A stretch of DNA of 64,000 nt from Marivita sp. S6314 (GTDB lineage: Bacteria > Pseudomonadota > Alphaproteobacteria > Rhodobacterales > Rhodobacteraceae). The stretch covers positions 310,001 to 374,000 of the forward strand of contig NZ_JALKAO010000002.1 of NCBI RefSeq assembly GCF_023015985.1, written 5' to 3'. Within the stretch, counting starts at the first letter, position 1; each line of letters begins with the position of its first letter. Of the stretch, positions 1 to 64,000 are shown piece by piece. Under the pieces are notes generated by a model that saw only the letters and a program-made list of their open reading frames with translations, did not search any database and was not told the origin of the DNA. A program made the translations under genes and the position numbers.

Positions 1-192
1 CACCAGGAACACCGTGAAGAACAGCGTGTTGGCCAGCGTCACCGTGGCCAGCGCCTCGGCCCCGTACCAGCCGACCATGATGGTATCGGTCAGGCCAATG
101 GCCATCTGTGCCAGGTGGCCGCCGACAAGCGGCATGCCAAGCACAAGAACGGCCCTGACATGGGCCGGATATGACATCACAGTTGTGTGCAT
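1..192 (-). CDS. MATE family efflux transporter, N-terminal part only
   Basis: This is the start of a multidrug/toxin extrusion transporter that runs off the left edge of the window. The visible residues include VRAVLVLGMPLVGGHLAQ and LTDTIMVGWYGAEALA, the first membrane segment and the D-T-x-M-V-G turn typical of the NorM branch. Two in-frame ATGs exist, at 192 and 177; neither has a clear Shine-Dalgarno sequence, so the first residues are uncertain. A second, different MATE gene lies at 21215-22543. The family exports cationic drugs in exchange for sodium or protons; the substrate here cannot be read. Confidence 0.8.
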   Translation of the reverse strand, partial: MHTTVMSYPAHVRAVLVLGMPLVGGHLAQMAIGLTDTIMVGWYGAEALATVTLANTLFFTVFLV

Positions 193-252
193 GAAACCCG
201 CTTAGCGCTGGCAAAATGCCGGGGCAAGGGAATTTACCCCCCCCCGCGCCGG

Positions 253-1173
253 TCAAAGCGCCCGCATCAGGAATTGCGCTGCAAGGGTTGCAATAATGAG
301 ACCCGCGCCGGTTTCGATCAGCCCCATCACCCGCACCGCCTGCGGCCCCCCGGCAAGCCGCGCCATCGTGCCTTCACGGAACGTCACGGACGCCACCGCC
401 GCCGCCACGGTAACGCTGGCCGTGCCCAGCCCCATCGCCAGCGTGCCAAGGATCCCCGCCAGATCGATATCCATACGAATGGCAAGGATCAGTAGGAACA
501 GCGCGCCGGTGCAGGGGCGGATCGCAATCGCCCCGATCAGCATCAGCGCATCGCGCAGCGACCGGATATGCGCCGCCTGGTCCGGGGTTGGCCCATGCGC
601 ATGACCGCAGGACGAACAGACGCCGTCCGCGTGATCGTGGTCGTGATCGTGGTCGTGATGCGCCTCGGCCGGTGCCTTTCGCAAAGTCCAGAGTTTCACC
701 GCCCCCCGAAGCGCCAGCCAGACTCCGATTGCACCGATGGCGGCATAGCTGACCGGCGCGAACCAGTCTTCTGCCGCCCCCACCATCGCCTCGCGGCCAA
801 GCCCGAACAGCCACACCCCGCCATAGACCAGCACAATCGCCGTTCCCGCCTGCGCAAGGCTCGACAACACCGCCAGCACCGACAACCGTGTCAGCGCCAC
901 CCGCTTGGCCACGCCATAGCCGCTGATCAGCAGCTTGCCATGCCCCGGCCCGACGGCGTGAAAGAACCCGTAGCCAAAGCACACCGCCATCAATGTCAGA
1001 AGCGCACCCGGCTCTTGCGCCCGCAGCGCCCGCAACCCGCGCGCCATGCCGTTTTGCGCCGCGCGCTGACCTTCGGCGGCCCAGCGTTCAAGCCAGAACG
1101 CGCCATCGAACATCCACAGCCAGACGGCCAGTCCAACAATGCCAAGTGCGGCTAGTTGGAGGCCGACGCGCAT
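253..1173 (-). CDS. NiCoT/RcnA-like nickel-cobalt transporter
   Basis: Integral membrane protein of about 306 aa with roughly six hydrophobic segments. It carries the HAVGPGHGK signature (about residues 72-80) of the high-affinity nickel/cobalt transporter superfamily. A cytoplasmic His/Asp-rich loop (about residues 172-194, HHDHDHDHDH followed by CSSCGHAHG) is likely metal-binding. I chose the ATG at 1173 because it overlaps the 3' end of the upstream DUF1007 gene by 22 nt, consistent with translational coupling; longer in-frame starts extend into that gene. Whether it imports or exports metal, and whether the metal is Ni, Co or Zn, cannot be told from sequence. Confidence 0.85.
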   Translation of the reverse strand: MRVGLQLAALGIVGLAVWLWMFDGAFWLERWAAEGQRAAQNGMARGLRALRAQEPGALLTLMAVCFGYGFFHAVGPGHGKLLISGYGVAKRVALTRLSVLAVLSSLAQAGTAIVLVYGGVWLFGLGREAMVGAAEDWFAPVSYAAIGAIGVWLALRGAVKLWTLRKAPAEAHHDHDHDHDHADGVCSSCGHAHGPTPDQAAHIRSLRDALMLIGAIAIRPCTGALFLLILAIRMDIDLAGILGTLAMGLGTASVTVAAAVASVTFREGTMARLAGGPQAVRVMGLIETGAGLIIATLAAQFLMRAL

Positions 1174-1790
1174 GTCATCTCGATCCGGTCGGAAAAATGC
1201 ACCCCGACCTTCATCTCGTTGAAGATGTCTTCCATGTTGCCATTGACCTCTTCCTCGATCACCGCCTGTGCGGCGGCCACATCCGGGTCCGTGACCGTGG
1301 CGCTGCACTCGGGATTGGTGAAGCTCACCCCCTGCGACACATCATAGGCCACGTAATAGGTCGGGTCATATTGTTGAACCGTCAGCCCCTCAACCGGCAC
1401 CGGCGGGATCTTGCGGAAATGGGTCGCGGTGATCAGCCCGTCCTCGACCGCAATCCCGATCGGGCGCGGGCGCGGCATCTCGATCTTGGTGCCGTTCGAA
1501 TAGACGTAGAGATCACCCTCGAACCCGGGCGGCCATTCGACCAGATCGAACCCGAACAGCTGCTCCAGTTCCGCCTCGGTCAGCACTGCGTCCCCGTCCG
1601 GATCGAGCCCCATATCCTCGAAAATCAGCAGGGTGAAGAAATCATCATAGGTCCAGGTGACCGTAACACCCGTCACCTCGGACGCGTCATTGACTTCGAA
1701 CCGCAGCGCCGTGTCGACAAAAATATGCGGATGCGCGCCAAGCGGTGCGGCCAGACATCCTAAGGTCAGGGCAAAGACAAACTGTTTCAT
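1152..1790 (-). CDS. DUF1007 family periplasmic protein
   Basis: A 212-aa exported protein with a signal peptide (MKQFVFALTLGCLAAPLGA) followed by HPHIFVD, the conserved start of mature DUF1007 proteins, probably a metal-binding N-terminus. An EF-hand-like DPDGDAVLTEAE lies near residue 65. DUF1007 genes are typically found with NiCoT-type permeases, as here, where the permease start overlaps this gene's end. The likely role is a periplasmic metal-handling partner of the transporter. A GTG at 1793 directly precedes the ATG; I prefer the ATG. Confidence 0.85.
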   Translation of the reverse strand: MKQFVFALTLGCLAAPLGAHPHIFVDTALRFEVNDASEVTGVTVTWTYDDFFTLLIFEDMGLDPDGDAVLTEAELEQLFGFDLVEWPPGFEGDLYVYSNGTKIEMPRPRPIGIAVEDGLITATHFRKIPPVPVEGLTVQQYDPTYYVAYDVSQGVSFTNPECSATVTDPDVAAAQAVIEEEVNGNMEDIFNEMKVGVHFSDRIEMTCASASN

Positions 1791-1893
1791 CACGTGTGCA
1801 GGTAAGTCGCGTCAGATCACAAAGCAAGGACGACAGGGGGCCAAACCAGCGCTGTTCCGGAAATATCTGTTTCGCGACACGCTGTCTTTATTC

Positions 1894-3093
1894 CTATCGG
1901 GCACTGTCGCTCGACGACGCGCTGTAGCTGTCGGAAAAAGAACCGGCAGACAGGCTCTCGGTGCTTCCGCTGAACAGGTCGCTGAACCCGTCATCACTGT
2001 CGGCCGCCTTAGAACTGGGGCGGGTTGCGGATTCAAAGGCCTCCTGCACGCGCGTGCTTGCGCGGGTGAAATTGAATGCCGGTGGCGGCGTTTGGGACAC
2101 AAGAAAATTGCGATCATCGCCGGTTTTCTCTGTATCCGAATGCTTGACCCACCCATGCCGTCCGTTTGACAGGCGCGCATGGAACATTTGTTCATTGATC
2201 CAATAGCCGGTTGGCAGCCCCGCGCGCTCGATCCTGACCCTTTGGTTCGGAACGAACGTTGGATCATCGGAAAACGGGTTGGTGATATAGTTCGTGCGAT
2301 TGCGCAACGGATCGTCGCTGTCGGTTACCGCCAGAGCCAGCGCCCGAGATGTCGGGCCGACATGGACATTACATGTCGCGCTGGCCCGCATTCTGCCGGA
2401 ATTCCCTCGACCACCCGTCAGAATGAGATTGCACCGTCTTATCGCGATAAACTGCTGCTCCGACGTGATTTCGGTTCTGATCGGAGACAGCACGTCCAAC
2501 AATCCCGTGATGCCCGTGCTTTGGCCTGTTCCGATGTCTTTCAACGCCCCGACACTGCCGCCGGTCTTTTTCATCAAATCGGCCACCGCACCATATGTCC
2601 CGCCGGGTGCCGCACTTCCCCCGATAATCAGCATATCGTTTGTGCCACCGGTCACAGCCCCGATCACTTCGCCAAAAGCAGTGTTGCACACATCGCCCAA
2701 CCCCATCCCCGGAGACCAGAATTTCATCCCACGGCTTCCAACCTGATTGACCGCTTTGGACAATTTCAGGATCGGAACGATATCTTCGTCAACTTCGTAC
2801 TTACAGGTCAGGTAGATCGTGTTGATCAACAGATAGGCGTCGTCCGCACGCTGTTGTTTCTTGAGCGCGCGCGCAGTTTGGCCACCAAAGGTCGTGCTGT
2901 TCGTGACCGGACCATCAAAATGGTGCGCGGTCCCGACCACGTTGATCAACGTATTTCGATGAACGGTGTTCCAGTTTGTCCGGGACCTGCGCCTGCGCGT
3001 GCCAAAGGTTCCATCGGCAAGCTGCAAATAGAGCATTTGCTCTGCAAGGTGGAATGCGGTTCTCTTCCGTTCCGCGAGCAATCTGAATGCCAT
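1894..3093 (-). CDS. Unrecognised 399-aa protein with Ser/Asp-rich C-terminal tail
   Basis: I do not recognise this protein. It has no signal peptide and no membrane segment. The middle (about residues 145-210) is Gly-rich, including GGTNDMLIIGGSAAPGGTYG. Around residues 285-325 lies an SH3-like stretch (FVPNQRVRIERAGLP, then NGRHGWVKHSD), and the last 35 residues are almost all Ser, Asp, Phe and Gly. A basic N-terminus and low-complexity acidic tail would fit a secreted or surface-delivered protein, but that is a guess. The ATG at 3093 follows a weak GGGGACG. It stands alone between the metal-transport pair and ppk2. Confidence 0.7.
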   Translation of the reverse strand: MAFRLLAERKRTAFHLAEQMLYLQLADGTFGTRRRRSRTNWNTVHRNTLINVVGTAHHFDGPVTNSTTFGGQTARALKKQQRADDAYLLINTIYLTCKYEVDEDIVPILKLSKAVNQVGSRGMKFWSPGMGLGDVCNTAFGEVIGAVTGGTNDMLIIGGSAAPGGTYGAVADLMKKTGGSVGALKDIGTGQSTGITGLLDVLSPIRTEITSEQQFIAIRRCNLILTGGRGNSGRMRASATCNVHVGPTSRALALAVTDSDDPLRNRTNYITNPFSDDPTFVPNQRVRIERAGLPTGYWINEQMFHARLSNGRHGWVKHSDTEKTGDDRNFLVSQTPPPAFNFTRASTRVQEAFESATRPSSKAADSDDGFSDLFSGSTESLSAGSFSDSYSASSSDSAR

Positions 3094-3248
3094 CGGTCGT
3101 CCCCATACGGGCGCTCAGGTCTCAGCACTATTGCTCCTGCCTCACGCGGCACCCCGTGCGCCAAAAGATTGACGCTGCGTAAAGCTGCGCTACCCTAGCG
3201 CGTCGCACACGACAGGTCGACATATTTGATCGATGGCAGATTTCGCGA

Positions 3249-3290
3249 CGACCCCCGGACGGGTCTTGTACTGGGTTCTTCCGGGGGTCG
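3249..3290 (-). terminator. Stem-loop after the PPK2 gene
   Basis: A perfect 10-bp inverted repeat (CGACCCCCGG and its complement CCGGGGGTCG) separated by 22 nt lies just past the stop codon of the PPK2 gene at 3304. No T-run follows on the minus strand, so Rho-independent function is uncertain. Confidence 0.5.
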
Positions 3291-3303
3291 TGGTGCACTT
3301 GGA

Positions 3304-4230
3304 CTAAGCCTTGCGCTGTCCAGGGTGCAGCGAGGTCCCAAGGATGTGGTCCGAACTGCTGATCACGTGACCGGCCCCATTCACGATCAACGGATCGGGT
3401 GCCTGCGCGATGTCGAAATCCTTGCCGGGGTAATCCAGCGTGGACAGGAAATGCTTCATGCAATTCAGGCGCGCGCGTTTCTTGTCGTTCGATTTCACGA
3501 TGGTCCAAGGCGCATCCGCAGTGTCGGTGTAAAAGAACATCGCTTCCTTGGCCTCGGTGTAATCGTCCCATTTCGACAGGCTGGCCTTGTCAATCGGCGA
3601 CAGCTTCCACTGTTTAAGAGGGTCTGTTTCGCGGCTGGCAAAGCGGCGTTTTTGTTCTTCCTGGGTGACCGAGAACCAGTATTTGTAAAGCCGGATGCCC
3701 GATCGGGTCAGCATGCGTTCGAAATCCGGCGTCTGGCGCATGAACTCAAGGTATTCGCCGGGTTCGCAAAACCCCATCACCCGTTCCACACCCGCGCGGT
3801 TGTACCAGGACCGGTCGTACAGCACCATTTCCCCCGATGTCGGCAGGTGCTGAATATAGCGCTGGTAATACCACTGGCCGCGCTCTTCATCGGTGGGTTT
3901 GTTCAGCGCAACGACGCGCGCGGCACGCGGGTTCAGGTGTTCGGTAAAGCGCTTGATCGTGCCGCCCTTGCCCGCGGCATCGCGCCCTTCAAACAGCATC
4001 ACGAATTTCTGCCCGGTCTCTTGCGCCCAAAGCTGAACCTTCAGCAATTCGGCCTGCAACGCGGCCTTCTCGGCCTCGTAGGCGCGACGGCCCATGCGTT
4101 TGCTGTAGGGATACTTACCCGTCTCGAACGCGCGACGCACGTCTTCTGCGGCAACCGCCCGCTGGGGGGCGGGGATGTCTTTAAGCTCTGCGTTGGCGTT
4201 CGAGGCAACAGCGGCGGGTCTGGCGGTCAT
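3304..4230 (-). CDS. ppk2: Polyphosphate kinase 2
   Basis: A 308-aa single-domain PPK2, which transfers phosphate between polyphosphate and nucleotides. Visible motifs are the Walker A loop [14 protein letters not shown] (from residue 82), the Walker B/catalytic segment [13 protein letters not shown] (about 137-149) and the lid region with EEQKRRF. Length and motif spacing fit the short one-domain class rather than the two-domain AMP-phosphorylating class. The N-terminal 40 residues are poorly conserved in type. It is monocistronic, with a hairpin downstream. Nucleotide preference (ADP, GDP or AMP) cannot be read directly. Confidence 0.92.
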
Positions 4231-4392
4231 GAAAGGCTCCCAAAAAGGTGTGTGATTGCGGTGACTTTAAACCATGCAGGCGCAGCATTCTTTGACACGC
4301 ATCAAAACCTGTCGGCTATTTCCCCGGTGTGCGCCATTGATTTTCCGCCTGACGTCAGGCAATCCGGGCCGAACCTGAGTGAGGAGACAGAC

Positions 4393-5184
4393 ATGACCCG
4401 GATCGATGCCAAATTCGCCGCGCTGCGTGACGCAGGCCAGAAAGCGTTTGTGGCTTATGTGATGGCCGGTGATCCGGATTTCGACACCTCGCTGGAGCTG
4501 CTCAAGGGCCTGCCCGACGCCGGAGTCGATGTGATCGAACTGGGCCTGCCCTTCACCGATCCGATGGCGGATGGCAGCACCATTCAGCTAGCCGGTCAGC
4601 GTGCGCTTGACGCGGGCATGACGCTGGATCGCACATTGGACCTGGCGCGCCGCTTCCGTCAGGATGACGACACGACGCCCATCGTTTTGATGGGCTATTA
4701 CAACCCGATCTATTCGCGCGGCGTCGACAGGTTTCTGGAGCAAGCCAAAGAGGCGGGCATTGACGGGTTGATCATCGTCGATCTGCCCCCCGAAGAGGAT
4801 GACGAGCTGTGCATCCCGGCGCAGGCTGCGGGGCTGAACTTTATCCGTCTGGCCACGCCGACAACCGACAATAAACGCCTTCCCAAGGTTTTGGAAAACA
4901 CCTCCGGCTTTGTGTATTACGTGTCGATCACGGGCATCACTGGTGCCGCCGAGGCACAGGCAGCGGATGTCGGTCCAGAGGTCGCGCGGATCAAGTCGCA
5001 AACGGACCTGCCGGTGATCGTGGGCTTTGGCATCAAGACACCCGACGCGTCACAATCCATTGCCAGCGTGGCCGATGGCTGCGTTGTCGGGTCGGCCATC
5101 GTGTCGGAACTGGCCGACGGCAAACCCGTGGCCGATGTGTTGGCCTTTGTGAAATCCCTTGCTGACGGCGCGCACCGTGCCTGA
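4393..5184 (+). CDS. trpA: Tryptophan synthase alpha subunit
   Basis: 263-aa TrpA, which cleaves indole-3-glycerol phosphate to indole and glyceraldehyde-3-phosphate in the last step of tryptophan synthesis. The catalytic pair is in place at the standard numbering: Glu49 in DVIELGLPF and Asp60 in TDPMADG. The phosphate-binding loop [10 protein letters not shown] lies near residue 213. The ATG at 4393 has GAGGAG upstream; a much longer in-frame extension to 3226 is not credible because it crosses the ppk2 gene. trpB is not adjacent but 14.4 kb away on the other strand. The next gene overlaps its stop. Confidence 0.96.
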
Positions 5185-5971
5185 CACCGATCCAGCCGAC
5201 GTGCTCTACAGCGCGTTGCGCGGCATCACCCAGGTGCCGCCGCTGACCGACGGCATGCGGCCCGGCCTGACGCTGGATGACGGCTATCGTATTGCCGCGG
5301 ATCTTCATGCGCTGCGTGTACACGATGGCGATGTGGTCGCAGGGCGCAAGATCGGGTTCACCAACCGGGCGATCTGGCCGATCTACAACGTCGATGCGCC
5401 CGTCTGGGGTTGGATGTATACCAACACCGTTCACGATATCCCGGCAGACGGCGTGATCCCCCTGCCCGCCGTACCAGAGCCCCGGATCGAGCCCGAGATC
5501 GTCTTCGGCTTCAAGAAAACGCCCGACCCCGACATGGATCTGACGGCAATCGCGGACTGCGTGGACTGGGTGGCGCATGGGATCGAGATTGTCATGTCGC
5601 TCTATCCCGACTGGCGGTTTTCCGCACCCGACAGCGTGGCCGCTTGCGCCATGCACGGGGCGCTGTGGGTCGGCGACCGGATGGAGCCGACGCCGGACCG
5701 GCTGGACGCGCTGGCCCGCTGTGCGCTCACCATGACCGGGCCAGAGGAACTGCATCAGGGGTCCGGCAGCGATGTGTTGGGGGGGCCGTTGACCGCCCTG
5801 CAATACCTCGTCCGCCAGATCGACCGCATGCCCGGCGCAGGTCCGATCCAGCCGGGTGAGGTGGTGACCACCGGCACATTGACCGACGCGCGCCCGATTG
5901 CGGTGGGCCAGACGTGGCGAACCACATTCGACACCCCCTTGCTCAAGGGGCTGGAGGTCAGGTTCACCTGA
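5177..5971 (+). CDS. 2-keto-4-pentenoate hydratase / FAH-superfamily protein
   Basis: A protein of about 264 aa resembling the MhpD/hydratase branch of the fumarylacetoacetate hydrolase superfamily: [12 protein letters not shown] near the N-terminus, the metal-ligand region [11 protein letters not shown], then the segment with [13 protein letters not shown] and a Gly-rich [11 protein letters not shown]. The family hydrates 2-hydroxypentadienoates or decarboxylates 4-oxalocrotonate with Mg2+. The GTG at 5177 overlaps the trpA stop by 8 nt; a TTG at 5159 is an alternative. It is coupled to trpA, but nothing links it to tryptophan synthesis, and its substrate is unknown. Confidence 0.8.
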
Positions 5972-5986
5972 CGATCACGAGGCGCG

Positions 5987-6028
5987 TCTTTCCGTCGACG
6001 GAAAGATGTCGATGCGTCACCGCATCGA
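5987..6028. repeat. Paired palindromes between convergent genes
   Basis: Two perfect hairpins in tandem: TCTTTCCGTCGACGGAAAGA at 5987-6006, then TCGATGCG-tcac-CGCATCGA at 6009-6028. They sit between the convergent hydratase and marR stops and probably act as a bidirectional terminator. A near-copy of the same pair is found at 49485-49528. Confidence 0.75.
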
Positions 6029-6055
6029 CCAGCGCAAACCTCCGAAACAGCCGCC

Positions 6056-6514
6056 TCAGTCCCGCGCCGCGTCCAGCCGTTTGCGCAATGCCTCCAGACG
6101 CGCGACCACCTCCCGCACCTCCTCTTCCGGCAGCGTGTCCGACAGATCCCCTATCTCCGGGGCGAGACCCGCAATCGCCGTTTCCCGAAACGCGCGCCCC
6201 GCCTCTGTCAGCCAGACCTGCTTGCTGCGCGCGTCGTCGGGATTGGCGCGCATTTCGATCAGCCCGCGCTTTTCCAGCCCGGCCAGCGTATGGGTCATCG
6301 ACGTCTTGGGCACCTGAAACGCCCGCGCGAGGGTCAACGGCGTCTGGCCATCCTTCACCCGGATCAAGTGGTTCACAACGGTGAAATGCGGCAACAGCAG
6401 ACCATCGGGCAGCCGCGCCTCGAACAGGGCGCGGCTTAGCTGGCTGATGATGCCGATCTCGTTGAACAGTTGAAAGTAGAGACCCGTGAGGGCGTCTGGC
6501 TGGTCGTCAGGCAT
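6056..6514 (-). CDS. MarR family transcriptional regulator
   Basis: A 152-aa winged-helix regulator. The recognition-helix region AFQVPKTSMTHTLAGLEKRG (about residues 65-84) is followed by the wing with the canonical acidic-basic turn ANPDDARSKQVWLTEAG. MarR proteins bind palindromes as dimers and usually repress neighbouring genes until a small phenolic or oxidant ligand releases them. Its ATG overlaps the end of the upstream nitroreductase-like gene by 8 nt, so both are probably one transcript. The operator may be the inverted repeat in front of that gene. Confidence 0.92.
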   Translation of the reverse strand: MPDDQPDALTGLYFQLFNEIGIISQLSRALFEARLPDGLLLPHFTVVNHLIRVKDGQTPLTLARAFQVPKTSMTHTLAGLEKRGLIEMRANPDDARSKQVWLTEAGRAFRETAIAGLAPEIGDLSDTLPEEEVREVVARLEALRKRLDAARD

Positions 6515-7640
6515 TCTTGGGTTTGGACCTCATCCGGGCATCAATCGGCCACCGCGGCGTGCGGGGCGTGCGCGGAGCGTAGCCCAGAAGTCCCAGCATT
6601 TGAACCGTCCCGCCGTCCGGCGCGTATGTGGACTGCATCGCGGTGTAGACGGTGGCCATTTCCGGATATTCCTGCAACGCTTGGCTGACCGGTCGCACCG
6701 CGAGCCCGGCCCCGGTGGCGGCAAGGTTCAATTGCAACCAGGTGGCCCCGGCCGCGATCTGGTCTTCGCGGCTGTTCGATGGCGTGGTCTGAACGATCAT
6801 CGCGGGCGCTGTCGCAATCGCGTTGCGCGTCTCTTCGATCGCGCTTCGTGACCCCGGGTTGTTCAGGTCAGAGGCCGCGTCCCGGGTGAAAATTCCCGCC
6901 GCCGCAAGCAGCTCCAACTGGGTTCCGCCCGCATCAATACCGTCAGGCTGTGCGTTGATCTCGGCCTTGCCGATCCGCAAGAGGTCAATGCTTTCCTGCC
7001 AGGCCTCCTGGGTGCTGGCTTCGATCAACCAGGCTTCCTCGGCCAGGGTGCGCAGGGCACGGGCCTCATCTGTGCCTGCGAACACCTGCGCGAACGGCGC
7101 AAGGACGGCCTGCGCGTCGGGCCCGACCTCGGTGCCGTCAAACGCCTCTTTGTGCGACCGCCGCGCCATCACATGGGCAAAGAGCGGATCGGGTGCCCCG
7201 GCCCCCGGCACAAAGCGACAGATCGCAACCGGGCCGTCTTCGCCCTGCGGGAAAAGCGTCTGTTCGATGCCGTACCCGTCTTCCCCTGCCGCCATGCGCA
7301 TCAGGTCCAGAAAGCAGCCCATGCCAATCGTCAATTGCCGCGCGAAGGGGTCGGTGACCGGCAGGTTGCGGTCTGGGTCGCGCCAGATGGCGACAGTATC
7401 GTCCCCGATCAGTTCGGCCTCCCAGGGTTGGCGGTTATGCGGGTTCGGTGCCAGCAGCGCGTAGGACATGGCGCGCATCCGCGCATCTGCATAATCGCCC
7501 GCCATATCCCAGGGCGCGAGCGCCTTGGTCGGGGTGCGGGTGTTGGCGAACACCCCAAATCCAGAGGCCGCAGCAACAAGCGTACCACCACCAATCAATC
7601 CAAGTGTCTTGCGTCGGGACAGGGTCATATGAATCTCCAT
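6507..7640 (-). CDS. Tat-exported nitroreductase-like protein
   Basis: A 377-aa protein with a twin-arginine signal (SRRKTLGLIGGGTLVAAASG, residues 9-28), predicted to be exported folded with its cofactor. The mature part looks like the Acg/nitroreductase-like FMN family: PNPHNRQPWEAEL near residue 65, DLMRMAA, and MIVQTTPSNSREDQIAAGA followed by a hydrophobic helix. Such proteins bind FMN, but catalytic activity has not been shown for many of them. A second ATG at residue 5 (MTLSRRK) could be the true start. It is co-transcribed with the marR gene and divergent from lldD. Confidence 0.8.
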   Translation of the reverse strand: MEIHMTLSRRKTLGLIGGGTLVAAASGFGVFANTRTPTKALAPWDMAGDYADARMRAMSYALLAPNPHNRQPWEAELIGDDTVAIWRDPDRNLPVTDPFARQLTIGMGCFLDLMRMAAGEDGYGIEQTLFPQGEDGPVAICRFVPGAGAPDPLFAHVMARRSHKEAFDGTEVGPDAQAVLAPFAQVFAGTDEARALRTLAEEAWLIEASTQEAWQESIDLLRIGKAEINAQPDGIDAGGTQLELLAAAGIFTRDAASDLNNPGSRSAIEETRNAIATAPAMIVQTTPSNSREDQIAAGATWLQLNLAATGAGLAVRPVSQALQEYPEMATVYTAMQSTYAPDGGTVQMLGLLGYAPRTPRTPRWPIDARMRSKPKNA

Positions 7641-7679
7641 TGGCTCGATATCGGACTATTTAGTGCGATATCGAACCAA
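7640..7679. promoter_or_regulatory. Long inverted repeat, candidate MarR operator
   Basis: TTGGcTCGATATCG (7640-7653) and CGATATCGAaCCAA (7666-7679) form a 14-bp inverted repeat with one mismatch and a 12-nt spacer. The central 9-bp arms are perfect. It abuts the ATG of the Tat-nitroreductase gene, so a bound protein would block initiation of that gene and marR, and perhaps the divergent lldD. Confidence 0.6.
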
Positions 7680-7716
7680 TCAAGTCCAAAATGACGCGTT
7701 GCATCAAATTTCGCAC

Positions 7717-7739
7717 ATTGGTAAAGAAAACTAACCAAT
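7717..7739. promoter_or_regulatory. Second inverted repeat, 20 nt upstream of lldD
   Basis: ATTGGT-N11-ACCAAT. The outer half-sites (TTGG/CCAA) are the same as the ends of the longer repeat at 7640-7679, suggesting that both could be contacted by one regulator. It lies between a probable promoter and the lldD start. Confidence 0.4.
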
Positions 7740-7758
7740 ATGACCGAAAGGCCTGACC

Positions 7759-8925
7759 ATGTCCGTGATCACCGAAATCGAAGACCTTCGCCGCATCTAC
7801 AAACGCCGCGTGCCGAAGATGTTCTTTGACTACACAGAGTCGGGCAGCTGGACGGAACAGACCTTCCGCGAGAACTCGTCGGACTTTGACAAGATCTACC
7901 TGCGCCAACGCGTGGCGATCGACATGGAAGGCCGCAAAACCGCAACCAAGATGATCGGTCAGGACGTGGCGATGCCGGTGGCCCTGGCCCCGGTTGGGCT
8001 GACTGGCATGCAGCATTTCGACGGTGAGATCAAAGCCGCAAAGGCCGCCGAGGCATTCGGTGTGCCCTACAGCCTGTCGACCATGTCGATCTGTTCGATC
8101 GAAGACGTCGCCGAGAACACGACAAAACCGTTCTGGATGCAGGTCTATACGCTGAAAGACGACGATTTCATGCAACGCCTGTTTGACCGCGCCAAGGACG
8201 CCAAGTGTTCCGCCGCGATCATCACCGTCGATCTGCAATTGCTGGGCCAGCGGCACAAGGACCTGAAAAACGGCCTGTCCGCCCCACCCAAGCTGACCCC
8301 GGCCTCGGTTGCCAACATGATGACCAAGGTGCAGTGGGGCCTTGGCATGCTGCAAACGAAACGCCGGTTCTTCGGCAATATCGTGGGCCACGCGAAAGGG
8401 GTGAAAGACCCCTCCTCGCTCAGCACCTGGACCGCCGAGGCGTTTGACCAGTCGCTCAACTGGGACCGCATCCGCGAGTTTCGCAAGATGTGGGACGGCC
8501 CGCTGATCATCAAGGGCATCATGGACCCACGCGACGCGCTTGAGGCATTGAACGTGGGCGCAGATGCCATCGTGGTGTCGAACCATGGCGGGCGGCAGCT
8601 TGACGGTGCGCTGTCCTCGATCCGGGCCTTGGAGCCGATCATGGATGTGGTGGGCGACAAGATCGAGGTGCATCTCGACAGCGGGATCCGGTCGGGTCAG
8701 GACGTGCTCAAGGCAACCGCGATGGGCGCAAAAGGCACCTATATTGGACGGGCTTACGTGTATGGTCTGGGGGCCAATGGACAGCAGGGGGTGACTGACG
8801 CACTGAACGTGATCCATGGCGAATTGGAAAAATCCATGGGGCTGTGCGGACGCACCGACATCAACAGCGTGGACCGCGACATCCTGATGATCCCCAAAGG
8901 CTTTTCCGGCGATTGGGCCAATTGA
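7759..8925 (+). CDS. lldD: FMN-dependent alpha-hydroxy-acid (L-lactate) dehydrogenase
   Basis: A 388-aa FMN enzyme that oxidises an L-2-hydroxy acid, most likely L-lactate to pyruvate. It starts with the family hallmark KMFFDYTESGSWTE, has LAPVGLTGMQ for FMN contact, Lys252 in IIKGIMDP, and the active-site SNHGGRQLDG with catalytic His276 and substrate-binding Arg279. Length and motif order match LldD-type dehydrogenases. Glycolate or mandelate-type substrates cannot be excluded. It is preceded by two inverted repeats shared with the divergent nitroreductase/marR pair and followed by a strong terminator. Confidence 0.92.
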   Translation: MSVITEIEDLRRIYKRRVPKMFFDYTESGSWTEQTFRENSSDFDKIYLRQRVAIDMEGRKTATKMIGQDVAMPVALAPVGLTGMQHFDGEIKAAKAAEAFGVPYSLSTMSICSIEDVAENTTKPFWMQVYTLKDDDFMQRLFDRAKDAKCSAAIITVDLQLLGQRHKDLKNGLSAPPKLTPASVANMMTKVQWGLGMLQTKRRFFGNIVGHAKGVKDPSSLSTWTAEAFDQSLNWDRIREFRKMWDGPLIIKGIMDPRDALEALNVGADAIVVSNHGGRQLDGALSSIRALEPIMDVVGDKIEVHLDSGIRSGQDVLKATAMGAKGTYIGRAYVYGLGANGQQGVTDALNVIHGELEKSMGLCGRTDINSVDRDILMIPKGFSGDWAN

Positions 8926-8937
8926 CAACGCCAAACG

Positions 8938-8970
8938 CCCCGCACCGGATCTGATCCGGTCGGGGTTATT
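8938..8970 (+). terminator. Rho-independent terminator of lldD
   Basis: A GC-rich stem (CCCCG, a bulge, ACCGGAT, loop ctg, then ATCCGGT and GGGG) followed by TTATTT, 12 nt after the lldD stop. Confidence 0.85.
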
Positions 8971-9541
8971 TGGCATCAGGTCGCTGGACCCGTGGAATTC
9001 ATGGAAAGAAGTGGCGCCGCTCGTGGTGCTGACCGTTCTCTCATCGTCCCCGATTAAACGGGCGACCTGTACTCCGGGGTTGCCAGAGCCTGTTCAGACC
9101 GGTCTCTCATGGTCAGCCTTCCGGCATGTGAGAGGGTGTCAACGTCGTGTGTCGCGGCATAGGAGTGACCCTTCCCGCTCAAAAGCTTTTGTGTGGTGCG
9201 GCATGGATCATCGACCGTTAATGAGCGGAAAATCATAAGTTCGGTCGTCGTTGCCGTGGAGAAGCGATGTGCGCACGAAACTGCACTTGCGGTCACAAGA
9301 GAAGGAGTCCCGGCGCGTTCCCAGAAACTGCCATTCACTGCACGGTTTTCATGCTGCAGTGCAGCCCGGCAAGCCGGCCATTTGCTGCGCCAGAAACAAC
9401 ACAGATCAGGTGAATTCACATTGTTGGAATGTCGATAATAAACCTATACTTTGCTTCAGGTGCGCTGACCTTTTCGCAAAAATTGCAGGCGGCTATGGGG
9501 TCCGTTTTCGTTGCGTAATGACCATGGCTAATAGAGGTCTC
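8971..9541. other. 570-nt stretch without a convincing gene
   Basis: Reading frames here are short, lack ribosome-binding sites and have no recognisable residues. A 121-codon minus-strand frame (9054-9419) shows no protein-like composition that I trust. Segments such as that around 9130-9190 resemble eroded insertion-sequence ends, but no transposase piece or terminal repeat can be shown. It is the left border of the AT-richer pocket that carries the orphan gene at 9542. Confidence 0.5.
9421..9450 (+). promoter_or_regulatory. Possible sigma-70 promoter for the 9542 gene
   Basis: TTGTTG (9421-9426), an 18-nt spacer, then TATACT (9445-9450), about 90 nt ahead of the start codon. It stands out because surrounding DNA is mostly GC-rich. 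Confidence 0.4.
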
Positions 9542-10606
9542 ATGTTGCTTCCAGACTTAGACGTCCTTCCGAATTGGGTCGGTCATAAATCACTCGGCGC
9601 CTTGCTTATGGACAAGGCGACCCATGACAGGGAAACGCACGTCACCGAGCACAAAATCTTGATGGATTTGCGGTGCGGGAAAAGTGTTTCTTCCGTGCGG
9701 ATCGAAAAGTTGTTTGTAGCTATTATTTCAAAATGGCGTCCAAACGATGCTGCGTTCCACATGGATTTTGATAAACTATCTTTGGAATCGCCGCACCGTG
9801 ATGCGCCCTACAACAAGGACGGCTTTGACTGGCAGAGCGCATTAGTCTTTTGGAGCTTTCTGGCAAAGAACCTGCCAAAGAAGCGTAGAGCCACCCGCAA
9901 TCTTCTTGAAGGGCTCGTCCAGAAGTCCCTACAGCTGCACCAGGTCTACCGGAACGGCGGGATTCAAGCTTTCGCCCTTACTTTGAAGAATTTCAGGCAA
10001 CATCCATCAGCAGGACTCGCCCAAAGCCGCTTCCTCGACGAGATGGCCGTGCTGATCGAAGAAGGGAAAGAGGATATCGCACAGGTCGAACTGGCCGCAT
10101 TCGGAGCATTATTGATTGCTACCGTTTTCCTGCTTGAAAATGACCACTCCGTCGAAGCCACGCGCGACAGCTTGGCCGAGCTGTTTGCGGCTGATCAAGG
10201 CCGCGTCAATCCACTCAGGTCTTTCTCCCATTGGCTTGATCGGATTGAGACCCGGACAGGATATACCAAAGATAGATTGCTCTTGGACGGCTTCGTGAAG
10301 CCAAATCGAAATGCCGAAGCACAGTCAGAACAGGACCAGAGAAATCTACTTCGCAATCCGCGCAGGTATCGCAACGGCGACCAGATTCCATCGTTTGCCA
10401 CGGCGCGCACTTGCCTGCGATCTCTTTGCCAGGACACGAACATAAATGAGAAAGGAAAATGGAGGGCCGAGCTTGAACAGCGCGAGCTCGGACTACGATT
10501 TGTCCTTCTGACGGTCAATTCTGCACGGTCGATCAAAAAGATCGGTGGCATTCCAGAGAGACCCTCCCAAGCCGTTTATGACCTCTTTACATCGAGGGCT
10601 GACTGA
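9542..10606 (+). CDS. Unrecognised 354-aa protein in AT-richer DNA
   Basis: I do not recognise the family. The protein is soluble, mixed alpha-helical in appearance, and rich in basic residues. It has a hydrophobic helix near VELAAFGALLIATVFLLEND and a C-terminal part with RNLLRNPRRYRNGDQIPSFA. Its base composition is visibly less GC-rich than its neighbours, with codons such as AAA, ATA and TTG, which suggests transfer. I start it at the ATG at 9542, which has AGAGG 6 nt upstream; in-frame ATGs at 9518 and 9524 lack one. Its stop codon lies inside a perfect 24-bp palindrome. Its only close partner is a convergent 47-aa gene. Confidence 0.7.
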   Translation: MLLPDLDVLPNWVGHKSLGALLMDKATHDRETHVTEHKILMDLRCGKSVSSVRIEKLFVAIISKWRPNDAAFHMDFDKLSLESPHRDAPYNKDGFDWQSALVFWSFLAKNLPKKRRATRNLLEGLVQKSLQLHQVYRNGGIQAFALTLKNFRQHPSAGLAQSRFLDEMAVLIEEGKEDIAQVELAAFGALLIATVFLLENDHSVEATRDSLAELFAADQGRVNPLRSFSHWLDRIETRTGYTKDRLLLDGFVKPNRNAEAQSEQDQRNLLRNPRRYRNGDQIPSFATARTCLRSLCQDTNINEKGKWRAELEQRELGLRFVLLTVNSARSIKKIGGIPERPSQAVYDLFTSRAD

Positions 10607-10618
10607 TCAGTCAGCCCT
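10595..10618. terminator. Perfect 24-bp palindrome between convergent genes
   Basis: AGGGCTGACTGA followed by its exact complement, TCAGTCAGCCCT. It contains the TGA stop of the 354-aa gene and lies 42 nt past the stop of the convergent small gene, so it could terminate both. No strong T-run flanks it. Confidence 0.6.
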
Positions 10619-10659
10619 ATAGGTATCAATTTATGCCGAAGCCAATCGCCACCTTGCTA

Positions 10660-10803
10660 TCAAGGATGGAAATAAAGATCGTCTTGCTCGTCACGGTGGT
10701 CATCCCAGTCGTCAGGACGATCATCGTAACCCCGGCTTTCCCAGTAGGCATCATTATTGGGGTTCATCTGATTTGCGTGGTTGTCATCATCATGTTTTGC
10801 CAT
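10660..10803 (-). CDS. 47-aa Asp/His-rich small protein
   Basis: A short gene supported by a good ribosome-binding site (AAAGGAAG, 7 nt before the ATG at 10803) and by a well-structured sequence. It begins MAKHDDDNHANQMNP, continues NNDAYWESRGYDDRP and ends in a run of Asp, His and Glu before DLYFHP. The core N-x-A-N-Q-M-N-P-N-N-x-A-Y-W-x-S-R-G looks conserved in type; I recall similar tracts in small bacterial proteins but cannot name a family. It is strongly acidic and could bind metal or act as a mimic or antidote. It is convergent with the 354-aa gene. Confidence 0.65.
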   Translation of the reverse strand: MAKHDDDNHANQMNPNNDAYWESRGYDDRPDDWDDHRDEQDDLYFHP

Positions 10804-10980
10804 CGGTCAGCTTCCTTTCTTTTTCTGGTGCCAATGCTCTTCAAACTAATCTGAGCATCCCAAGATTACTGGTGACAAAACCGGGAAATCCGGTGTCTCA
10901 AAAAAATGAAATTTACCTCAGTCTCGAAAGACCTGCTCTTGACATAAGGCTAGCGTGTGTTTTGTGTCACAAATGACGCC

Positions 10981-12132
10981 TCAGGCGGTGGCCCTTCGCG
11001 ACAAAACCGGCACCAGCACCAGCGGCACGACAAACAGGATCAGGCCGATGGTCAGGAACGACGCCCAGAGGCCGAAGCCTTCGGACAAAAAGCCCATCAT
11101 CGGCGGGCCGATGAAGAACCCGGTGTAGCCCACAACCGAAATGCGCGAGATAGCGTGGCTGCGGTGGCTGTTGGGCACCATGCGCCCGATCCACGCATAG
11201 GCCATCGGGGCCACGACCGACACGCCAAGGCCGATAATGGCAAAGCCCAGATACGCGATCCAGAGCGTTGGCGCAGTGGCCGCGATGATGGCGCCGATCC
11301 CGGCAGTGGCAGCGGTCCAGCGGATCACGACAGGTTCAGAGACCCGGTTGGCGACAACCTGTCCTGCCAAGCGTCCAATCGCCATCGTGATCCCAAGGAT
11401 CGCCGGGCCAATCGCGCCCTGTGCGGCCCCGGCCCCAAGGTTGCGTTCAAGGTGCAGCGCCGACCAGCCTTCGGTCGCCTGTTCGGACATAAAAGCAATC
11501 AGGATGATCAACCCGCCGGGCAACAGCAACGACCACGGCAGCGGGGCGGCATCACCGTCGCCGTCCTGCGGGTCCGGGTCCGCCACCGGCGCCGCCGCGA
11601 TTTGCAGGATCAGCGCCGCGATCGCAACGGACACGCAGGTCAGGATCGCGGCAGGGCCAAAACCGGCTTCGCGGGCAAGTCCGGTACAGATTGCGCAGAC
11701 CGCGTAAGCAATCGAAAACACCGCGTGGTTGAGGTTCATCAAACTGCGCTTCTCGCGCGCTTCAAGCACGCTCACCCGGGCATTCATCGCCACATCGAGC
11801 GTGCCAGTGGCCATCGTCACGGCAAGCATGGCTGCGGTAAATGCCAACCCTGTCTGGGTATGCCCGGGCATCATCGTGGCCATCGCCAACAGCGCGGCCA
11901 GCACCGTCAGCACCCGCGCTCCCAGCGCCCGTTCCGCCAGAGGGGCCAGCCACATCGCCATCACCGCCCCGCCAGAGGCGACCAGAAGGGCAAGACCGAA
12001 CTGCCCGTCCGACAGCCCCACCTGTGGCTTCAGTTCCGGCACCATGGCGGCAAACGCGCCCCAGAACAGGCCCACGGCGGCAAAGGCGGCGGCGGGGCCA
12101 CGGCTCAGGTGAAGATCGCGTAAAAGCTCCAT
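10981..12132 (-). CDS. MFS transporter
   Basis: A 383-aa, 12-helix major facilitator. The N-terminal half shows LFWGAFAAMVPELKPQVGLS and LLVASGGAVMAMWLAPLAER (an A-like loop), and the C-terminal half SVVAPMAYAWIGRMVPNSHR and SRISVVGYTGFFIGPPMMGF. This pattern matches the YbjJ/FucP-like subgroup of small MFS proteins, for which substrates are mostly unknown. I start at the ATG at 12132; a longer frame to 12222 adds a non-membrane leader. It is divergent from rplY and not part of an operon. Confidence 0.85.
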   Translation of the reverse strand: MELLRDLHLSRGPAAAFAAVGLFWGAFAAMVPELKPQVGLSDGQFGLALLVASGGAVMAMWLAPLAERALGARVLTVLAALLAMATMMPGHTQTGLAFTAAMLAVTMATGTLDVAMNARVSVLEAREKRSLMNLNHAVFSIAYAVCAICTGLAREAGFGPAAILTCVSVAIAALILQIAAAPVADPDPQDGDGDAAPLPWSLLLPGGLIILIAFMSEQATEGWSALHLERNLGAGAAQGAIGPAILGITMAIGRLAGQVVANRVSEPVVIRWTAATAGIGAIIAATAPTLWIAYLGFAIIGLGVSVVAPMAYAWIGRMVPNSHRSHAISRISVVGYTGFFIGPPMMGFLSEGFGLWASFLTIGLILFVVPLVLVPVLSRRATA

Positions 12133-12302
12133 ATCGGGCCATTGCCACGGGACTTTGGCATCGTCCAGTGCACAAACCGCAGAAAACCTGTCAAAACGGT
12201 GTTCAAATGCCTTGCCCCGCACGCCAATCCGGTCTACGCGGGCGCCTTCACGCGGGGTGACAGCCTTGGAGGCATCCCGCCCTTACAATTTGGAGATATA
12301 TC

Positions 12303-12950
12303 ATGGCTGGAGAGATTCCTGATCTCGTAGCTACGGAACGGACGGGGACAGGCAAGGGCGCCGCTCGTCAGGCACGCCGCGATGGCATGGTTCCGGGCAT
12401 TGTATTTGGTGGCGACAACGATCCGCTGCCGATCAACATCCCGTTCAACGAACTGCTCAAGCGCCTGCGCAAAGGCCGCTTCAAGTCGACCCTGTTCAAC
12501 ATGAAGGTCGAGGGCCACGACGATGTGCGTGTGATCTGCCGCGATGTGCAGCGCGACGTCGTCAAGGACCTTCCGACACACGTGGACTTCATGCGCCTGC
12601 GCCGGACGTCCAAGGTCAACCTGTTCATCCCGGTTGAATTCCTGAACGAAGACGCAGCCCCCGGCATCAAGCGCGGCGGTGTTCTCACGGTTGTGCGTCC
12701 CGAAGTGGAATTGGTTGTGACCGCAGGTGACATCCCCGAGAAGCTGACAGTGGATCTGACCGGCCTCGACATCGGCGACACGATCACCATTTCCAGCATT
12801 ACGCTGCCAAGCGGGTCGAAGCCAACCATCGACCGTGACTTCGTGATCGGCAACATCTCTGCGCCATCCGGCCTGCGGTCGTCTGACAACGAAGATGAAG
12901 ACGAAACCGAGGCAGATGAAGTTCCGGCCATCGAACAGTCCGAAGACTGA
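12303..12950 (+). CDS. rplY: 50S ribosomal protein L25/Ctc
   Basis: 215-aa long form of L25 (the Ctc type with a C-terminal domain), which binds 5S rRNA in the large subunit. The N-terminal domain (about residues 1-95) contains [20 protein letters not shown]; the C-terminal beta domain (about 96-190) has [19 protein letters not shown]; the tail is acidic ([15 protein letters not shown]). A GGAG lies 8 nt before the ATG. In this order rplY is usually directly followed by pth; here about 4.3 kb with four genes separates them. Confidence 0.95.
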
Positions 12951-12975
12951 TCATCGCCGGACCGACTGGTTCGAA

Positions 12976-13006
12976 CGGCCTCGCCCCCTCGGGCGGGGCC
13001 GTTTTT
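12976..13006 (+). terminator. Rho-independent terminator of rplY
   Basis: A stem CGGCC-t-CGCCC pairing with GGGCG-g-GGCCG around a short loop, followed by TTTTT, 26 nt after the stop. Confidence 0.85.
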
Positions 13007-13058
13007 GATTCGCGGATGCAAAATGTGAACCAATCGGCACGACAGGCGTTGACCGGGT

Positions 13059-13694
13059 ATGCAGCACCCTCAGACACACCCGCACCGCGCCACACAACAG
13101 CCCCGACTGATGCGCGCTCTTGCGGGATACGCGGTTCTGGGCTGTGTGATCTTCGGTCTGTCCATTCTGATTGCGGACTGGATTGTTCCGGATCACGACT
13201 GGATCGCCGACACGATCAGCGATCTTGGGGCCGGCAAGTACGAATACATCGTTGATATCGGGATCTACGCTTTTTCCGCGTCCTTGATCGCGATCGCTCT
13301 TCTGGCCGCGCATCACCATCTGGGCGGCACCGGCTGGAGCGCGGGTCTTGTCGCGTTCGCCATATTGGGACTGATCGTCTTCTTGGTCGGCGCACGCAAT
13401 GAATACGGCGACAGCGATCAGGACGGCGTGGTGATCCATCGCTACCTTGTCTATGCGCTGGGACTGCTGATGGCAGCGGCCCCTGCCCTGATGGCGCACG
13501 GAGCCCGACAGGTCAGCCCTGCGCACGGCCGCGCCCTGATCGTCTTGTCGGTCCTGTGGTGCCTGTCAGCGCCGGTGTTCTTCTTTCTGCCGACCTCTGT
13601 CGACGGGCTCTACGAACGGGCGTTGGGACTGATCGCCTTTGCCGTCGTCGGAACATTGGCGCATCTGTTTTACGCCGTTGCGCGGGACCAGTGA
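13059..13694 (+). CDS. DUF998-like membrane protein
   Basis: A 211-aa protein with six hydrophobic segments. After the first helix comes DWIVPDHDWIADTISDLGAG, a pattern seen in DUF998-type membrane proteins (acidic loop with I-S-D-L-G), and later ARNEYGDSDQDGVVIHRYLV. Function is unknown. The start at 13059 gives a hydrophilic leader of about 17 residues; an internal ATG at 13110 (MRALAGYAVLG) is equally possible. It is the first of four genes that separate rplY from pth. Confidence 0.7.
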   Translation: MQHPQTHPHRATQQPRLMRALAGYAVLGCVIFGLSILIADWIVPDHDWIADTISDLGAGKYEYIVDIGIYAFSASLIAIALLAAHHHLGGTGWSAGLVAFAILGLIVFLVGARNEYGDSDQDGVVIHRYLVYALGLLMAAAPALMAHGARQVSPAHGRALIVLSVLWCLSAPVFFFLPTSVDGLYERALGLIAFAVVGTLAHLFYAVARDQ

Positions 13695-13745
13695 TGACAC
13701 CACCTCAGGTTTTTCTCTGATCTGCGCCGAACCTCTGCTATGCTG

Positions 13746-13769
13746 ATGGGACGTTTTTATATGTCCCAT
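13746..13769. promoter_or_regulatory. Inverted repeat before the DUF1906 gene
   Basis: ATGGGAC-N10-GTCCCAT with an AT-rich loop (gtttttatat), about 20 nt before the start codon. It is in a position to act as an operator or as an mRNA hairpin covering the ribosome-binding region. Confidence 0.4.
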
Positions 13770-13788
13770 TGTGTCCGAGATGCCCGCC

Positions 13789-14979
13789 ATGTCGCACCCG
13801 TTTTTTGTATTTGTGATGGCCGTCCTTGGGTGTCTTGCATCTGCGGTCAGCGCCCAATCCGACACCCGCGTGGCCATCATCGACACGGCCTATGATACCC
13901 GCCCCTATCTGGACCGGTTGAAAGAGCGCGGTGTGACGGTGATCGGGCGCTACTATGCCCGATGTGATCAGCCGGAATACGGGCTGACGCAAAAGAAGAT
14001 GATCAATCAGGGCCTGCCCCGCGACCAGGGCAGCGAATTGGCACAGATCTTTGCCAAGGGGTTCGCGGTTCTGTCGATCTATCAGTATTACAGCAACACG
14101 CCCAACAAGTTTCGCGGCCAGAACCGCGACGGCAAGGCGCTGCCGGATGCCAATTGCAACTGGACCGGAGCCGCCCGCAGCGTGACCGAGGAAGCCCGAC
14201 TGGATGTTACCGCCGCCATCGAACAGGCGCAGGCGGTCGGCCAGCCGCGTGGTACAGCGATCTATTTCGGGGTGGATTTCAACTTTACCGAAAATGACCG
14301 CGACACGATCAATGCCATGGTCGCTTATTTCCGCGTGATCAAGGACCGGATGGATGCCGCCGGGTACAAAACCGGGGCCTATGGCAGCGGGCATGCCCAT
14401 CAGATTTTGAAAGAGGCCGGGCTGATCGACTATTCCTGGATTTCGGCCTCGCGGTCGTTTTCCCGCTCCAGCGCGCTTCACCGGTCCGGGGACTGGCACC
14501 TGTTCCAGAACCAGGTGGATCGCGAATGGTTCGGCACCCCCCGGTCGGGCGGCGGCTGCACCCATGGCCTGCCTCTGGACACCAATGTGCAAAACATGTT
14601 TGCCGACACCGATATCGGGTTCTGGCGTCCGGGCGAACGGTATGTCGTGCCCGAAGACCGCACCTTCGATATCTTTGCGACCCGCCGCTTTGCCTGTGAC
14701 GGTGACGCGGTGGTGCGCCGGGACAAAGGCTCATCCGCGTCTGACCTGCTGCAGGCCACGCAGTGTAAGGGCGGCAAGGCGCTCAAGGTGCCGCCAAAGA
14801 TCGACTATGCCAATGCCGCGCGGATCGGCGACATGACAGAGCAGTTGGCGCAGGTCGATATCGACGATGACGGTGAGTTTGACGGCTGGACGCGGCACAG
14901 CAATCTGACCGGGCATTTCGGCTACAAACCCGACTGGATTTTTGACACCGCGCGCCGCAACAGCCAATCCTGCGGATAG
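13789..14979 (+). CDS. Exported DUF1906 (glycoside hydrolase-like) protein
   Basis: A protein of about 396 aa with a signal peptide (MSHPFFVFVMAVLGCLASAVSAQ). Residues about 30-250 match the Rv2525c-like DUF1906 TIM barrel: IIDTAYDTRPYLDRLKERG, TVIGRYYARC, FAVLSIYQYYSN, AIYFGVDFNFTENDRD and GAYGSGHAHQIL. The barrel is related to GH25 lysozymes, so a cell-wall target is plausible. The C-terminal region carries a calcium-type DIDDDGEFDGWTRH. GTG 13771 and ATG 13780 are alternative starts. A hairpin precedes it. Confidence 0.8.
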   Translation: MSHPFFVFVMAVLGCLASAVSAQSDTRVAIIDTAYDTRPYLDRLKERGVTVIGRYYARCDQPEYGLTQKKMINQGLPRDQGSELAQIFAKGFAVLSIYQYYSNTPNKFRGQNRDGKALPDANCNWTGAARSVTEEARLDVTAAIEQAQAVGQPRGTAIYFGVDFNFTENDRDTINAMVAYFRVIKDRMDAAGYKTGAYGSGHAHQILKEAGLIDYSWISASRSFSRSSALHRSGDWHLFQNQVDREWFGTPRSGGGCTHGLPLDTNVQNMFADTDIGFWRPGERYVVPEDRTFDIFATRRFACDGDAVVRRDKGSSASDLLQATQCKGGKALKVPPKIDYANAARIGDMTEQLAQVDIDDDGEFDGWTRHSNLTGHFGYKPDWIFDTARRNSQSCG

Positions 14980-15103
14980 ACCGCTGGCTTGACTTGGTTG
15001 GCTGCCATCTGGCACGTACACAGGCATGGGGCCGCGGACGCCTCGTGAGGCGACAGCCCAAGACCCGCATCCTGATAACCTGTTTCCCGGGAAGGATGCC
15101 GCC

Positions 15104-15922
15104 ATGGCCTCACCAACTGAAATCACCCCTGCCCAGCTTGTCCGACTGATCGGAACGCCCAACGCGCCTGTGCTGATCGACGTCCGCACGGATGAGGATT
15201 TTGCCGGCGATCCCCGCCCGATCCCCGGAGCGGTTCGGCACCACTATCGTGACACCGACGCCCTTTTACCGGTCTTGGCAGGGCGAAGCGCCGTTCTTTA
15301 TTGCCAGAAGGGGTTCAAGATCAGCCAAGGTGCTGCGGCGCTGCTGCGCGCGCGCGGGATCACGGCCGAAACGCTGCAGGGCGGTCAATTCGGATGGCGG
15401 GATGCCGGGTTGCCGATGGTGACGGCGTCGAAACTGCCAAAACCTAACGCGCAGGGTGAAACGCTTTGGGTCACGCGGCACCGGCCCAAGGTGGACCGCA
15501 TCGCCTGTCCCTGGTTGATCCGGCGGTTCGTCGATCCGCACGCACAATTCCTGTTTGTCGAACCGTCGCAGGTGATGGTGGTCGCCGAGAAATTCGACGC
15601 CACGCCATTTGACGTGGAAGACGTGTTCTGGAGCCATCGGGGAGACAGGTGCACCTTTGACACGATGCTGGACGAGTTTGGCCTGTCATTCGACGCGTTG
15701 GACAGGCTTGCCACCCTTGTTCGCGGTGCTGACACAAATCGGCACGACCTTGCGCCCGAAGCGGCAGGGCTGCTGGCGGTATCTTTGGGCTTGTCACGCA
15801 TGTACCGCGATGATCTTGCGCAGCTTGAGGCGGGTCTGGGCCTTTACGACGCGTTTTACCGCTGGGCCCGCGACGCGACATCCGAAACGCACACATGGCC
15901 AACACCGAGCGGTGCGGGATGA
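15104..15922 (+). CDS. chrB: Rhodanese-ChrB fusion, chromate resistance regulator/sensor
   Basis: A 272-aa two-domain protein. Residues about 5-107 are a rhodanese domain with LIDVRTDEDFAGDPRPIPGA and active-site Cys67 in LYCQKGFKIS. Residues about 120-272 are the ChrB C-terminal domain: LWVTRHRPKVDRIACPWLIR, then DVEDVFWSHRGDRCTFD. ChrB proteins sense or respond to chromate and are paired with ChrA exporters, as here with a 4-nt ATGA overlap. The ATG at 15104 follows GGAAGGA. The rhodanese domain replaces the N-terminal regulatory part found in classical ChrB. Confidence 0.88.
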   Translation: MASPTEITPAQLVRLIGTPNAPVLIDVRTDEDFAGDPRPIPGAVRHHYRDTDALLPVLAGRSAVLYCQKGFKISQGAAALLRARGITAETLQGGQFGWRDAGLPMVTASKLPKPNAQGETLWVTRHRPKVDRIACPWLIRRFVDPHAQFLFVEPSQVMVVAEKFDATPFDVEDVFWSHRGDRCTFDTMLDEFGLSFDALDRLATLVRGADTNRHDLAPEAAGLLAVSLGLSRMYRDDLAQLEAGLGLYDAFYRWARDATSETHTWPTPSGAG

Positions 15923-17181
15923 ACGTTCCGCTGTCACAGCTTTTCGCCGTCTTTCTGAAAATCGGCCTGCTGTCCTTTGGCGGCCCTGCGGCGCAGATTG
16001 CCCTGATGCACCGGGTGCTGGTGGATGAGCGGGCTTGGTTGAGCGAAAAGCAATATCTGAACGCGCTTAGCTTCTGTATGCTCTTGCCCGGACCCGAGGC
16101 GATGCAATTGGCCACCTATGCGGGATGGCGGCTGCACGGGATCCTTGGTGGTTTGATCGCCGGGCTGCTGTTTGTGCTGCCCGGGGCGGCGGTGATCTTT
16201 GCGCTGGCGACGCTTTACGTGACCTATGGCGATGTGCCGCTGGTCGATACGCTGTTTCTGGGCGTGCAGGCGGTGGCCGTGGTCATCGTGATCGAGGCCT
16301 TGCTGAAGGTCTCAAACCGCGCGCTGATCGGGCGCGCGCATTGGGCGCTGGCGGGGCTGGCCTTTGTCGGGATCTTCTTTTTTGACGTGCCCTTTCCGCT
16401 GATCGTTTTGGCCGCAGGGGCCATCGGCGCGATGTCCCTGGCTTCACTGGACGATGACGCGCCGACACCGGTTGTGGCCGTGTCGTCAGGGCGCACGCTG
16501 ATGACTGTGCTGATCGGTCTGGTGATCTGGGGATTGCCTGTGCTGATCCTTGACGCGCTGGTCGGCGGGTCGATCCTGACCGCCATCGGATTGTTCTTTT
16601 CCAAACTCGCGGTTGTGACCTTTGGCGGGGCCTATGCGGTGCTGGCCTACATGGCGCAGGATGTCGTGGTTGATTTCGGTTGGCTGACCGCGACCGAGAT
16701 GATGGACGGCCTGGGGCTTGCCGAAACAACGCCGGGGCCGTTGATCCTTGTCACGCAGTTCGTCGGCTATCTCGCGGCCTTCCGCGAAGGCGGATACAGG
16801 CTGGCCTTTGCAGGTGGGATGGTCACACTCTGGGTGACGTTTGTGCCCTGCTTTCTGTGGATTTTCGCAGGCGCGCCATACTTGGACTGGATCGCGGCCC
16901 AGCCCCGCCTGAACGCCGCGCTAAAGGCGATCACGGCGGCGGTGGTCGGCGTCATCCTGAACCTGTCGCTGTGGTTCGCGCTGCATGTGGTGTTCGCAAC
17001 CGTGACCGAAACGCGGATCGGCGTGGTTCGGCTTTGGTGGCCCGAAGCTGCGATGGTGCAATGGCAGGCGCTGGTGCTGATCGCCGTGGCGGCGGTGTTG
17101 CTCTTGCGGGTGCGCATGGCGATTGGATGGGTTTTGCTGGTCTCGGCGGGTGTGGCTCTGGCCTTGGGCGCGGCGGTGTAG
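15919..17181 (+). CDS. chrA: Chromate transporter ChrA, long two-domain form
   Basis: 420-aa inner-membrane protein of the CHR family, which expels chromate. The two homologous halves are evident: FLKIGLLSFGGPAAQIALMH and LSFCMLLPGPEAMQLATYAG in the first, KLAVVTFGGAYAVLAYMAQD and GLAETTPGPLILVTQFVGY in the second. Both F-G-G-x-x-x and P-G-P motifs are retained. I use the ATG at 15919 because it overlaps the chrB stop as ATGA; an upstream ATG at 15895 would add eight residues. chrB and chrA form a two-gene operon. Confidence 0.93.
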   Translation: MNVPLSQLFAVFLKIGLLSFGGPAAQIALMHRVLVDERAWLSEKQYLNALSFCMLLPGPEAMQLATYAGWRLHGILGGLIAGLLFVLPGAAVIFALATLYVTYGDVPLVDTLFLGVQAVAVVIVIEALLKVSNRALIGRAHWALAGLAFVGIFFFDVPFPLIVLAAGAIGAMSLASLDDDAPTPVVAVSSGRTLMTVLIGLVIWGLPVLILDALVGGSILTAIGLFFSKLAVVTFGGAYAVLAYMAQDVVVDFGWLTATEMMDGLGLAETTPGPLILVTQFVGYLAAFREGGYRLAFAGGMVTLWVTFVPCFLWIFAGAPYLDWIAAQPRLNAALKAITAAVVGVILNLSLWFALHVVFATVTETRIGVVRLWWPEAAMVQWQALVLIAVAAVLLLRVRMAIGWVLLVSAGVALALGAAV

Positions 17182-17248
17182 CAGTTCCCGATTTTGCGCT
17201 TGTCAGAAGTTTCGCCTAAAGAGGCCGAAACGACAAAGGCAGAGCACG

Positions 17249-17938
17249 ATGAAACTCTTTGTAGGCCTCGGCAATCCCGGTGCGAAATACGCCAAGAACC
17301 GGCACAATATCGGGTTCATGGCGCTGGACGAGATCGCGTCGGATCACGGGTTTGGATCGTGGAAAGCCAAGTTTCAGGGACAGGTGACCGAAGGGCGTCT
17401 TGGGTCTGACAAGGTGCTGCTGCTCAAGCCCGAGACCTTTATGAACAGGTCCGGCCAGTCGGTTCAGGCGGCGATGCAGTTTTACAAACTCGTCCCCGGC
17501 GATGTGACCGTGTTCCACGATGAGCTGGACCTCGCCCCCGGCAAATGCCGCGTGAAACAGGGCGGCGGGCATGCCGGGCATAATGGGCTGCGGTCGATCC
17601 ACGGGCATATCGGTGAGGCCTATGGGCGCGTGCGGCTGGGCATCGGGCATCCGGGACACAAGGACAAGGTCGCGGGATATGTGCTCAACGATTTTCCCAA
17701 GGCGGATGCGGAGTGGCTGGACGACCTGCTGCGCGGGATTTCGGATGGCGCTGCACATCTGGCGGATGGCGACACTGGCAAGTTCATGAACGCGGTTGCG
17801 TTGCGGGTGAACCCGCCCCGGTCTTCGACGACCAAACCCAAGACGGAAAAGGCGGACCTGCCGAAATCTGCGCCCAAGGCTGACCCCGAACCGGACACAC
17901 GCAGCGCGATGCAGAAGCTGATGGACAAGTTTCGGTGA
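17249..17938 (+). CDS. pth: Peptidyl-tRNA hydrolase
   Basis: 229-aa Pth, which releases stalled peptides from tRNA. The active-site residues are present: Asn9 in LGNPG, His19 in AKNRHNIGF, Asn66 in PETFMNRSGQ and Asp91 in FHDELDLAPG. The typical GGHAGHNGLRSI lies at about 106-117. A C-terminal Lys/Pro-rich extension of about 35 residues (NPPRSSTTKPKTEKAD onward) is longer than in the E. coli enzyme and is common in alphaproteobacteria. The next gene starts inside its stop region (GTGA). Confidence 0.96.
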   Translation: MKLFVGLGNPGAKYAKNRHNIGFMALDEIASDHGFGSWKAKFQGQVTEGRLGSDKVLLLKPETFMNRSGQSVQAAMQFYKLVPGDVTVFHDELDLAPGKCRVKQGGGHAGHNGLRSIHGHIGEAYGRVRLGIGHPGHKDKVAGYVLNDFPKADAEWLDDLLRGISDGAAHLADGDTGKFMNAVALRVNPPRSSTTKPKTEKADLPKSAPKADPEPDTRSAMQKLMDKFR

Positions 17939-18972
17939 GCCTCGCCATTGCGTTGATGGCGCAGGCGGGTCATTGCGCGGCTCTGGGATCGCCCTTCATG
18001 GCGCGGATGTTGCCGTTGCTGGCGCAGGTCTGGCCACATGGGTCTGATCTGGACGCGGATATTCAGGCCTATCAGGGCGACATTGGGCCAAAGGGACATT
18101 CCCTGCCGCTGCGCCTTGCATCGGGGTTACATGCGCTCGTGCTCACCGGGCAGGACGCCGCGTTGATCGCCGCCTATCCGCCGAACGCGGTGTCTGATGC
18201 AGCGTTGCAAGCAGCACTGTCCGACGCGTTGCAAACGCATAGCCCGTTCCTGCGCAACTGGATCACCTCACCACCGCAGACTAACGAAGTGCGCCGGAGT
18301 GCCGCCCTGATCGCGGGCACGCATGCGATTGTCGCCATGACCCGGGTGCCGGAGATCCACTTGTCCGAACTGGGGGCAAGTGGTGGGTTGAACCTGATGT
18401 TCGACCAATACGCGTTAGAGACAGCGCAGGGGCGGTTGGGGCCAGACACCCCTGCCCTGACACTCACGCCGGACTGGTCCGGCCCCTTGCCTAAGCTGAC
18501 TGGCTTTACCATGCAGGACCGACGCGGTGTCGATCTGAACCCGCTCAACCCGCGTGATCCGGCGGATGCGCTGCGATTGCGGGCCTATCTTTGGGCCGAC
18601 CAGCCAGACCGCCTTGCGTTGACCGAAGCGGCCCTCGCGGCAAGCGCGGCGGCTGTGGATCGCGGCGATGCGGTGGACTGGCTGGAACGGCGTCTTGCGA
18701 CCGCACCGGCGGGCCGGACGCATCTGATCACCCACACAATCGCTTGGCAGTACTTTCCGGCAGAACGGCAGGCCAAAGGCACCGCTTTGATCGAGGCGGC
18801 AGGCGCGCGGGCCACCGCAGTGACCCCGTTGGCATGGCTGCGCATGGAAGCCGATGACGGCACACGCGGGGCCGCTTTGACTGCACGGGTTTGGCCCGGG
18901 GATCGTTACATTGCACTGGGACGTGCCGATTTCCATGGCCGTTGGGTGGATTGGCAGGGCGATCCCACCTAA
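17935..18972 (+). CDS. DUF2332 family protein
   Basis: A 345-aa soluble protein with the features of DUF2332: the N-terminal SPFMARMLPLLAQVWP, NEVRRSAALIAGTHAIVA, and the diagnostic LSELGASGGLNLMFDQYA around residue 145. A C-terminal block VWPGDRYIALGRADFHGRWV completes it. The family resembles a methyltransferase-like fold but has no established reaction. The GTG start at 17935 overlaps the pth stop by 4 nt, so it is translationally coupled to pth. Confidence 0.85.
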   Translation: MSLAIALMAQAGHCAALGSPFMARMLPLLAQVWPHGSDLDADIQAYQGDIGPKGHSLPLRLASGLHALVLTGQDAALIAAYPPNAVSDAALQAALSDALQTHSPFLRNWITSPPQTNEVRRSAALIAGTHAIVAMTRVPEIHLSELGASGGLNLMFDQYALETAQGRLGPDTPALTLTPDWSGPLPKLTGFTMQDRRGVDLNPLNPRDPADALRLRAYLWADQPDRLALTEAALAASAAAVDRGDAVDWLERRLATAPAGRTHLITHTIAWQYFPAERQAKGTALIEAAGARATAVTPLAWLRMEADDGTRGAALTARVWPGDRYIALGRADFHGRWVDWQGDPT

Positions 18973-18998
18973 GTTGCGGTGCAACAGGAGATCACACC

Positions 18999-19382
18999 AT
19001 GGAACAAGACGAATCCGTTAACGTATTGGGCGGCGCATTGGCCCATTGCTCGTCCGACCCTTTGACCGGGTTCTTCCGCGACGGGCATTGCAACACCTGT
19101 GCCGCCGATCAGGGCAGCCATACCGTGTGTGCCGTAATGACGGCAGAGTTCCTCGCGTTTTCCAAATATGTCGGCAATGACCTGAGCACCCCCATGCCCC
19201 AGTTCCGCTTTCCGGGGCTGAAGCCCGGCGATAGCTGGTGCCTGTGCGCCGGGCGGTTCCTGCAAGCCCATGACGAAGGCTGCGCACCCAAGGTGAACCT
19301 TGAGGCGACGCATAAGCGCGCGCTGGAAATTGTGCCGCTGGACGTGTTGGAGGAACACAACATCACGGCATCGGGCAAGTAA
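18999..19382 (+). CDS. DUF2237 family protein
   Basis: A 127-aa protein of the DUF2237 family: VLGGALAHCSSDPLTGFFRD at the N-terminus, CNTCAADQGSHTVCAVMTAE, FLAFSKYVGNDLSTPMPQ and GDSWCLCAGRFLQAHDEG. The many conserved Cys residues (CNTC, CLC) suggest a metal site. Function is unknown; the family is widespread in bacteria and some eukaryotes. An AGGAG lies 10 nt before the ATG at 18999. It is the last gene of the plus-strand run starting at pth. Confidence 0.88.
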   Translation: MEQDESVNVLGGALAHCSSDPLTGFFRDGHCNTCAADQGSHTVCAVMTAEFLAFSKYVGNDLSTPMPQFRFPGLKPGDSWCLCAGRFLQAHDEGCAPKVNLEATHKRALEIVPLDVLEEHNITASGK

Positions 19383-19388
19383 GCCCGC

Positions 19389-19600
19389 TCAGGATGCCTT
19401 GTCGATCCGGGGCGCGACATTGGCGCCCGCAACGGGCAATGCGTCCGACATCAACTCATCAATGAACAGGCTTAATAGCTGCGGGCGCCCTGACACGTTC
19501 GCCTTGCGATAAATCGCGTTGGTCTGTGCTTTCACAGTGCCTTCGGACGTGTTGCGCAACGCCGCGATGTCCGCCGTGCTCAGCCCCTTGATCGAAAACA
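19389..19600 (-). pseudogene. C-terminal remnant of a LuxR-family regulator
   Basis: About 65 residues of a LuxR-type DNA-binding domain remain: GLSTADIAALRNTSEGTVKA, then QTNAIYRKANVSGRPQLLSLF and a short tail. The normal first helix (L-T-x-R-E-x-x-V-L) is replaced by [11 protein letters not shown], and everything N-terminal is missing because trpB ends at 19613. There is no start codon or ribosome site of its own. This looks like a breakpoint at which the 3' end of trpB was joined to the last part of a regulator gene. Translational read-through from trpB is not possible in this frame without a frameshift. Confidence 0.7.
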
Positions 19601-19612
19601 GACGTTTAGGCG

Positions 19613-20845
19613 TCAGCGGCCTTCTTCGCCCATATCGATTCCCAAATGGCGCGCGACCGAATAGATGTCTTTGTCGCCGCGACCGCACATATTCATGCAG
19701 ATGATGTGGTCCTTGGGCAGATCGGGGGCGATCTTCATCACGTGGGCCAAGGCGTGGGACGGCTCAAGCGCCGGGATAATGCCCTCGGTGGCACAGCAGA
19801 GCTGGAACGCCTCAAGTGCTTCCTTGTCGGTGATGGCAACGTATTGCGCGCGGCCGATTTCGTGCAGCCAGGAATGCTCGGGGCCGATGCCGGGGTAATC
19901 GAGGCCCGCAGAGATGGAATAGCCTTCGAGGATTTGACCGTCGTCGTCCTGCAACAGATAAGTGCGGTTGCCGTGCAGCACGCCGGGGCGGCCGCCGGTG
20001 AGGGACGCGCAATGCTCCATCTTGGCGTTCACACCTTTGCCGCCGGCTTCGACGCCGATGATGTTGACCTCCTTGTCGTCGAGGAACGGATAGAAGAGGC
20101 CCATCGCGTTCGAGCCACCGCCGATGGCCGCGATGATGGTGTCTGGGTTGCGGCCCTCGGCCTCCATCATCTGTTCCTTAGCTTCCTTGCCGATGATCGA
20201 CTGGAAATCGCGGACCATCGCCGGGTACGGGTGCGGACCGGCCACTGTGCCGATGCAATAGAACGTGTCGCGCACATTGGTGACCCAGTCGCGCAGGGCG
20301 TCATTCATCGCGTCCTTGAGCGTGCCGCGCCCGGAGGTCACCGGGATCACCTCAGCACCGAGCAGTTTCATGCGGAACACGTTGGGTTGCTGGCGTTCGA
20401 CATCATGCGCGCCCATGTAGACCACGCATTTCAAGCCGAACTTGGCGCAGACGGTGGCAGTGGCCACGCCGTGCTGACCCGCGCCGGTTTCGGCGATGAT
20501 GCGGGTCTTGCCCATGCGGCGGGCGAGGATGATCTGGCCCAGAACGTTGTTGATCTTGTGCGCGCCGGTGTGGTTCAGCTCATCGCGCTTCATGTAGACT
20601 TTCGCGCCGCCCAGATGGTCGGTCAGGCGTTCGGCGTGGTAAAGCGGGCTGGGGCGGCCGACATAATGCTTCCAGAGGAAGTTCATTTCCTCCCAGAAGC
20701 TGTCATCGGTCTTGGCGCGTTCATATTGCTCTTCCAGTTCGAGAATGAGCGGCATCAGGGTTTCAGAGACGAACCGCCCCCCGAAAATCCCAAAGCGGCC
20801 CTTTTCGTCGGGACCAGTCATAAAAGAGTTAAAAAGATCGTTCAT
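19613..20845 (-). CDS. trpB: Tryptophan synthase beta chain
   Basis: 410-aa TrpB (trpB1 type), which joins indole and serine to make tryptophan on pyridoxal phosphate. The PLP lysine is Lys97 in [22 protein letters not shown] and the phosphate-binding [10 protein letters not shown] are intact; [16 protein letters not shown] is near residue 300. The ATG at 20845 is preferred to the one at 20857. No trpF is visible, and trpA is 14.4 kb away in the opposite orientation. A LuxR relic begins 13 nt beyond its stop. Confidence 0.96.
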
Positions 20846-20905
20846 CGCGCGCCTCATCTATCGAACGCGACACAGGTAGCGAGGTGTGGCGGTCGGGGCA
20901 AGGGG

Positions 20906-20949
20906 AAGCGCCTTCGAAGGCGCTTGGGCAAGCGGCTTCGAAGCCGCTT
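20906..20949. repeat. Two tandem 20-bp palindromes
   Basis: AAGCGCCTTCGAAGGCGCTT (20906-20925) and AAGCGGCTTCGAAGCCGCTT (20930-20949), both perfect, differing at two symmetric positions. The second ends one base before the stop of the small gene at 20950-21180, so the pair probably terminates it upstream of trpB. Confidence 0.7.
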
Positions 20950-21180
20950 CTATCGCACCCGGCGGATCGGTTGGTCGTTGCAGAACACAACATAGTGGCG
21001 GCCATTGCGGACCGCCTGAAATCCCCGTGCCTGAACCGCATGGATAAACGCGTCATACCCGACAAGCCGTTCGACATCGCGGATCTGGCGCTTGACGACA
21101 CCGCCCTTTCGCGCTTCTGCCGAGGTCAGCATCTGGGTGAGCCATTTTTCGGGTGTCAGGTGGTCGGGCAGTCCAGGCAT
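20950..21180 (-). CDS. Small hypothetical protein, 76 aa
   Basis: The sequence reads MPGLPDHLTPEKWLTQMLTS, then RKGGVVKRQIRDVERLVG and ends ARGFQAVRNGRHYVVFCNDQ. It is basic, compact and looks like a real folded small protein of the type found beside trp genes in Rhodobacterales, but I cannot assign a function. A TTG at 21201 is an alternative start. It lies 14-35 nt downstream of the MATE gene stop on the same strand, so it may be co-transcribed with that gene. Confidence 0.65.
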   Translation of the reverse strand: MPGLPDHLTPEKWLTQMLTSAEARKGGVVKRQIRDVERLVGYDAFIHAVQARGFQAVRNGRHYVVFCNDQPIRRVR

Positions 21181-21214
21181 GGCGGCACAGTCGCAGAACA
21201 AGGTGAAGACCCGG

Positions 21215-22543
21215 TTAACGGCTGACAGAGCGTTCCAACGCCGGATAGCGTAGCGCGAGCGTTGCCCCGCGCGCCAGGAACGAAATGGTCAAAGCAGCCC
21301 AGAGGCCATGATTGCCCCATGTCGGCACCAGAGCCACAACAGCACAGGCGTAGATCACCGCCGAGACGATCATCATGTTGCGCATGTCAGCGGTGCGTGT
21401 GGCCCCGACGAAGATGCCATCAAACATGAACGACGCCAGCGCCACGACCGGGGTGACGATCAGCCAGGGCAAAAAGCTGGTGGCGGCGGATTGCACATCG
21501 GCGTTCGTTGTCATCACCGTGATGACCTGCGGACCCAGCGCCCAGATCCCAACCGCCAGCAGGACCGCTGTTGCGAGCCCCCAGAGGCTGACAACCCGCG
21601 TGGCCCGCCTGAGCGTGGGCAGCGCTCGTGCGCCCACCGCCTGCCCCACCAGCGTTTCTGCGGAAAACGCGAACCCGTCGAGCGCGTAGGCGGTGACGTG
21701 CAGGAATTGCAGCAGGATCTGGTTGGCCGCCAGCGTGACATCGCCGAAATCCGCAGCCAGAAACATGAACGACAGGAACATCCCTTCCAGCAGCAGGGAC
21801 CGGATCAGGATGTCGGAATTGACCCGCGCCATGCGGACCAGCTTGATCCGGTCGAACACGCGATGCCAGGAGCGCCAGCCCGGCCCGGCAAAGGCGGCGC
21901 GGCACAAGACGAGCCCCATGGCGAGGCCCGCCCATTCGGCCAGCACGGTCGCAAAAGCCACCCCGGCAACGCCAAGGTCCAGACCCAGCACAAACCAGAT
22001 GCTGAGCACCACGTTGACACCATTCATCCCCACTTGCAGCACAAGCACTGCGCGGGTGCGTTCCTGCGCGATCAGCCAGCCGGTGATGCCCAGCACCGCA
22101 ATGGCCGCAGGCGCAGACCAGACCCGGATGGCCATATACTGCGCCGCCAACGTTTCAACGGCCGCACTTCCCGGTGCGAGCGACAGAGCGGCCCAGATCA
22201 GCGGTCCTTGCAGCAGAATGATCGCCACTCCGGCGACAACGCCGATCATCAGCACGCGGGTCAGGATCGCGGCGACCTCGGCGTGATCGCCCTGCCCTTT
22301 CGCCTGCGCCGCCAGCCCGGTGGTGCCCATCCGCAGAAAGCCGAACACCCAGTAGAGCGCCGACAGGACAATGGCCCCCAGCCCCACCGCGCCAATCGGG
22401 GCGGCTTCGCCCATCTGGCCAATCACACCCGTGTCCACCGCCCCGAGGATCGGGATGGTGACGTTGGACAGCACAATCGGCAGCGCGATCCTGAGGACTC
22501 GTCGATTGGTGATCCCGGACCGCGCGTCGGCTGTGTCAGTCAT
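21215..22543 (-). CDS. MATE family efflux transporter (DinF-like)
   Basis: 442-aa transporter with about 12 membrane segments. It opens with NRRVLRIALPIVLSNVTIPI, LGAVDTGVIGQMGEAAPIGA and GFLRMGTTGLAAQAKGQGD, the DinF-branch signature, and ends with LALRYPALERSVSR. It likely exports organic cations or oxidised metabolites. The ATG at 22543 overlaps the upstream thioesterase by 8 nt; a longer frame to 22777 lies inside that gene and is not coding. It is the third gene of a thioesterase-thioesterase-MATE run. Confidence 0.9.
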   Translation of the reverse strand: MTDTADARSGITNRRVLRIALPIVLSNVTIPILGAVDTGVIGQMGEAAPIGAVGLGAIVLSALYWVFGFLRMGTTGLAAQAKGQGDHAEVAAILTRVLMIGVVAGVAIILLQGPLIWAALSLAPGSAAVETLAAQYMAIRVWSAPAAIAVLGITGWLIAQERTRAVLVLQVGMNGVNVVLSIWFVLGLDLGVAGVAFATVLAEWAGLAMGLVLCRAAFAGPGWRSWHRVFDRIKLVRMARVNSDILIRSLLLEGMFLSFMFLAADFGDVTLAANQILLQFLHVTAYALDGFAFSAETLVGQAVGARALPTLRRATRVVSLWGLATAVLLAVGIWALGPQVITVMTTNADVQSAATSFLPWLIVTPVVALASFMFDGIFVGATRTADMRNMMIVSAVIYACAVVALVPTWGNHGLWAALTISFLARGATLALRYPALERSVSR

Positions 22544-23042
22544 TCCGCGGCATGAGAAAATGCGCCGTGGCCTGTGCAAAGGGGCGGTCCCGGTTGTCCT
22601 GCCAGGCTTCGGCTTGGACCGACGCATAACGGCGTCCGGCGCGGGTGATGGTCGCACGTGCATAGGCGTCGCGCGGCAGGCCGGATCGCAGGTAGTCGAC
22701 GGTGAAATCAATGGTCTTGGGCAATCGGGGCAGATCCCCGGCCGCCAGCGCTTCGACATCCAGCGCGCCGCTTTCAAGGTCTTCCCAGATATAGGCCCAG
22801 CTGAGAGTGATCACGGCTGTTACTTCAAGAAACGCCGCGGTCACGCCGCCATGGATCGCGGGCAGGGTCGGATTGCCGATCAGTTTCTCGGCAAAGGGCA
22901 GGATCGCGGTCACCTCATCGCCTCTGCGGTCAAAGCTGATGCCCATGAAGGTGATATAGGGCACACCGCTCACCAGCGCGGTGAGGGCTGCATCGCGGCG
23001 CTGCTTGACGATCTGGACGGGTTCGGGCGTTTTGCGGGCCAT
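22536..23042 (-). CDS. PaaI-type hotdog thioesterase
   Basis: 168-aa protein with a single hotdog fold: GVPYITFMGISFDRRGDEVT, LIGNPTLPAIHGGVTAAFLE (the helix-containing H-G-G motif) and TIDFTVDYLRSGLPRDAYAR. The family hydrolyses acyl- or aryl-CoA thioesters. It starts one nucleotide after the stop of another thioesterase gene and overlaps the MATE gene downstream. The pair may act as a heteromer or on different substrates. Confidence 0.85.
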   Translation of the reverse strand: MARKTPEPVQIVKQRRDAALTALVSGVPYITFMGISFDRRGDEVTAILPFAEKLIGNPTLPAIHGGVTAAFLEVTAVITLSWAYIWEDLESGALDVEALAAGDLPRLPKTIDFTVDYLRSGLPRDAYARATITRAGRRYASVQAEAWQDNRDRPFAQATAHFLMPRND

Positions 23043-23043
23043 G

Positions 23044-23466
23044 TCAGCGGCCCTCCACGGTAAAGGCACCTGTGGCCGAGGCAACAGGGCGATCCGTGTC
23101 TTCGTCGCAGGCCGTGGCCCGGACAAACGCAACCGTCCGGGTTATGTGATACACATGCGCCTTGGCGGTGATCGCCTGCCCCGGGGTCGCGCCGCGCATA
23201 TAGTCAATGCGCAGGTCGATGGTGGCGGTGCCTGCGGGCGCATCCGGATGGGACATCACTGCGGCGCCGCCGCAGGTGTCCATGAGTGCTGACACGGCCC
23301 CGCCATGGATCACACCGGTTTTCGGATCGCCAACCAGATGGTCGGCATAGGGCATGGTGATCTCTGCCGAGCCATCACCGATCTCGACGATTTCCATCCC
23401 CAGCGCCTTGGCATGGGGAAGAAAGGCAATGAACTGTTTGGCGATCTGGGCTTTGTTCGCGGTCAT
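23044..23466 (-). CDS. PaaI-type hotdog thioesterase
   Basis: 140-aa hotdog thioesterase: LGMEIVEIGDGSAEITMPYA, VGDPKTGVIHGGAVSALMDT (the H-G-G-x-x-x-x-L-x-D active-site helix with catalytic Asp) and TIDLRIDYMRGATPGQAITA. It is closer to the canonical PaaI sequence than its downstream neighbour. The ATG at 23466 follows GGAGCCACC; a longer reading to 23625 has no support. It is the first gene of the thioesterase-thioesterase-MATE operon and divergent from the DUF421 gene. Confidence 0.87.
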   Translation of the reverse strand: MTANKAQIAKQFIAFLPHAKALGMEIVEIGDGSAEITMPYADHLVGDPKTGVIHGGAVSALMDTCGGAAVMSHPDAPAGTATIDLRIDYMRGATPGQAITAKAHVYHITRTVAFVRATACDEDTDRPVASATGAFTVEGR

Positions 23467-23606
23467 GGTGGCTCCTGCACTGCGCCCTAGGCTTACGCCT
23501 GCCAGCGCGCGAAGGCCAGAGGCCCGGAGCCATTGGGGAACCAGCGGTGGTCGCAGACGTTTCCCCTTCAACCGCAATGCGCGGGCATCACCTGAAGGGA
23601 CCTTAC

Positions 23607-24146
23607 ATGATTGAAGATATGACATGGACGGTTCTGAAAGCCGTCAGCCTGTCCGCGGTCGCGTTGATCTGGGTCATTCTGCTCGTGCGCGTGGTGGGCT
23701 TACGGTCTTTTTCGAAGATGACATCGTTTGATTTCGTGGTCACAGTGGCCACCGGGTCGCTGTTGGCCGGGGCCGGTCAGGCGTCTGACCTGTCGGCCTT
23801 TCTGACGGCGAACGCGGCGATTGCCGGTCTGATGGGGGCTCAGGTTGGATTGCAGATGGCGCGTCGGGTGTCACCGCGCGCGCGTCGCCTGATGCAGAAC
23901 GATCCGGTTCTTCTCATGGAAAACGGGACCATTGATGAGGTCGCTTTGGCGAAAACGCGCGTTGCGCGGACGGACCTGATCACGAAGTTGCGCGAAGCGA
24001 ACGTTCTGGCGTTCCACGAGGTGCGCGCCGTGGTGCTGGAAACGACCGGTGACATCTCGGTTTTACATGGCGCGCATCTTTCCGACGATCTGCTGGAGGG
24101 TGTGCGCCGCATGAGCGGGAGCCGACTTGCCGATCCCCGGAGGTGA
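23607..24146 (+). CDS. DUF421 (YetF-like) membrane protein
   Basis: 179-aa protein with three N-terminal membrane helices (to about residue 85) and a small soluble C-terminal domain. Characteristic sequences are LLVRVVGLRSFSKMTSFDFV, VTVATGSLLAGA, LMENGTIDEVALAKTRV and LREANVLAFHEVRAVVLETT. DUF421 proteins are associated with envelope or spore functions in Firmicutes; the role here is unknown. GAAGGGA lies 7 nt before the ATG at 23607. Downstream is a merR gene. Confidence 0.88.
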   Translation: MIEDMTWTVLKAVSLSAVALIWVILLVRVVGLRSFSKMTSFDFVVTVATGSLLAGAGQASDLSAFLTANAAIAGLMGAQVGLQMARRVSPRARRLMQNDPVLLMENGTIDEVALAKTRVARTDLITKLREANVLAFHEVRAVVLETTGDISVLHGAHLSDDLLEGVRRMSGSRLADPRR

Positions 24147-24178
24147 CCCTATGGTCAACCCAAGGCGAGGAGATCGGG

Positions 24179-24550
24179 ATGAGCGACCAAAAGCTCAGCT
24201 TCAAGGAAATGTGCGCGAAGTTCGATGTGACGCCGCGCACGTTGCGGTATTACGAATATATCGAGCTTTTGCAGCCCGAGCGGGATGGCCGTTCGCGCTG
24301 GTACGGGCCAAAGGAAGTTGCGCGCATGACGCTGATCCTGCGCGGACGCAAGTTCGGGTTCCAGCTTGAAGACATCCGGCAGTGGCTTCTGATCTACGAA
24401 CATGAAGGCACCGAAGCCCAGATGCAGGCCTGGATCGAACTGGCCGATCGACAATTGGCCGAACTGGACGAGCAGCGCGCACAGTTGGACGAGGCGATTT
24501 CAGAGCTTCGGCAACTGCGCGACGATACCGCTGCAAGCCTGGGCAACTGA
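24179..24550 (+). CDS. MerR family transcriptional regulator
   Basis: 123-aa regulator: FKEMCAKFDVTPRTLRYYEY is the MerR helix-turn-helix, RSRWYGPKEVARMTLILRGR the wing, and the C-terminal 50 residues form a dimerisation coiled coil. No Cys pattern for metal sensing is present. It is a close paralogue of the MerR protein at 24838 (shared K/R-F-G-F-x-L-E-x-I-R-Q). The ATG at 24179 has GAGGAG upstream; a GTG at 24143 is less likely. Confidence 0.88.
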   Translation: MSDQKLSFKEMCAKFDVTPRTLRYYEYIELLQPERDGRSRWYGPKEVARMTLILRGRKFGFQLEDIRQWLLIYEHEGTEAQMQAWIELADRQLAELDEQRAQLDEAISELRQLRDDTAASLGN

Positions 24551-24613
24551 AGCTTCGTCAACGCCCGGGCCTGAGGCTTTGAAGCGGCTTTCAGACACAG
24601 CAGAGTGATTAAC

Positions 24614-24656
24614 CCCGGATACACCGATTCCGGGTAAGATATTCCATACCGAATAT
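24614..24656. promoter_or_regulatory. Hairpin and short inverted repeat in the merR-merR gap
   Basis: CCCGGA-N9-TCCGGG (24614-24634) is a probable terminator of the first merR. It is followed by ATATTC-N6-GAATAT (24639-24656), a possible operator. The gap of 287 nt between the two merR genes has no coding content. Confidence 0.4.
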
Positions 24657-24720
24657 GTGAACGCCCCTCAAAGCGCTTTGAAAGATAGTTTCGCTGCCCC
24701 GCACCTGACGTGGAATGATC

Positions 24721-24767
24721 TTACGTCAACGAAAAAGTGACGTGGCGTCTGAGTTACGTCAACGTAA
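24721..24767. promoter_or_regulatory. Repeated TTACGTCAACG operator-like sites
   Basis: TTACGTCAACGAAA (24721-24734) and the perfect inverted repeat TTACGT-CA-ACGTAA (24754-24767) lie 33 nt apart, upstream of the second merR. The pattern resembles sites reported for LiuR-type MerR regulators of acyl-CoA catabolism. I infer autoregulation and control of the fatty-acid oxidation genes downstream. Confidence 0.55.
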
Positions 24768-24837
24768 ATTCCCATTGTATGAAAGCCCCAGCCTTCGCAT
24801 TTCGATGTCATGACGGCACCGAACTGAGGAAACGAGA

Positions 24838-25242
24838 ATGACTGATGACCGCATCATGACGATCCGCGAAATGTGCGACGCCTATAACGTCACACCACGC
24901 ACATTGCGTTTTTACGAATCGAAGGAATTGCTGTTCCCGATCCGGGACGGCCAGAAGCGACTGTTCACCAAGCGCGATCGCGCGCGGCTCAAGCTGATCC
25001 TGCGCGGCAAGCGTTTTGGCTTCAGCCTTGAGGAGATTCGCCAGCTTCTGGACCTCTATCACATGGGCGATCAGCAGCAGACGCAGCTGGCCCGCACCTA
25101 CGAAATCGCCAAACAGCGCCTGACCGAGATGGAAAACCAGCGCGACGAGCTGAACCAGGCGATTGAAGAACTCAAAGAACAGATGCGTTGGGGCGAGAAG
25201 ATGCTCGCGTCGATGGATCAGACCAAAAAGGCGGCTGAATAA
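24838..25242 (+). CDS. MerR family regulator of the fatty-acid oxidation operon
   Basis: 134-aa MerR protein: TIREMCDAYNVTPRTLRFYE is the helix-turn-helix, DGQKRLFTKRDRARLKLILR the wing, and residues 75-130 a long coiled coil (LARTYEIAKQRLTEMENQRD). No metal-binding Cys is present, fitting the acyl-CoA-responsive LiuR-like group rather than metal sensors. It begins a co-directional run with acyl-CoA dehydrogenase (27 nt gap) through to fadB. TTACGT palindromes lie in its promoter. I infer that it represses the operon until acyl-CoAs bind. Confidence 0.87.
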   Translation: MTDDRIMTIREMCDAYNVTPRTLRFYESKELLFPIRDGQKRLFTKRDRARLKLILRGKRFGFSLEEIRQLLDLYHMGDQQQTQLARTYEIAKQRLTEMENQRDELNQAIEELKEQMRWGEKMLASMDQTKKAAE

Positions 25243-25269
25243 GCCATTCGGTTTTAGGAGAGACCCAAC

Positions 25270-27051
25270 ATGCCAAGTTATACCGCACCCGTGAAAGACA
25301 TGCAGTTTATCCTGCACGATGTTCTGGAAGCATCAAAGCAGGATATCCCCGGCTATGAAGAGTTGGACCGCGACTTCACCGGCGCGGTGATCGAGGAAGC
25401 GGGCAAGCTGGCCTCCGAAGTGCTTATGCCGCTGAACGCGGTGGGCGATACCGAAGGGTGCGTTCTGGAAAACGGCGTTGTGCGCACGCCGACCGGCTTC
25501 AAGGAAGCGTTTGACCAGATGCGCGACGGCGGCTGGACCGCGCTGGATTGCGATCCGGAATATGGTGGTCAGGGCCTGCCTTACGTGATGCACACGGCGG
25601 CGCAGGAACCATTCGTGTCGTCCAACATGGCGTTCAACATGTATCAGGGCCTGACGCATGGCGCGTATTCAGCGATCTACTTTCATGGCTCGGACGAACA
25701 GAAGCAGACCTATCTGCCGAAGATGACCACCTGCGAGTGGACCGGCACAATGAACCTGACCGAGCCGCATTGCGGCACCGATCTGGGCCTCATGCGCACC
25801 AAGGCCGTGCCGCAGGACGATGGCAGCTACAAGGTGACAGGTCAGAAGATCTTCATCTCGGCCGGCGATCACGACATGGCGGACAATATCATTCACCTTG
25901 TCCTGGCAAAAATCCCCGGCGGGCCGGACGGCATCAAGGGCGTGTCGCTCTTCATCGTGCCGAAGTTCCTTGTCAACGAAGACGGGTCCCTGGGTGAACG
26001 CAATGGCGTGTCTGTCGGCAAGATCGAAGAAAAGATGGGCATCCACGGCAATTCGACCTGCGTGATGAACTATGACGAGGCGACCGGATATCTGGTGGGT
26101 GAGATGCACAAAGGCATGCGCGCCATGTTCACCATGATGAACGAAGCGCGTCTGGGCGTGGGCCTTCAGGGCTATGCGCAGGCCGAAGTGGCCTACCAGA
26201 ACGCCGTGGCCTATGCGAATGATCGTTTGCAGGGCCGCGACGTGACTGGCGCTCAGGCGCCCGACAAGGCCGCCGATCCGATCATCGTGCACCCGGATAT
26301 CCGCCGCAACCTGATGGATCAGAAGTCCTTTACCGAAGGCGCGCGCGCGTTCACCTATTGGGGCGCGTACCTGATCGACCGGGCGCACAAGAACTCGGAC
26401 AAGGACGCCGACGGCCTGATTTCCCTGCTGACCCCGATCATCAAGGGCTTCCAGACCGATAAGGGCTTCGAGATGGCAGTGAACGCCCAGCAGGTCTATG
26501 GCGGCCACGGTTACATCGAAGAATGGGGCATGTCCCAGTTCGCCCGCGACGCACGAATTGCGATGATCTACGAAGGTGCAAACGGCATTCAGGCGTTGGA
26601 CCTTGTGGGTCGCAAACTGGCGCAGGATGGCGGCAAACATGTCATGGCGTTCTTCGACATGATCAAGACGTTTGCGTCGGACAACAAAGGCCAGGACGAG
26701 GCGTTTGACCGCGACTTCCTTGAGCCTTTGAAAGCAGCGTCGAAAGACCTGCAGGCGGCGGCGATGTATTTCATGCAGAACGGCATGAAGAACCCGAACA
26801 ACGCGCTGGCGGGGTCGTATGATTTCATGCACATGTTCGGCCATGTCTGCCTTGGCTACATGTGGGCACGGATGGGTCTTGCGGCGTCGAAGGCATTGAA
26901 AGACGGCGCATCCGACGTGGCGTTCTACGAGACAAAGCTGGCCACCGGGCGCTACTACATGGCACGCCAATTGCCCGCCACCAAGATGCACCTCGCGCGC
27001 ATCGAGACCGGGGCCGAGTCCGTGATGGCGCTGGAGGCGGCCAACTTCTAA
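25270..27051 (+). CDS. Acyl-CoA dehydrogenase, long form with C-terminal domain
   Basis: 593-aa FAD enzyme catalysing the first beta-oxidation step. The FAD/substrate-binding block is [20 protein letters not shown], followed by [15 protein letters not shown]. The catalytic base is Glu435 in [20 protein letters not shown], and a C-terminal extra domain of about 130 residues has the FadE-like [19 protein letters not shown]. Length and tail match the long acyl-CoA dehydrogenases of alphaproteobacteria, not the 380-aa kind. An AGGAG precedes the ATG. Confidence 0.94.
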
Positions 27052-27066
27052 GGTCCGGGAGGACAG

Positions 27067-27279
27067 ATGCCCAAACGCTTTCGCCTGACCCGCCGATTTC
27101 CGGCCGCGATGACCGAGGATGGCTATCGTCGCCTCAAACGGTTTGCCGACGAGGCGGGTCTGGACGAAGGGGAAGCGCTGTCCTTCCTGTTCGAAAACTT
27201 CGACAGCGTCACGGATTCCGAGGCGCTGGGACACCGGCTGCGCCTGTTCAACAGCGAGTTGGAGGCGCGAAAACGATAA
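27067..27279 (+). CDS. Conserved-looking small protein in the fatty-acid operon
   Basis: A 70-aa basic protein: [20 protein letters not shown], then [20 protein letters not shown] and [20 protein letters not shown]. It is helix-rich with no known motif. It has a strong GGGAGG ribosome site and is wedged 15 nt after one acyl-CoA dehydrogenase and shares its TAA/ATG region with the next, so it is surely translated with them. I have no function for it; a role as an enzyme-associated or regulatory peptide is conjecture. Confidence 0.75.
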
Positions 27280-27299
27280 TGCGGGATTTGGGGGGAGCC

Positions 27300-28439
27300 A
27301 TGCGATCAAACTGGATGACCGACGAGCACGAGATGCTTGCCGAGATGACGGCGAAGTTCATCGAGACCGAGTGGCAGCCTTTGTATGACAAGTGGCGCAA
27401 GCAGGGTCAGATGGACCGCGAGACCTGGCAGCAGGCCGGGGAGCTTGGGTTGCTCTGCCCGTCCGTGCCAGCGGAATATGGCGGCGCTGGCGGCGATTTC
27501 GGCCATGAAGCGGTGATCCTGATGGAAGCGGGCCGCGCCAATCTGGCAAGCTGGGGCCACGGCATTCATTCCGGCATCGTGGCGCATTACATCCTCGAAT
27601 ACGGCACCGAAGATCAGAAACAGCGCTGGCTGCCCAAGATGGTGACGGGCGAGTTGGTTGGCGCTTTGGCGATGACGGAACCCGCCGCCGGATCGGATGT
27701 GCAAGGCATCAAGACGCGCGCGGTGAAGGACGGCAACGCCTACCGTTTGTCGGGGCAAAAGACGTTTATCACCAACGGCCAGCACGCGAACCTGATTATC
27801 GTGGCGGCCAAGACGGATCCCGCCCAAGGATCAAAAGGAACGTCTTTGGTCGTCGTGGAAACCGATGGCGCAGAGGGCTTCCAGCGTGGGCGCAACCTTG
27901 AGAAGATCGGCTGCCACGCGGCGGACACGTCGGAGCTGTTCTTCGACAATGTGGAGATCGCACCGGAGAACCTTCTGGGCGGGGAGGAAGGCAAGGGCTT
28001 CTACCAGATGATGCAGCAGCTGCCGCAGGAACGGCTGATCATCGGCTGCGGCGCGGTGGGCGCGATGGAAGGCGCTGTCGCGCGCACGATCGCCTATTGC
28101 AAGGAACGCGAGGCCTTTGGTGGGCCACTGACGCAGTTTCAGAACACCCGGTTCAAGCTGGCGGAATGCCAGACCAAGACCACCGTGGCGCGTGCGTTTC
28201 TGGACAATTGTATGGAAGAACACCTGCGCGGCGAACTGACCGTCGAAAAGGCCGCCATGGCGAAATACTGGCTGTCGGACACGCAAGGCGAGGTGCTGGA
28301 CGAGTGCGTGCAATTGCACGGCGGCTACGGCTACATGCAGGAATACGCGGTTGCCGAAATGTGGGCCGACGCCCGCGTGCAGCGGATCTACGGCGGCACC
28401 AACGAGATCATGAAAGAACTGATTGCGAGGGCGCTGTGA
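27300..28439 (+). CDS. Acyl-CoA dehydrogenase, LCAD/IVD-like
   Basis: 379-aa acyl-CoA dehydrogenase of standard length. [20 protein letters not shown] and [19 protein letters not shown] are the FAD-binding motifs. The C-terminal [18 protein letters not shown] lacks Glu at the usual catalytic position (Gly instead). As in long-chain and isovaleryl-CoA dehydrogenases, the base is expected to be the Glu of [13 protein letters not shown] (Glu335). The ATG at 27300 follows GGGGGGAG; one at 27279 overlaps the previous stop. Confidence 0.93.
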
Positions 28440-28467
28440 TGTGTCTGACGGCACCGCGTGTGGCATC

Positions 28468-28588
28468 TGAGGGAGCCTCCGGCGGAGGTATTTTTGAACC
28501 AAAGAAGCACGGGACGCGCGCTTATCGTCTCTGTTTGACAAATACCGCGGGGGTGAGGCCGCAGGCCGAGGATGCTGGCCCCCTGCCC
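28468..28588. repeat. Inverted pair of Rhodobacterales interspersed repeats
   Basis: 28468-28506 carries GCCTCCGGCGGAGGTATTTT followed by TGAACCAAAGAAG. 28526-28588 carries GTCTCTGTTTGACAAATACC followed by GAGGCCGCAGGCC. The second is a diverged inverted copy of the first. The same pair occurs at 58898-59116. The repeat lies between the acyl-CoA dehydrogenase and GST genes. Confidence 0.6.
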
Positions 28589-28611
28589 CGTTCATCACAA
28601 AGGACCCCCCT

Positions 28612-29250
28612 ATGACCATTCAACTCTATTGCTTTGGCGAGTCGGGCAATGCCTACAAGGCGGCGCTGGCCTTGGAACTGAGCGGGCTCGACTGGGCCCC
28701 TGTGAAGGTGGATTTCTTCGGCGGAGAGACGCGCAGTGCGGAGTATCGCACCAACATCAACCCGATGGGCGAAGCACCGGTGCTGGTGGATGGCGACGAA
28801 ACGCTGACACAATCGGGTGTGATCCAGATGTATGTCAGTGAGAAATCCGGCAAATTTGGCGGCGCGACACCGGAAGAGGCGCGCGAGGTGATGCGCTGGG
28901 TGTTCTGGGACAACCACAAGCTGTCGTCTCAGGCCGGCATGACGCGGTTTCTGATGAATTTCCTGCCCGAAGACAAACGCCCGGTCGAGGTGATCGGCTT
29001 CATGCAAGGGCGGCTCAAAGCAGCCTATTCGGTTCTGGACGCGCATCTTGAAGGGCGCGACTGGATTGTCGGGGACGGGATCACCAATGCCGACATTTCG
29101 TGTTGCGGATACCTGTTCTATCCCGAACCGTTCGGTTTCGACCGCGCGGACTGGCCCAATATCGACCGCTGGCTGTCGAACATCGAAGCGACACCCGGCT
29201 GGAAACACCCTTATGACCTGATGCCCGGATCCCCTGCGGATCGGGCCTGA
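28612..29250 (+). CDS. Glutathione S-transferase family protein
   Basis: 212-aa GST: the thioredoxin-like N-domain (residues 1-80) has LYCFGESGNAYKAALALELS, TNINPMGEAPVLVDGDETLT and SGVIQMYVSEK (the glutathione-gamma-glutamyl contact). The all-helical C-domain has IVGDGITNADISCCGYLFYP. The N-domain pattern suggests a Ser or Cys catalytic residue near position 10. It sits inside the fatty-acid oxidation run between acyl-CoA dehydrogenase and thiolase, so its substrate may be an electrophilic acyl product. Confidence 0.9.
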   Translation: MTIQLYCFGESGNAYKAALALELSGLDWAPVKVDFFGGETRSAEYRTNINPMGEAPVLVDGDETLTQSGVIQMYVSEKSGKFGGATPEEAREVMRWVFWDNHKLSSQAGMTRFLMNFLPEDKRPVEVIGFMQGRLKAAYSVLDAHLEGRDWIVGDGITNADISCCGYLFYPEPFGFDRADWPNIDRWLSNIEATPGWKHPYDLMPGSPADRA

Positions 29251-29263
29251 GACGGAGAGCACA

Positions 29264-30475
29264 ATGACCGAAGCTTATATCTATGACGCGGTGCGCACGC
29301 CGCGCGGCAAGGGCCGCAAAGACGGCAGCCTGCATGAAGTGACCAGCGTGCGCCTGTCCGCACAGGTGCTGGACGCGGTGAAGGATCGCAACGGGCTTGA
29401 GGGCCACGCGGTTGAGGATGTGATCTGGGGGAACGTGACCCAGGTCGGCGAACAAGGGGGCTGTCTTGCGCGCACGGCGGTTCTGGCCTCGGGACTGGAT
29501 CAGTCGATCCCCGGGTTGGCGATCAACCGGTTCTGCGCCTCCGGCATGGAAGCGGTGAACCTTGCTGCCAACCAGGTGCGTGGTGGCGCGGGGGAGGCCT
29601 ATATCGCGGGTGGCGTAGAAATGATGGGCCGCGTGGCCATGGGCAGCGATGGCGCGGCGATTGCCGTGGATCCGTCGATCGCGATGGAGACCTATTTTGT
29701 GCCGCAGGGCATTTCGGCCGACATCATTGCAACCGAATACGGGTTCAGCCGGGAAGACGCGGACCTGTTGGCCGTCGAAAGCCAAAAGCGCGCGAAAGCG
29801 GCCTGGGATGACAAGCGGTTCGACAAGTCGATCATCACGGTCAAGGACCAGAACGGCCTGAGCATTCTGGACCACGACGAATACATGCGCCCCGGTACCG
29901 ATATGCAGAGCCTCGGGTCCCTGAACCCGGCGTTTCAGCAGATGGGTGAAATGATGCCCGGTTTCGACGCGATTGCGCTGATGAAGTACCCGCATCTGGA
30001 GAAGATCAACCACATCCACCACGCTGGCAACTCGTCTGGCATCGTGGATGGAGCCGCCGGTGTGCTGATCGGCAACAAGGAATTCGGCGAGAAATGGGGC
30101 CTGAAGCCCCGCGCGCGGATCAAGGCGACGGCAAAGATCGGGACCGATCCGACCATCATGCTGACCGGGCCTGTGCCGGTGACCGAGAAGATCCTTGCCG
30201 ACAATGGCATGAGCATCTCCGACATTGATCTGTTCGAGGTGAACGAAGCGTTTGCGTCGGTTGTTCTGCGCTTCATGCAGGCGTTTGATGTGGACGCGGA
30301 CAAGGTGAACGTGAACGGCGGGTCCATCGCGATGGGGCACCCGTTGGGGGCCACTGGCGCGATCATCATCGGCACGCTGCTGGACGAGTTGGAGCGCACC
30401 GGCAAGGGCACAGGCCTTGCCACGCTTTGCATTGCGTCCGGCATGGGTGCGTCAACGATTATCGAACGTGTGTGA
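29264..30475 (+). CDS. fadA: Acetyl-CoA acyltransferase (beta-ketothiolase)
   Basis: 403-aa thiolase that cleaves 3-ketoacyl-CoA to acetyl-CoA and a shortened acyl-CoA. The nucleophile is Cys91 in AINRFCASGMEAVNLA; the other active-site pieces are NVNGGSIAMGHPLGATGA (His) and LCIASGMGASTIIERV (Cys acid/base). The family also includes biosynthetic acetyltransferases, but the next gene is fadB-like, 18 nt later, indicating degradation. It is the penultimate gene of the operon. Confidence 0.94.
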   Translation: MTEAYIYDAVRTPRGKGRKDGSLHEVTSVRLSAQVLDAVKDRNGLEGHAVEDVIWGNVTQVGEQGGCLARTAVLASGLDQSIPGLAINRFCASGMEAVNLAANQVRGGAGEAYIAGGVEMMGRVAMGSDGAAIAVDPSIAMETYFVPQGISADIIATEYGFSREDADLLAVESQKRAKAAWDDKRFDKSIITVKDQNGLSILDHDEYMRPGTDMQSLGSLNPAFQQMGEMMPGFDAIALMKYPHLEKINHIHHAGNSSGIVDGAAGVLIGNKEFGEKWGLKPRARIKATAKIGTDPTIMLTGPVPVTEKILADNGMSISDIDLFEVNEAFASVVLRFMQAFDVDADKVNVNGGSIAMGHPLGATGAIIIGTLLDELERTGKGTGLATLCIASGMGASTIIERV

Positions 30476-30493
30476 TCGGAAGGAACCAAAGAC

Positions 30494-32692
30494 ATGACTG
30501 ATTTCACAATGAAAAAAGACGCCGCTGGCGTGGCGATTATCACCTGGGATGTGCCGGGCAAGTCCATGAACGTGATGAGCCGGGAGTCGATGCTGGTCTT
30601 GAATGACCTGATCGACGATGCGCTGGCGGACGAGGCGGTCAAGGGGATCGTGATCACGAGCGGAAAGCCGGACTTTGCCGGGGGCATGGACTTGAACACG
30701 CTGGCGACGATCCGGGCGGAAGCCGGGGACAACCCGGCGCAGGCGCTGTTTGATTTCACGATGAACGGCCACCACATGCTGCGCAAGATCGAGCGTGCGG
30801 GGATGGACCCGAAGACCAACAAGGGCGGCAAGCCGATTGCGGCGGCGCTGCCGGGGACGGCTTTGGGCATCGGGCTTGAGGTGCCTTTGGCGTGCCATCG
30901 CATCTTTGCCGCCGACAATCCGAAGGCCAAGATCGGCCTGCCCGAGATCATGGTCGGCATCTTTCCCGGCGCGGGTGGCACGACGCGGCTGGTGCGCAAA
31001 ATGGGCGCGATGGCGGCGTCGCCGTTCCTGCTCGAAGGCAAGCTGTCTGATCCGAAAAAAGCCAAGGCGGCTGGACTTATTGACGAGGTTGTGGACGATC
31101 CGGTGGCTGCCGCGCGCGAGTGGGTTTTGAACGCCACCGATGCGGATATCGTTAAGCCGTGGGATGCCAAAGGTTACAAGATGCCCGGTGGTGCGCCCTA
31201 TCATCCGGCAGGGTTCATGACCTTTGTGGGGGCCTCGGCGATGGTGAACGGCAAGACGAAGGGCGTCTATCCAGCGGCGAAGGCGTTGTTGTCTGCCGTC
31301 TACGAAGGCGCGTTGGTGCCGTTCGATACGGCGCTCAAGATCGAGGCGCGGTGGTTTACCAATGTTTTGATGAACCCGTCCTCCTCGGCGATGATCCGGT
31401 CACTCTTTATTAACAAGCAGGCGTTAGAAAAAGGTGCGGTGCGACCGGCGGATGTGGACGATCAGTCGGTGAAGAAGGTTGGCGTTCTGGGCGCGGGCAT
31501 GATGGGTGCCGGGATTGCGCTGGTGTCGGCGCAGGCCGGTATGGAGGTCGTGCTGCTGGATCGTGAACAGGCGGCGGCGGACAAGGGTAAGGCCTATGTA
31601 GAAGATTATACGAAAAAGGGTGTGTCGCGTCGCAAGATCACGCAGGACAAGGCGGATGCGATGCTCGCGCGGATCACGGCGACGACCGACTATGCGGCGC
31701 TTGCCGGCTGTGACCTGATTGTTGAAGCGGTGTTCGAGGATCCAAAGATCAAGGCCGAAGTGACCGCGAAAGTGGAAGAGGTGATTGGCGAGGATTGCAT
31801 CTTTGCCACCAACACTTCGACCCTGCCGATCACCGAATTGGCGAAAGCGTCCAAGCGGCCGGATCAGTTTATCGGCATTCACTTCTTCTCACCGGTTGAG
31901 AAGATGATGTTGGTGGAGATCATCAAGGGCAAGGCAACCGGAGACCGTGCTGTGGCCAAGGCGCTCGACTTCGTGCGCCAGATCCGCAAGACGCCGATTG
32001 TCGTAAACGACGCGCGATTCTTCTATGCGAACCGCTGCATCATTCCCTACATCAACGAAGGCATTCGGATGGTGAAGGAAGGTGTGGCCCCTGCCCTGAT
32101 CGAAAACGCTGCCAAGATGGTGGGGATGCCATTGGGTCCGCTTCAATTGGTCGATGAGACGTCGATTGATCTGGGCGCCAAGATCGCCCGTGCCACAAGG
32201 GCCGCGATGGGCGATGCCTATCCCGATGGCGAGGTTGATGACGTGATCTTCTGGATGGAAGAGCAAGGACGTCTTGGCCGGAAAACGGCGGCGGGTTTCT
32301 ATGACTACGACGACAAAGGCAAGCGCCAGGGTCTGTCCGAGGCCGTGACGGCACAGTATCCGCAGGCAGAGGAGCAGCCCGAGTTGGTGGATGTGCAGCA
32401 CCGACTTCTGTTCGCGCAATCGCTTGAAGCGGTGCGTGCGCTGGAAGATGGCGTGCTGATGGACATCCGCGAGGGTGACGTGGGCGCGATCCTTGGCTGG
32501 GGCTTTGCGCCGTGGTCCGGCGGTCCGCTGAGCTGGCTCGATATGCTGGGTGCGGAATACGCCGCCGCGCGGTGTGACGAGTTGACCGAGGCGTTTGGTG
32601 ACCGCTTTGCCTGTCCGGAGTTGCTGCGCGAAATGGCGGCGAAGGGGCAGTCGTTCTACGGGCGCTTTGCGCCAGACGCAAAAGCGGCCTAA
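30494..32692 (+). CDS. fadB: Trifunctional FadB-like enoyl-CoA hydratase/3-hydroxyacyl-CoA dehydrogenase
   Basis: 732-aa fusion. Residues 1-190 are the enoyl-CoA hydratase/isomerase domain (ITSGKPDFAGGMDL, GTALGIGLEVPLACHRIF, GLPEIMVGIFPGAGGT). Residues about 328-520 are the NAD-binding hydroxyacyl-CoA dehydrogenase (VGVLGAGMMGAGIALVSA, ATNTSTLPITELA, catalytic His in GIHFFSPVEKMMLVEII). Two C-terminal helical domains follow. It performs two successive beta-oxidation steps and works with the thiolase just upstream. REP-like hairpins follow its stop. Confidence 0.95.
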   Translation: MTDFTMKKDAAGVAIITWDVPGKSMNVMSRESMLVLNDLIDDALADEAVKGIVITSGKPDFAGGMDLNTLATIRAEAGDNPAQALFDFTMNGHHMLRKIERAGMDPKTNKGGKPIAAALPGTALGIGLEVPLACHRIFAADNPKAKIGLPEIMVGIFPGAGGTTRLVRKMGAMAASPFLLEGKLSDPKKAKAAGLIDEVVDDPVAAAREWVLNATDADIVKPWDAKGYKMPGGAPYHPAGFMTFVGASAMVNGKTKGVYPAAKALLSAVYEGALVPFDTALKIEARWFTNVLMNPSSSAMIRSLFINKQALEKGAVRPADVDDQSVKKVGVLGAGMMGAGIALVSAQAGMEVVLLDREQAAADKGKAYVEDYTKKGVSRRKITQDKADAMLARITATTDYAALAGCDLIVEAVFEDPKIKAEVTAKVEEVIGEDCIFATNTSTLPITELAKASKRPDQFIGIHFFSPVEKMMLVEIIKGKATGDRAVAKALDFVRQIRKTPIVVNDARFFYANRCIIPYINEGIRMVKEGVAPALIENAAKMVGMPLGPLQLVDETSIDLGAKIARATRAAMGDAYPDGEVDDVIFWMEEQGRLGRKTAAGFYDYDDKGKRQGLSEAVTAQYPQAEEQPELVDVQHRLLFAQSLEAVRALEDGVLMDIREGDVGAILGWGFAPWSGGPLSWLDMLGAEYAAARCDELTEAFGDRFACPELLREMAAKGQSFYGRFAPDAKAA

Positions 32693-32698
32693 CGGTTT

Positions 32699-32758
32699 GC
32701 CGGGCTGAAGCCCGGCATACGCCAGATGACGACATGGTAGGCCGGGCATTTGCCCGGC
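32699..32758. repeat. Two REP-like hairpins
   Basis: GCCGGGCT-GA-AGCCCGGC at 32699-32716, then GTAGGCCGGGCATTTGCCCG centred on the second hairpin (32741-32758), inside the convergent gap after fadB. A third copy with the same GTAGGCCGGG start lies at 36639-36659. Confidence 0.7.
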
Positions 32759-32765
32759 TTGGGCT

Positions 32766-32960
32766 TTACCGGGCCTGCAGCGACGCGAAACGGTCGATCT
32801 GGTCCAGCTGAGGGGCGCGGGTGCACCACGTATCCTCGACCGCAATCCAATGTGTATCGCGAGCCTGGGCATGGATGATGATCCGTCCCGGCTCGGATGT
32901 AAGTTCCGGAACAGCAAGCATGTTGAGAAACAGCGCAAAGGCTTCGGCAGTCAGACACAT
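32766..32960 (-). CDS. Small hypothetical protein, 64 aa
   Basis: The sequence opens MCLTAEAFALFLNMLAVPEL and continues with TDHHP-less, mostly beta-looking residues including HAQARDTHWIAVEDTWC and TRAPQLDQIDRFASLQ. An excellent ribosome site (AAAGGAGA, 7 nt before the ATG at 32960) supports translation. No domain is recognisable. It is alone, convergent with fadB, with REP-like hairpins between the two. Confidence 0.55.
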   Translation of the reverse strand: MCLTAEAFALFLNMLAVPELTSEPGRIIIHAQARDTHWIAVEDTWCTRAPQLDQIDRFASLQAR

Positions 32961-33129
32961 GAGAGGTCTCCTTTTTCAAGTGTCCTCCCCTGAATAATCG
33001 CCGCCTCTTGAGGACGGTCAAAACGACCGTGCCGCAAGGATGTGTTGTCTGATCGACAGGCGGCTAGAACGCCGCGCTCTTCTGCTCTTTGCCGATCTTT
33101 GCGGCACGTTTGTCAGCCTACCTCACAAA

Positions 33130-33780
33130 TCAGGCAGAAAAATGGTATCCAAACCGCGCGATATCCACGGCACAGATGCGCGCCACGATATCGGCCGTCT
33201 CATCGGTATAGGCCATGCGGTAGTCTTTGGGCCGCGCCGACCGGTTTACATGCGGGACGGCGACGCGAAATCCCAGGTGATCCCAGACCGGCGCAAGATC
33301 GGCCTCCAGCGCTTCGAGCCGGACAAAAGTGGTTGCACGTTCCTGCCCGGTGGCATCGGTGACATAGCTGGCATAGGGCGCGGCCTGGAACGTGGCTGCG
33401 GTCTGCGCGTCGCGCACAAAGCCCTCGAAACTCTTGCTTTTTGCCAGTGACACCGCGGCGTGTTCGAAATGCTGATCGCGGAGCCAGTGGTAATAGCTGA
33501 CCATCCGGTCCCACGGGTTGCGGACAAGCGTGAAGATGAACATCTGCGCCAGAACCTCTGACGATACGATCCCGTCGATATCGGCCAGCGTGCTGTGTTT
33601 CCAAAGGCGTCCCTTGGGGCGCAACGTGTCCAAGCGCCCCTTGCGCCGTTTGGCCTTGGGCGTATCCCCGATCAGGATGTCATCCTTGTGGGCGCGCTCT
33701 TCCAGCGCCAGCGCCATCGAGCTTCCCCCTGTTTTGGGGATATGCACAAAAATGAAATTGCGGCCCGGGGAAATAATCAT
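33130..33780 (-). CDS. Sulfotransferase family protein
   Basis: A 216-aa protein with the two PAPS-binding motifs of the sulfotransferase 2 fold: VHIPKTGGSSMA (5'-phosphosulfate loop, residues 12-23) and FTLVRNPWDRMVSYYHWL (3'-phosphate motif, about 82-99). It transfers sulfate from PAPS to a hydroxyl, typically on a carbohydrate or lipid. A Lys/Arg-rich loop (KAKRRKGRLDTLRPKGR) may bind an anionic acceptor. It is monocistronic and divergent from the acyl-CoA ligase gene. Confidence 0.88.
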   Translation of the reverse strand: MIISPGRNFIFVHIPKTGGSSMALALEERAHKDDILIGDTPKAKRRKGRLDTLRPKGRLWKHSTLADIDGIVSSEVLAQMFIFTLVRNPWDRMVSYYHWLRDQHFEHAAVSLAKSKSFEGFVRDAQTAATFQAAPYASYVTDATGQERATTFVRLEALEADLAPVWDHLGFRVAVPHVNRSARPKDYRMAYTDETADIVARICAVDIARFGYHFSA

Positions 33781-33887
33781 GCGTCAGAGGTGCCATTTCG
33801 CGTCAGACAGCGCAAGTTTGGGCTTTTCCCTTGTTCAATCCCTGCGCTATGTGACTTTGCACAGATTGTCGCAGGGGAGACGATATC

Positions 33888-35516
33888 ATGGGTTGGATGC
33901 GCGATGAGAGCGGGTTGGAGAAACGGGCGGCGAATTACGTCCCGCTGACCCCGTTGTCCCATTTGAAACGGGCGGCAGAGGTGTTTCCGAACACGCTGGC
34001 CGTGGTGCATGGAGCGCATCGCAAGACCTATGCCGAATACCATGACCGCGTGACGCGGCTGGCCTCTGCGCTGGCGCAGATGGGGGTAAAGCCCGGCGAC
34101 GTGGTGGCGACGATCCTGCCCAATATCCCCGCCCAGGCCGAAGCGCATTTCGGCGTGCCCGCGTGTGGTGCAGTGCTGAACACGATCAACACCCGTCTGG
34201 ATGTGGACACGATTGCCTACATTCTGGACCACGGCGAAGCCAAGGTTGTGCTGTGTGATCCGCAGTTCATGTCTGTTCTTGCCGAGGCCATTGAACTGAT
34301 GGAGGGCGACGCGCCTCAGGTGATCGAAGTGGCCGACCCGCATGAGGGCGTGCATGCGTCCAGCGACTATCCGGAATACGAGGATGTGTTGGCGGGCGGC
34401 GATCCGACCTTTGACTGGCGGATGCCAGAGGACGAATGGGAGAGCCTTGCGCTGAACTATACGTCCGGCACAACCGGACGGCCCAAGGGCGTCGTCTACC
34501 ACCATCGGGGTGCCTATCTGATGACGATGGGCACGGTGGTGAGCTGGCAGCTAACGTTGCGGCCCAAATACCTGACGATTGTGCCGCTGTTTCACTGCAA
34601 TGGCTGGAACCACACGTGGATGATGCCGCTGCTGGGCGGCACGGTGGTCTGTTGCCGCGATGTCAGCGCCAAGGCGATTTACGACGCGATTGCCGATGAA
34701 GGTGTGACCCATTTCGGCGGCGCGCCGATTGTTCTGAACCTCATCGTGAACGCCGACCCGGCGGATCGGCGCGACTTTGACCACGACGTGCAGGTCTTTA
34801 CCGCTGGCGCGCCCCCTGCCCCGGCAACCCTCGCCAAGATCGGTGATCTGGGGTTCAACGTGATGCAGGTGTACGGGCTGACCGAAACCTACGGGCATGT
34901 GACCGAATGCCTGTGGCAGGGCGAGGCGTGGGACGGGCTGGACCAGGACGCGCAGTCCGGCATCAAGGCGCGGCAGGGCGTGGCGTTTCCGATGATGGAA
35001 CATATCGACGTGTTCGACGAAGACGGCAAACCCGTGACCCGTGATGGCAAAACCCAGGGTGAGATTGTCATTCGCGGCAATTCGGTGATGAAAGGCTACC
35101 TGAAGAACCCCAAGGCGACCGAAGAGGCCTTTGCCGGTGGATATTTCCATTCCGGCGATATCGCGGTGATGCATCCGGACGCCTATTGCCAGATCGCGGA
35201 CCGGGCCAAGGACATCATCATCTCGGGGGGTGAGAACATCTCATCGGTCGAGGTCGAAGGCACGCTGATGAGCCATGATGCGGTCTTGCTTTGTGCCGTT
35301 GTTGCCAAGCCGGACGACAAGTGGGGCGAAGTGCCCTGCGCCTTTGTCGAACTGAAGGACAATCACACCGCAACCGAGGCCGAACTAATCGCCTTTGCGC
35401 GGACCAAGCTGGCCGGGTTCAAAACCCCCAAAACCGTGGTGTTCGAAGAGCTTCCCAAGACATCGACCGGCAAGATTCAGAAATTCCAGCTTCGGGAGCG
35501 GGCAAAAACGCTGTAA
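33888..35516 (+). CDS. AMP-forming acyl-CoA ligase, DmdB/AlkK-like
   Basis: 542-aa ANL-superfamily enzyme that activates a carboxylic acid to its CoA thioester through an acyl-AMP. Motifs: YTSGTTGRPKGVVYHH (from residue 191), the VPLFHCNGWNHTWMMPL acyl-pocket segment, VYGLTETYGHVTE (A5), HSGDIAVMHPDAY (A7) and the catalytic Lys in PKTSTGKIQKFQLRE. Sequence style matches medium-chain and methylmercaptopropionate CoA ligases of roseobacters (DmdB); the exact acid is uncertain. A weak GGGGAG precedes the ATG. Confidence 0.88.
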   Translation: MGWMRDESGLEKRAANYVPLTPLSHLKRAAEVFPNTLAVVHGAHRKTYAEYHDRVTRLASALAQMGVKPGDVVATILPNIPAQAEAHFGVPACGAVLNTINTRLDVDTIAYILDHGEAKVVLCDPQFMSVLAEAIELMEGDAPQVIEVADPHEGVHASSDYPEYEDVLAGGDPTFDWRMPEDEWESLALNYTSGTTGRPKGVVYHHRGAYLMTMGTVVSWQLTLRPKYLTIVPLFHCNGWNHTWMMPLLGGTVVCCRDVSAKAIYDAIADEGVTHFGGAPIVLNLIVNADPADRRDFDHDVQVFTAGAPPAPATLAKIGDLGFNVMQVYGLTETYGHVTECLWQGEAWDGLDQDAQSGIKARQGVAFPMMEHIDVFDEDGKPVTRDGKTQGEIVIRGNSVMKGYLKNPKATEEAFAGGYFHSGDIAVMHPDAYCQIADRAKDIIISGGENISSVEVEGTLMSHDAVLLCAVVAKPDDKWGEVPCAFVELKDNHTATEAELIAFARTKLAGFKTPKTVVFEELPKTSTGKIQKFQLRERAKTL

Positions 35517-35587
35517 CGGCTGTCGCATTGCGGGGAATCGCCGACGGGTGTACGCTTTGCCCCAGTGAATGAGGCAGAGCAGCCCGG

Positions 35588-36613
35588 ATGACAGCGCTAA
35601 AGGAATTTCAACGGCTTGAGGCCGCAGGGGTCTGGCGTGCAACGCCCGGAGACCAGCGCAAGGACGTTGTTGTGTCGCTTGGGGATGCCTCGATCACGAT
35701 CTTCGATCTGCGCGAAAACGTTCTGGCGCATTGGTCGATTGCTGCCGTGGCCCGCGCCAACAAGGGGCAGCGCCCGGCCGTCTATCATCCCGACGGGGAC
35801 CCCGGTGAAACGCTGGAACTGGGCGAGGACGGCGTCGAGATGATCGACGCTATCGAACAGATCCGCACCGCCATCGACAAAAGCCGCGCCAAGCCGGGAA
35901 AGCTGCGGCTTTGGATCACCGGGGTGATCGCCTTTGTCATCGGAGCCGCGATTTTCCTGTGGTTGCCGGATGCGCTGCTGCGGCACACGGTTCAGGTTGT
36001 GCCTGCCGTGAAACGGAACGAGATCGGGGACGCGCTGCTTGCCCGGATCACGCGGATTTCGGGCCAGATGTGCATGACACGCGATGCGCGCGAACCGTTG
36101 CGGCGGCTGGCCTCGCGGGTGCTTGGCCCCGGACAACGCGGCGCGCTGGTGGTATTGCCTGCAGGCGTCGCCGAGACCGCGCATTTGCCGGGCGGGCGCA
36201 TTCTGTTGAACCGGGCGCTGATCGAAGATCCTGAGGAACCCGATGTCACCGCCGGGTATATCCTGACCGAACGTGTGCGGGCGCTGACGCAGGATCCGCT
36301 GGAGGAGATGCTGATCGAAACAGGGTTGTGGTCGAGCCTGCGGTTGCTCACCACGGGCGAACTGACCGACGCGGATCTGCAACGCTACAGCGAATACCTG
36401 TTGGCCAAAGAGCCCGCCCCGGTGTCAGATGACATGCTGATCGCCGCGTTCGAAACCGCCGAACTGCGGTCGACTCCCTATGCCTATGCCGTTGATATCA
36501 CCGGGGAAAGCACGCTGCCCCTGATCGAGGCTGACCCGATGGCCGACCGCGACGCGCGCCCGGTCCTGAGCGATGGTGACTGGCTTCGGTTGCAAGGCAT
36601 CTGCGGCGAATAA
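35588..36613 (+). CDS. Membrane protein resembling an M48 peptidase without HExxH
   Basis: A 341-aa protein: a soluble N-domain (about 1-98), one membrane helix (LWITGVIAFVIGAAIFLWLP, about 101-120) and an exported or cytosolic C-domain. The C-domain has VKRNEIGDALLARI and LPGGRILLNRALIEDPEEPD followed by VTAGYILTERVRALTQDP. The LPGG-x-I-x-L-x-x-x-L block is that of M48 metalloproteases, but where HExxH should stand is YILTERVR, so it is probably catalytically dead. It follows the acyl-CoA ligase by 71 nt. Confidence 0.6.
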   Translation: MTALKEFQRLEAAGVWRATPGDQRKDVVVSLGDASITIFDLRENVLAHWSIAAVARANKGQRPAVYHPDGDPGETLELGEDGVEMIDAIEQIRTAIDKSRAKPGKLRLWITGVIAFVIGAAIFLWLPDALLRHTVQVVPAVKRNEIGDALLARITRISGQMCMTRDAREPLRRLASRVLGPGQRGALVVLPAGVAETAHLPGGRILLNRALIEDPEEPDVTAGYILTERVRALTQDPLEEMLIETGLWSSLRLLTTGELTDADLQRYSEYLLAKEPAPVSDDMLIAAFETAELRSTPYAYAVDITGESTLPLIEADPMADRDARPVLSDGDWLRLQGICGE

Positions 36614-36638
36614 CCCCGCCACCGATGCCACGCGCCCG

Positions 36639-36659
36639 TAGGCCGGGTTTCAGCCCGGC
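36639..36659. repeat. REP-like hairpin
   Basis: GTAGGCCGGGTTTCAGCCCGG, a third copy of the hairpin found at 32699-32758, in the convergent gap between the M48-like and envelope-protein genes. Confidence 0.65.
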
Positions 36660-36694
36660 ACCGGTCTTATCCAAATCTGAAGCCGTCCCGTGTT

Positions 36695-37315
36695 CTAGTG
36701 CCCCAGCCCCTTGCCACGGCCAACGATCACCGGTTCCTTGATGTCCTGTCCTTCGCGCAACAGGCGGCGGGGCACGGTGTTGCTCCAGACCTGTTGCGTT
36801 GCGCGATACCCGTTGCGGGTCATATGCGCCCGATGCGGGTTGAGCCGGTCATCCTCCCACGCGGGTTTGTAGCCTTTGGGAACCGGCGGCAGCGTATCGC
36901 CCTGCATGTCATAGACATGTTTGGGCACGATCCGTTCCGGCACAACGCGACGCGTCTGTGTGTATTTATGGCTTTGCACGGTGCGGTTCGGAACCACGCG
37001 CACGGTCCGTTCGGGGGTAATGATCACCGGTGCTGCCTGGGCCACAACGACGGACCGCGTTGGCGCCAGGGACGGCGTCTGACCGCAGATTAACTGCCGG
37101 TCGCGCGACACCCGTGGCACCCAGTTCACCGAACCGTCCACCCCAGCGCGCACATAGACGCAGCCTCGGCTGTCGACATATTGCTTACCGGTAAAACTGG
37201 CAGGCGGAAATTCCGCAGGCGGCCCCACGGACCGCAAGTTCTGCGCCGAAGCGCCCGTTATCGAAAGCGTCGCCGCAGCCAGCACGGCCAGCGCCGTCAG
37301 TTTGAAACCCGTCAT
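36695..37315 (-). CDS. Exported envelope protein, SPOR-like family of Rhodobacterales
   Basis: A 206-aa protein with a signal peptide ([24 protein letters not shown]). The mature start has [20 protein letters not shown], then [19 protein letters not shown], a block seen in Rhodobacterales SPOR-domain and cell-envelope proteins. The rest is Pro/Arg/Val-rich ([18 protein letters not shown]). It lacks a full SPOR domain, so it may be a truncated or divergent member. It was originally the gene downstream of upp before the IS1595-type element inserted. Confidence 0.65.
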
Positions 37316-37372
37316 AAGTCTGTCCCCACAGATGTGGGGAAAGACTGCCTGTCAGCCCTTTGACTGTAAAGC

Positions 37373-37380
37373 GCTATTTG
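37373..37380. repeat. Left 8-bp target duplication of the IS1595-type element
   Basis: GCTATTTG, identical to 40223-40230. It is immediately followed by the left terminal inverted repeat. Confidence 0.8.
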
Positions 37381-37406
37381 GCGGCTTTATGTATCAAACG
37401 CACCAA
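37381..37406 (+). repeat. Left terminal inverted repeat
   Basis: 26 nt, matching the reverse complement of 40199-40224 except at positions 6 (T/C) and 18 (A/G). Confidence 0.85.
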
Positions 37407-37441
37407 CAATCTAGCTGATCTTCTGCCTCGTGTGAATCATC

Positions 37442-37828
37442 ATGCGGGGTATGATTAAGCAGTTGAAAATGCACAGGCACAGCGACGAAACGATTAACAC
37501 ATCGCTGTACTACCTACGCGCTCAGATTATCCGAAACGGTGATAGTGGGCTGAAGCACGTCGAGGCCCTTATGCACCAGCGTGGGCTTGATCTGGACGCC
37601 CTGCCCGTCCCTGAGAAGCGCAACCGGCGTTTTCGCAAGGGGCAGTTACGTCAGGCGTTGCTTGATGAGTTGCGCAAGGGGCCGCGCACGTCGCGTCAGC
37701 TACAGGACGCCATTGGGCATAGCATGAACAACTTCCGGCACACGCTGTTGACGCTAGAAGCGCGTGGGGTGGTGCGGCATGAGAGGCGGGTGTGGAAGCT
37801 GGCCCTACGGGGCCAGCGACCTTTTTAG
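37442..37828 (+). CDS. Passenger gene: winged-helix-like protein, 128 aa
   Basis: Basic protein with an N-terminal helical part (RHSDETINTSLYYLRAQIIR, GLKHVEALMHQRGLDLDALP) and a C-terminal winged-helix-like domain: RKGQLRQALLDELRKGPRTS, SRQLQDAIGHSMNNFRHTLL and LEARGVVRHERRVWKL. It is likely a DNA-binding regulator. A second ATG at 37451 is possible. Its stop overlaps that of the convergent HTH gene by 4 nt. As the first gene inside the left end it may control the transposase or passenger genes. Confidence 0.7.
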   Translation: MRGMIKQLKMHRHSDETINTSLYYLRAQIIRNGDSGLKHVEALMHQRGLDLDALPVPEKRNRRFRKGQLRQALLDELRKGPRTSRQLQDAIGHSMNNFRHTLLTLEARGVVRHERRVWKLALRGQRPF

Positions 37829-38010
37829 ACGCCAGACAGACGTTTTGCTTCGGGAAAGCGTTTGCCGTTCAGTACTTCGCTAACGCGGCCTTGGTTCACA
37901 CCAAGCTTGGCTGCGATGTGATGCTGTAACCAACCTTTTATGGTCAGCTTCCATATCTCAACAGCGTCTTGCAGGGATAACCGCCTGCTCGGTTTCGTCG
38001 GATCAACCAT
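37825..38010 (-). CDS. Passenger gene: small HTH protein, 61 aa
   Basis: A short protein carrying one helix-turn-helix: SLQDAVEIWKLTIKGWLQHH, then AAKLGVNQGRVSEVLNGKRF, the pattern of a Cro/XRE or resolvase-type DNA reader (A-x-x-L-G-V-x-x-x-x-V-S-x-V-L). A GGAA lies 8 nt ahead of the ATG at 38010; a longer start at 38100 is possible. It follows the transposase on the same strand and may repress it. Confidence 0.7.
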   Translation of the reverse strand: MVDPTKPSRRLSLQDAVEIWKLTIKGWLQHHIAAKLGVNQGRVSEVLNGKRFPEAKRLSGV

Positions 38011-38243
38011 TAGGTCAATTCCTTTCCAGAAACCGTAGGGCAGTATTGACGTGTGAGTCATCACGTGCCTATAAGGCAGTGTGATATCACAAACCGCCAC
38101 CGCCCTACGGTGGTTGCAGATAGGCGCACAGGTCTGACCACCTGTGCGCTTTTTTGTTTAATCTGATTCGCCTGTGGCTGTCTAGCGACACCCACCACAT
38201 TTATGGGTCTGTCAATTTGGCGTAACAAAATGTGTTAGGTGCA

Positions 38244-39206
38244 TTACGCCGCACGCTGCCAGTAACCTTTCCAGTTGCGGGACACTCGCGCGCCCATCGC
38301 GTTGCTGACCAGCGTGTGCGCCAGAGTGCCGTTGTCGGTGCGGCGGTTGTCCTCCAGCCATGCAGCGTGATTGGCGTACTGGTGAAGGTAGTGCGGGCTG
38401 ACATGGTGGTGTTGACCGACAACCATGCGGCGCAGGCGGGAGAAATAGCTTTCGACCATGTTGGTGTGCTTGCCGTGGTCGCTGTAGATTTCGCTGTGAT
38501 TGACGCGCTCAACATCCCAACCCGCGTGAAGCAAGTCCCAGTGGCTGGCCTCGTCTGCGGACAGAGTAGCCATGCGGTCAACATTCTCGTTCACCAGTGC
38601 AACGCCTTCCCCCTCAATGCGGGTAACAAACGGCAGGACGCGGCCTTGACGCTCACGCAGGGCGACAACGACGCGGCGCTTGTCCGAGCGGTTCTCTTTC
38701 AGGCGGCGGTCCTTGCGGTCTGCCTTTGCGTTCTCGGGGCGAACATGACCGCCAAAGTATGCGCCATCGACCTCAACATGACCGTCCAGCACTTCGCCTG
38801 TCTGGACCTCTTGCGCCATCGCTTCACGCAGTTTGTGGGCCAGCACAAAGGCTGTTTTGTACTGGCAGTCCAGATCGCGGGAAAGCTGGATCATGCTCAC
38901 GCCTTTGGACGCGTTTACGATTATGCAGATCGCCGCCAGTAGGTCCACAAAGTCCATCTTGCGGCTGGCGAAGATGGTACCGGATGTAACGCTGAACTGG
39001 TGCGCACACGCCTTGCACTTGAACTTGCGACGGGTGGTGATCTTGTACGTTGCGTCATGACTGCAACGTGGGCAAACCGCCTCGCCATTTGTCTCAGGCC
39101 AGCGCATTTCGCAGAACGTCTGATAGGCCGCAGCTTCGCCAGCCTTGTAGATTGCACGAAGGCTGAGGGTGCGGGACGCTGCTGAAAGGAGGAAGTGCTG
39201 TGCCAT
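38244..39206 (-). CDS. IS1595 family transposase
   Basis: 320-aa transposase with the family's layout: an N-terminal zinc ribbon (VCPRCSHDATYK with FKCKACAHQFS, residues about 44-70), a helical segment (GVSMIQLSRDLDCQYKTAFV), and the DDE domain (ISXO2-like) with HVEVDGAYFGGHVRPEN, SDKRRVVVALRERQGRVLP and HTNMVESYFSRLRRMV carrying the acidic residues. There is no frameshift, so it is probably active. GGAGG lies near the start. It moves the element bounded by repeats at 37381 and 40224. Confidence 0.93.
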   Translation of the reverse strand: MAQHFLLSAASRTLSLRAIYKAGEAAAYQTFCEMRWPETNGEAVCPRCSHDATYKITTRRKFKCKACAHQFSVTSGTIFASRKMDFVDLLAAICIIVNASKGVSMIQLSRDLDCQYKTAFVLAHKLREAMAQEVQTGEVLDGHVEVDGAYFGGHVRPENAKADRKDRRLKENRSDKRRVVVALRERQGRVLPFVTRIEGEGVALVNENVDRMATLSADEASHWDLLHAGWDVERVNHSEIYSDHGKHTNMVESYFSRLRRMVVGQHHHVSPHYLHQYANHAAWLEDNRRTDNGTLAHTLVSNAMGARVSRNWKGYWQRAA

Positions 39207-39310
39207 TGTGTACTCTGTGATTACTTATATCACATATATAGTACGTATAGGCACCGTTTACAATGGCAAATATCACATATACGATGCCTTTATCATATAT
39301 GGAGAACATT
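39207..39310. promoter_or_regulatory. AT-rich divergent promoter region in the element
   Basis: The gap between the transposase and DUF6471 genes is far richer in A and T than its surroundings. It repeats the word ATATCACATATA-like: TTATATCACATATATAGT near 39227, AATATCACATATACGA near 39270 and TATCATATATGG near 39292. These could be operator copies for the DUF6471 or another HTH protein. Confidence 0.5.
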
Positions 39311-39523
39311 ATGCCGGATCAAACCGACTGGGAAGCCAAGGCCGCGAACATCTTGAAGGCTGAGTTAAAGCGCAAGGGCGTTACCTACGCACAGCTTGCG
39401 GAGTTGATCGGAGACAAGGAGCCAAATGTCAGGAATAAGCTATCACGCGGGAAGTTTAGTGCAGCATTCTTTTTGGAATGCATCGACAGCTTAGGCGTAG
39501 CGGCTATTCGATTAAATAATTGA
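39311..39523 (+). CDS. Passenger gene: DUF6471 protein
   Basis: 70-aa protein with the DUF6471 pattern: DWEAKAANILKAELKRKGVT, AQLAELIGDKEPNVRNKLSR, then GKFSAAFFLECIDSLGVAAI. It resembles a one-domain XRE-like helix-turn-helix. It is divergent from the transposase across a 104-nt AT-rich gap containing repeated TATCACATAT-like words, so it may regulate that promoter. GGAG lies 6 nt before the ATG at 39311. Its 3' end overlaps the convergent membrane gene by 20 nt. Confidence 0.85.
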   Translation: MPDQTDWEAKAANILKAELKRKGVTYAQLAELIGDKEPNVRNKLSRGKFSAAFFLECIDSLGVAAIRLNN

Positions 39524-40133
39524 CTGATACATCTTCATCGGGTGATGGCGGGCTTAGCAAATAACTGATTAAAATATTCCTTCCTTTGTCAGATGTAATA
39601 ACTCTGTAGAAATTTCGCGCGTTGCTGCCATGACCGTTTTGCTCTTGTGGGTAGAGGACATTTGCTTCAGGCGGGAACATTAGTGTGTGCTGTCCCGCAG
39701 CAAATATTTCGACTATTGTTTCTGAGTAAAAACCTCGTTCGGGGAATCCGGTAAACGCTACTTCAAGATTCCCTATAGAAGTTATGCGGTGATATTCACC
39801 CTCAAGTAGGTCTATGGTTATTTTGCCCTTTACCGTTCCATGCTCAATGATTTTACTTGGCATTTTTTCATGTGATTTTGGAATGAGCGCCGGTTGCCTT
39901 GGCCACGAAATCCACATCAACCACGAAGTAGAAAGTAAAGCAAAAGTCCAGGGGACATACCAAGGTACAGTTAGCAACCAACGAAAGAAAATATCCAGTG
40001 CACTCACGGCGACACCAATATCATCTGGTGCTGTGGACCAACCAATGAGATCAAGCGTCGACCTGACGGCCGCAATGGCCCACCCGCCCAAGGCAAGAAA
40101 AAAGCTAAGCAATCTTTTAAAAAACAAAGCCAT
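39504..40133 (-). CDS. Passenger gene: two-helix membrane protein of unknown function
   Basis: 209-aa protein with two N-terminal membrane segments (FFKRLLSFFLALGGWAIAAV; LLTVPWYVPWTFALLSTSWL) and a soluble C-domain of about 125 residues. The C-domain is beta-rich in appearance (KGKITIDLLEGEYHRITSIG, AAGQHTLMFPPEANVLYPQE). No family is recognisable. Base composition is the least GC-rich of the element. It reads inward from near the right end and could be the true cargo of the transposon (envelope, exclusion or stress role are guesses). Confidence 0.65.
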   Translation of the reverse strand: MALFFKRLLSFFLALGGWAIAAVRSTLDLIGWSTAPDDIGVAVSALDIFFRWLLTVPWYVPWTFALLSTSWLMWISWPRQPALIPKSHEKMPSKIIEHGTVKGKITIDLLEGEYHRITSIGNLEVAFTGFPERGFYSETIVEIFAAGQHTLMFPPEANVLYPQEQNGHGSNARNFYRVITSDKGRNILISYLLSPPSPDEDVSVNYLIE

Positions 40134-40198
40134 TTTAGATAGATGCCACAACAAAACAGTGGATGTGGAGTCCTAATCATCACGCACCCCACCGAAGC

Positions 40199-40224
40199 TT
40201 GGTGCGCTTGATACATAAGGCCGC
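40199..40224 (-). repeat. Right terminal inverted repeat
   Basis: TTGGTGCGCTTGATACATAA and on; its reverse complement matches 37381-37406 at 24 of 26 positions. Its last two bases overlap the right target duplication. Confidence 0.85.
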
Positions 40225-40230
40225 TATTTG
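40223..40230. repeat. Right 8-bp target duplication
   Basis: GCTATTTG, equal to 37373-37380. Read on the minus strand it contains the last codon (AAA) and stop (TAG) of upp. Confidence 0.8.
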
Positions 40231-40856
40231 GTGCCAAACATCCGGTCACCCGCGTCGCCGAGGCCGGGTACGATGTAGCCCAGTTCATTGAGGTGACTAT
40301 CAAGCGCGGCGGTCACGACCGGGACGTCAGGGTGGGCCTCTTTCATGCGGGCCACGCCTTCCGGTGCGGCAAGCAGGCAGAGGAAGATGATGTTTTTGGC
40401 CCCGGCTTCCTTGAGCATGTCGATGGCGGCGGCAGAGCTGTTGCCGGTGGCGAGCATCGGATCGACGACAATTGTCATGCGATCCTCAAGTTCTGCCGGG
40501 ACCTTGAAGTAATACTTCACCGGCTCCAGCGTTTCTTCGTTGCGGTAAAGGCCGACAAAGCCGACGCGGGCGGCCGGGATGAGTTCGAGGATGCCATCCA
40601 GCAAGCCGTTGCCCGCCCGCAGGATCGACACAAGCGCCAGTTTCTTGCCGTCCAGAACCGGCGCATCCATCGGCTCCAGCGGGGTTTCGATGGTTTTGGT
40701 TGTCAGCGGCAGGTCGCGGGTGACTTCGTAGGCCAGCAAGTGGCTGATTTCCCGCAGCAATTGGCGGAACGATTTGGTCGAAGTGTCCTTGTCGCGCATC
40801 AGGCTGAGTTTGTGTTGAACCAGCGGGTGGTCGACGATGGTGAGGTGATCGGTCAT
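40224..40856 (-). CDS. upp: Uracil phosphoribosyltransferase
   Basis: 210-aa UPRTase converting uracil and PRPP to UMP. Motifs: [56 protein letters not shown] (the PRPP loop) and the C-terminal uracil-binding [17 protein letters not shown]. The ATG at 40856 overlaps the add stop by 4 nt. It is the last gene of the salvage operon, and its stop codon lies in the target duplication of the IS1595-type element, which has displaced whatever terminator followed. Confidence 0.95.
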
Positions 40857-41860
40857 GTGCGCTCCAGTCGTTTGAGAACCCGCGCGCGCGTGTCCTCGTC
40901 GCAAAACGCCGCGTTGGCGGCGGTTGTGTTTATCTCTGCAAAAACATCCGCGTCCCAGCCAAAGGTCCGGGCGAGGTTGAGGTATTCATCCCGCATCGTG
41001 GTGTGAAAGAAGGGCGGATCATCGGTGGACACGGTCACCTTCACGCCGCGTTCGCGCAGTTTTTCAATCGGATGTGCCGCCAGGTTCGGGTAGACATCCA
41101 GCACCACGTTGGAACCGGGGCAAACTTCGAGAACAATCTCGTTTTCCACAATCTTGTCCACAAGGGCGAGATCGTTGATGGCGTGCACGCCGTGCCCGAT
41201 GCGTTCGACGCCCAGATCGGTGATGGCATCAGCCACCGATTGCGCTCCGCCCCATTCACCCGCATGGGCGGTCAGGCGCAGGCCCGCTTCGCGTGCCATG
41301 TCAAAGCTGTAGGCAAAGTCTTTGGGTTTGCCTTTCATTTCGTCACCCGCGATTCCGAACCCGACGATCCAGTCGCCAGCGGTCTCGGCGGCGCAGAGCG
41401 CGGAGGCCTTGGCCTTGTCCGGTCCGAAATGGCGGATACAGGTCACGATGCCGCGCAGGATGATGCCGTGATCACGCTCGGCGGCGTCGGCGGCTTCGCG
41501 GATCGCGGCAAGATATTCGCGCCACGCGCCGACATCGCCGCCGCCACAGAAATCCGGCGACAGGAAGGTTTCGCAGTAAACCACGTCATTTGCCGCGCTT
41601 TCTTCAAGCACCGCCTTGGTCAGCCGTGCATAATCCTCGGGTGTTTTGAGAACGCTTGTCGCGGCTTCGTAGACGCTCAGGAAATGGACGAAATCCCGGA
41701 ACGCGTAGCCCCCGTCCGGTGCAAACACGCCCTCCAGATTGACGGATTTTTCCTGCGCCAGACCTTTGATGAAATGCGGCGGGGCCGCGCCTTCGTGGTG
41801 CAGGTGCAATTCCACCTTGGGCAGGCGCTTGATTCGATCAAGCTGTGCTTCGTCCATCAT
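40853..41860 (-). CDS. add: Adenosine deaminase
   Basis: 335-aa metal-dependent deaminase that turns (deoxy)adenosine into (deoxy)inosine. Zn ligands are in ELHLHHEGA (residues 17-25), [19 protein letters not shown] and [10 protein letters not shown]. The first motif has H-x-H-H-E-G-A rather than the classic H-x-H-L-D-G-A, still with both His. A related 6-aminodeoxyfutalosine or adenine deaminase activity is conceivable, but the operon argues for nucleoside salvage. ATG 41860 overlaps the deoB stop by 4 nt. Confidence 0.9.
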
Positions 41861-43065
41861 AAAAAGCTTTGCCCCTGTCCTTCAGACGCCACATTAAGAT
41901 GCGCGGCTATCGTTGCGGCAACGTCGACAAATCCGACATGCCCGACCTCTCCGGCCCCAGCGCCCGCCATCAAGACCGGGACGCGTTCCCGGGTATGGTC
42001 GGTGCCGATCCATGTCGGGTCGTTGCCATGATCCGCGGTAATGAGCAACAGGTCATCGGGTTTGAGCCGGGTCAATAGTGGCCCGAGTTCGGCATCGAAC
42101 CATTCCAGCGCGCGGGCATAGCCCGACACATCGCGGCGGTGGCCGTATTTGCTGTCAAATTCGACAAAATTGGCAAAGATCAGCGCGCCATCCGGCGCTG
42201 TGTCGATCTGATGCGCGAGGTCGGTCATCAGTTTGGTGTCCGCGCCCTTGTGGACCTCATCAATGCCGGTCATCGAAAAGATGTCGCCGATTTTTCCAAT
42301 CGCAATCACCTTTTGCCCTGCATCCTGCACCCAATTGGTGAGCACGGGGGATGGCGGTGCGATGGCATAGTCACGCCGGTTCGTGGTGCGTTCAAAATTG
42401 CCCGGTGTTCCGGTGAACGGTCGCGCGATGACCCGTCCGATCCGACGCTCGTGCAGCATCGGCGCAAGCTGTTCGCAGAGTGTCAGCAAACGATCAAGGC
42501 CAAAGCTGTCTTCGTGTGCCGCGATCTGCAGGACGCTGTCGGCAGAGGTGTAACAGATCGGCCAGCCGGTGCGCATATGGTCCGCGCCGAAGGCATCAAT
42601 CACCGCGATCCCGTTGCTGTGGCAATTGCCATAGATGCCGTCGGTGCCCGCCAGATCACAGATCTTGCGGGTGATGTCTTCGGGGAAAGACGGTGTTGTG
42701 TTCGGCAGATAGGTCCAGTCCCAGGGCACCGGGAGACCGGCAAGCTCCCAATGTCCGGACGGCGTGTCCTTGCCACGCGACACTTCGGTCGCTGCGGCCC
42801 AGCGCCCGGTGGGGACGGCGTGCAGTCCCGGCGCAGCCTCTCCGCAGGCCAGTGTGACGGCGCGGCCCAGGCCCAGCGCATCAAGGTTCGGGACGGTCAA
42901 CGGACCGCTGCGCCCCTCTTCGGCCTGCCCGTTTGCGCAGGCCTGCGCGATGTGCAGCACGGTGTTTGCGCCGGTGTCGGGCTGGCCTTCGTTGAAGAAC
43001 GTGTCCGCATCGGGTGCGCCTCCGATCCCGACCGAATCCATGACGACAAGAAATGCGCGGCTCAT
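41857..43065 (-). CDS. deoB: Phosphopentomutase
   Basis: 402-aa enzyme interconverting (deoxy)ribose-1- and -5-phosphate, of the alkaline phosphatase superfamily. It begins FLVVMDSVGIGGAPDADTFF (metal Asp), has KDTPSGHWELAG with the phosphorylated Thr, and ends with LLLITADHGNDPTWIGTDHTR, the C-terminal metal site. Length is typical. It is coupled by 4-nt overlaps to deoA upstream and add downstream. Confidence 0.96.
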   Translation of the reverse strand: MSRAFLVVMDSVGIGGAPDADTFFNEGQPDTGANTVLHIAQACANGQAEEGRSGPLTVPNLDALGLGRAVTLACGEAAPGLHAVPTGRWAAATEVSRGKDTPSGHWELAGLPVPWDWTYLPNTTPSFPEDITRKICDLAGTDGIYGNCHSNGIAVIDAFGADHMRTGWPICYTSADSVLQIAAHEDSFGLDRLLTLCEQLAPMLHERRIGRVIARPFTGTPGNFERTTNRRDYAIAPPSPVLTNWVQDAGQKVIAIGKIGDIFSMTGIDEVHKGADTKLMTDLAHQIDTAPDGALIFANFVEFDSKYGHRRDVSGYARALEWFDAELGPLLTRLKPDDLLLITADHGNDPTWIGTDHTRERVPVLMAGAGAGEVGHVGFVDVAATIAAHLNVASEGQGQSFL

Positions 43066-44351
43066 GTGATGTGCTCCAAGACAAGGGGGCGGTCGGGGGC
43101 GGTGTCACCCAGTGTGACGGCAGCACGGATCGCGCGGGCGGCCGCGTCGGCCTGCGCTTCGCGCGCGGCATGGATCCGGGCCAGCGGCTGGCCTTTCTCC
43201 ACGCGGTCCCCCACCGAGACCACGTCGCTTAACCCGACGGCCGGATCGATCACATCCGTTTCGACCTGCCGTCCGCCGCCCAGTGCCACCACCACCAGAC
43301 CAAGCGCTTCGCCGTCGATCTCCGATACGCAGCCTGCGGCTGGCGCGGGTACTTCGCGGATCACCGGGGCTTCGGGCAGGAACCGCGACCAGTCTTCGAC
43401 AAACCGCACGGGTCCCCCCATGGCATAGACCATCGCACCAAATGCCTCGGCAGCGGCACCTGACGTGATGGCGTCTTGCAGCCTGGCTTTGCCGTCTTCA
43501 ATGCCGGTCTGTTCCAGCAGAACCGCCCCCAGGTCGACCGTCAGGTCCAGCAATCGCCCGGACGCCGCCCCTGTCAGGACGCGCATCACATCGATCACTT
43601 CGAGCGCATTGCCAAGGCTTGGGGCCAGGGGTTGCGACATGTCCGTGATGAGCGCCGATGTGGTACACCCGGTGGCGTTTGCCGTGTCGACCAGCGCCCG
43701 CGCCAGCGCGCGGGCGTCGTCTTGCGATTTCATAAACGCGCCGGAGCCGCATTTCACGTCAAGGACGAGGCCTTCCAGCCCCGCCGCAAGTTTTTTCGAC
43801 AGGATCGACGCGGTGATCAGGTCAAGGCTTTCCACCGTCGCCGTCACGTCGCGGATTGCATAGAGCCGCTTGTCCGCCGGGGCGATATCGGCGCTGGCAC
43901 TGACGATGGCGCAGCCAACATCCGACACGATCTGGCGAAACTGGTTTTCTGACAGCGTGGTGCGCAATCCGGGAATGGCTTCAAGCTTGTCGAGCGTGCC
44001 ACCGGTATGCCCCAGACCACGCCCTGAGATCATCGGCACATAGACACCGCACGCCGCCAAAGCCGGGGCCAGCACAAGGCTGACACAGTCGCCCACGCCA
44101 CCGGTCGAGTGCTTGTCGATCACCGGCGCATCCAGATCCCAGCGCAAGACATCGCCGCTGTCGCGCATGGCCAGGGTCAGGGCGGCGCGTCCGGATGCGT
44201 CCAGCCCTTGCAGGCAGACCCCCATCGCAAAGGCACCGGCCTGCGCGTCACTGACGCTGCCATCGGCCAGGCCTTGCGCAAACCACGCCAGCGCATCGGC
44301 GTCCGGTGTGCCGCCCTGCCTCAGCGTGGCTATAACAGTTCGCGCATCCAT
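43062..44351 (-). CDS. deoA: Thymidine phosphorylase
   Basis: 429-aa pyrimidine nucleoside phosphorylase releasing thymine and deoxyribose-1-phosphate. The glycosyltransferase-family signature is VIDKHSTGGVGDCVSLVLAP; DVKCGSGAFMKSQDDARALA binds phosphate; the C-terminal domain has VVALGGGRQVETDVIDPAVG. The ATG at 44351 shares one base with the cdd stop (TGATG). The reaction feeds deoB, so the operon degrades deoxynucleosides as well as recovering bases. Confidence 0.95.
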   Translation of the reverse strand: MDARTVIATLRQGGTPDADALAWFAQGLADGSVSDAQAGAFAMGVCLQGLDASGRAALTLAMRDSGDVLRWDLDAPVIDKHSTGGVGDCVSLVLAPALAACGVYVPMISGRGLGHTGGTLDKLEAIPGLRTTLSENQFRQIVSDVGCAIVSASADIAPADKRLYAIRDVTATVESLDLITASILSKKLAAGLEGLVLDVKCGSGAFMKSQDDARALARALVDTANATGCTTSALITDMSQPLAPSLGNALEVIDVMRVLTGAASGRLLDLTVDLGAVLLEQTGIEDGKARLQDAITSGAAAEAFGAMVYAMGGPVRFVEDWSRFLPEAPVIREVPAPAAGCVSEIDGEALGLVVVALGGGRQVETDVIDPAVGLSDVVSVGDRVEKGQPLARIHAAREAQADAAARAIRAAVTLGDTAPDRPLVLEHIT

Positions 44352-44743
44352 CAGGTGCGGTCCATGTGATCGGTGCCGAACGCGCCGGGCAGAAGATCCC
44401 CGACTGTCGTCAGGCGCTCTGTGCCGTCCGTGGTGGCCAAAGTCACCGGCACGGATGTCGCGGCGAACTCGGCCAGTTTCTGACGACAGCCGCCGCAGGG
44501 CGGAACGGGATCGGGGCTGTCGGCGATCACAAACGCCTCGGCGATCTCGCGTTCGCCTGCCGCCACCATCGCGGCGATGGCCCCGGCTTCGGCGCAGGTG
44601 CCTTCGGGATAGGCGACGTTTTCGACATTGCATCCGACGAACACCGCCCCCGAGGTGGTGCGCAACGCGGCACCCACCTTGAACTTCGAATACGGTGCGT
44701 GGGCGTTTTCGCGCACTGCCTGTGCCGCTTGCTTCAGATCCAT
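44351..44743 (-). CDS. cdd: Cytidine deaminase
   Basis: 130-aa zinc deaminase, homotetrameric type, converting (deoxy)cytidine to (deoxy)uridine. The metal site is CAEAGAIAAM with the catalytic Glu, and PPCGGCRQKLAEF with two Cys. APYSKFKVGAALRT and GCNVENVAYPEGT are family signatures. It is the first gene of the cdd-deoA-deoB-add-upp operon; the promoter lies in the gap shared with the divergent maeB gene. Confidence 0.96.
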   Translation of the reverse strand: MDLKQAAQAVRENAHAPYSKFKVGAALRTTSGAVFVGCNVENVAYPEGTCAEAGAIAAMVAAGEREIAEAFVIADSPDPVPPCGGCRQKLAEFAATSVPVTLATTDGTERLTTVGDLLPGAFGTDHMDRT

Positions 44744-44827
44744 GTCGCCCTCTCATCTTTCCGGGTGTCCATGATTGCGAGGCCACAGCACCGATTGCAA
44801 GAGGTCGCGCCACCTGTTGCCTTTTTC

Positions 44828-44847
44828 GAAACTTTTGAAAGTGTTTC
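44828..44847. promoter_or_regulatory. 20-bp palindrome between cdd and maeB
   Basis: GAAACTTTTGAAAGTGTTTC: outer arms GAAAC/GTTTC and inner ACTTT-TG-AAAGT. It lies in the divergent promoter region 85 nt from cdd and 82 nt from maeB. It has the look of a LacI- or GntR-type operator and may control the nucleoside operon. Confidence 0.5.
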
Positions 44848-44928
44848 AGGACAGACGCGGCAAGCAGCCCACTTTCGCTTTGGATGACATTGATTTAACA
44901 CTCAACCAAATCCTGAGGGGGCGAATTC

Positions 44929-47208
44929 ATGTCGGACAACACAAACGAAACACTGCGTCAGGCAGCTTTGTTTTATCATGAGCACCCGAAACCCGGTAAG
45001 CTGGAAATCCGCGCCACCAAGCCGCTGGCCAATGGCCGCGACCTTGCGCGCGCCTACAGCCCGGGCGTGGCGGAGGCCTGTCTGGAAATCAAGGCCGATG
45101 AAACCACCGCCGCGCGCTATACCGCCAAGGGCAACCTTGTGGCGGTCGTGACGAATGGCACGGCTGTGCTTGGGCTTGGCAATATCGGTGCGCTGGCCTC
45201 CAAACCGGTGATGGAGGGCAAGGCGGTCCTGTTCAAGAAATTCGCCAATATCGATTGCTTTGACATTGAAGTGAACGAAAGCGATCCGGAGAAACTGGCC
45301 GATATCGTCTGCGCGCTGGAACCGACCTTCGGGGCGATCAACCTCGAAGACATCAAGGCGCCCGATTGTTTCGTGGTCGAAAAGCTGTGCCGCGAACGCA
45401 TGAACATCCCGGTTTTCCACGATGACCAGCATGGCACGGCAATCGTTGTCGGGGCGGCCGCGACCAACGCCTTGCATGTGACGGGCAAGGCCTTTGAAGA
45501 CATCAAAATCGTATCCACCGGCGGCGGCGCGGCAGGGATTGCGTGCCTGAACATGCTGCTGAAACTCGGCGTCAAACGCGAAAACATCTGGCTTTGCGAC
45601 ATTCACGGCCTCGTCTACGAAGGGCGCGAAGAGGATATGAATCCTCAGAAAGCGGCCTTTGCACAGAAAAGCGATCTGCGCACATTGGATGATGTGGTCG
45701 ATGGGGCGGACCTGTTTCTGGGGCTCAGCGGGCCGAAAGTGCTCAAGCCCGAGATGGTGGCGCGCATGGCCGAGCGTCCGATCATCTTTGCCCTTGCCAA
45801 CCCGACGCCGGAGATCCTTCCCGAAGAGGTGCGTAAGGTGGCACCCGGCGCGATCATGGCCACAGGGCGCAGCGATTTTCCCAATCAGGTCAACAACGTC
45901 CTGTGTTTTCCGTTCATTTTCCGGGGCGCGCTGGATGTCGGGGCGACCGAGATCAATGACGCGATGCAGATTGCCTGTGTCGAAGGCATTGCCAAGCTGG
46001 CCCGCGCCACAACCAGCGCCGAGGCGGCAGCGGCCTATCGCGGTGAACAACTGACGTTTGGTCCCGACTACCTGATCCCGAAACCGTTCGATCCGCGCTT
46101 GTCCGGCGTGGTCTCAACCGCTGTGGCCAAAGCCGCGATGGAGTCGGGCGTTGCGCGGCGTCCGGTCGAGAACCTTGACGCCTATAAGGCCAAGCTTGAC
46201 GCCAGCGTCTACAAGTCCGCCCTGCTGATGCGCCCGGTCTTTCAGGCTGCGGCCACGGCGGCGCGGCGGATCGTCTTTGCCGAAGGCGAAGACGAGCGTG
46301 TGCTGCGCGCGGCACAGGCGATCCTTGAGGAAACCACGGAAACACCGATTCTGATCGGGCGACCCGAGGTGATTGCATCCCGCTGCGAACGGCTGGGTCT
46401 GGAAATCCGGCCAGACCGGGATTTCACCATCGTGAACCCGGAAAACGATCCGCGCTACCGCGATTACTGGGGCACGTACCATCAGATCATGGCGCGACGC
46501 GGCGTGACACCGGATCTGGCCCGCGCCATCATGCGCACCAACACCACCGCCATTGGGGCCGTGATGGTGCATCGTGAAGAGGCTGATAGCCTGATCTGCG
46601 GCACGTTTGGCGAATACCGCTGGCATCTGAACTATATCAGCCAGGTTCTGGGCAATGACCGCTGCGCACCGCACGGCGCGCTGAGCATGATGATCCTGGA
46701 AGACGGGCCGCTGTTCATCGCGGACACCCATGTGCATTCGCTGCCCTCGCCGGAAGAGCTGGCCTTGTCGGCGATTGGCGCCGCCCGCCACGTGCGGCGC
46801 TTTGGCCTGACACCCAATATCGCGTTCTGTTCCCAATCGCAGTTCGGAAACCAGGCGGAAGGCTCTGGCAAGCGGCTGCGCGCGGCGATTGACCTGCTGG
46901 ATCAAAAGCCACGCGATTTCTGTTACGAAGGCGAAATGAACGTGGATGCGGCGCTGGACCCGGATCTGCGGGAACGTCTGTTGCCGGGCAACCGGATGCA
47001 GGGTGTCGCCAACGTGCTGATCTTTGGACATGCCGATGCCGCGTCCGCCGCGCGTAACATTCTGAAGATGAAAGCGGATGGGCTGGAAGTGGGGCCGATC
47101 CTGATGGGCATGGGCAACCGGGCCCACGTGGTCACACCCGGAATCACGGCGCGGGGGCTTCTGAATATGGCCGCCATCGCCGGAACCCCTGTTGCGCGCT
47201 ACGGCTAG
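44929..47208 (+). CDS. maeB: NADP-type malic enzyme fused to phosphotransacetylase-like domain
   Basis: 759-aa two-domain protein. Residues 1-430 are malic enzyme: [60 protein letters not shown] (NAD(P) fold) and [14 protein letters not shown]. Residues about 440-759 resemble phosphotransacetylase ([33 protein letters not shown]) but in MaeB serve as an acetyl-CoA-sensing regulatory domain. It makes pyruvate and NADPH from malate. GAGGGGGCG precedes the ATG. Confidence 0.95.
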
Positions 47209-47252
47209 GCTCTCCGTCGACGGAGAGCCCCGTTTCGGTCGACCGAAACGGG
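47208..47252. repeat. Paired palindromes with GTCGAC cores
   Basis: GGCTCTCCGTCGACGGAGAG plus CC (47208-47229) and CCCGTTTCGGTC followed by GACCGAAACGGG (47229-47252), both perfect. They fill the gap between the convergent maeB and photolyase genes and include the last base of the maeB stop. Confidence 0.75.
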
Positions 47253-47253
47253 C

Positions 47254-48765
47254 CTATAGCGCGTCGAGAAACGCATTGGCCTCGGTCAGGATGGTGGCCT
47301 TTTTGCCCTCATCCATCCGCCGCCAATTGGCGTAGATCTGGTTCATGCGCTGGTTCTTGGCGAACCTGTCTGCGTGGCGATCCAGAAAGTGCCAGTACAG
47401 CGTGTTGAAGGGGCAGGCATCCGGCCCGGTTTTGTCCGCCACTTTGTAGCGGCAGGATTTGCAGTAATCCGACATGCGGTTGATATAGGCACCGGACGAC
47501 ACGTACGGTTTTGACGCGATTACCCCGCCATCAGCGAACTGGCTCATCCCCACGGTGTTGGGTGCTTCGACCCATTCGAACGCGTCGATATAGACGCGCA
47601 GGTACCATTCATGCACCTCGTGCGGGTTGATACCGGCCAGAAGCGCGAAATTGCCGGTGACCATGAGGCGCTGAATGTGATGCGCGTAGGCCTCCTCTGC
47701 CGTCTGGGTGATGGCTTTGGACAGGCAGTTCATCTCGGTCTCGCCGGTCCAGTAGAACTCCGGCAGTTTGCGTTGGTGGTTCAGCGCGTTCCGGCGCGGA
47801 TAGTCGGGACCTTCGCGGAAGTAGATGCCGCGGACATATTCGCGCCAGCCAATGATCTGCCGGATGAACCCTTCCACCGCGTTGAGCGGCGCGTGGCCTT
47901 CTTTGTAGGCCTCCTCTGCCGCGCGGCAGATTTCCATCGGATCCAGCAAGCCGACGTTCAGATAGGGCGAGATCAGCGCGTGGTAGAGAAAGCGATTGTC
48001 GTTCATCATCGCATCCTGGAAATCACCGAACCGGGGCAGCGCATAGGTGATGAAATGCGTCAGGGCGCGGCGGGCTTGTGTCTGATCGGTTGCGAACCAG
48101 AACGGGCGGAGCTGCCCAAAGCTGTTGCCGAACCGCGAGTCGACAAGATCAAGCACCTCTTGAACGGTGTCGTCCGGGGTGAACTGCATCGGGCCTGAAA
48201 ACGCGATGTCGTCCGGCGCGGGTTTGCGGTTTTCGGAATCGTAGTTCCACTTGCCGCCTTCGGGCTGGTCCCCGTCCATGAGCAGACCGGTTTTGCGGCG
48301 CATGTCGCGATAGAAATATTCCATTCGCAGCGCCTTGCGCCCCTCGGCCCATGTGTCGAATTCGTCTTGCGTGCTCACAAACCGTGTGTCCGGCTTCAGG
48401 CTCAGCTTGAGCGGCATGTCCTCAAGCGCCTGGATCAGCCGCCATTCGCCGGGTTGGGTGCCGATCACCTCAGACGCGCCGGTCTCTTCGGCGCGACGGA
48501 TCAGTTCGCCGGGGATGGAGCCCGCGTTTTCGGTATCATCAAGCTGTGTGTAGCGCACATCCCATCCGTCCTCCCGCAAACGCGCGGCAAACTTGCGCAT
48601 CGCGGCAAAGATGAAGGCGATCTTTTTCGGGTGATGCTGCACATAGGTCGCTTCTTCGGCAACCTCGGCCATGACCACGATATCGGACGTTTTGTCGGCT
48701 GCGTCCAAGGCCGACAGCGTGTCTGTCACTTGGTCGCCCAGAACTAGGATCAGACGGCTCACCAC
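47254..48765 (-). CDS. FeS-type cryptochrome/photolyase (PhrB/CryB-like)
   Basis: 503-aa member of the iron-sulfur bacterial cryptochrome/photolyase group that repairs (6-4) photoproducts or signals blue light. It starts LILVLGDQVTDTLSALDAAD, binds FAD in the C-domain (GINPHEVHEWYLRVYIDAFE, APNTVGMSQFADGGVIASKP), and has a Cys cluster with NCLSKAITQT and YCKSCRYKVADKTGPDACPF, four Cys suited to a 4Fe-4S cluster. It overlaps the SDR gene upstream by 7 nt. Confidence 0.93.
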   Translation of the reverse strand: MVSRLILVLGDQVTDTLSALDAADKTSDIVVMAEVAEEATYVQHHPKKIAFIFAAMRKFAARLREDGWDVRYTQLDDTENAGSIPGELIRRAEETGASEVIGTQPGEWRLIQALEDMPLKLSLKPDTRFVSTQDEFDTWAEGRKALRMEYFYRDMRRKTGLLMDGDQPEGGKWNYDSENRKPAPDDIAFSGPMQFTPDDTVQEVLDLVDSRFGNSFGQLRPFWFATDQTQARRALTHFITYALPRFGDFQDAMMNDNRFLYHALISPYLNVGLLDPMEICRAAEEAYKEGHAPLNAVEGFIRQIIGWREYVRGIYFREGPDYPRRNALNHQRKLPEFYWTGETEMNCLSKAITQTAEEAYAHHIQRLMVTGNFALLAGINPHEVHEWYLRVYIDAFEWVEAPNTVGMSQFADGGVIASKPYVSSGAYINRMSDYCKSCRYKVADKTGPDACPFNTLYWHFLDRHADRFAKNQRMNQIYANWRRMDEGKKATILTEANAFLDAL

Positions 48766-49424
48766 GGCACCTCTTTGGCCTGCCAGTCAAAAAACTTGCC
48801 AGTGTCTGCCGGGGTCAGACCGTTTAGCACGCCCATCAGGTTTTCGGCCGCGTCCGACGCGGGCACGGAGGGATTGTGGCCCACGTATTTCTCGGTGAAC
48901 GCCGTCTGAACCGTGCCGGGGTGCAGGGCGACGCAGACAAGTTGTTTGTGCGTGCGCGCCAGTTCGATCGCGGCGCTGTGCAGCATCTGGTTCAGAGCGG
49001 CTTTGGCCGTGCGGTAGCTGTACCAGCCACCTAGCCGGTTGTCGCCGATGGACCCGACCCGCGCCGACAGGGCCGCGAAGGTCGCGGGCGATTGCCGGGG
49101 CAGCAGCCGGACGCTGTGCTTGAGCACCAGCGACGGGCCAAGGGTGTTCAGTTTGAACTGATCCAGCATCGCATCAGAGGTCAGGTGCCTGAGCGATTTC
49201 TCCGGCTCTGCCCCGTTGATTTCCAGCGCGCCGGTGGCAACGAAGATCAGGTCGAACGGACCCTCCAGCGCGCCAAGATGTTGGGCCACACTGGGCTCGT
49301 CCGTGACATCCAGCCCGTGATCGCGCCGCGACAGACCGGTGACCGCGACACCCCGCGCTGTCAAATTGTCCGAGATGGCTGAGCCCAGCCCGCCACTGGC
49401 GCCGATGATAAGTGCGTTTTTCAT
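48759..49424 (-). CDS. Short-chain dehydrogenase/reductase (CsgA-like)
   Basis: 221-aa SDR: the cofactor loop is ALIIGASGGLGSAISDNLTA, with ALSARVGSIGDNRLGGWYSY and RTAKAALNQMLHSAAIELAR giving the Ser-Tyr-x-x-x-Lys triad (GWYSYRTAK). A C-terminal VCVALHPGTVQTAFTEKYVG follows. The pattern resembles CsgA-type SDRs. It immediately precedes the photolyase, a pairing common in marine Rhodobacterales. The ATG at 49424 has AAGG upstream; the longer frame to 49460 lacks support. Confidence 0.9.
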   Translation of the reverse strand: MKNALIIGASGGLGSAISDNLTARGVAVTGLSRRDHGLDVTDEPSVAQHLGALEGPFDLIFVATGALEINGAEPEKSLRHLTSDAMLDQFKLNTLGPSLVLKHSVRLLPRQSPATFAALSARVGSIGDNRLGGWYSYRTAKAALNQMLHSAAIELARTHKQLVCVALHPGTVQTAFTEKYVGHNPSVPASDAAENLMGVLNGLTPADTGKFFDWQAKEVPW

Positions 49425-49484
49425 GTAAGGGCCACCTAGAAGGAGGTCGGGGTCCGTCAATGCACCTTGCGCCCATCCGCGCGG

Positions 49485-49528
49485 CTTTTTCCGGCGACGG
49501 AAAAAGGGCGATGCGTCGACGCATCGCC
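49485..49528. repeat. Paired palindromes, copy of the 5987-6028 element
   Basis: CTTTTTCCG-gcga-CGGAAAAAG (49485-49506) and GGCGATGCGTC followed by GACGCATCGCC (49507-49528). The order and cores (TTTCCG/CGGAAA; GATGCG/CGCATC) match 5987-6028. They lie 10 nt past the stop of the 124-aa gene. Confidence 0.75.
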
Positions 49529-49538
49529 TGGCCCCGCG

Positions 49539-49913
49539 TCAGACCAGGCCGCGCCAGCGCAGGACGATGATCAGCAACGTGACCACCGCGAGGATGTTGA
49601 ACGCCATGCTGCCCAGGATCGACAGGACAAGACCCTTGCGGCGGTCTCTGACGTCGATGGCCCGCAGGAAGGTGGCCGCGCGTTCGTAAGCGGCATGCGT
49701 CGTTTTGGGATCGAGACGCCGCCCGACCTTGGGATGCCGGGACATCTGTTCGGCCTCGGCCACGGCTGCGATATCATTCCGCACGGCAACCGGCAGCATG
49801 CGCCCCGCCTTGGCCACGCGTTTGGCCAAGGTCCCGCGCCGCGCGCCCACCTGTTTGGCCAGTAGGCTGCGCAAGCTGCTGGCCTGTGCCTCTATCGTGT
49901 CCGTGCGTTCCAT
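49539..49913 (-). CDS. C-tail-anchored hypothetical protein, 124 aa
   Basis: Soluble, helical and basic for the first 90 residues (RSLLAKQVGARRGTLAKRVA, AVAEAEQMSRHPKVGRRLD, AAYERAATFLRAIDVRDRRK). One membrane helix follows at the C-terminus (LVLSILGSMAFNILAVVTLLIIVL), leaving a short basic tail. No domain recognised. It is the sort of protein that anchors something to the inner membrane. It is upstream of the SDR-photolyase pair, but paired hairpins intervene. Confidence 0.7.
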   Translation of the reverse strand: MERTDTIEAQASSLRSLLAKQVGARRGTLAKRVAKAGRMLPVAVRNDIAAVAEAEQMSRHPKVGRRLDPKTTHAAYERAATFLRAIDVRDRRKGLVLSILGSMAFNILAVVTLLIIVLRWRGLV

Positions 49914-49976
49914 TTTCCTGTCCTACGCATCCGCCGCGCCTTGCTCAAGCCCATGTGGTCGCAGTATGGAGCGGAT

Positions 49977-50741
49977 ATGCTTAACACACTTCTAAACCCC
50001 TCAGACGGCCCCGCCACACCGCTTCTTATCGTACACGGGCTGTTCGGCTCGGGGCGCAACTGGGGTGTGATCGCCAAACGCTTGTCGGATCGCGGGCCTG
50101 TCACAGCTGTTGATATGCGCAATCACGGGGACAGTTTCTGGTCTGATGCGCATGGCTATGAGGATATGGCAGCCGATCTGGCGCAGGTGATTGAGGCTCA
50201 GGGCGGGCCGATGGATGTGGTGGGGCATTCGATGGGCGGAAAAGCGGCCATGATGCTGGCCCTGACCCGGCCAGAACTGGTAGGCCGCCTGCTGGTCGCG
50301 GATATCGCGCCGGTGATCTATGGGCATTCGCAGATGCAGTTCATTGACGCGATGCGCGCGGTTGACCTGCACTTGGTTGAAAAGCGGTCGGACGCATCGG
50401 CGCAATTGGCGCAATCGGTTGAGGATCCGACCCTGCAGGCGTTTTTCACGCAGTCGTTGGACCTGAAACAAAAGCGCTGGAAGCTGAACCTTGATGCGCT
50501 GGATGCTGAGATGCCCAAGATCCTCGGGTTTCCGCAGGTGGACGGCAGTTTCGAAAGCCCCACTCTGTTCCTGTCAGGCGCGACGTCGGATTACGTCACA
50601 CCCGACCACCGGCCGCAGATTCGCGCGCTGTTCCCGAAAGCCCGGTTTGCGAAAATTCCAAATGCGGGCCATTGGCTGCATGCTGAAAAGCCGCGTGAGT
50701 TCGAAGCCTCTGTCCGCGCCTTTCTGGATGCGGGTCAATAG
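49977..50741 (+). CDS. Alpha/beta hydrolase, YbfF-like esterase
   Basis: 254-aa esterase: LLIVHGLFGSGRNWGVIAKR is the oxyanion region, VDMRNHGDSFWSDAHGYEDM follows, the nucleophile is Ser85 in VVGHSMGGKAAMML, and the catalytic His is in IPNAGHWLHAEKP. The match to E. coli YbfF-type esterases is close in motif order; these hydrolyse short acyl esters or acyl-CoAs in vitro. GGAG lies 6 nt before the ATG at 49977. Its 3' end overlaps the convergent lipoprotein gene by 7 nt. Confidence 0.9.
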   Translation: MLNTLLNPSDGPATPLLIVHGLFGSGRNWGVIAKRLSDRGPVTAVDMRNHGDSFWSDAHGYEDMAADLAQVIEAQGGPMDVVGHSMGGKAAMMLALTRPELVGRLLVADIAPVIYGHSQMQFIDAMRAVDLHLVEKRSDASAQLAQSVEDPTLQAFFTQSLDLKQKRWKLNLDALDAEMPKILGFPQVDGSFESPTLFLSGATSDYVTPDHRPQIRALFPKARFAKIPNAGHWLHAEKPREFEASVRAFLDAGQ

Positions 50742-51082
50742 CCCCGGCAGGACCGTTCCGAGCGCGAGGCAAACACCTTGTAGCGATCCCAGAAGGCATC
50801 GTCTGATGCGGTTTTGGACATCTTGACGTCCATCGCGCGCTGTGGATCGCGGAAGAACCGCGCCGCCTTGCGCTGGTCACCTCCGGACAGCGACTGGTTC
50901 GCGACCGTCTGGATACATCCGCAAAGCCGCGAATTCCGGGCTTTTCGGTCTGAGGACAGGCAGGCTTTGCTGATCGGTCCGCTGGAAAAGCGCGTCACTT
51001 GTCCGCCGCCATCCCGATCAAACCGGTTGCCGCCACATCCGGCGACCAACGCCACAACCATCACTGCTGCCAAAACTTTCAT
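50735..51082 (-). CDS. Small lipoprotein, 115 aa
   Basis: Signal with lipobox MKVLAAVMVVALVAGCGGN; Cys16 would be lipidated and the following Gly-Gly sends it to the outer membrane rather than the inner. The mature part is basic and has paired Cys (LCGCIQTVANQSLSGG, SERSCRGY), suggesting a disulfide-linked small domain of the type seen in Rhodobacterales arginine-transporter-like annotations. Function unknown. Confidence 0.8.
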   Translation of the reverse strand: MKVLAAVMVVALVAGCGGNRFDRDGGGQVTRFSSGPISKACLSSDRKARNSRLCGCIQTVANQSLSGGDQRKAARFFRDPQRAMDVKMSKTASDDAFWDRYKVFASRSERSCRGY

Positions 51083-51259
51083 GTTGCCTGCTCACTTTTG
51101 ACTTGCCCTGCGCCAAAGGTCTGCTGCCCCTGTTTTTCGCGCTTGCCTGCGCCATAATCATGCCTGAACCAGCACCTGTTTTCAAATCACCTTTTGTCAA
51201 ACGGCGCGCGACGATCACGCCACCTTGACCGGACCCCAAAACCGCATCATATCCGGCAC

Positions 51260-53059
51260 ATGACAGAGCTTTCGCGTATCCGCAATTTTTCCATCGTTGC
51301 CCATATCGACCACGGGAAATCCACCCTGGCCGACCGGCTGATCCAATCCACCAACACGGTGGCGGAACGGGACATGAAAGAGCAGTTGCTCGACAGCATG
51401 GATATCGAGCGTGAACGCGGCATCACGATCAAGGCCAACACGGTGCGGATCGACTATGTTGCGCAGGACGGCGAAACCTATGTGCTGAACCTGATCGACA
51501 CACCCGGACACGTGGATTTCGCCTATGAGGTCAGTCGCTCGATGCGCGCGGTTGAGGGGTCGCTGCTTGTTGTGGACAGCACCCAGGGCGTTGAAGCGCA
51601 GACGCTCGCGAATGTGTATCAGGCCATTGATGCGGATCACGAAATCGTTCCGGTTCTCAACAAGATCGACTTGCCCGCATCCGATTGTGACCGCGTGGCC
51701 GAACAGATCGAGGACGTGATCGGGATTGATGCGACGGATGCGATCCGCGTGTCGGCAAAGACCGGCATCGGCATTCAGGAAACGCTGGAAGCCATTGTGC
51801 AAAAACTGCCCGCACCGACCGGTGAGCGTGACGCGCCATTGAAAGCGATGCTGGTGGATTCGTGGTACGATGCCTATCTCGGCGTGATCGTTCTGGTGCG
51901 CGTCATGGACGGCGTTCTGAAAAAGGGCGAACGCATCAAGATGATGCAGACCGGCGCGGCCTACCATGTGGACCGGATCGGCGTGTTTCGGCCTGCGATG
52001 GCCATGATTGACGAACTGGGTCCGGGCGAGATTGGCTTTCTGACCGCGTCGATCAAACAGGTGCGCGATACAAAAGTCGGCGACACCATCACGCATGAAA
52101 AGAAAGGCGCGGTCACCGCCCTGCCCGGTTTTAAGCCGTCGCAACCGGTGGTGTTTTGTGGCTTGTTCCCGGTCGACAGCGCAGAGTTTGAAGACCTGCG
52201 TGATGCGATCGAGAAGCTGGCGCTCAACGATGCGTCCTTCAGCTACGAAATGGAAACTTCGGCCGCGTTGGGCTTTGGCTTTCGCTGCGGGTTCCTGGGG
52301 CTGTTGCACCTTGAAGTGATCCGCGACCGGATCGAGCGCGAGTACAACATTGAACTGATCACCACCGCGCCCAGCGTGATTTACCACGTCTATATGCGGG
52401 ACGGCGAGAAAATCGAGTTGCACAATCCGGCGGACATGCCCGACCTGTCAAAGGTCGATCACCTTGAGGAACCCCGGATCAAGGCCACGATCCTTGTGCC
52501 GGACGAATACCTCGGGGACGTGCTGAAGCTGTGTCAGGATCGCCGGGGCATCCAGCTTGATCTGACGTATGCCGGGTCACGCGCCATGGTGGTTTATGAC
52601 CTGCCGCTGAACGAGGTGGTGTTTGACTTCTACGACCGTCTGAAATCGGTGACCAAAGGCTATGCGTCTTTTGATTATCAGATGACGGGCTACCGCGAAG
52701 ACACGCTGGTCAAGATGTCGATTTTGGTGAACGAGGAACCGGTCGACGCGCTGTCCACCATGGTTCACCGCGACCGCGCCGAGATGCGCGGTCGGGCGAT
52801 GTGCGAAAAGCTCAAAGACCTGATCCCGCGCCACATGTTCAAGATCCCGATCCAGGCGGCGATTGGCGGCAAGGTGATTGCCCGCGAAACGCTGGCGGCG
52901 TTGCGCAAGGACGTGACGGCCAAATGTTACGGCGGTGACGCGACCCGGAAAAAGAAACTGCTGGAAAAACAGAAGGCCGGGAAGAAGAAGATGCGTCAGT
53001 TCGGCAAGGTCGATATCCCGCAAGAGGCGTTCATTTCAGCACTGAAAATGGACAACTGA
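51260..53059 (+). CDS. lepA: Elongation factor 4 (LepA)
   Basis: 599-aa ribosome-dependent GTPase that back-translocates stalled ribosomes. G1 is [17 protein letters not shown]2 [14 protein letters not shown]3 [13 protein letters not shown]4 NKIDLPASD and G5 SAKTG. Domains II-IV follow, with the LepA-specific C-terminal domain ([40 protein letters not shown]). The ATG at 51260 is preferred; the frame extends to 51194 without support. Single gene. Confidence 0.97.
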
Positions 53060-53114
53060 TTTCTCAGCCGTGCACATCCCGACAGAGGTTTGGTGTGCAC
53101 GGTGATTGCTTGAC

Positions 53115-53660
53115 TCACTCCGGGTTTTCAATCGCCTGAAGACAGGCTTGGGCAATGCGCGCGGGCAATGCTCCGGCTATGCGGTCGCGTTCCGATTCGA
53201 GAAAACCGATCCGCCCCTCCTCTGGCCTGTCTTCTGATCCGAAATGCGCGGAAAGCAGTCGGCACGTCGACGGGGCAAGCCATGGCGCGTCTTTCAACGC
53301 GGCCAGCAGGGCCTTGGGGTCTTGCGCATAGGCTGGCAGTAAATCAGCAGCATAGGACTGCATGAGCGACGCATCGACGCTTTGGACCGCATAGTCCCCC
53401 AAGAGCAGCCACACCCGCTGTGCCATCGGGTCCCCTTGCTGTGCCAGATCGCGGTATTTGGTGTAGAGTTCGGCCCGCCCGTGCATCGCGGCAAGCGGTG
53501 TCGCATAGCGGGACGGGTCTTGCCCGATGAGCATCTCTACAAGTTCAAGCGCATCGCCGGCGTCGATGGGCACGGCGTCTTGGGCTTGCGCAGATGGGGC
53601 TGATACAGTCATGCAAACAGCGATGGCGATTGTTGCGTTTTTCAAAGGGGATACGCGCAT
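53115..53660 (-). CDS. Periplasmic protein of unknown function, last gene of cell-wall cassette
   Basis: 181-aa protein with a signal peptide (MRVSPLKNATIAIAVCMTVSAPSAQA). The mature part is all-helical (DAGDALELVEMLIGQDPSRY, AELYTKYRDLAQQGDPMAQR, LLPAYAQDPKALLAALKDAP) and looks like a solenoid with weak SEL1/TPR character and two Cys (STCRLLS, AQACLQA). The ATG at 53660 shares one base with the stop of the L,D-transpeptidase-like gene (TGATG), so they are translationally coupled. A periplasmic partner or immunity role is an inference from position. Confidence 0.7.
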   Translation of the reverse strand: MRVSPLKNATIAIAVCMTVSAPSAQAQDAVPIDAGDALELVEMLIGQDPSRYATPLAAMHGRAELYTKYRDLAQQGDPMAQRVWLLLGDYAVQSVDASLMQSYAADLLPAYAQDPKALLAALKDAPWLAPSTCRLLSAHFGSEDRPEEGRIGFLESERDRIAGALPARIAQACLQAIENPE

Positions 53661-54118
53661 CAGAAGCTCGGCATCCCGCCCCAAAGCGAATGCATGCCGC
53701 GGGTGCAGTCCCAATCCCTAGGGCGGCCGCGACGGACGGTTTCATCTTTGATGACGACACTGATATTGCCGGTTTCCTTGGGCGTGATTTCAGACCACAT
53801 TTCATAGACCTTGGAGCCTGACAGAACGATGCACCCGTCCGACCAGGAGGGTCCTGTTCCCTTGTGGATGAAAAAACCGTTCGCGGTGCTGCCGTCGCCG
53901 TTATACGGCACGCCTTTGCCAAGCCAGATGCCTTCGCGTTTGCCGCCATCGGTGCCATCATCCTTGTTGGCCATCCGCGTCGCGTAACCCGTGTAGGTTC
54001 CCGCGTCGATCACGACGTCCTGATCCCACCAGCATGTTTCAGAAATGTTGACCGTGCCACTTTTGAACGTCAACGTTCCCGTGCCGTTGCTGCGCACAAC
54101 GTTAATTGTATAGCTCAT
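53660..54118 (-). CDS. L,D-transpeptidase-like (YkuD/DUF5675-type) protein, 152 aa
   Basis: A compact beta-rich protein. The key segment GFFIHKGTGPSWSDGCIVLS (residues 81-100) has His85 and Cys96 in the S-D-G-C-I-V-L arrangement of L,D-transpeptidases, which cross-link or cleave peptidoglycan stems. Upstream are TYTGYATRM and EGIWLGKGVPYNGDGS. There is no signal peptide in this reading, so export would need another route. Start ATG 54118; the frame continues to 54193. It sits between a C39-like peptidase and a periplasmic protein. Confidence 0.7.
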   Translation of the reverse strand: MSYTINVVRSNGTGTLTFKSGTVNISETCWWDQDVVIDAGTYTGYATRMANKDDGTDGGKREGIWLGKGVPYNGDGSTANGFFIHKGTGPSWSDGCIVLSGSKVYEMWSEITPKETGNISVVIKDETVRRGRPRDWDCTRGMHSLWGGMPSF

Positions 54119-54226
54119 AATATCATTCCATCTAAAATAGGCTGTCATGATAAGGCGGCGCCCTGCGATCCGGCAATGATTATTCTTGCCCATAGACGCG
54201 GCCTTGGCGCGTACAACGCGTTCGGT

Positions 54227-55324
54227 TTATCCCGGCGACAGCAACAGGAAGCGCACCATGCGGTATGCATCCTGTTTGTTGCGTTGCTTTTCCGAACACT
54301 TGCCAACGGGACTCGCGCGACCGAAAAGCACGCCCGGTTGATACGAGAATTTCTTGTCTCTCATATCGGACAACAGCTTTTCCGTCATGTACTCGTATTC
54401 CCGTGTGTTTTCATGGGTGCACATGTGCATGATTGTACCGCTGGCCGGATCAATCGTTTCGTATTGATAAATCGGGCCGCCGTTCTTGCGGACGATGAGC
54501 ACCCAATGGTCGCCTGCCGAGTCATCGCCTCTGGCACGATCCTTGTAATCGACATGGGCCGCAACCGGATAGCCTTGGGCCAGGTGGGAATCGATCAGCG
54601 CAATGGCGTTGGGGCCGATGCTGTTCTCATACCCGCCGCCGCCATAGCGCTTGACGGTCATTCCAAACAGTCCGGGAACGAGGGACGTGTGCAGACCGGT
54701 CATGGTGTAGCCGCCGTTATCCTTGACGATCTTGTTGGCGATGGAGGGCGTCAGGTCTTTGGCAAGCAGGTTCTTGGGCCAAAAAGGCTGGGGGCGGCCA
54801 ATGCCGGTTGCCGCCATCGTGAGCGTGCACAAGCAGCAGCCGTGCGATGCGATGCTCGCTTTTCTGTCCTCCAGAGTGACCTTCTTGTCTTTGTTCGAAT
54901 CGTATCGGTGACCCAGTTTTTCGGTAAAATGTCCCTGGCAGAACATCTTGAAGGCACCGGCATTTCCCAGCGCGTCCCCGACAGCGGCGCTGACCGAATT
55001 GAGGGCCACCGGAGTGATCCCATCGCTTCCGACCTGTCCGGTGAGCGCCAGCCAAGTCTTGTCGCGTTTCCTGGCCTGGACGAAGCCATCGGCAAAATCT
55101 GCCGTGTAGCCCATGACAATTTGCTGAAAGATCACCAACGCGGATTCCAAGACGCCGATCTCGGGATAGAGACTGTTCCCCCGCGCCAGCCCCGCTTCGT
55201 TGATTTCAAAATTGAAGACGTGATTGCCCATCATGTGACGCTCGATGAGCATCCGTACCTCTTTCACGTCGGCTTCGTTATTGACACCGCCCGGACCAAC
55301 CGAGGCTTTAATTTTCGTACCCAT
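54227..55324 (-). CDS. Papain/C39-like cysteine peptidase with peptidoglycan-binding-like start
   Basis: 365-aa protein. The N-terminus KASVGPGGVNNEADVKEVRM resembles the S-V-G-x-G-G-x-N-x-x-x-D-V-x-x-V opening of secreted peptidoglycan-binding proteins. An EF-hand (DSNKDKKVTLED, about 142-153) precedes the peptidase core: Cys163 in ASHGCCLCTLTMAATG and His273 in GYPVAAHVDY...GDHWVLIV, as in the C39-like family. No signal peptide is seen. The ATG at 55324 is chosen over one at 55393. It is the first gene of a three-gene cassette. Confidence 0.72.
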   Translation of the reverse strand: MGTKIKASVGPGGVNNEADVKEVRMLIERHMMGNHVFNFEINEAGLARGNSLYPEIGVLESALVIFQQIVMGYTADFADGFVQARKRDKTWLALTGQVGSDGITPVALNSVSAAVGDALGNAGAFKMFCQGHFTEKLGHRYDSNKDKKVTLEDRKASIASHGCCLCTLTMAATGIGRPQPFWPKNLLAKDLTPSIANKIVKDNGGYTMTGLHTSLVPGLFGMTVKRYGGGGYENSIGPNAIALIDSHLAQGYPVAAHVDYKDRARGDDSAGDHWVLIVRKNGGPIYQYETIDPASGTIMHMCTHENTREYEYMTEKLLSDMRDKKFSYQPGVLFGRASPVGKCSEKQRNKQDAYRMVRFLLLSPG

Positions 55325-55507
55325 GCAAACTCCTGCGTCAAAAAAATAAATCAAATTCGGGTGAGTGTGCGACACCGACCGCGTTTGTGGCAAGATTTTT
55401 CAGAGAAAGCCCCGGCCCGCTGCCGGGGATCGCGGTTTGAGCCACATCAAAGCCGGGCAAGCGAAGACGGGCCATGCTGCATAAACCGTACTGCAAGGAG
55501 ACAGCCG

Positions 55508-55825
55508 ATGGACATGACGCAGCAAAGGAAAATCCTGATGGACCGGCGCGCCGAAATCACCGGCGATCTGCGTGACATCGAAGACAAACTTGACGACCCC
55601 ATGCCCAAGGATTGGGAAGACAGGGCGTCCGAACGGCAGGGCGACGAGGTGCTGGAAGCGCTTGGGAACACCGAACTGGAAGAGCTGCGCCGGATTGATG
55701 CGGCCTTGGCGCGGATCGAGGATGGAAGCTACGGCATTTGTCCGAAATGCGGTGAGGCGATCTCGGACGAGCGACTTGAGGCCGTGCCAGAGGCCGCGCT
55801 GTGCAAGCGCTGCATGGGCAGCTGA
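55508..55825 (+). CDS. DksA/TraR-type zinc-finger protein
   Basis: 105-aa short DksA-like regulator. A coiled-coil N-half (LMDRRAEITGDLRDIEDKL, NTELEELRRIDAALARIED) is followed by the C-terminal zinc finger CPKCGEAISDERLEAVPEAA with the second pair CKRC. Full DksA binds RNA polymerase with ppGpp; shorter forms like this are common in Rhodobacterales and may act independently. GGAG lies 8 nt before the ATG. It is preceded by the cell-wall cassette on the other strand. Confidence 0.9.
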   Translation: MDMTQQRKILMDRRAEITGDLRDIEDKLDDPMPKDWEDRASERQGDEVLEALGNTELEELRRIDAALARIEDGSYGICPKCGEAISDERLEAVPEAALCKRCMGS

Positions 55826-56056
55826 CCCGGTACCTTTTTCTAAAGCGGAATGACAGTTTTCTTCGTCGCGTCGCGCGGTCACCCTGTTGACCGCGCGGCG
55901 TTTGCACGCGTGGCGATGCCCACTCAACATCACGCGCAAATTGCACGCCTGTATCCGCCCAATCGCACCAATCCAGCCCGCTGAATTGATCCGGGTCAAA
56001 GTGGCCATATCGCGGATATGGAATATTGGAGCCAACACATTTGTTTGGAGGCTGTT

Positions 56057-56239
56057 ATGCTGAGGCTCGCTGGTATTCTGTATTCTCTTATCGCCACAAC
56101 AATGGCGGGCACCGCCGTGATTGCGGTGTTGACAGCCGGGTATGGCACGCTGGTTCCGATCCTTGTCGGGGCGGCCGCCGGGGCCGTGCTGGCCTTGCCG
56201 GTCTCGTGGTACGTTGCCCGCGCGCTGTATCAGACCTGA
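56057..56239 (+). CDS. Small two-helix membrane protein, 60 aa
   Basis: MLRLAGILYSLIATTMAGTA and VIAVLTAGYGTLVPILVGAA, then AGAVLALPVSWYVARALYQT: two membrane helices with a Gly-rich turn, a CTP-synthetase-neighbour type small protein common in Rhodobacterales. An excellent GGAGG 5 nt before the ATG at 56057 supports this start rather than 56018. Its end overlaps the convergent phosphatase gene by 10 nt. Confidence 0.75.
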   Translation: MLRLAGILYSLIATTMAGTAVIAVLTAGYGTLVPILVGAAAGAVLALPVSWYVARALYQT

Positions 56240-56685
56240 GGGCGCGCGCCCGAAAGCTCTGCCAGCAAACCGTCGGCGCAGGCTTCGATCAGGGCAAGGG
56301 CTCCGGTGAAGTCACGCGTGTAATACGGGTCGGGGACGTGGTCCGCGCCACTGTGCCGGGCGTAATCGGTAAACAGCACCACGGGCGCCGAAAGATCGGC
56401 CAGATCCGCCGCGTTCTGCGCGTCCATGGCGACAATCAGATCAAACGCGGTCGCATCTGCAGGTGACACCTGTCGCGCGCGCAGCGATGACATGTCATAC
56501 CCGGCCGCCCGGGCGGCGTCTTGCATCGGGCCGTAGGGCGGTTTGCCCACATGCCAACCGGCGGTTCCCGCACTGTCAAGTGTCACATCAAGGCCAAGCG
56601 CCTGTGCCTTGGCGCGGGTCACGGCTTCGGCTGTTGGCGACCGGCAGATATTGCCGAGGCACACAAAGAGGATACGATGGGTCAT
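56230..56685 (-). CDS. Low-molecular-weight protein-tyrosine phosphatase
   Basis: 151-aa LMW-PTP. The phosphate loop is VCLGNICRSPTAE (Cys9-x5-Arg15), and the general-acid Asp is in HVPDPYYTRDF near the C-terminus. TLDSAGTAGWHVGKPPYGPM is the substrate-recognition loop. Bacterial members dephosphorylate tyrosine kinases of polysaccharide export or arsenate in the ArsC branch; lack of an arsenate context favours the former. Divergent from cobB. Confidence 0.93.
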   Translation of the reverse strand: MTHRILFVCLGNICRSPTAEAVTRAKAQALGLDVTLDSAGTAGWHVGKPPYGPMQDAARAAGYDMSSLRARQVSPADATAFDLIVAMDAQNAADLADLSAPVVLFTDYARHSGADHVPDPYYTRDFTGALALIEACADGLLAELSGARPQV

Positions 56686-56726
56686 GGCGCACCTAACCCC
56701 AGGGGCGCAGCAGAGGAAAGACCCGG

Positions 56727-57428
56727 ATGCGCAAAATGGACACCATCGTTATTCTGACCGGAGCCGGGATTTCCGCTGAAAGTGGTCTGGGTACATTTCG
56801 GGACGAAGGCGGACTGTGGGCGCAGCACCGGATCGAGGATGTGGCCACCCCGGAAGCCTTTGCCCGCAACCCGACCCTTGTGCATCAGTTCTACAATGCC
56901 CGCCGTCGTCAGGCGCGCGCGGCAGAGCCGAACGCGGCGCATGTCGCGCTGGCCCGATTGCAGGCCAATTGGCCCGGTCAGACTCTACTGGTGACGCAGA
57001 ACGTGGACGGTCTGCACGAAAAAGCAGGCGCGGAGGTTCTTCACATGCACGGGGCCTTGGCAGGTGCCTTGTGCGCGGCTTGTGATCATCGCTGGGACGC
57101 CCCGGAGACAATGTCAGAGACCGACACCTGCCCCGCCTGTGACACCTCCCACACACGACCGGACATCGTCTGGTTCGGAGAAATGCCCTATCACATGGAG
57201 CATATCCTGGAGGCGCTGCACGGCTGCGATCTGTTTGTTGCAATCGGCACGTCGGGACAGGTGTATCCGGCTGCAGGTTTTGTCGAAGAAGCGCGGATGG
57301 CAGGTGCGGCGACGGTGGAACTGAACCTGCGCGACAGCGACATGTCGCATGCGTTTGACACCCATATCGTTGGTCCGGCCAGCCAGACAGTCCCACGCTG
57401 GGTCGAAGATATGCTGTCAGGGAAGTGA
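56727..57428 (+). CDS. cobB: NAD-dependent protein deacylase, Sir2/CobB
   Basis: 233-aa sirtuin that removes acyl groups from lysines using NAD. GAGISAESGLGTFRDEGG starts the Rossmann fold, TQNVDGLHEKAGAEVLHMHG has the catalytic His, and CAACDHRW with CPACDTSH form the zinc site. VWFGEMPYHMEHI and AIGTSGQVYPAAGFVEEA complete the NAD site. The class III Tyr/Arg pair for desuccinylation seems present (AHVALARLQANW region is Arg-rich), so activity may go beyond deacetylation. Confidence 0.94.
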   Translation: MRKMDTIVILTGAGISAESGLGTFRDEGGLWAQHRIEDVATPEAFARNPTLVHQFYNARRRQARAAEPNAAHVALARLQANWPGQTLLVTQNVDGLHEKAGAEVLHMHGALAGALCAACDHRWDAPETMSETDTCPACDTSHTRPDIVWFGEMPYHMEHILEALHGCDLFVAIGTSGQVYPAAGFVEEARMAGAATVELNLRDSDMSHAFDTHIVGPASQTVPRWVEDMLSGK

Positions 57429-57454
57429 GGCGGGGTTGCCCCCGCCAAACGGGG

Positions 57455-57922
57455 TTAGCTGTCTGAACCGTGGGACATCGTCGCGTGGTCCTGACGCTCC
57501 AGATCAACGGGCACCTCGACCGTGATGTCGCCTGCGTTCTCAAAGGTCAGCGTGATCGAAATCGCGTCGCCATGGTTCAGGCCCTGCGTCAGCCCCATGA
57601 GCATCACGTGCTTGCCGCCGCGCTTCATGGCGATCTCACCATCGGTGGGCAATGCGAATCCTTCTTCCACATGCATCATTTTCATGACGCCATTGGCGTC
57701 CTCCAGATGCGTGTGCAATTCGACCCGCGCCGCCGCGGCGCTGCTGGCGCTGACAAGGCGATCCGCTTCACCACCCTTGTTGTGAATCATCATGAACGCG
57801 GCACCGGTTTTGGAGTTCGGTGTCGCGGCACGTGCGTAGGAATCGTGGATTTCAATCTCGGCAAAAGCCGGAACAGCAAAACACAGGGCCGCCGCCCCGG
57901 AGAGAAGCATGGTTTTCAACAT
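57455..57922 (-). CDS. Copper chaperone PCu(A)C
   Basis: 155-aa periplasmic copper chaperone that metallates the CuA site of cytochrome oxidase. Signal peptide MLKTMLLSGAAALCFAVPAFA; the core has ARAATPNSKTGAAFMMIHN, VELHTHLEDANGVMKMMHVE (the first His/Met ligands) and MKRGGKHVMLMGL (the second His-x-Met). A His-containing tail (QDHATMSHGSDS) is typical. The ATG at 57922 is the only sensible start. It may be co-transcribed with the DUF2946 gene. Confidence 0.92.
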   Translation of the reverse strand: MLKTMLLSGAAALCFAVPAFAEIEIHDSYARAATPNSKTGAAFMMIHNKGGEADRLVSASSAAAARVELHTHLEDANGVMKMMHVEEGFALPTDGEIAMKRGGKHVMLMGLTQGLNHGDAISITLTFENAGDITVEVPVDLERQDHATMSHGSDS

Positions 57923-57962
57923 GGAGAGTTCTTTCTGTTTGAGTCGTTGGAAGGTTTGGACA

Positions 57963-58313
57963 TCAAACAAAAAAGGGCGGACCTCTTGCCTGCGAGGCCG
58001 GGGCCGGTTGTTCTGCCGCGCGCGCGGCGGTCCGGCTGGTCCAGACGCGTTGCCAAAGATCGCTGCGCAGCGCCTCAGGCGTGGTGACGCTGGTGTTGGC
58101 AAAGAACGCGAGCGCATAATCGGGACAGACCATCACCCCGCCCGTCGGGACGCCGTTTTCATCAAAAAGGATGTGAACGGGGCCGGATCCGGTACAGATC
58201 ACCATGGTGTCGACAGCCGGGGCCTGCCCGCGGGCCGCGGCAAGCTGCACGCTGGCGACCGCAATCACCAGCACAAGGCCCCATAGCGTAAAGAAGCGTG
58301 TCAGGCTGCGCAT
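57963..58313 (-). CDS. DUF2946-like exported protein
   Basis: 116-aa protein with a signal anchor (MRSLTRFFTLWGLVLVIAVASVQLA) and a small domain with VDTMVICTGSGPVHILFDEN and VMVCPDYALAFFANT. The spaced Cys pair (V-I-C and V-C-P) is typical of DUF2946 proteins that accompany copper and heme-oxidase maturation genes. It directly precedes the PCu(A)C gene (40 nt), so both likely serve copper delivery. Start 58313 chosen. Confidence 0.8.
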   Translation of the reverse strand: MRSLTRFFTLWGLVLVIAVASVQLAAARGQAPAVDTMVICTGSGPVHILFDENGVPTGGVMVCPDYALAFFANTSVTTPEALRSDLWQRVWTSRTAARAAEQPAPASQARGPPFFV

Positions 58314-58416
58314 AGCACCGAGGTACACGCCCGGTCCTGACGCGCAACGCGGCAAAAGGAAACAGCCCCGCCCGGGCGACCCGAACGAGGCTGAATTTTC
58401 CAGATGCGGAAGGGGC

Positions 58417-58707
58417 TTAGGCCTGGGCGGCCTGCGCCTTTGCGATCTCTTTTTTCACTTTCAGCGCGTTGGCAGACAGTTCCGTATCCTTGGCTTTGGC
58501 AAGGAACTTGTCGAGACCACCACGGTGGTCAACACTGCGCAACGCATGCGCCGAAATGCGCATCTTGATGCCACGGCCGAGTGTTTCGGACTGCAGCGTC
58601 ACGTCGTTCAGGTTCGGCAGAAAACGCCGACGTGTCTTGTTGTTGGCATGGCTGACATTGTTGCCAGTCATCGGGCCTTTACCGGTCAGTTCGCACACAC
58701 GCGACAT
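58417..58707 (-). CDS. rpmB: 50S ribosomal protein L28
   Basis: 96-aa L28: [40 protein letters not shown] and the C-terminal extension [20 protein letters not shown]. It lacks the Cys pairs of zinc-binding L28 forms. Monocistronic; the 432 nt upstream hold only interspersed repeats. Confidence 0.97.
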
Positions 58708-59139
58708 GGGCTCATCCTCGTTCTATCAAAGGGGGACGATCAGACCGTCCGCCAATATGAAAGGGCGCCGTCTGGCAGCGCCCGGAATCTCGTTGGCTGT
58801 CCTTAGAGGGATGCGGGTGAGGCGTCAAGTGGGGAGCCGGGAAATGATGTCGAACCGCCGCTGGCGGTCCGACAGAAAGGGGCGTTGCCCCTCTGTCGCC
58901 TGCGGCTCCATTCACCCCAAGGCATTTTTCAAACAGAGACTTCAGGATTTGTTTACCATTATTCTGTCAAATCGACCTGCGGTACAGGCGGAGGCGCCGA
59001 TGGCCGCAAACGGAGACGCCCCCTGCCATCGTGCAGGGGGTGCATCTTTGCAAGGTCTCTGTTTTCCAAATACCTCGGGGGAGGCCGCAGGCCGGGGGCA
59101 GAGCCCCCTCTGCTCCGGCTTGGGGACACAATCGGATGG
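58708..59139. repeat. 432-nt gap with inverted interspersed repeats
   Basis: No gene is seen here. 58898-58940 (GCCTGCGGCTCC...GGCATTTTTCAAACAGAGAC) and 59055-59116 (GTCTCTGTTTTCCAAATACC, then GAGGCCGCAGGCC) are diverged inverted copies, the same pair seen at 28468-28588. A GC-rich hairpin GGGGGCAGAGCCCCC lies at the right end, and the promoter of rpmB must lie near 58720-58800. Confidence 0.6.
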
Positions 59140-59949
59140 TCAGGCAGGTAAGCCGTCCTGCAACGCCGTGACCAGCACCTCCATGAACCCGCGATGGTTG
59201 TCCAGCATCATGGCGTGTCCGGCATCTGCCACGATCAAGGGGGCTATGCCGTGGGCTTTCAGACGTTCCGGATCAGGTGTGTCCGGGGTTGGCGTATTGC
59301 CCAGGTTCTGTTCGCCCAGGACGAAGCTTTTGGGCATGGCAAGCGACACGAAGCGGTCAAAGAAATCTCCGGGCAGATCGACCAGTGCTTTTGCATTGGC
59401 ATAAATCCCCACGGGATCAGCCTGTCGCCAGCCGGACACCAGCCGGTCCGCCCCCACCGCACCGGCAATCGCTTTCTGGCGCAGATTAGACATCAACGAT
59501 GGGTAGCCGTCTGCCAGAAATGCTGCCTTGCCCTTTTGCGATACGCGCAGGGACATCAGACCACCACCCGGTTCGATATTGCCTTCGCCCACGATCAGAC
59601 GGCGCACCCGGTCGGGATGCGTCAGTGCGAGGACGATCCCAACGGTGCCTCCCATGCTGTGGCCAACAACGTCGATGCTCTGGATGCCAAGGTGATCCAA
59701 CACGCGGATGATGGTCGCGGCATGGGCGCTGAGGGCGTAGTTGAACCCCTTGGGGTGGTCGGATTGCCCTGAGCCAAGGTAGTCGAGAAGAATGCACCGG
59801 CGGCCGTGCAGCGCGGGATCGGCGGCAACCGCAGCGAAACCGGGTGCGACCGGCATGCTCAGCCCCGGCAGGAACAGAATTGGATCGCCGGTGCCGATGT
59901 CGAGCCAGCGAATAGCGGCGTCATACTCGTCGAGATACAGGACGCTCAC
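59140..59949 (-). CDS. Alpha/beta hydrolase
   Basis: 269-aa hydrolase: PILFLPGLSMPVAPGFAAVA, LLDYLGSGQSDHPKG, the nucleophile Ser98 in DVVGHSMGGTVGIVLAL, and the catalytic His in VADAGHAMMLDN. Cap domain residues about 130-190 decide substrate and are not recognisable. The GTG start at 59949 overlaps the meaB stop by 4 nt, so it is coupled to meaB, although a link to propionyl-CoA metabolism is not evident. Confidence 0.88.
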   Translation of the reverse strand: MSVLYLDEYDAAIRWLDIGTGDPILFLPGLSMPVAPGFAAVAADPALHGRRCILLDYLGSGQSDHPKGFNYALSAHAATIIRVLDHLGIQSIDVVGHSMGGTVGIVLALTHPDRVRRLIVGEGNIEPGGGLMSLRVSQKGKAAFLADGYPSLMSNLRQKAIAGAVGADRLVSGWRQADPVGIYANAKALVDLPGDFFDRFVSLAMPKSFVLGEQNLGNTPTPDTPDPERLKAHGIAPLIVADAGHAMMLDNHRGFMEVLVTALQDGLPA

Positions 59950-60935
59950 GAGGCAGGCCCCCTGCCCTCAAGCTGCGCCAAGACCTTGTCGGCGGCCTGA
60001 CCCGGGGTTTGCTTGCCATCCTCGACCTGAAGGCCCAGCGCATCGATGATGCCCTTGATCGGTTCGCGCTCCAGCCGCGCGAGGACGGATTGGCGCAGCT
60101 CTGCTTCAAACCAGTAGCGCGATTGGGCTGCGCGGCGCGACAGGAAATGGCCGTGTTCGCGCCGCCAGTCGGCCAGCGTTTTCATCTCGGCCCACGCGGT
60201 TTCAAGTCCCTCTTCGACCAAGGCTGACACCGTCATCGCCTTGGGAAAGCCATCGGGATCCTGCGGGCGCTTGCGCAGCAGGCGCAGCGCGCCGGCGTAA
60301 TCGGCACAGGTGCGCGTGGCGGCGGCCTTGAGATCACCGTCGGCCTTGTTGACCAGGATGATATCGGCCATCTCCATGATGCCACGTTTGACACCCTGCA
60401 GTTCATCCCCCCCGGCAGGGGCGAGCAGCAGCAGGAACAGGTCAGACATTTCCGCCACGACCGTTTCGGATTGACCAACGCCGACCGTTTCGATCAGCAC
60501 GACATCGAAGCCTGCAGCTTCGCACAGGTCGATGGCTTCGCGGGTGCGGCGGGCAACGCCGCCCAGATGGGATTGCGACGGAGAGGGGCGGATAAAGGCG
60601 TTTGGATCGCGGGCCAAGTGCTCCATCCGGGTCTTGTCGCCCAGAATGGACCCGCCGGAGCGGGCCGAACTGGGATCAACCGCCAGCACAGCGACCTTCA
60701 GCCCTTGCCCGGTCAGCATCATGCCGAAGGATTCGATGAAGGTGGATTTGCCCACGCCTGGTGTGCCGGAAAGGCCGATGCGCAGGGCCTCTTTGCCGTG
60801 GCCGCGCAAGGTATCGAGAAGCTGCATCGCGTGCTGGCGATGGTCCGCGCGGCCGCTTTCAACAAGGGTGATGGCCCGCGCCAATGCGCGCCGTTCTCCG
60901 GACAGGATGCGGCGTGCCAGATCGTCGATATCCAT
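59946..60935 (-). CDS. meaB: Methylmalonyl-CoA mutase-associated GTPase MeaB
   Basis: 329-aa G3E-family GTPase that loads and protects adenosylcobalamin in methylmalonyl-CoA or ethylmalonyl-CoA mutase. GLSGTPGVGKSTFIESFG (P-loop), VLAVDPSSARSGGSILGDKT, FIRPSPSQSHLGGVARRTRE and ILVNKADGDLK are its signatures, and a C-terminal dimerisation helix follows. ATG 60935 is preferred; two earlier ATGs exist. Mutase genes are not in the window. Confidence 0.95.
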   Translation of the reverse strand: MDIDDLARRILSGERRALARAITLVESGRADHRQHAMQLLDTLRGHGKEALRIGLSGTPGVGKSTFIESFGMMLTGQGLKVAVLAVDPSSARSGGSILGDKTRMEHLARDPNAFIRPSPSQSHLGGVARRTREAIDLCEAAGFDVVLIETVGVGQSETVVAEMSDLFLLLLAPAGGDELQGVKRGIMEMADIILVNKADGDLKAAATRTCADYAGALRLLRKRPQDPDGFPKAMTVSALVEEGLETAWAEMKTLADWRREHGHFLSRRAAQSRYWFEAELRQSVLARLEREPIKGIIDALGLQVEDGKQTPGQAADKVLAQLEGRGPAS

Positions 60936-60998
60936 GCAGAAAGCTCCGTCTTGGTTTGACGGCAGATGTGGCATGGGCGCGCCGGGCAAGTAAAGGGA

Positions 60999-61550
60999 TC
61001 AGCTTAACCCATCCGGCCCGTGTTTGAGAATCACCGGCACGATCAGCTCTTCCTCGTCGATCAAGTGACGGTTCAGCAGGGATTGAAAGGTCAGCAGGTT
61101 TTCGCGAAACGGACCGGCCTCTTCGTTGCCCCGGATCACCGCGTTGGCACCGTCGGCAAACCGGTTGAGCAGCCCGTCCATCGCGTGGTGATCGGAATCC
61201 AGCAGGGTAAAGCCCCGCTGAAGGCCCGGTTCCTTGCCACTCAAAAGCGGGAAGTAATGGTGATCCTCGATCTGATGATGTGCGTGCAGGTTCTGCAAGA
61301 TTGCGGACCCGGTGCGCGACAGGCGACCGTGATAGGTTTGCTCGTCGATCTTCCGGTCCGCGACGCGTTCCGTATCGCGGATCAGTGTCGTCAAAAGCGT
61401 GCGAAACATCAGATGGCGGTCAAGCCAGAACGCCACCAGCCCCGCGAAATTGTCATGCGTGGGCCATGTGTCGCGCGGATAGCTTTCCAGCAAGACGCGC
61501 AACGCATCGGGCAGGCCCGTCCGTGTGTCCAACGCCAGGTTGTTTGTCAT
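60999..61550 (-). CDS. Hemerythrin-domain protein
   Basis: 183-aa four-helix protein with the diiron His/Glu pattern: WLDRHLMFRTLLT, LHAHHQIEDHHYFPLL, LLDSDHHAMDGLLNRF and LLNRHLIDEEELIVPVI. Bacterial hemerythrins bind O2 or NO at the diiron site, or repair iron centres. GGAG lies before the ATG at 61550. It is separate from, but close to, meaB. Confidence 0.88.
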   Translation of the reverse strand: MTNNLALDTRTGLPDALRVLLESYPRDTWPTHDNFAGLVAFWLDRHLMFRTLLTTLIRDTERVADRKIDEQTYHGRLSRTGSAILQNLHAHHQIEDHHYFPLLSGKEPGLQRGFTLLDSDHHAMDGLLNRFADGANAVIRGNEEAGPFRENLLTFQSLLNRHLIDEEELIVPVILKHGPDGLS

Positions 61551-61597
61551 GCGCAACTCCTGGCGTCAGGACGTGCGCCAAACAGCCCGGATGTCAA

Positions 61598-62005
61598 TCA
61601 CCGCAGGACATGTACGGCGCAATTTGCGTGCCGCACCACATGGGTGGCTGTTGAGCCCAGCAACAGGGTCTGCATGCCGGGACGGTGGGACGCGACGACG
61701 ATCAGGTCTGGTGAATGCTCTTCGGCGTAGTCGAGAATCGACCGCCCCGAATGCCCTTCGATGACAGCGGCGACGGCCCCTGCCTCGGAGGCGATGCGCT
61801 CCATTTCGTCGTCGATGGCCTTGCGCGTGGCCGCGATGATGTCAGCGGAGATGTAGCTGATGGCATAGCTGGGAACGGCTTCGACCACGTGCAGCAACGT
61901 GATCCGCGCGCCGTCATCGGCCAATTTCTTGGCCACCGAAATGGCGTGTGCGGCGCGATCGTCTTCGCCGTCAAGTGCGATGGGAACAAGGATATTTTTG
62001 TACAT
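61598..62005 (-). CDS. Universal stress protein
   Basis: 135-aa UspA domain: YKNILVPIALDGEDDRAAHA, ARITLLHVVEAVPSYAISYI and the ATP-type loop VVASHRPGMQTLLLGSTATH followed by VVRHANCAVHVLR. The G-x2-G-x9-G-S/T pattern (RPGMQTLLLGSTA) suggests ATP binding, though the first Gly is replaced. AGGAGGGG before the ATG at 62005 is an excellent ribosome site. Confidence 0.93.
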   Translation of the reverse strand: MYKNILVPIALDGEDDRAAHAISVAKKLADDGARITLLHVVEAVPSYAISYISADIIAATRKAIDDEMERIASEAGAVAAVIEGHSGRSILDYAEEHSPDLIVVASHRPGMQTLLLGSTATHVVRHANCAVHVLR

Positions 62006-62090
62006 CAGACCCCTCCTAATTCGCTGATGCCACAATGGTATCGCAAACGGCGGGCCGCCACATTGATCCGCATCAGATGGCGATCCTGTC

Positions 62091-62936
62091 TCAGGACACG
62101 TTTGGTTCGCCCTGCAAGCCCAGCAGCTTTCGAAATCCGGTCCAGTATCCTGGCAAGCGTGGGGGCTCCTGCAGCTGCGGCAGCGCCTCGTCCGCCCAGC
62201 GCGCCATGCGACGGGTGCTAAAGTCGCGCCCCCAGGTCAGGTAGGCGTCGGCATCATCGGGGCGCAGACGGCAGGCCGACCCGACCAGCCCGACCACCGT
62301 CTCTGGCGCGGAGTACCATTCGTCCTGAATGCCGGTGACCTTGGTTTGCAGCAGCGGCCCCACCCAACGCATCAGTGGTTTGTCGGAAAACTGCAGCAGC
62401 AGCTTGCCCATTTCATCGCGGCTGTAATGGATGAGCGGCGGGAACGTGTCGAAGAACAGGGCCTTGCCATCGAGATAGGCGAAGTTGCGGATCGACGGGT
62501 GAAATCCGATGCGGGTGTCGAATTGATCCGCGTTGTTCCAGAAGGTGGCGATCACATCGCCTGCCGCTTCCATCATCTTGAGCGTGTTGTCCAACGACGC
62601 CGCCTGCATCTGCGGGCGCATCATCGCATCCGAGGGAAGCGCTTCCTGGACGATCACCGGAATGCGCCCCCCCGGCATATCGAGCAGATGAAATTCAGTG
62701 TCGGGCAGTGCCACGCCAGCGGTGTTGAGCGCGACAACGTAATCGTCGTGGCACTGCGCCAGACGGTCAAGCGCCACGGCATCCGGCAGGCCGCGATAGA
62801 TCTTGATCACCTTGTCGGAAAACGGCCCCGACGCGGGCCGGAACGGTGCGCAGAAATAGCCCAGTTTCGAGACGGTCTGGCCCCGCGACGCGCTGTCGGC
62901 GCGGATCACCTCTTTGAGGGCGTCAAGATCGGTCAT
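62091..62936 (-). CDS. Kinase-fold protein lacking the usual catalytic Asp (DUF6206-like)
   Basis: 281-aa protein with the skeleton of the aminoglycoside phosphotransferase/protein-kinase fold: Lys45 in DKVIKIYRG (ATP lysine), a hinge near Glu98, His146-Pro-Ser-Ile-Arg-Asn151 in GFHPSIRNFAYLDG at the catalytic loop, and Asp163 in FFDTFPPLIHYS at the metal loop. The H-x-D Asp is Ser148 here, so classical kinase activity is doubtful. It is 30 nt downstream of parA and probably in its operon. Confidence 0.65.
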   Translation of the reverse strand: MTDLDALKEVIRADSASRGQTVSKLGYFCAPFRPASGPFSDKVIKIYRGLPDAVALDRLAQCHDDYVVALNTAGVALPDTEFHLLDMPGGRIPVIVQEALPSDAMMRPQMQAASLDNTLKMMEAAGDVIATFWNNADQFDTRIGFHPSIRNFAYLDGKALFFDTFPPLIHYSRDEMGKLLLQFSDKPLMRWVGPLLQTKVTGIQDEWYSAPETVVGLVGSACRLRPDDADAYLTWGRDFSTRRMARWADEALPQLQEPPRLPGYWTGFRKLLGLQGEPNVS

Positions 62937-62966
62937 GGTGCTGGCTCCGGCAGTGTTGGACTGCGT

Positions 62967-63608
62967 TTACCCGTTTGACAGCACCTCTGCCACCTCTGAC
63001 GTGAGCGCATCCACTTCGGCCTGTGCCGGTGTCTTGCGTCCTTCGGCGGCGCCCCGGCCCTGCCCCAGCGCTTCGGCATAGATCACCCGGTTGGCCAGTT
63101 GGGCCTGCGCGATGCGCGCTTCGAGCGCTTCGGCGGCTTGCGCCACTTCGGCCCCCAGGTTCGTGTTCTTGCGCGCGCGGTTCAGCACCACCAGCGTGTC
63201 CTTGCCTTCGCGCCGCGCCAGATCAAGCACACCTTCGGTGGCCCAAAGGTCGACATGGCTGACGCTGACCGGCACCACCACCAGATCCGCGACGCGCAAG
63301 GCCGGGCGCAAATCGCTGTCGGCTTTGGGTGGGGTGTCGATGATGACGATGTCATGGCTGTCGGACAGTTTGCGCACCTCATAGGTGATGCCCCAGGCCG
63401 ACGAAGTGGCAAATTCGAGGTTTTCGAAAGGTCCGGTTTCATTTTCGATGCGTGTCATGAACCAGCGGCCCAGACTGCCCTGCGGATCAATATCCACCAG
63501 CGCCACGCTTTTGCCCTGACGCAGGAAACCGATGGCAAGATTGGCCGACACCGTGGTCTTGCCAGAGCCACCCTTTTGTTGCGCTACTGTGATGACATGT
63601 CCGGTCAT
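62967..63608 (-). CDS. Orphan ParA-family ATPase
   Basis: 213-aa P-loop ATPase: VITVAQQKGGSGKTTVSANL (deviant Walker A), VDIDPQGSLGRWF, VIIDTPPKADSDLRPAL (Walker B) and VVLNRARKNTNLG. It lacks the N-terminal DNA-binding part of chromosomal ParA and has no ParB next to it, so it more likely positions a protein cargo. Start at ATG 63608; the frame runs to 63632. The neighbouring kinase-like gene is its likely partner. Confidence 0.88.
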   Translation of the reverse strand: MTGHVITVAQQKGGSGKTTVSANLAIGFLRQGKSVALVDIDPQGSLGRWFMTRIENETGPFENLEFATSSAWGITYEVRKLSDSHDIVIIDTPPKADSDLRPALRVADLVVVPVSVSHVDLWATEGVLDLARREGKDTLVVLNRARKNTNLGAEVAQAAEALEARIAQAQLANRVIYAEALGQGRGAAEGRKTPAQAEVDALTSEVAEVLSNG

Positions 63609-63704
63609 TGCATCGTCCCCCGATTCGGGCAAAGCGTACGGGGCATATTGTGCAGGTGCAGCATAAAAATTGACACACCCGCGATTGTGGAAAGGTTTGA
63701 TGCC

Positions 63705-64000
63705 ATGAAATCACCCATTCGACCCGTGGATGACGAGGCCCGCGCCATGGTGCGGGATGTGATGCAGTCTGCCCGATTTGCAGCGCTTTCCTTGATCGAC
63801 CCGGACACAGGCGCGCCAATGGTCAGCCGGATTGCGCTGGTGGAGGGACCGGATCGCATCCCCCTGAGCCTGATTTCTGATCTGAGCCAGCACAGCGCTG
63901 CACTGCAGAAAACGCCGGTGTGTTCGCTGCTGATCGGGGAACCGGGCGCAAAGGGGGATCCGCTGACCTATCCGCGATTGAGCCTTCAGGCGGAAGCCGG
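63705..64000 (+). CDS. HugZ/pyridoxamine-phosphate-oxidase-like protein, N-terminal part
   Basis: The first 98 residues run to the window edge: SPIRPVDDEARAMVRDVMQS, ARFAALSLIDPDTGAPMVSR and ALQKTPVCSLLIGEPGAKGD. This is the split-barrel flavin/heme fold of the HugZ-like family, involved in heme utilisation or as an FMN-binding protein. AAAGG lies 11 nt before the ATG at 63705. Divergent from parA. Cut off by the window end. Confidence 0.82.
   Translation, partial: MKSPIRPVDDEARAMVRDVMQSARFAALSLIDPDTGAPMVSRIALVEGPDRIPLSLISDLSQHSAALQKTPVCSLLIGEPGAKGDPLTYPRLSLQAEA

Follow-up and report, generated by a model that had tools for sequence, protein, structure and literature searches.

The window, by which we mean the whole 64,000-nucleotide stretch of DNA analysed here, comes from the genome of Marivita sp. 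S6314 (3.77 Mb; referred to below as G000). Three open reading frames, all of which proved to be real genes, run along its minus strand from 55324 to 53115 (Table 1). They are flanked on the gene 3 side by a gene that we take to be lepA and on the far side by one which presumably encodes a TraR/DksA-type zinc-finger protein. Genes 1 and 2 lie about 108 bases apart. The ATG of gene 3 overlaps the stop codon of gene 2 by 1 nt (TGATG) in the window, and in the two Marivita relatives that we inspected the overlap amounts to 4 nt (ATGA). Gene starts, and gene calls made outside Pfam, derive from a simple gene caller. Its start for gene 3 (53573) would remove the leader of the encoded protein, and the upstream ATG at 53660 was used instead because ten relatives align from there.

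Table 1. Positions of the three genes, their main features and the flanking genes, numbered from the first letter of the window.
Feature	Coordinates	Strand	Assignment	Basis
Gene 1 (P0001)	54227..55324	-	leaderless C39-like cysteine peptidase, 365 aa	ORF; weak 9jdd/9jg8 matches; invariant Cys163/His273/Asp292
Gene 1 N-terminal module, residues 1-95	55040..55324	-	PG_binding_1-like	alignment; Pfam matches in relatives L080, L081
Gene 1 EF-hand-like loop, residues 142-153	54866..54901	-		2/9 family rows
Gene 2 (P0002)	53660..54118	-	leaderless YkuD-like (L,D-transpeptidase/carboxypeptidase) enzyme, 152 aa, candidate effector	
Gene 2 catalytic motif, His85-x7-Ser93-Asp-Gly-Cys96	53831..53866	-		invariant 8/8, kept in G264
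Gene 3 (P0003)	53115..53660	-	exported all-helical protein, 181 aa, candidate periplasmic immunity protein	
Gene 3 N-terminus	53580..53660	-	signal-peptide-like	hydrophobicity and reading only
lepA (presumed), gene 3-side flank	51260..53059	+		gene call
TraR/DksA-type zinc-finger gene (presumed), flank on far side from lepA	55508..55825	+		

A YkuD-like enzyme and its exported helical partner

Gene 2 carries the His85 and S-D-G-C96 that the sequence-only reading had picked out as the mark of an L,D-transpeptidase-like protein. These are invariant in the eight aligned rows of its family, and H85, S93, G95 and C96 are also retained in the more distant relative from a second genus (G264). The YkuD domain (PF03734) matches all eight family members with a best E value of 1.2e-4; P0002 itself reaches 23.1 bits, fractionally under the Pfam cut-off of 23.4, and the G264 relative 22.0 bits. 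Weak matches to Tlde1_dom (PF10908) occur in two of the eight members (best E 0.08), and the Pfam scan of P0002 gave no match to this domain. A structure model of the protein was poor (pLDDT 41) and unusable.

The closest published parallel in layout is with the Salmonella pair Tlde1/Tldi1, in which an L,D-transpeptidase effector of the T6SS is matched by an immunity protein (PMC9638812); here and below, published systems are compared as they are described in excerpts of the papers cited. Tlde1a uses residues H121, S128, H129, G130 and C131 within a motif written (S/T)HGCh, and the spacing of its H121, S128, G130 and C131 is nearly equal to that of H85, S93, G95 and C96 in P0002. In both systems the gene for the enzyme is paired with one for a partner bearing a sec signal. 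There are, however, several differences. P0002 has SDGC rather than (S/T)HGC, and it has Ala79 rather than Arg at the place obtained by counting back to R115 of the Salmonella enzyme (PMC9638812). Its family approaches Tlde1_dom no more closely than the two weak matches given above, and the Marivita pair lies outside the T6SS cluster. Since the His of the Tlde1a SHGC is an Asp in gene 2, we regard the latter as Tlde1-like in layout and have not filed it as Tlde1. The publication of Tlde1/Tldi1 also means that the earlier description of the locus as an undescribed system was too strong.

Gene 3 was correctly recognised from the outset as encoding a leader-bearing helical protein with a start that overlaps the preceding stop. 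By a simple hydrophobicity count, used in place of a trained predictor, a leader-like start is present in ten of ten members of the gene 3 family and in none of the eight gene 2 relatives. Two cysteines are kept in the mature part across the ten members. An AF2 model of gene 3 (mean pLDDT 84) is nearly all helix. The structure-based search proposed for all three proteins was run for this one: the best Foldseek match in the PDB had an E value of 0.76, the best VIA Z score of 7.3 is of the size that common helical arrangements give, and no relative stands out in the comparison with the PDB. The CDI toxin-immunity complex 6cp8 appeared among designed repeat proteins (Z 6.2 over 70 residues) and was left unused. 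No Pfam family matched the gene 3 family.

An L,D-peptidase toxin domain accompanied by a mostly alpha-helical immunity protein has been described for Tox-LD-peptidase and Imm57 (PMC3482391), and in this respect the present pair is similar. Imm57 is listed there for beta- and gammaproteobacteria. The Imm57 family (PF15596), however, matches neither P0003 nor its relatives (none of nine family members), nor was it found at the gene 2/3 pair in the five genomes searched, and it was rejected as the identity of gene 3.

Co-occurrence of genes 2 and 3

Of 25 genomes searched, nine contain relatives of P0002, and the same nine, all of them Marivita, contain relatives of P0003, with the two genes side by side in each. 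In G011, gene 2 is divided between two contig ends, and P0003 is adjacent to its 3′ half. The carriers make up 9 of 17 Marivita genomes. The TraR/DksA-type gene was seen beside gene 2 in all nine, and lepA beside the pair in eight, the ninth (G005) being represented by a contig of 4.8 kb. Across 345 genomes of the family, a one-per-genus sample, P0002 occurs in two (G000 and G264) and P0003 in the same two; these counts reflect the best candidates scored per genome (10 of 25 in G264 for gene 3, for example), such that distant relatives may be missed. The G264 proteins are 60% identical over 128 aa (gene 2) and 42% identical over 143 aa (gene 3), and with the start chosen by the simple gene caller the two genes overlap there too. 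Wide occurrence of the third protein away from the enzymes had been named as an observation that would count against an effector-immunity set. No solo gene 3 was found among the best candidates scored per genome, although distant solo relatives may be missed. Pattern-based scans of viral contigs detected no relatives of genes 1 or 2, phage records contained neither gene 1 nor gene 2, plasmid records contained none of the three, and PHROGs returned nothing for any of them up to an E value of 0.1; a phage or plasmid origin was rejected on these grounds.

Genes 2 and 3 are both under purifying selection and look maintained. Among Marivita, dN/dS is 0.03-0.12 for P0002 and, where dS is finite, 0.08-0.25 for P0003, values that are rough because many dS estimates exceed 1. 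Between G000 and its relatives, the conservation of P0002 is close to that of LepA (0.81-0.86 versus 0.85-0.86), whereas gene 3 is far less conserved (0.49-0.55). A mutual arms race is often expected of an effector and its immunity protein. The slow-evolving enzyme shows no sign of one. Its combination with a fast-evolving partner fits an immunity function for gene 3 and yet differs from a mutual arms race.

The peptidase gene and its N-terminal module

The description of gene 1 as a C39-like cysteine peptidase with a peptidoglycan-binding-like start and an EF-hand survives in part. Cys163, His273 and Asp292 are invariant in all nine rows of the family alignment, and these residues, together with marginal matches to C39-like PDB chains, carry the C39-like label. 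The matches have E values of 0.014 (9jdd) and 0.068 (9jg8) for P0001 and of 0.052 (9jdd) and 0.35 for the family profile; the Pfam scan of P0001 gave no match, C39 and PG_binding_1 included. The EF-hand-like loop is present at residues 142-153 but recurs in only two of nine rows, and it is therefore not a trait of the family. The proposed asymmetry of export holds well for genes 2 and 3 and less cleanly for gene 1, in that two of its nine rows have a hydrophobic stretch by the same count: L039 opens with one that is moderately hydrophobic, and in one G020 copy it lies within the module, at residue 34.

The three genes do not form the cassette that was first proposed. A search of 41 genomes matched ten copies of gene 1 in eight of them, one copy being listed as two pieces, and a single copy, that of G000, adjoins the pair. 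Four others lie beside a gene that we take to be dapD (G004, G005, G006 and G013, with a remnant in G003), and the remainder comprise a further site in G011, a tandem in G020 and a copy that stands alone at the G006 lepA-traR site. At the last of these, the gap contains ORFs of up to 144 aa which were rejected by the simple gene caller. No immunity gene was recognised beside the dapD-side copies. Among the best candidates scored in each of the 345 genomes, full-length relatives are present in two (G000 and G020), with partial matches in five more. VipB went unmatched in three of the eight genomes in which gene 1 was matched. Between G005 and G013 the gene 1 copies are 97% identical, as against 88% for gene 2 and 59% for gene 3, from which we conclude that the peptidase moves on its own.

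The module at the N-terminus of gene 1 (residues 1-95) has a wider distribution than the peptidase as a whole. Clear Pfam PG_binding_1 matches occur in the module-sharing relatives L080 and L081, and no Pfam match was obtained for any member of the gene 1 alignment. A search with the module itself, in which scoring covered the leading candidates of each genome, found it in 13 of the 345 genomes, a count that includes G193 and G336 (the G336 ORF being one that the simple gene caller rejected). It is joined to very different C-terminal parts: M15 in G361, where the gene is overlapped by that for a leader-bearing protein; M23 in G020, in one of the two copies scanned; CHAP in G150, a weak match at E 0.013; and long stretches that read as helical in G272, G372, G059 and G260. 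It is also N-terminal in proteins of G198, G154 and G238. These proteins were classed as leaderless by reading.

Genomes with the module are enriched in T6SS. VipB is present in 11 of the 13, compared with 85 of 345 overall (p = 6e-6), and in seven of nine when the four query genomes are set aside (p = 8e-4). VipB is missing from two module genomes: G059, which is a true member, and G193, whose match we take to be an MltB-like enzyme bearing a C-terminal domain. This association is a correlation, and genome size or general cell-wall content may contribute to it. In the stretches read, module proteins were not seen beside vgrG.

Two published systems bear on gene 1. PG_binding_1 domains at the N-terminus of T6SS-linked toxins have been reported from vgrG loci and, in the text excerpted, as limited to gammaproteobacteria (PMC10673891). 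The module occupies the same position in the proteins described here, but these belong to a Rhodobacterales-type family and lie elsewhere than beside vgrG in the stretches read. Cpe1/Cpi1 is a papain-like interbacterial protease with its immunity protein, linked to T6SS (PMC12136450), and the gene 1 product may resemble Cpe1 as a putative Cys-His-Asp protease with a T6SS link; its N-terminal module is, however, a different one, and no adjacent immunity gene was recognised. We consider gene 1 to be separate from the pair and to encode a probable T6SS-linked cargo.

A candidate effector-immunity pair and its rivals

The sequence-only reading had interpreted all three genes as an effector-immunity set delivered by a secretion machine. 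For gene 1, which is usually found alone and has no consistent partner, this does not hold. For genes 2 and 3 we favour it, and put the probability that they are a T6SS-type L,D-transpeptidase effector-immunity pair at roughly 0.55. This is because the two genes share the same carriers, overlap, and combine a leaderless enzyme with a leader-bearing partner, and because the G264 pair is located near a T6SS cluster. We envisage that the YkuD-like enzyme, made without a leader, would be loaded onto the cell's own T6SS and injected into the periplasm of a neighbour, where its predicted activity would trim or wrongly exchange peptidoglycan stem peptides, as Tlde1 does, with toxic effect. The helical gene 3 product would be exported to the producer's periplasm and block the enzyme when sister cells fire. 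The peptidase gene would be a separate acquisition that landed beside the pair at an insertion-prone site; its product would probably also ride the T6SS, and no immunity partner of its own was recognised. Among the papers listed by literature searches on Marivita with type VI secretion and on Rhodobacterales T6SS effectors, titles and abstract openings show no report of these genes or of such an effector.

The window's genome does encode a T6SS, situated on the same contig as the pair but about 310 kb away. Pfam identifies TssM, TssL, TssK, FHA, VgrG, a ClpV-like ATPase, TssG, TssF, Hcp and TssB in this region; TssC was added by search and TssA and TssE by reading, and TssJ was not identified there. 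The G264 pair lies about 16 kb from the sheath gene TssC, within reach of a region that reads as vgrG, FHA, tssABC, hcp, tssEFG and clpV by BLAST to the Pfam-named G000 counterparts. Nine called ORFs separate clpV from the pair. The probability that a random place would be as near to TssC is about 0.008, for what is a single case. The G264 pair adjoins genes for an OmpA-family and a caspase-like protein. OmpA and caspase-like genes similar to these are also present in the G000 T6SS region, both belonging to large families. In the Marivita stretches read, the pair was neither in a T6SS cluster nor beside vgrG.

It had further been suggested that genomes with the enzymes would also encode a secretion machine. 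This is true of seven of ten pair carriers (six of nine Marivita and G264), but there is no enrichment within Marivita: TssC occurs in five of eight non-carriers of that genus as well (Fisher p = 1), and the pair does not track the T6SS there. Three carriers, G004, G005 and G013, gave no match to TssC (VipB, the sole marker searched) at 95, 99 and 87% completeness, respectively. Their assembly type (MAG or uncultured) does not by itself explain this, because four of five other titled carriers are of the same kind. Among themselves, these three genomes keep P0002 at a dN/dS of 0.03-0.05.

Such persistence would fit the main rival explanation, which we think unlikely, namely that gene 2 encodes a cytosolic cell-wall-recycling L,D-carboxypeptidase like ElsL, with gene 3 as a periplasmic neighbour that is either unrelated or regulatory. 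ElsL of Acinetobacter is a leaderless YkuD-family enzyme that works in the cytoplasm (PMC8649774, as excerpted), and P0002 is likewise, to judge from that description, a small leaderless YkuD-domain protein. A recycling role would explain both the missing leader and a slow-evolving enzyme kept where no TssC was found. Unlike ElsL, however, P0002 is paired with an exported protein, and its presence in 9 of 17 Marivita and one other of 345 genomes is narrow for a recycling enzyme. The strict pairing and overlap with a fast-evolving exported partner would be left unexplained, as would the place of the G264 pair near a T6SS cluster.

The same three genomes, in which the pair is conserved and VipB was not matched, could instead point to a toxin-immunity pair delivered by another route, such as lysis release or a type IV or other machine. 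We regard this as improbable given the position of the G264 pair. Still harder to sustain is the idea that the enzymes serve ordinary murein maintenance and leave the cytoplasm by an export route that goes unrecognised, gene 3 acting as their partner or scaffold: the high conservation of gene 2 would suit it, but a leader-like start was counted in none of its eight rows, its distribution is patchy, and the gene 1 family moves independently, as the G013/G005 comparison with P0002 shows. Finally, that genes 1-3 form a single module in which gene 3 guards against both enzymes may be dismissed on distribution despite their common strand and order in the window, since nine of ten peptidase copies are elsewhere or lack gene 3 and eight of nine Marivita pairs have no adjacent peptidase.

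Returning to the effector-immunity reading of genes 2 and 3, a broader and decidedly more tentative proposal places it beside the findings on the module. The PG_binding_1-like module might mark leaderless T6SS cargo in this roseobacter-type family, joined to unlike C-termini (C39, M15, M23, CHAP-like or long and probably helical), encoded away from vgrG loci and, in most cases, with no immunity gene recognised next to it. Gene 1 would be one such protein, and genes 2 and 3 would constitute a family of their own, a new one of L,D-transpeptidase effectors with their immunity proteins. Cargo for which mostly no adjacent immunity gene is recognised would point to targets that the producer does not share.

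If the effector-immunity reading is correct, the pair would bring to a marine group an L,D-transpeptidase effector of distinct sequence, together with an all-helical immunity protein that matches no Pfam family. The module cases would extend PG_binding_1 toxin fusions to the alphaproteobacteria, going by the account excerpted from PMC10673891, and the N-terminal module itself would provide a handle with which to find more T6SS cargo in these bacteria.

A second candidate pair and related proteins

In comparison genome G361, a PG_binding_1 module and an M15_3 peptidase domain are joined in one protein which, by reading, has no leader. Its gene is overlapped by another encoding a leader-bearing protein for which there were no Pfam matches, and we consider the two a candidate second effector-immunity pair. 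The T6SS genome G154 encodes two adjacent PG_binding_1-type proteins of ~210 aa, likewise leaderless by reading.

Coordinates of features (L, DNA stretch)
Feature	Genome	Position
PG_binding_1/M15_3 protein	G361	L080:6242-7878
Two PG_binding_1-type proteins	G154	L101:704-2115
Truncated gene 1-type remnant	G003	L041:7784-8239
493-aa VipA-VipB protein	G000 (Marivita sp. S6314)	C22:790803-792284 (= L052:10803-12284)

A sheath-like protein distant from the T6SS cluster

In the 493-aa protein, encoded far from the T6SS cluster of G000, the initial portion matches VipA and the remainder matches VipB; from these matches the protein appears to be an orphan TssB-TssC fusion. A second, weaker VipB match is also present in many further T6SS genomes.

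Variation around the pair and in gene 1

Convergent to gene 3 in five Marivita genomes (L042, L046, L047, L048 and L049) is a gene for a 221-222 aa protein, leader-bearing by reading, which is absent beside the pair in G000, G002 and G008. The gene 2 relative of G011 lies in two pieces at the ends of contigs C47 and C48 (L050 and L049), which could reflect an assembly break or an insertion. Gene 1 relatives include a truncated remnant in G003 and a dapD-side copy in G006 (L037, contig C67) with an apparent N-terminal frame shift, and these two cases suggest that such relatives undergo turnover.
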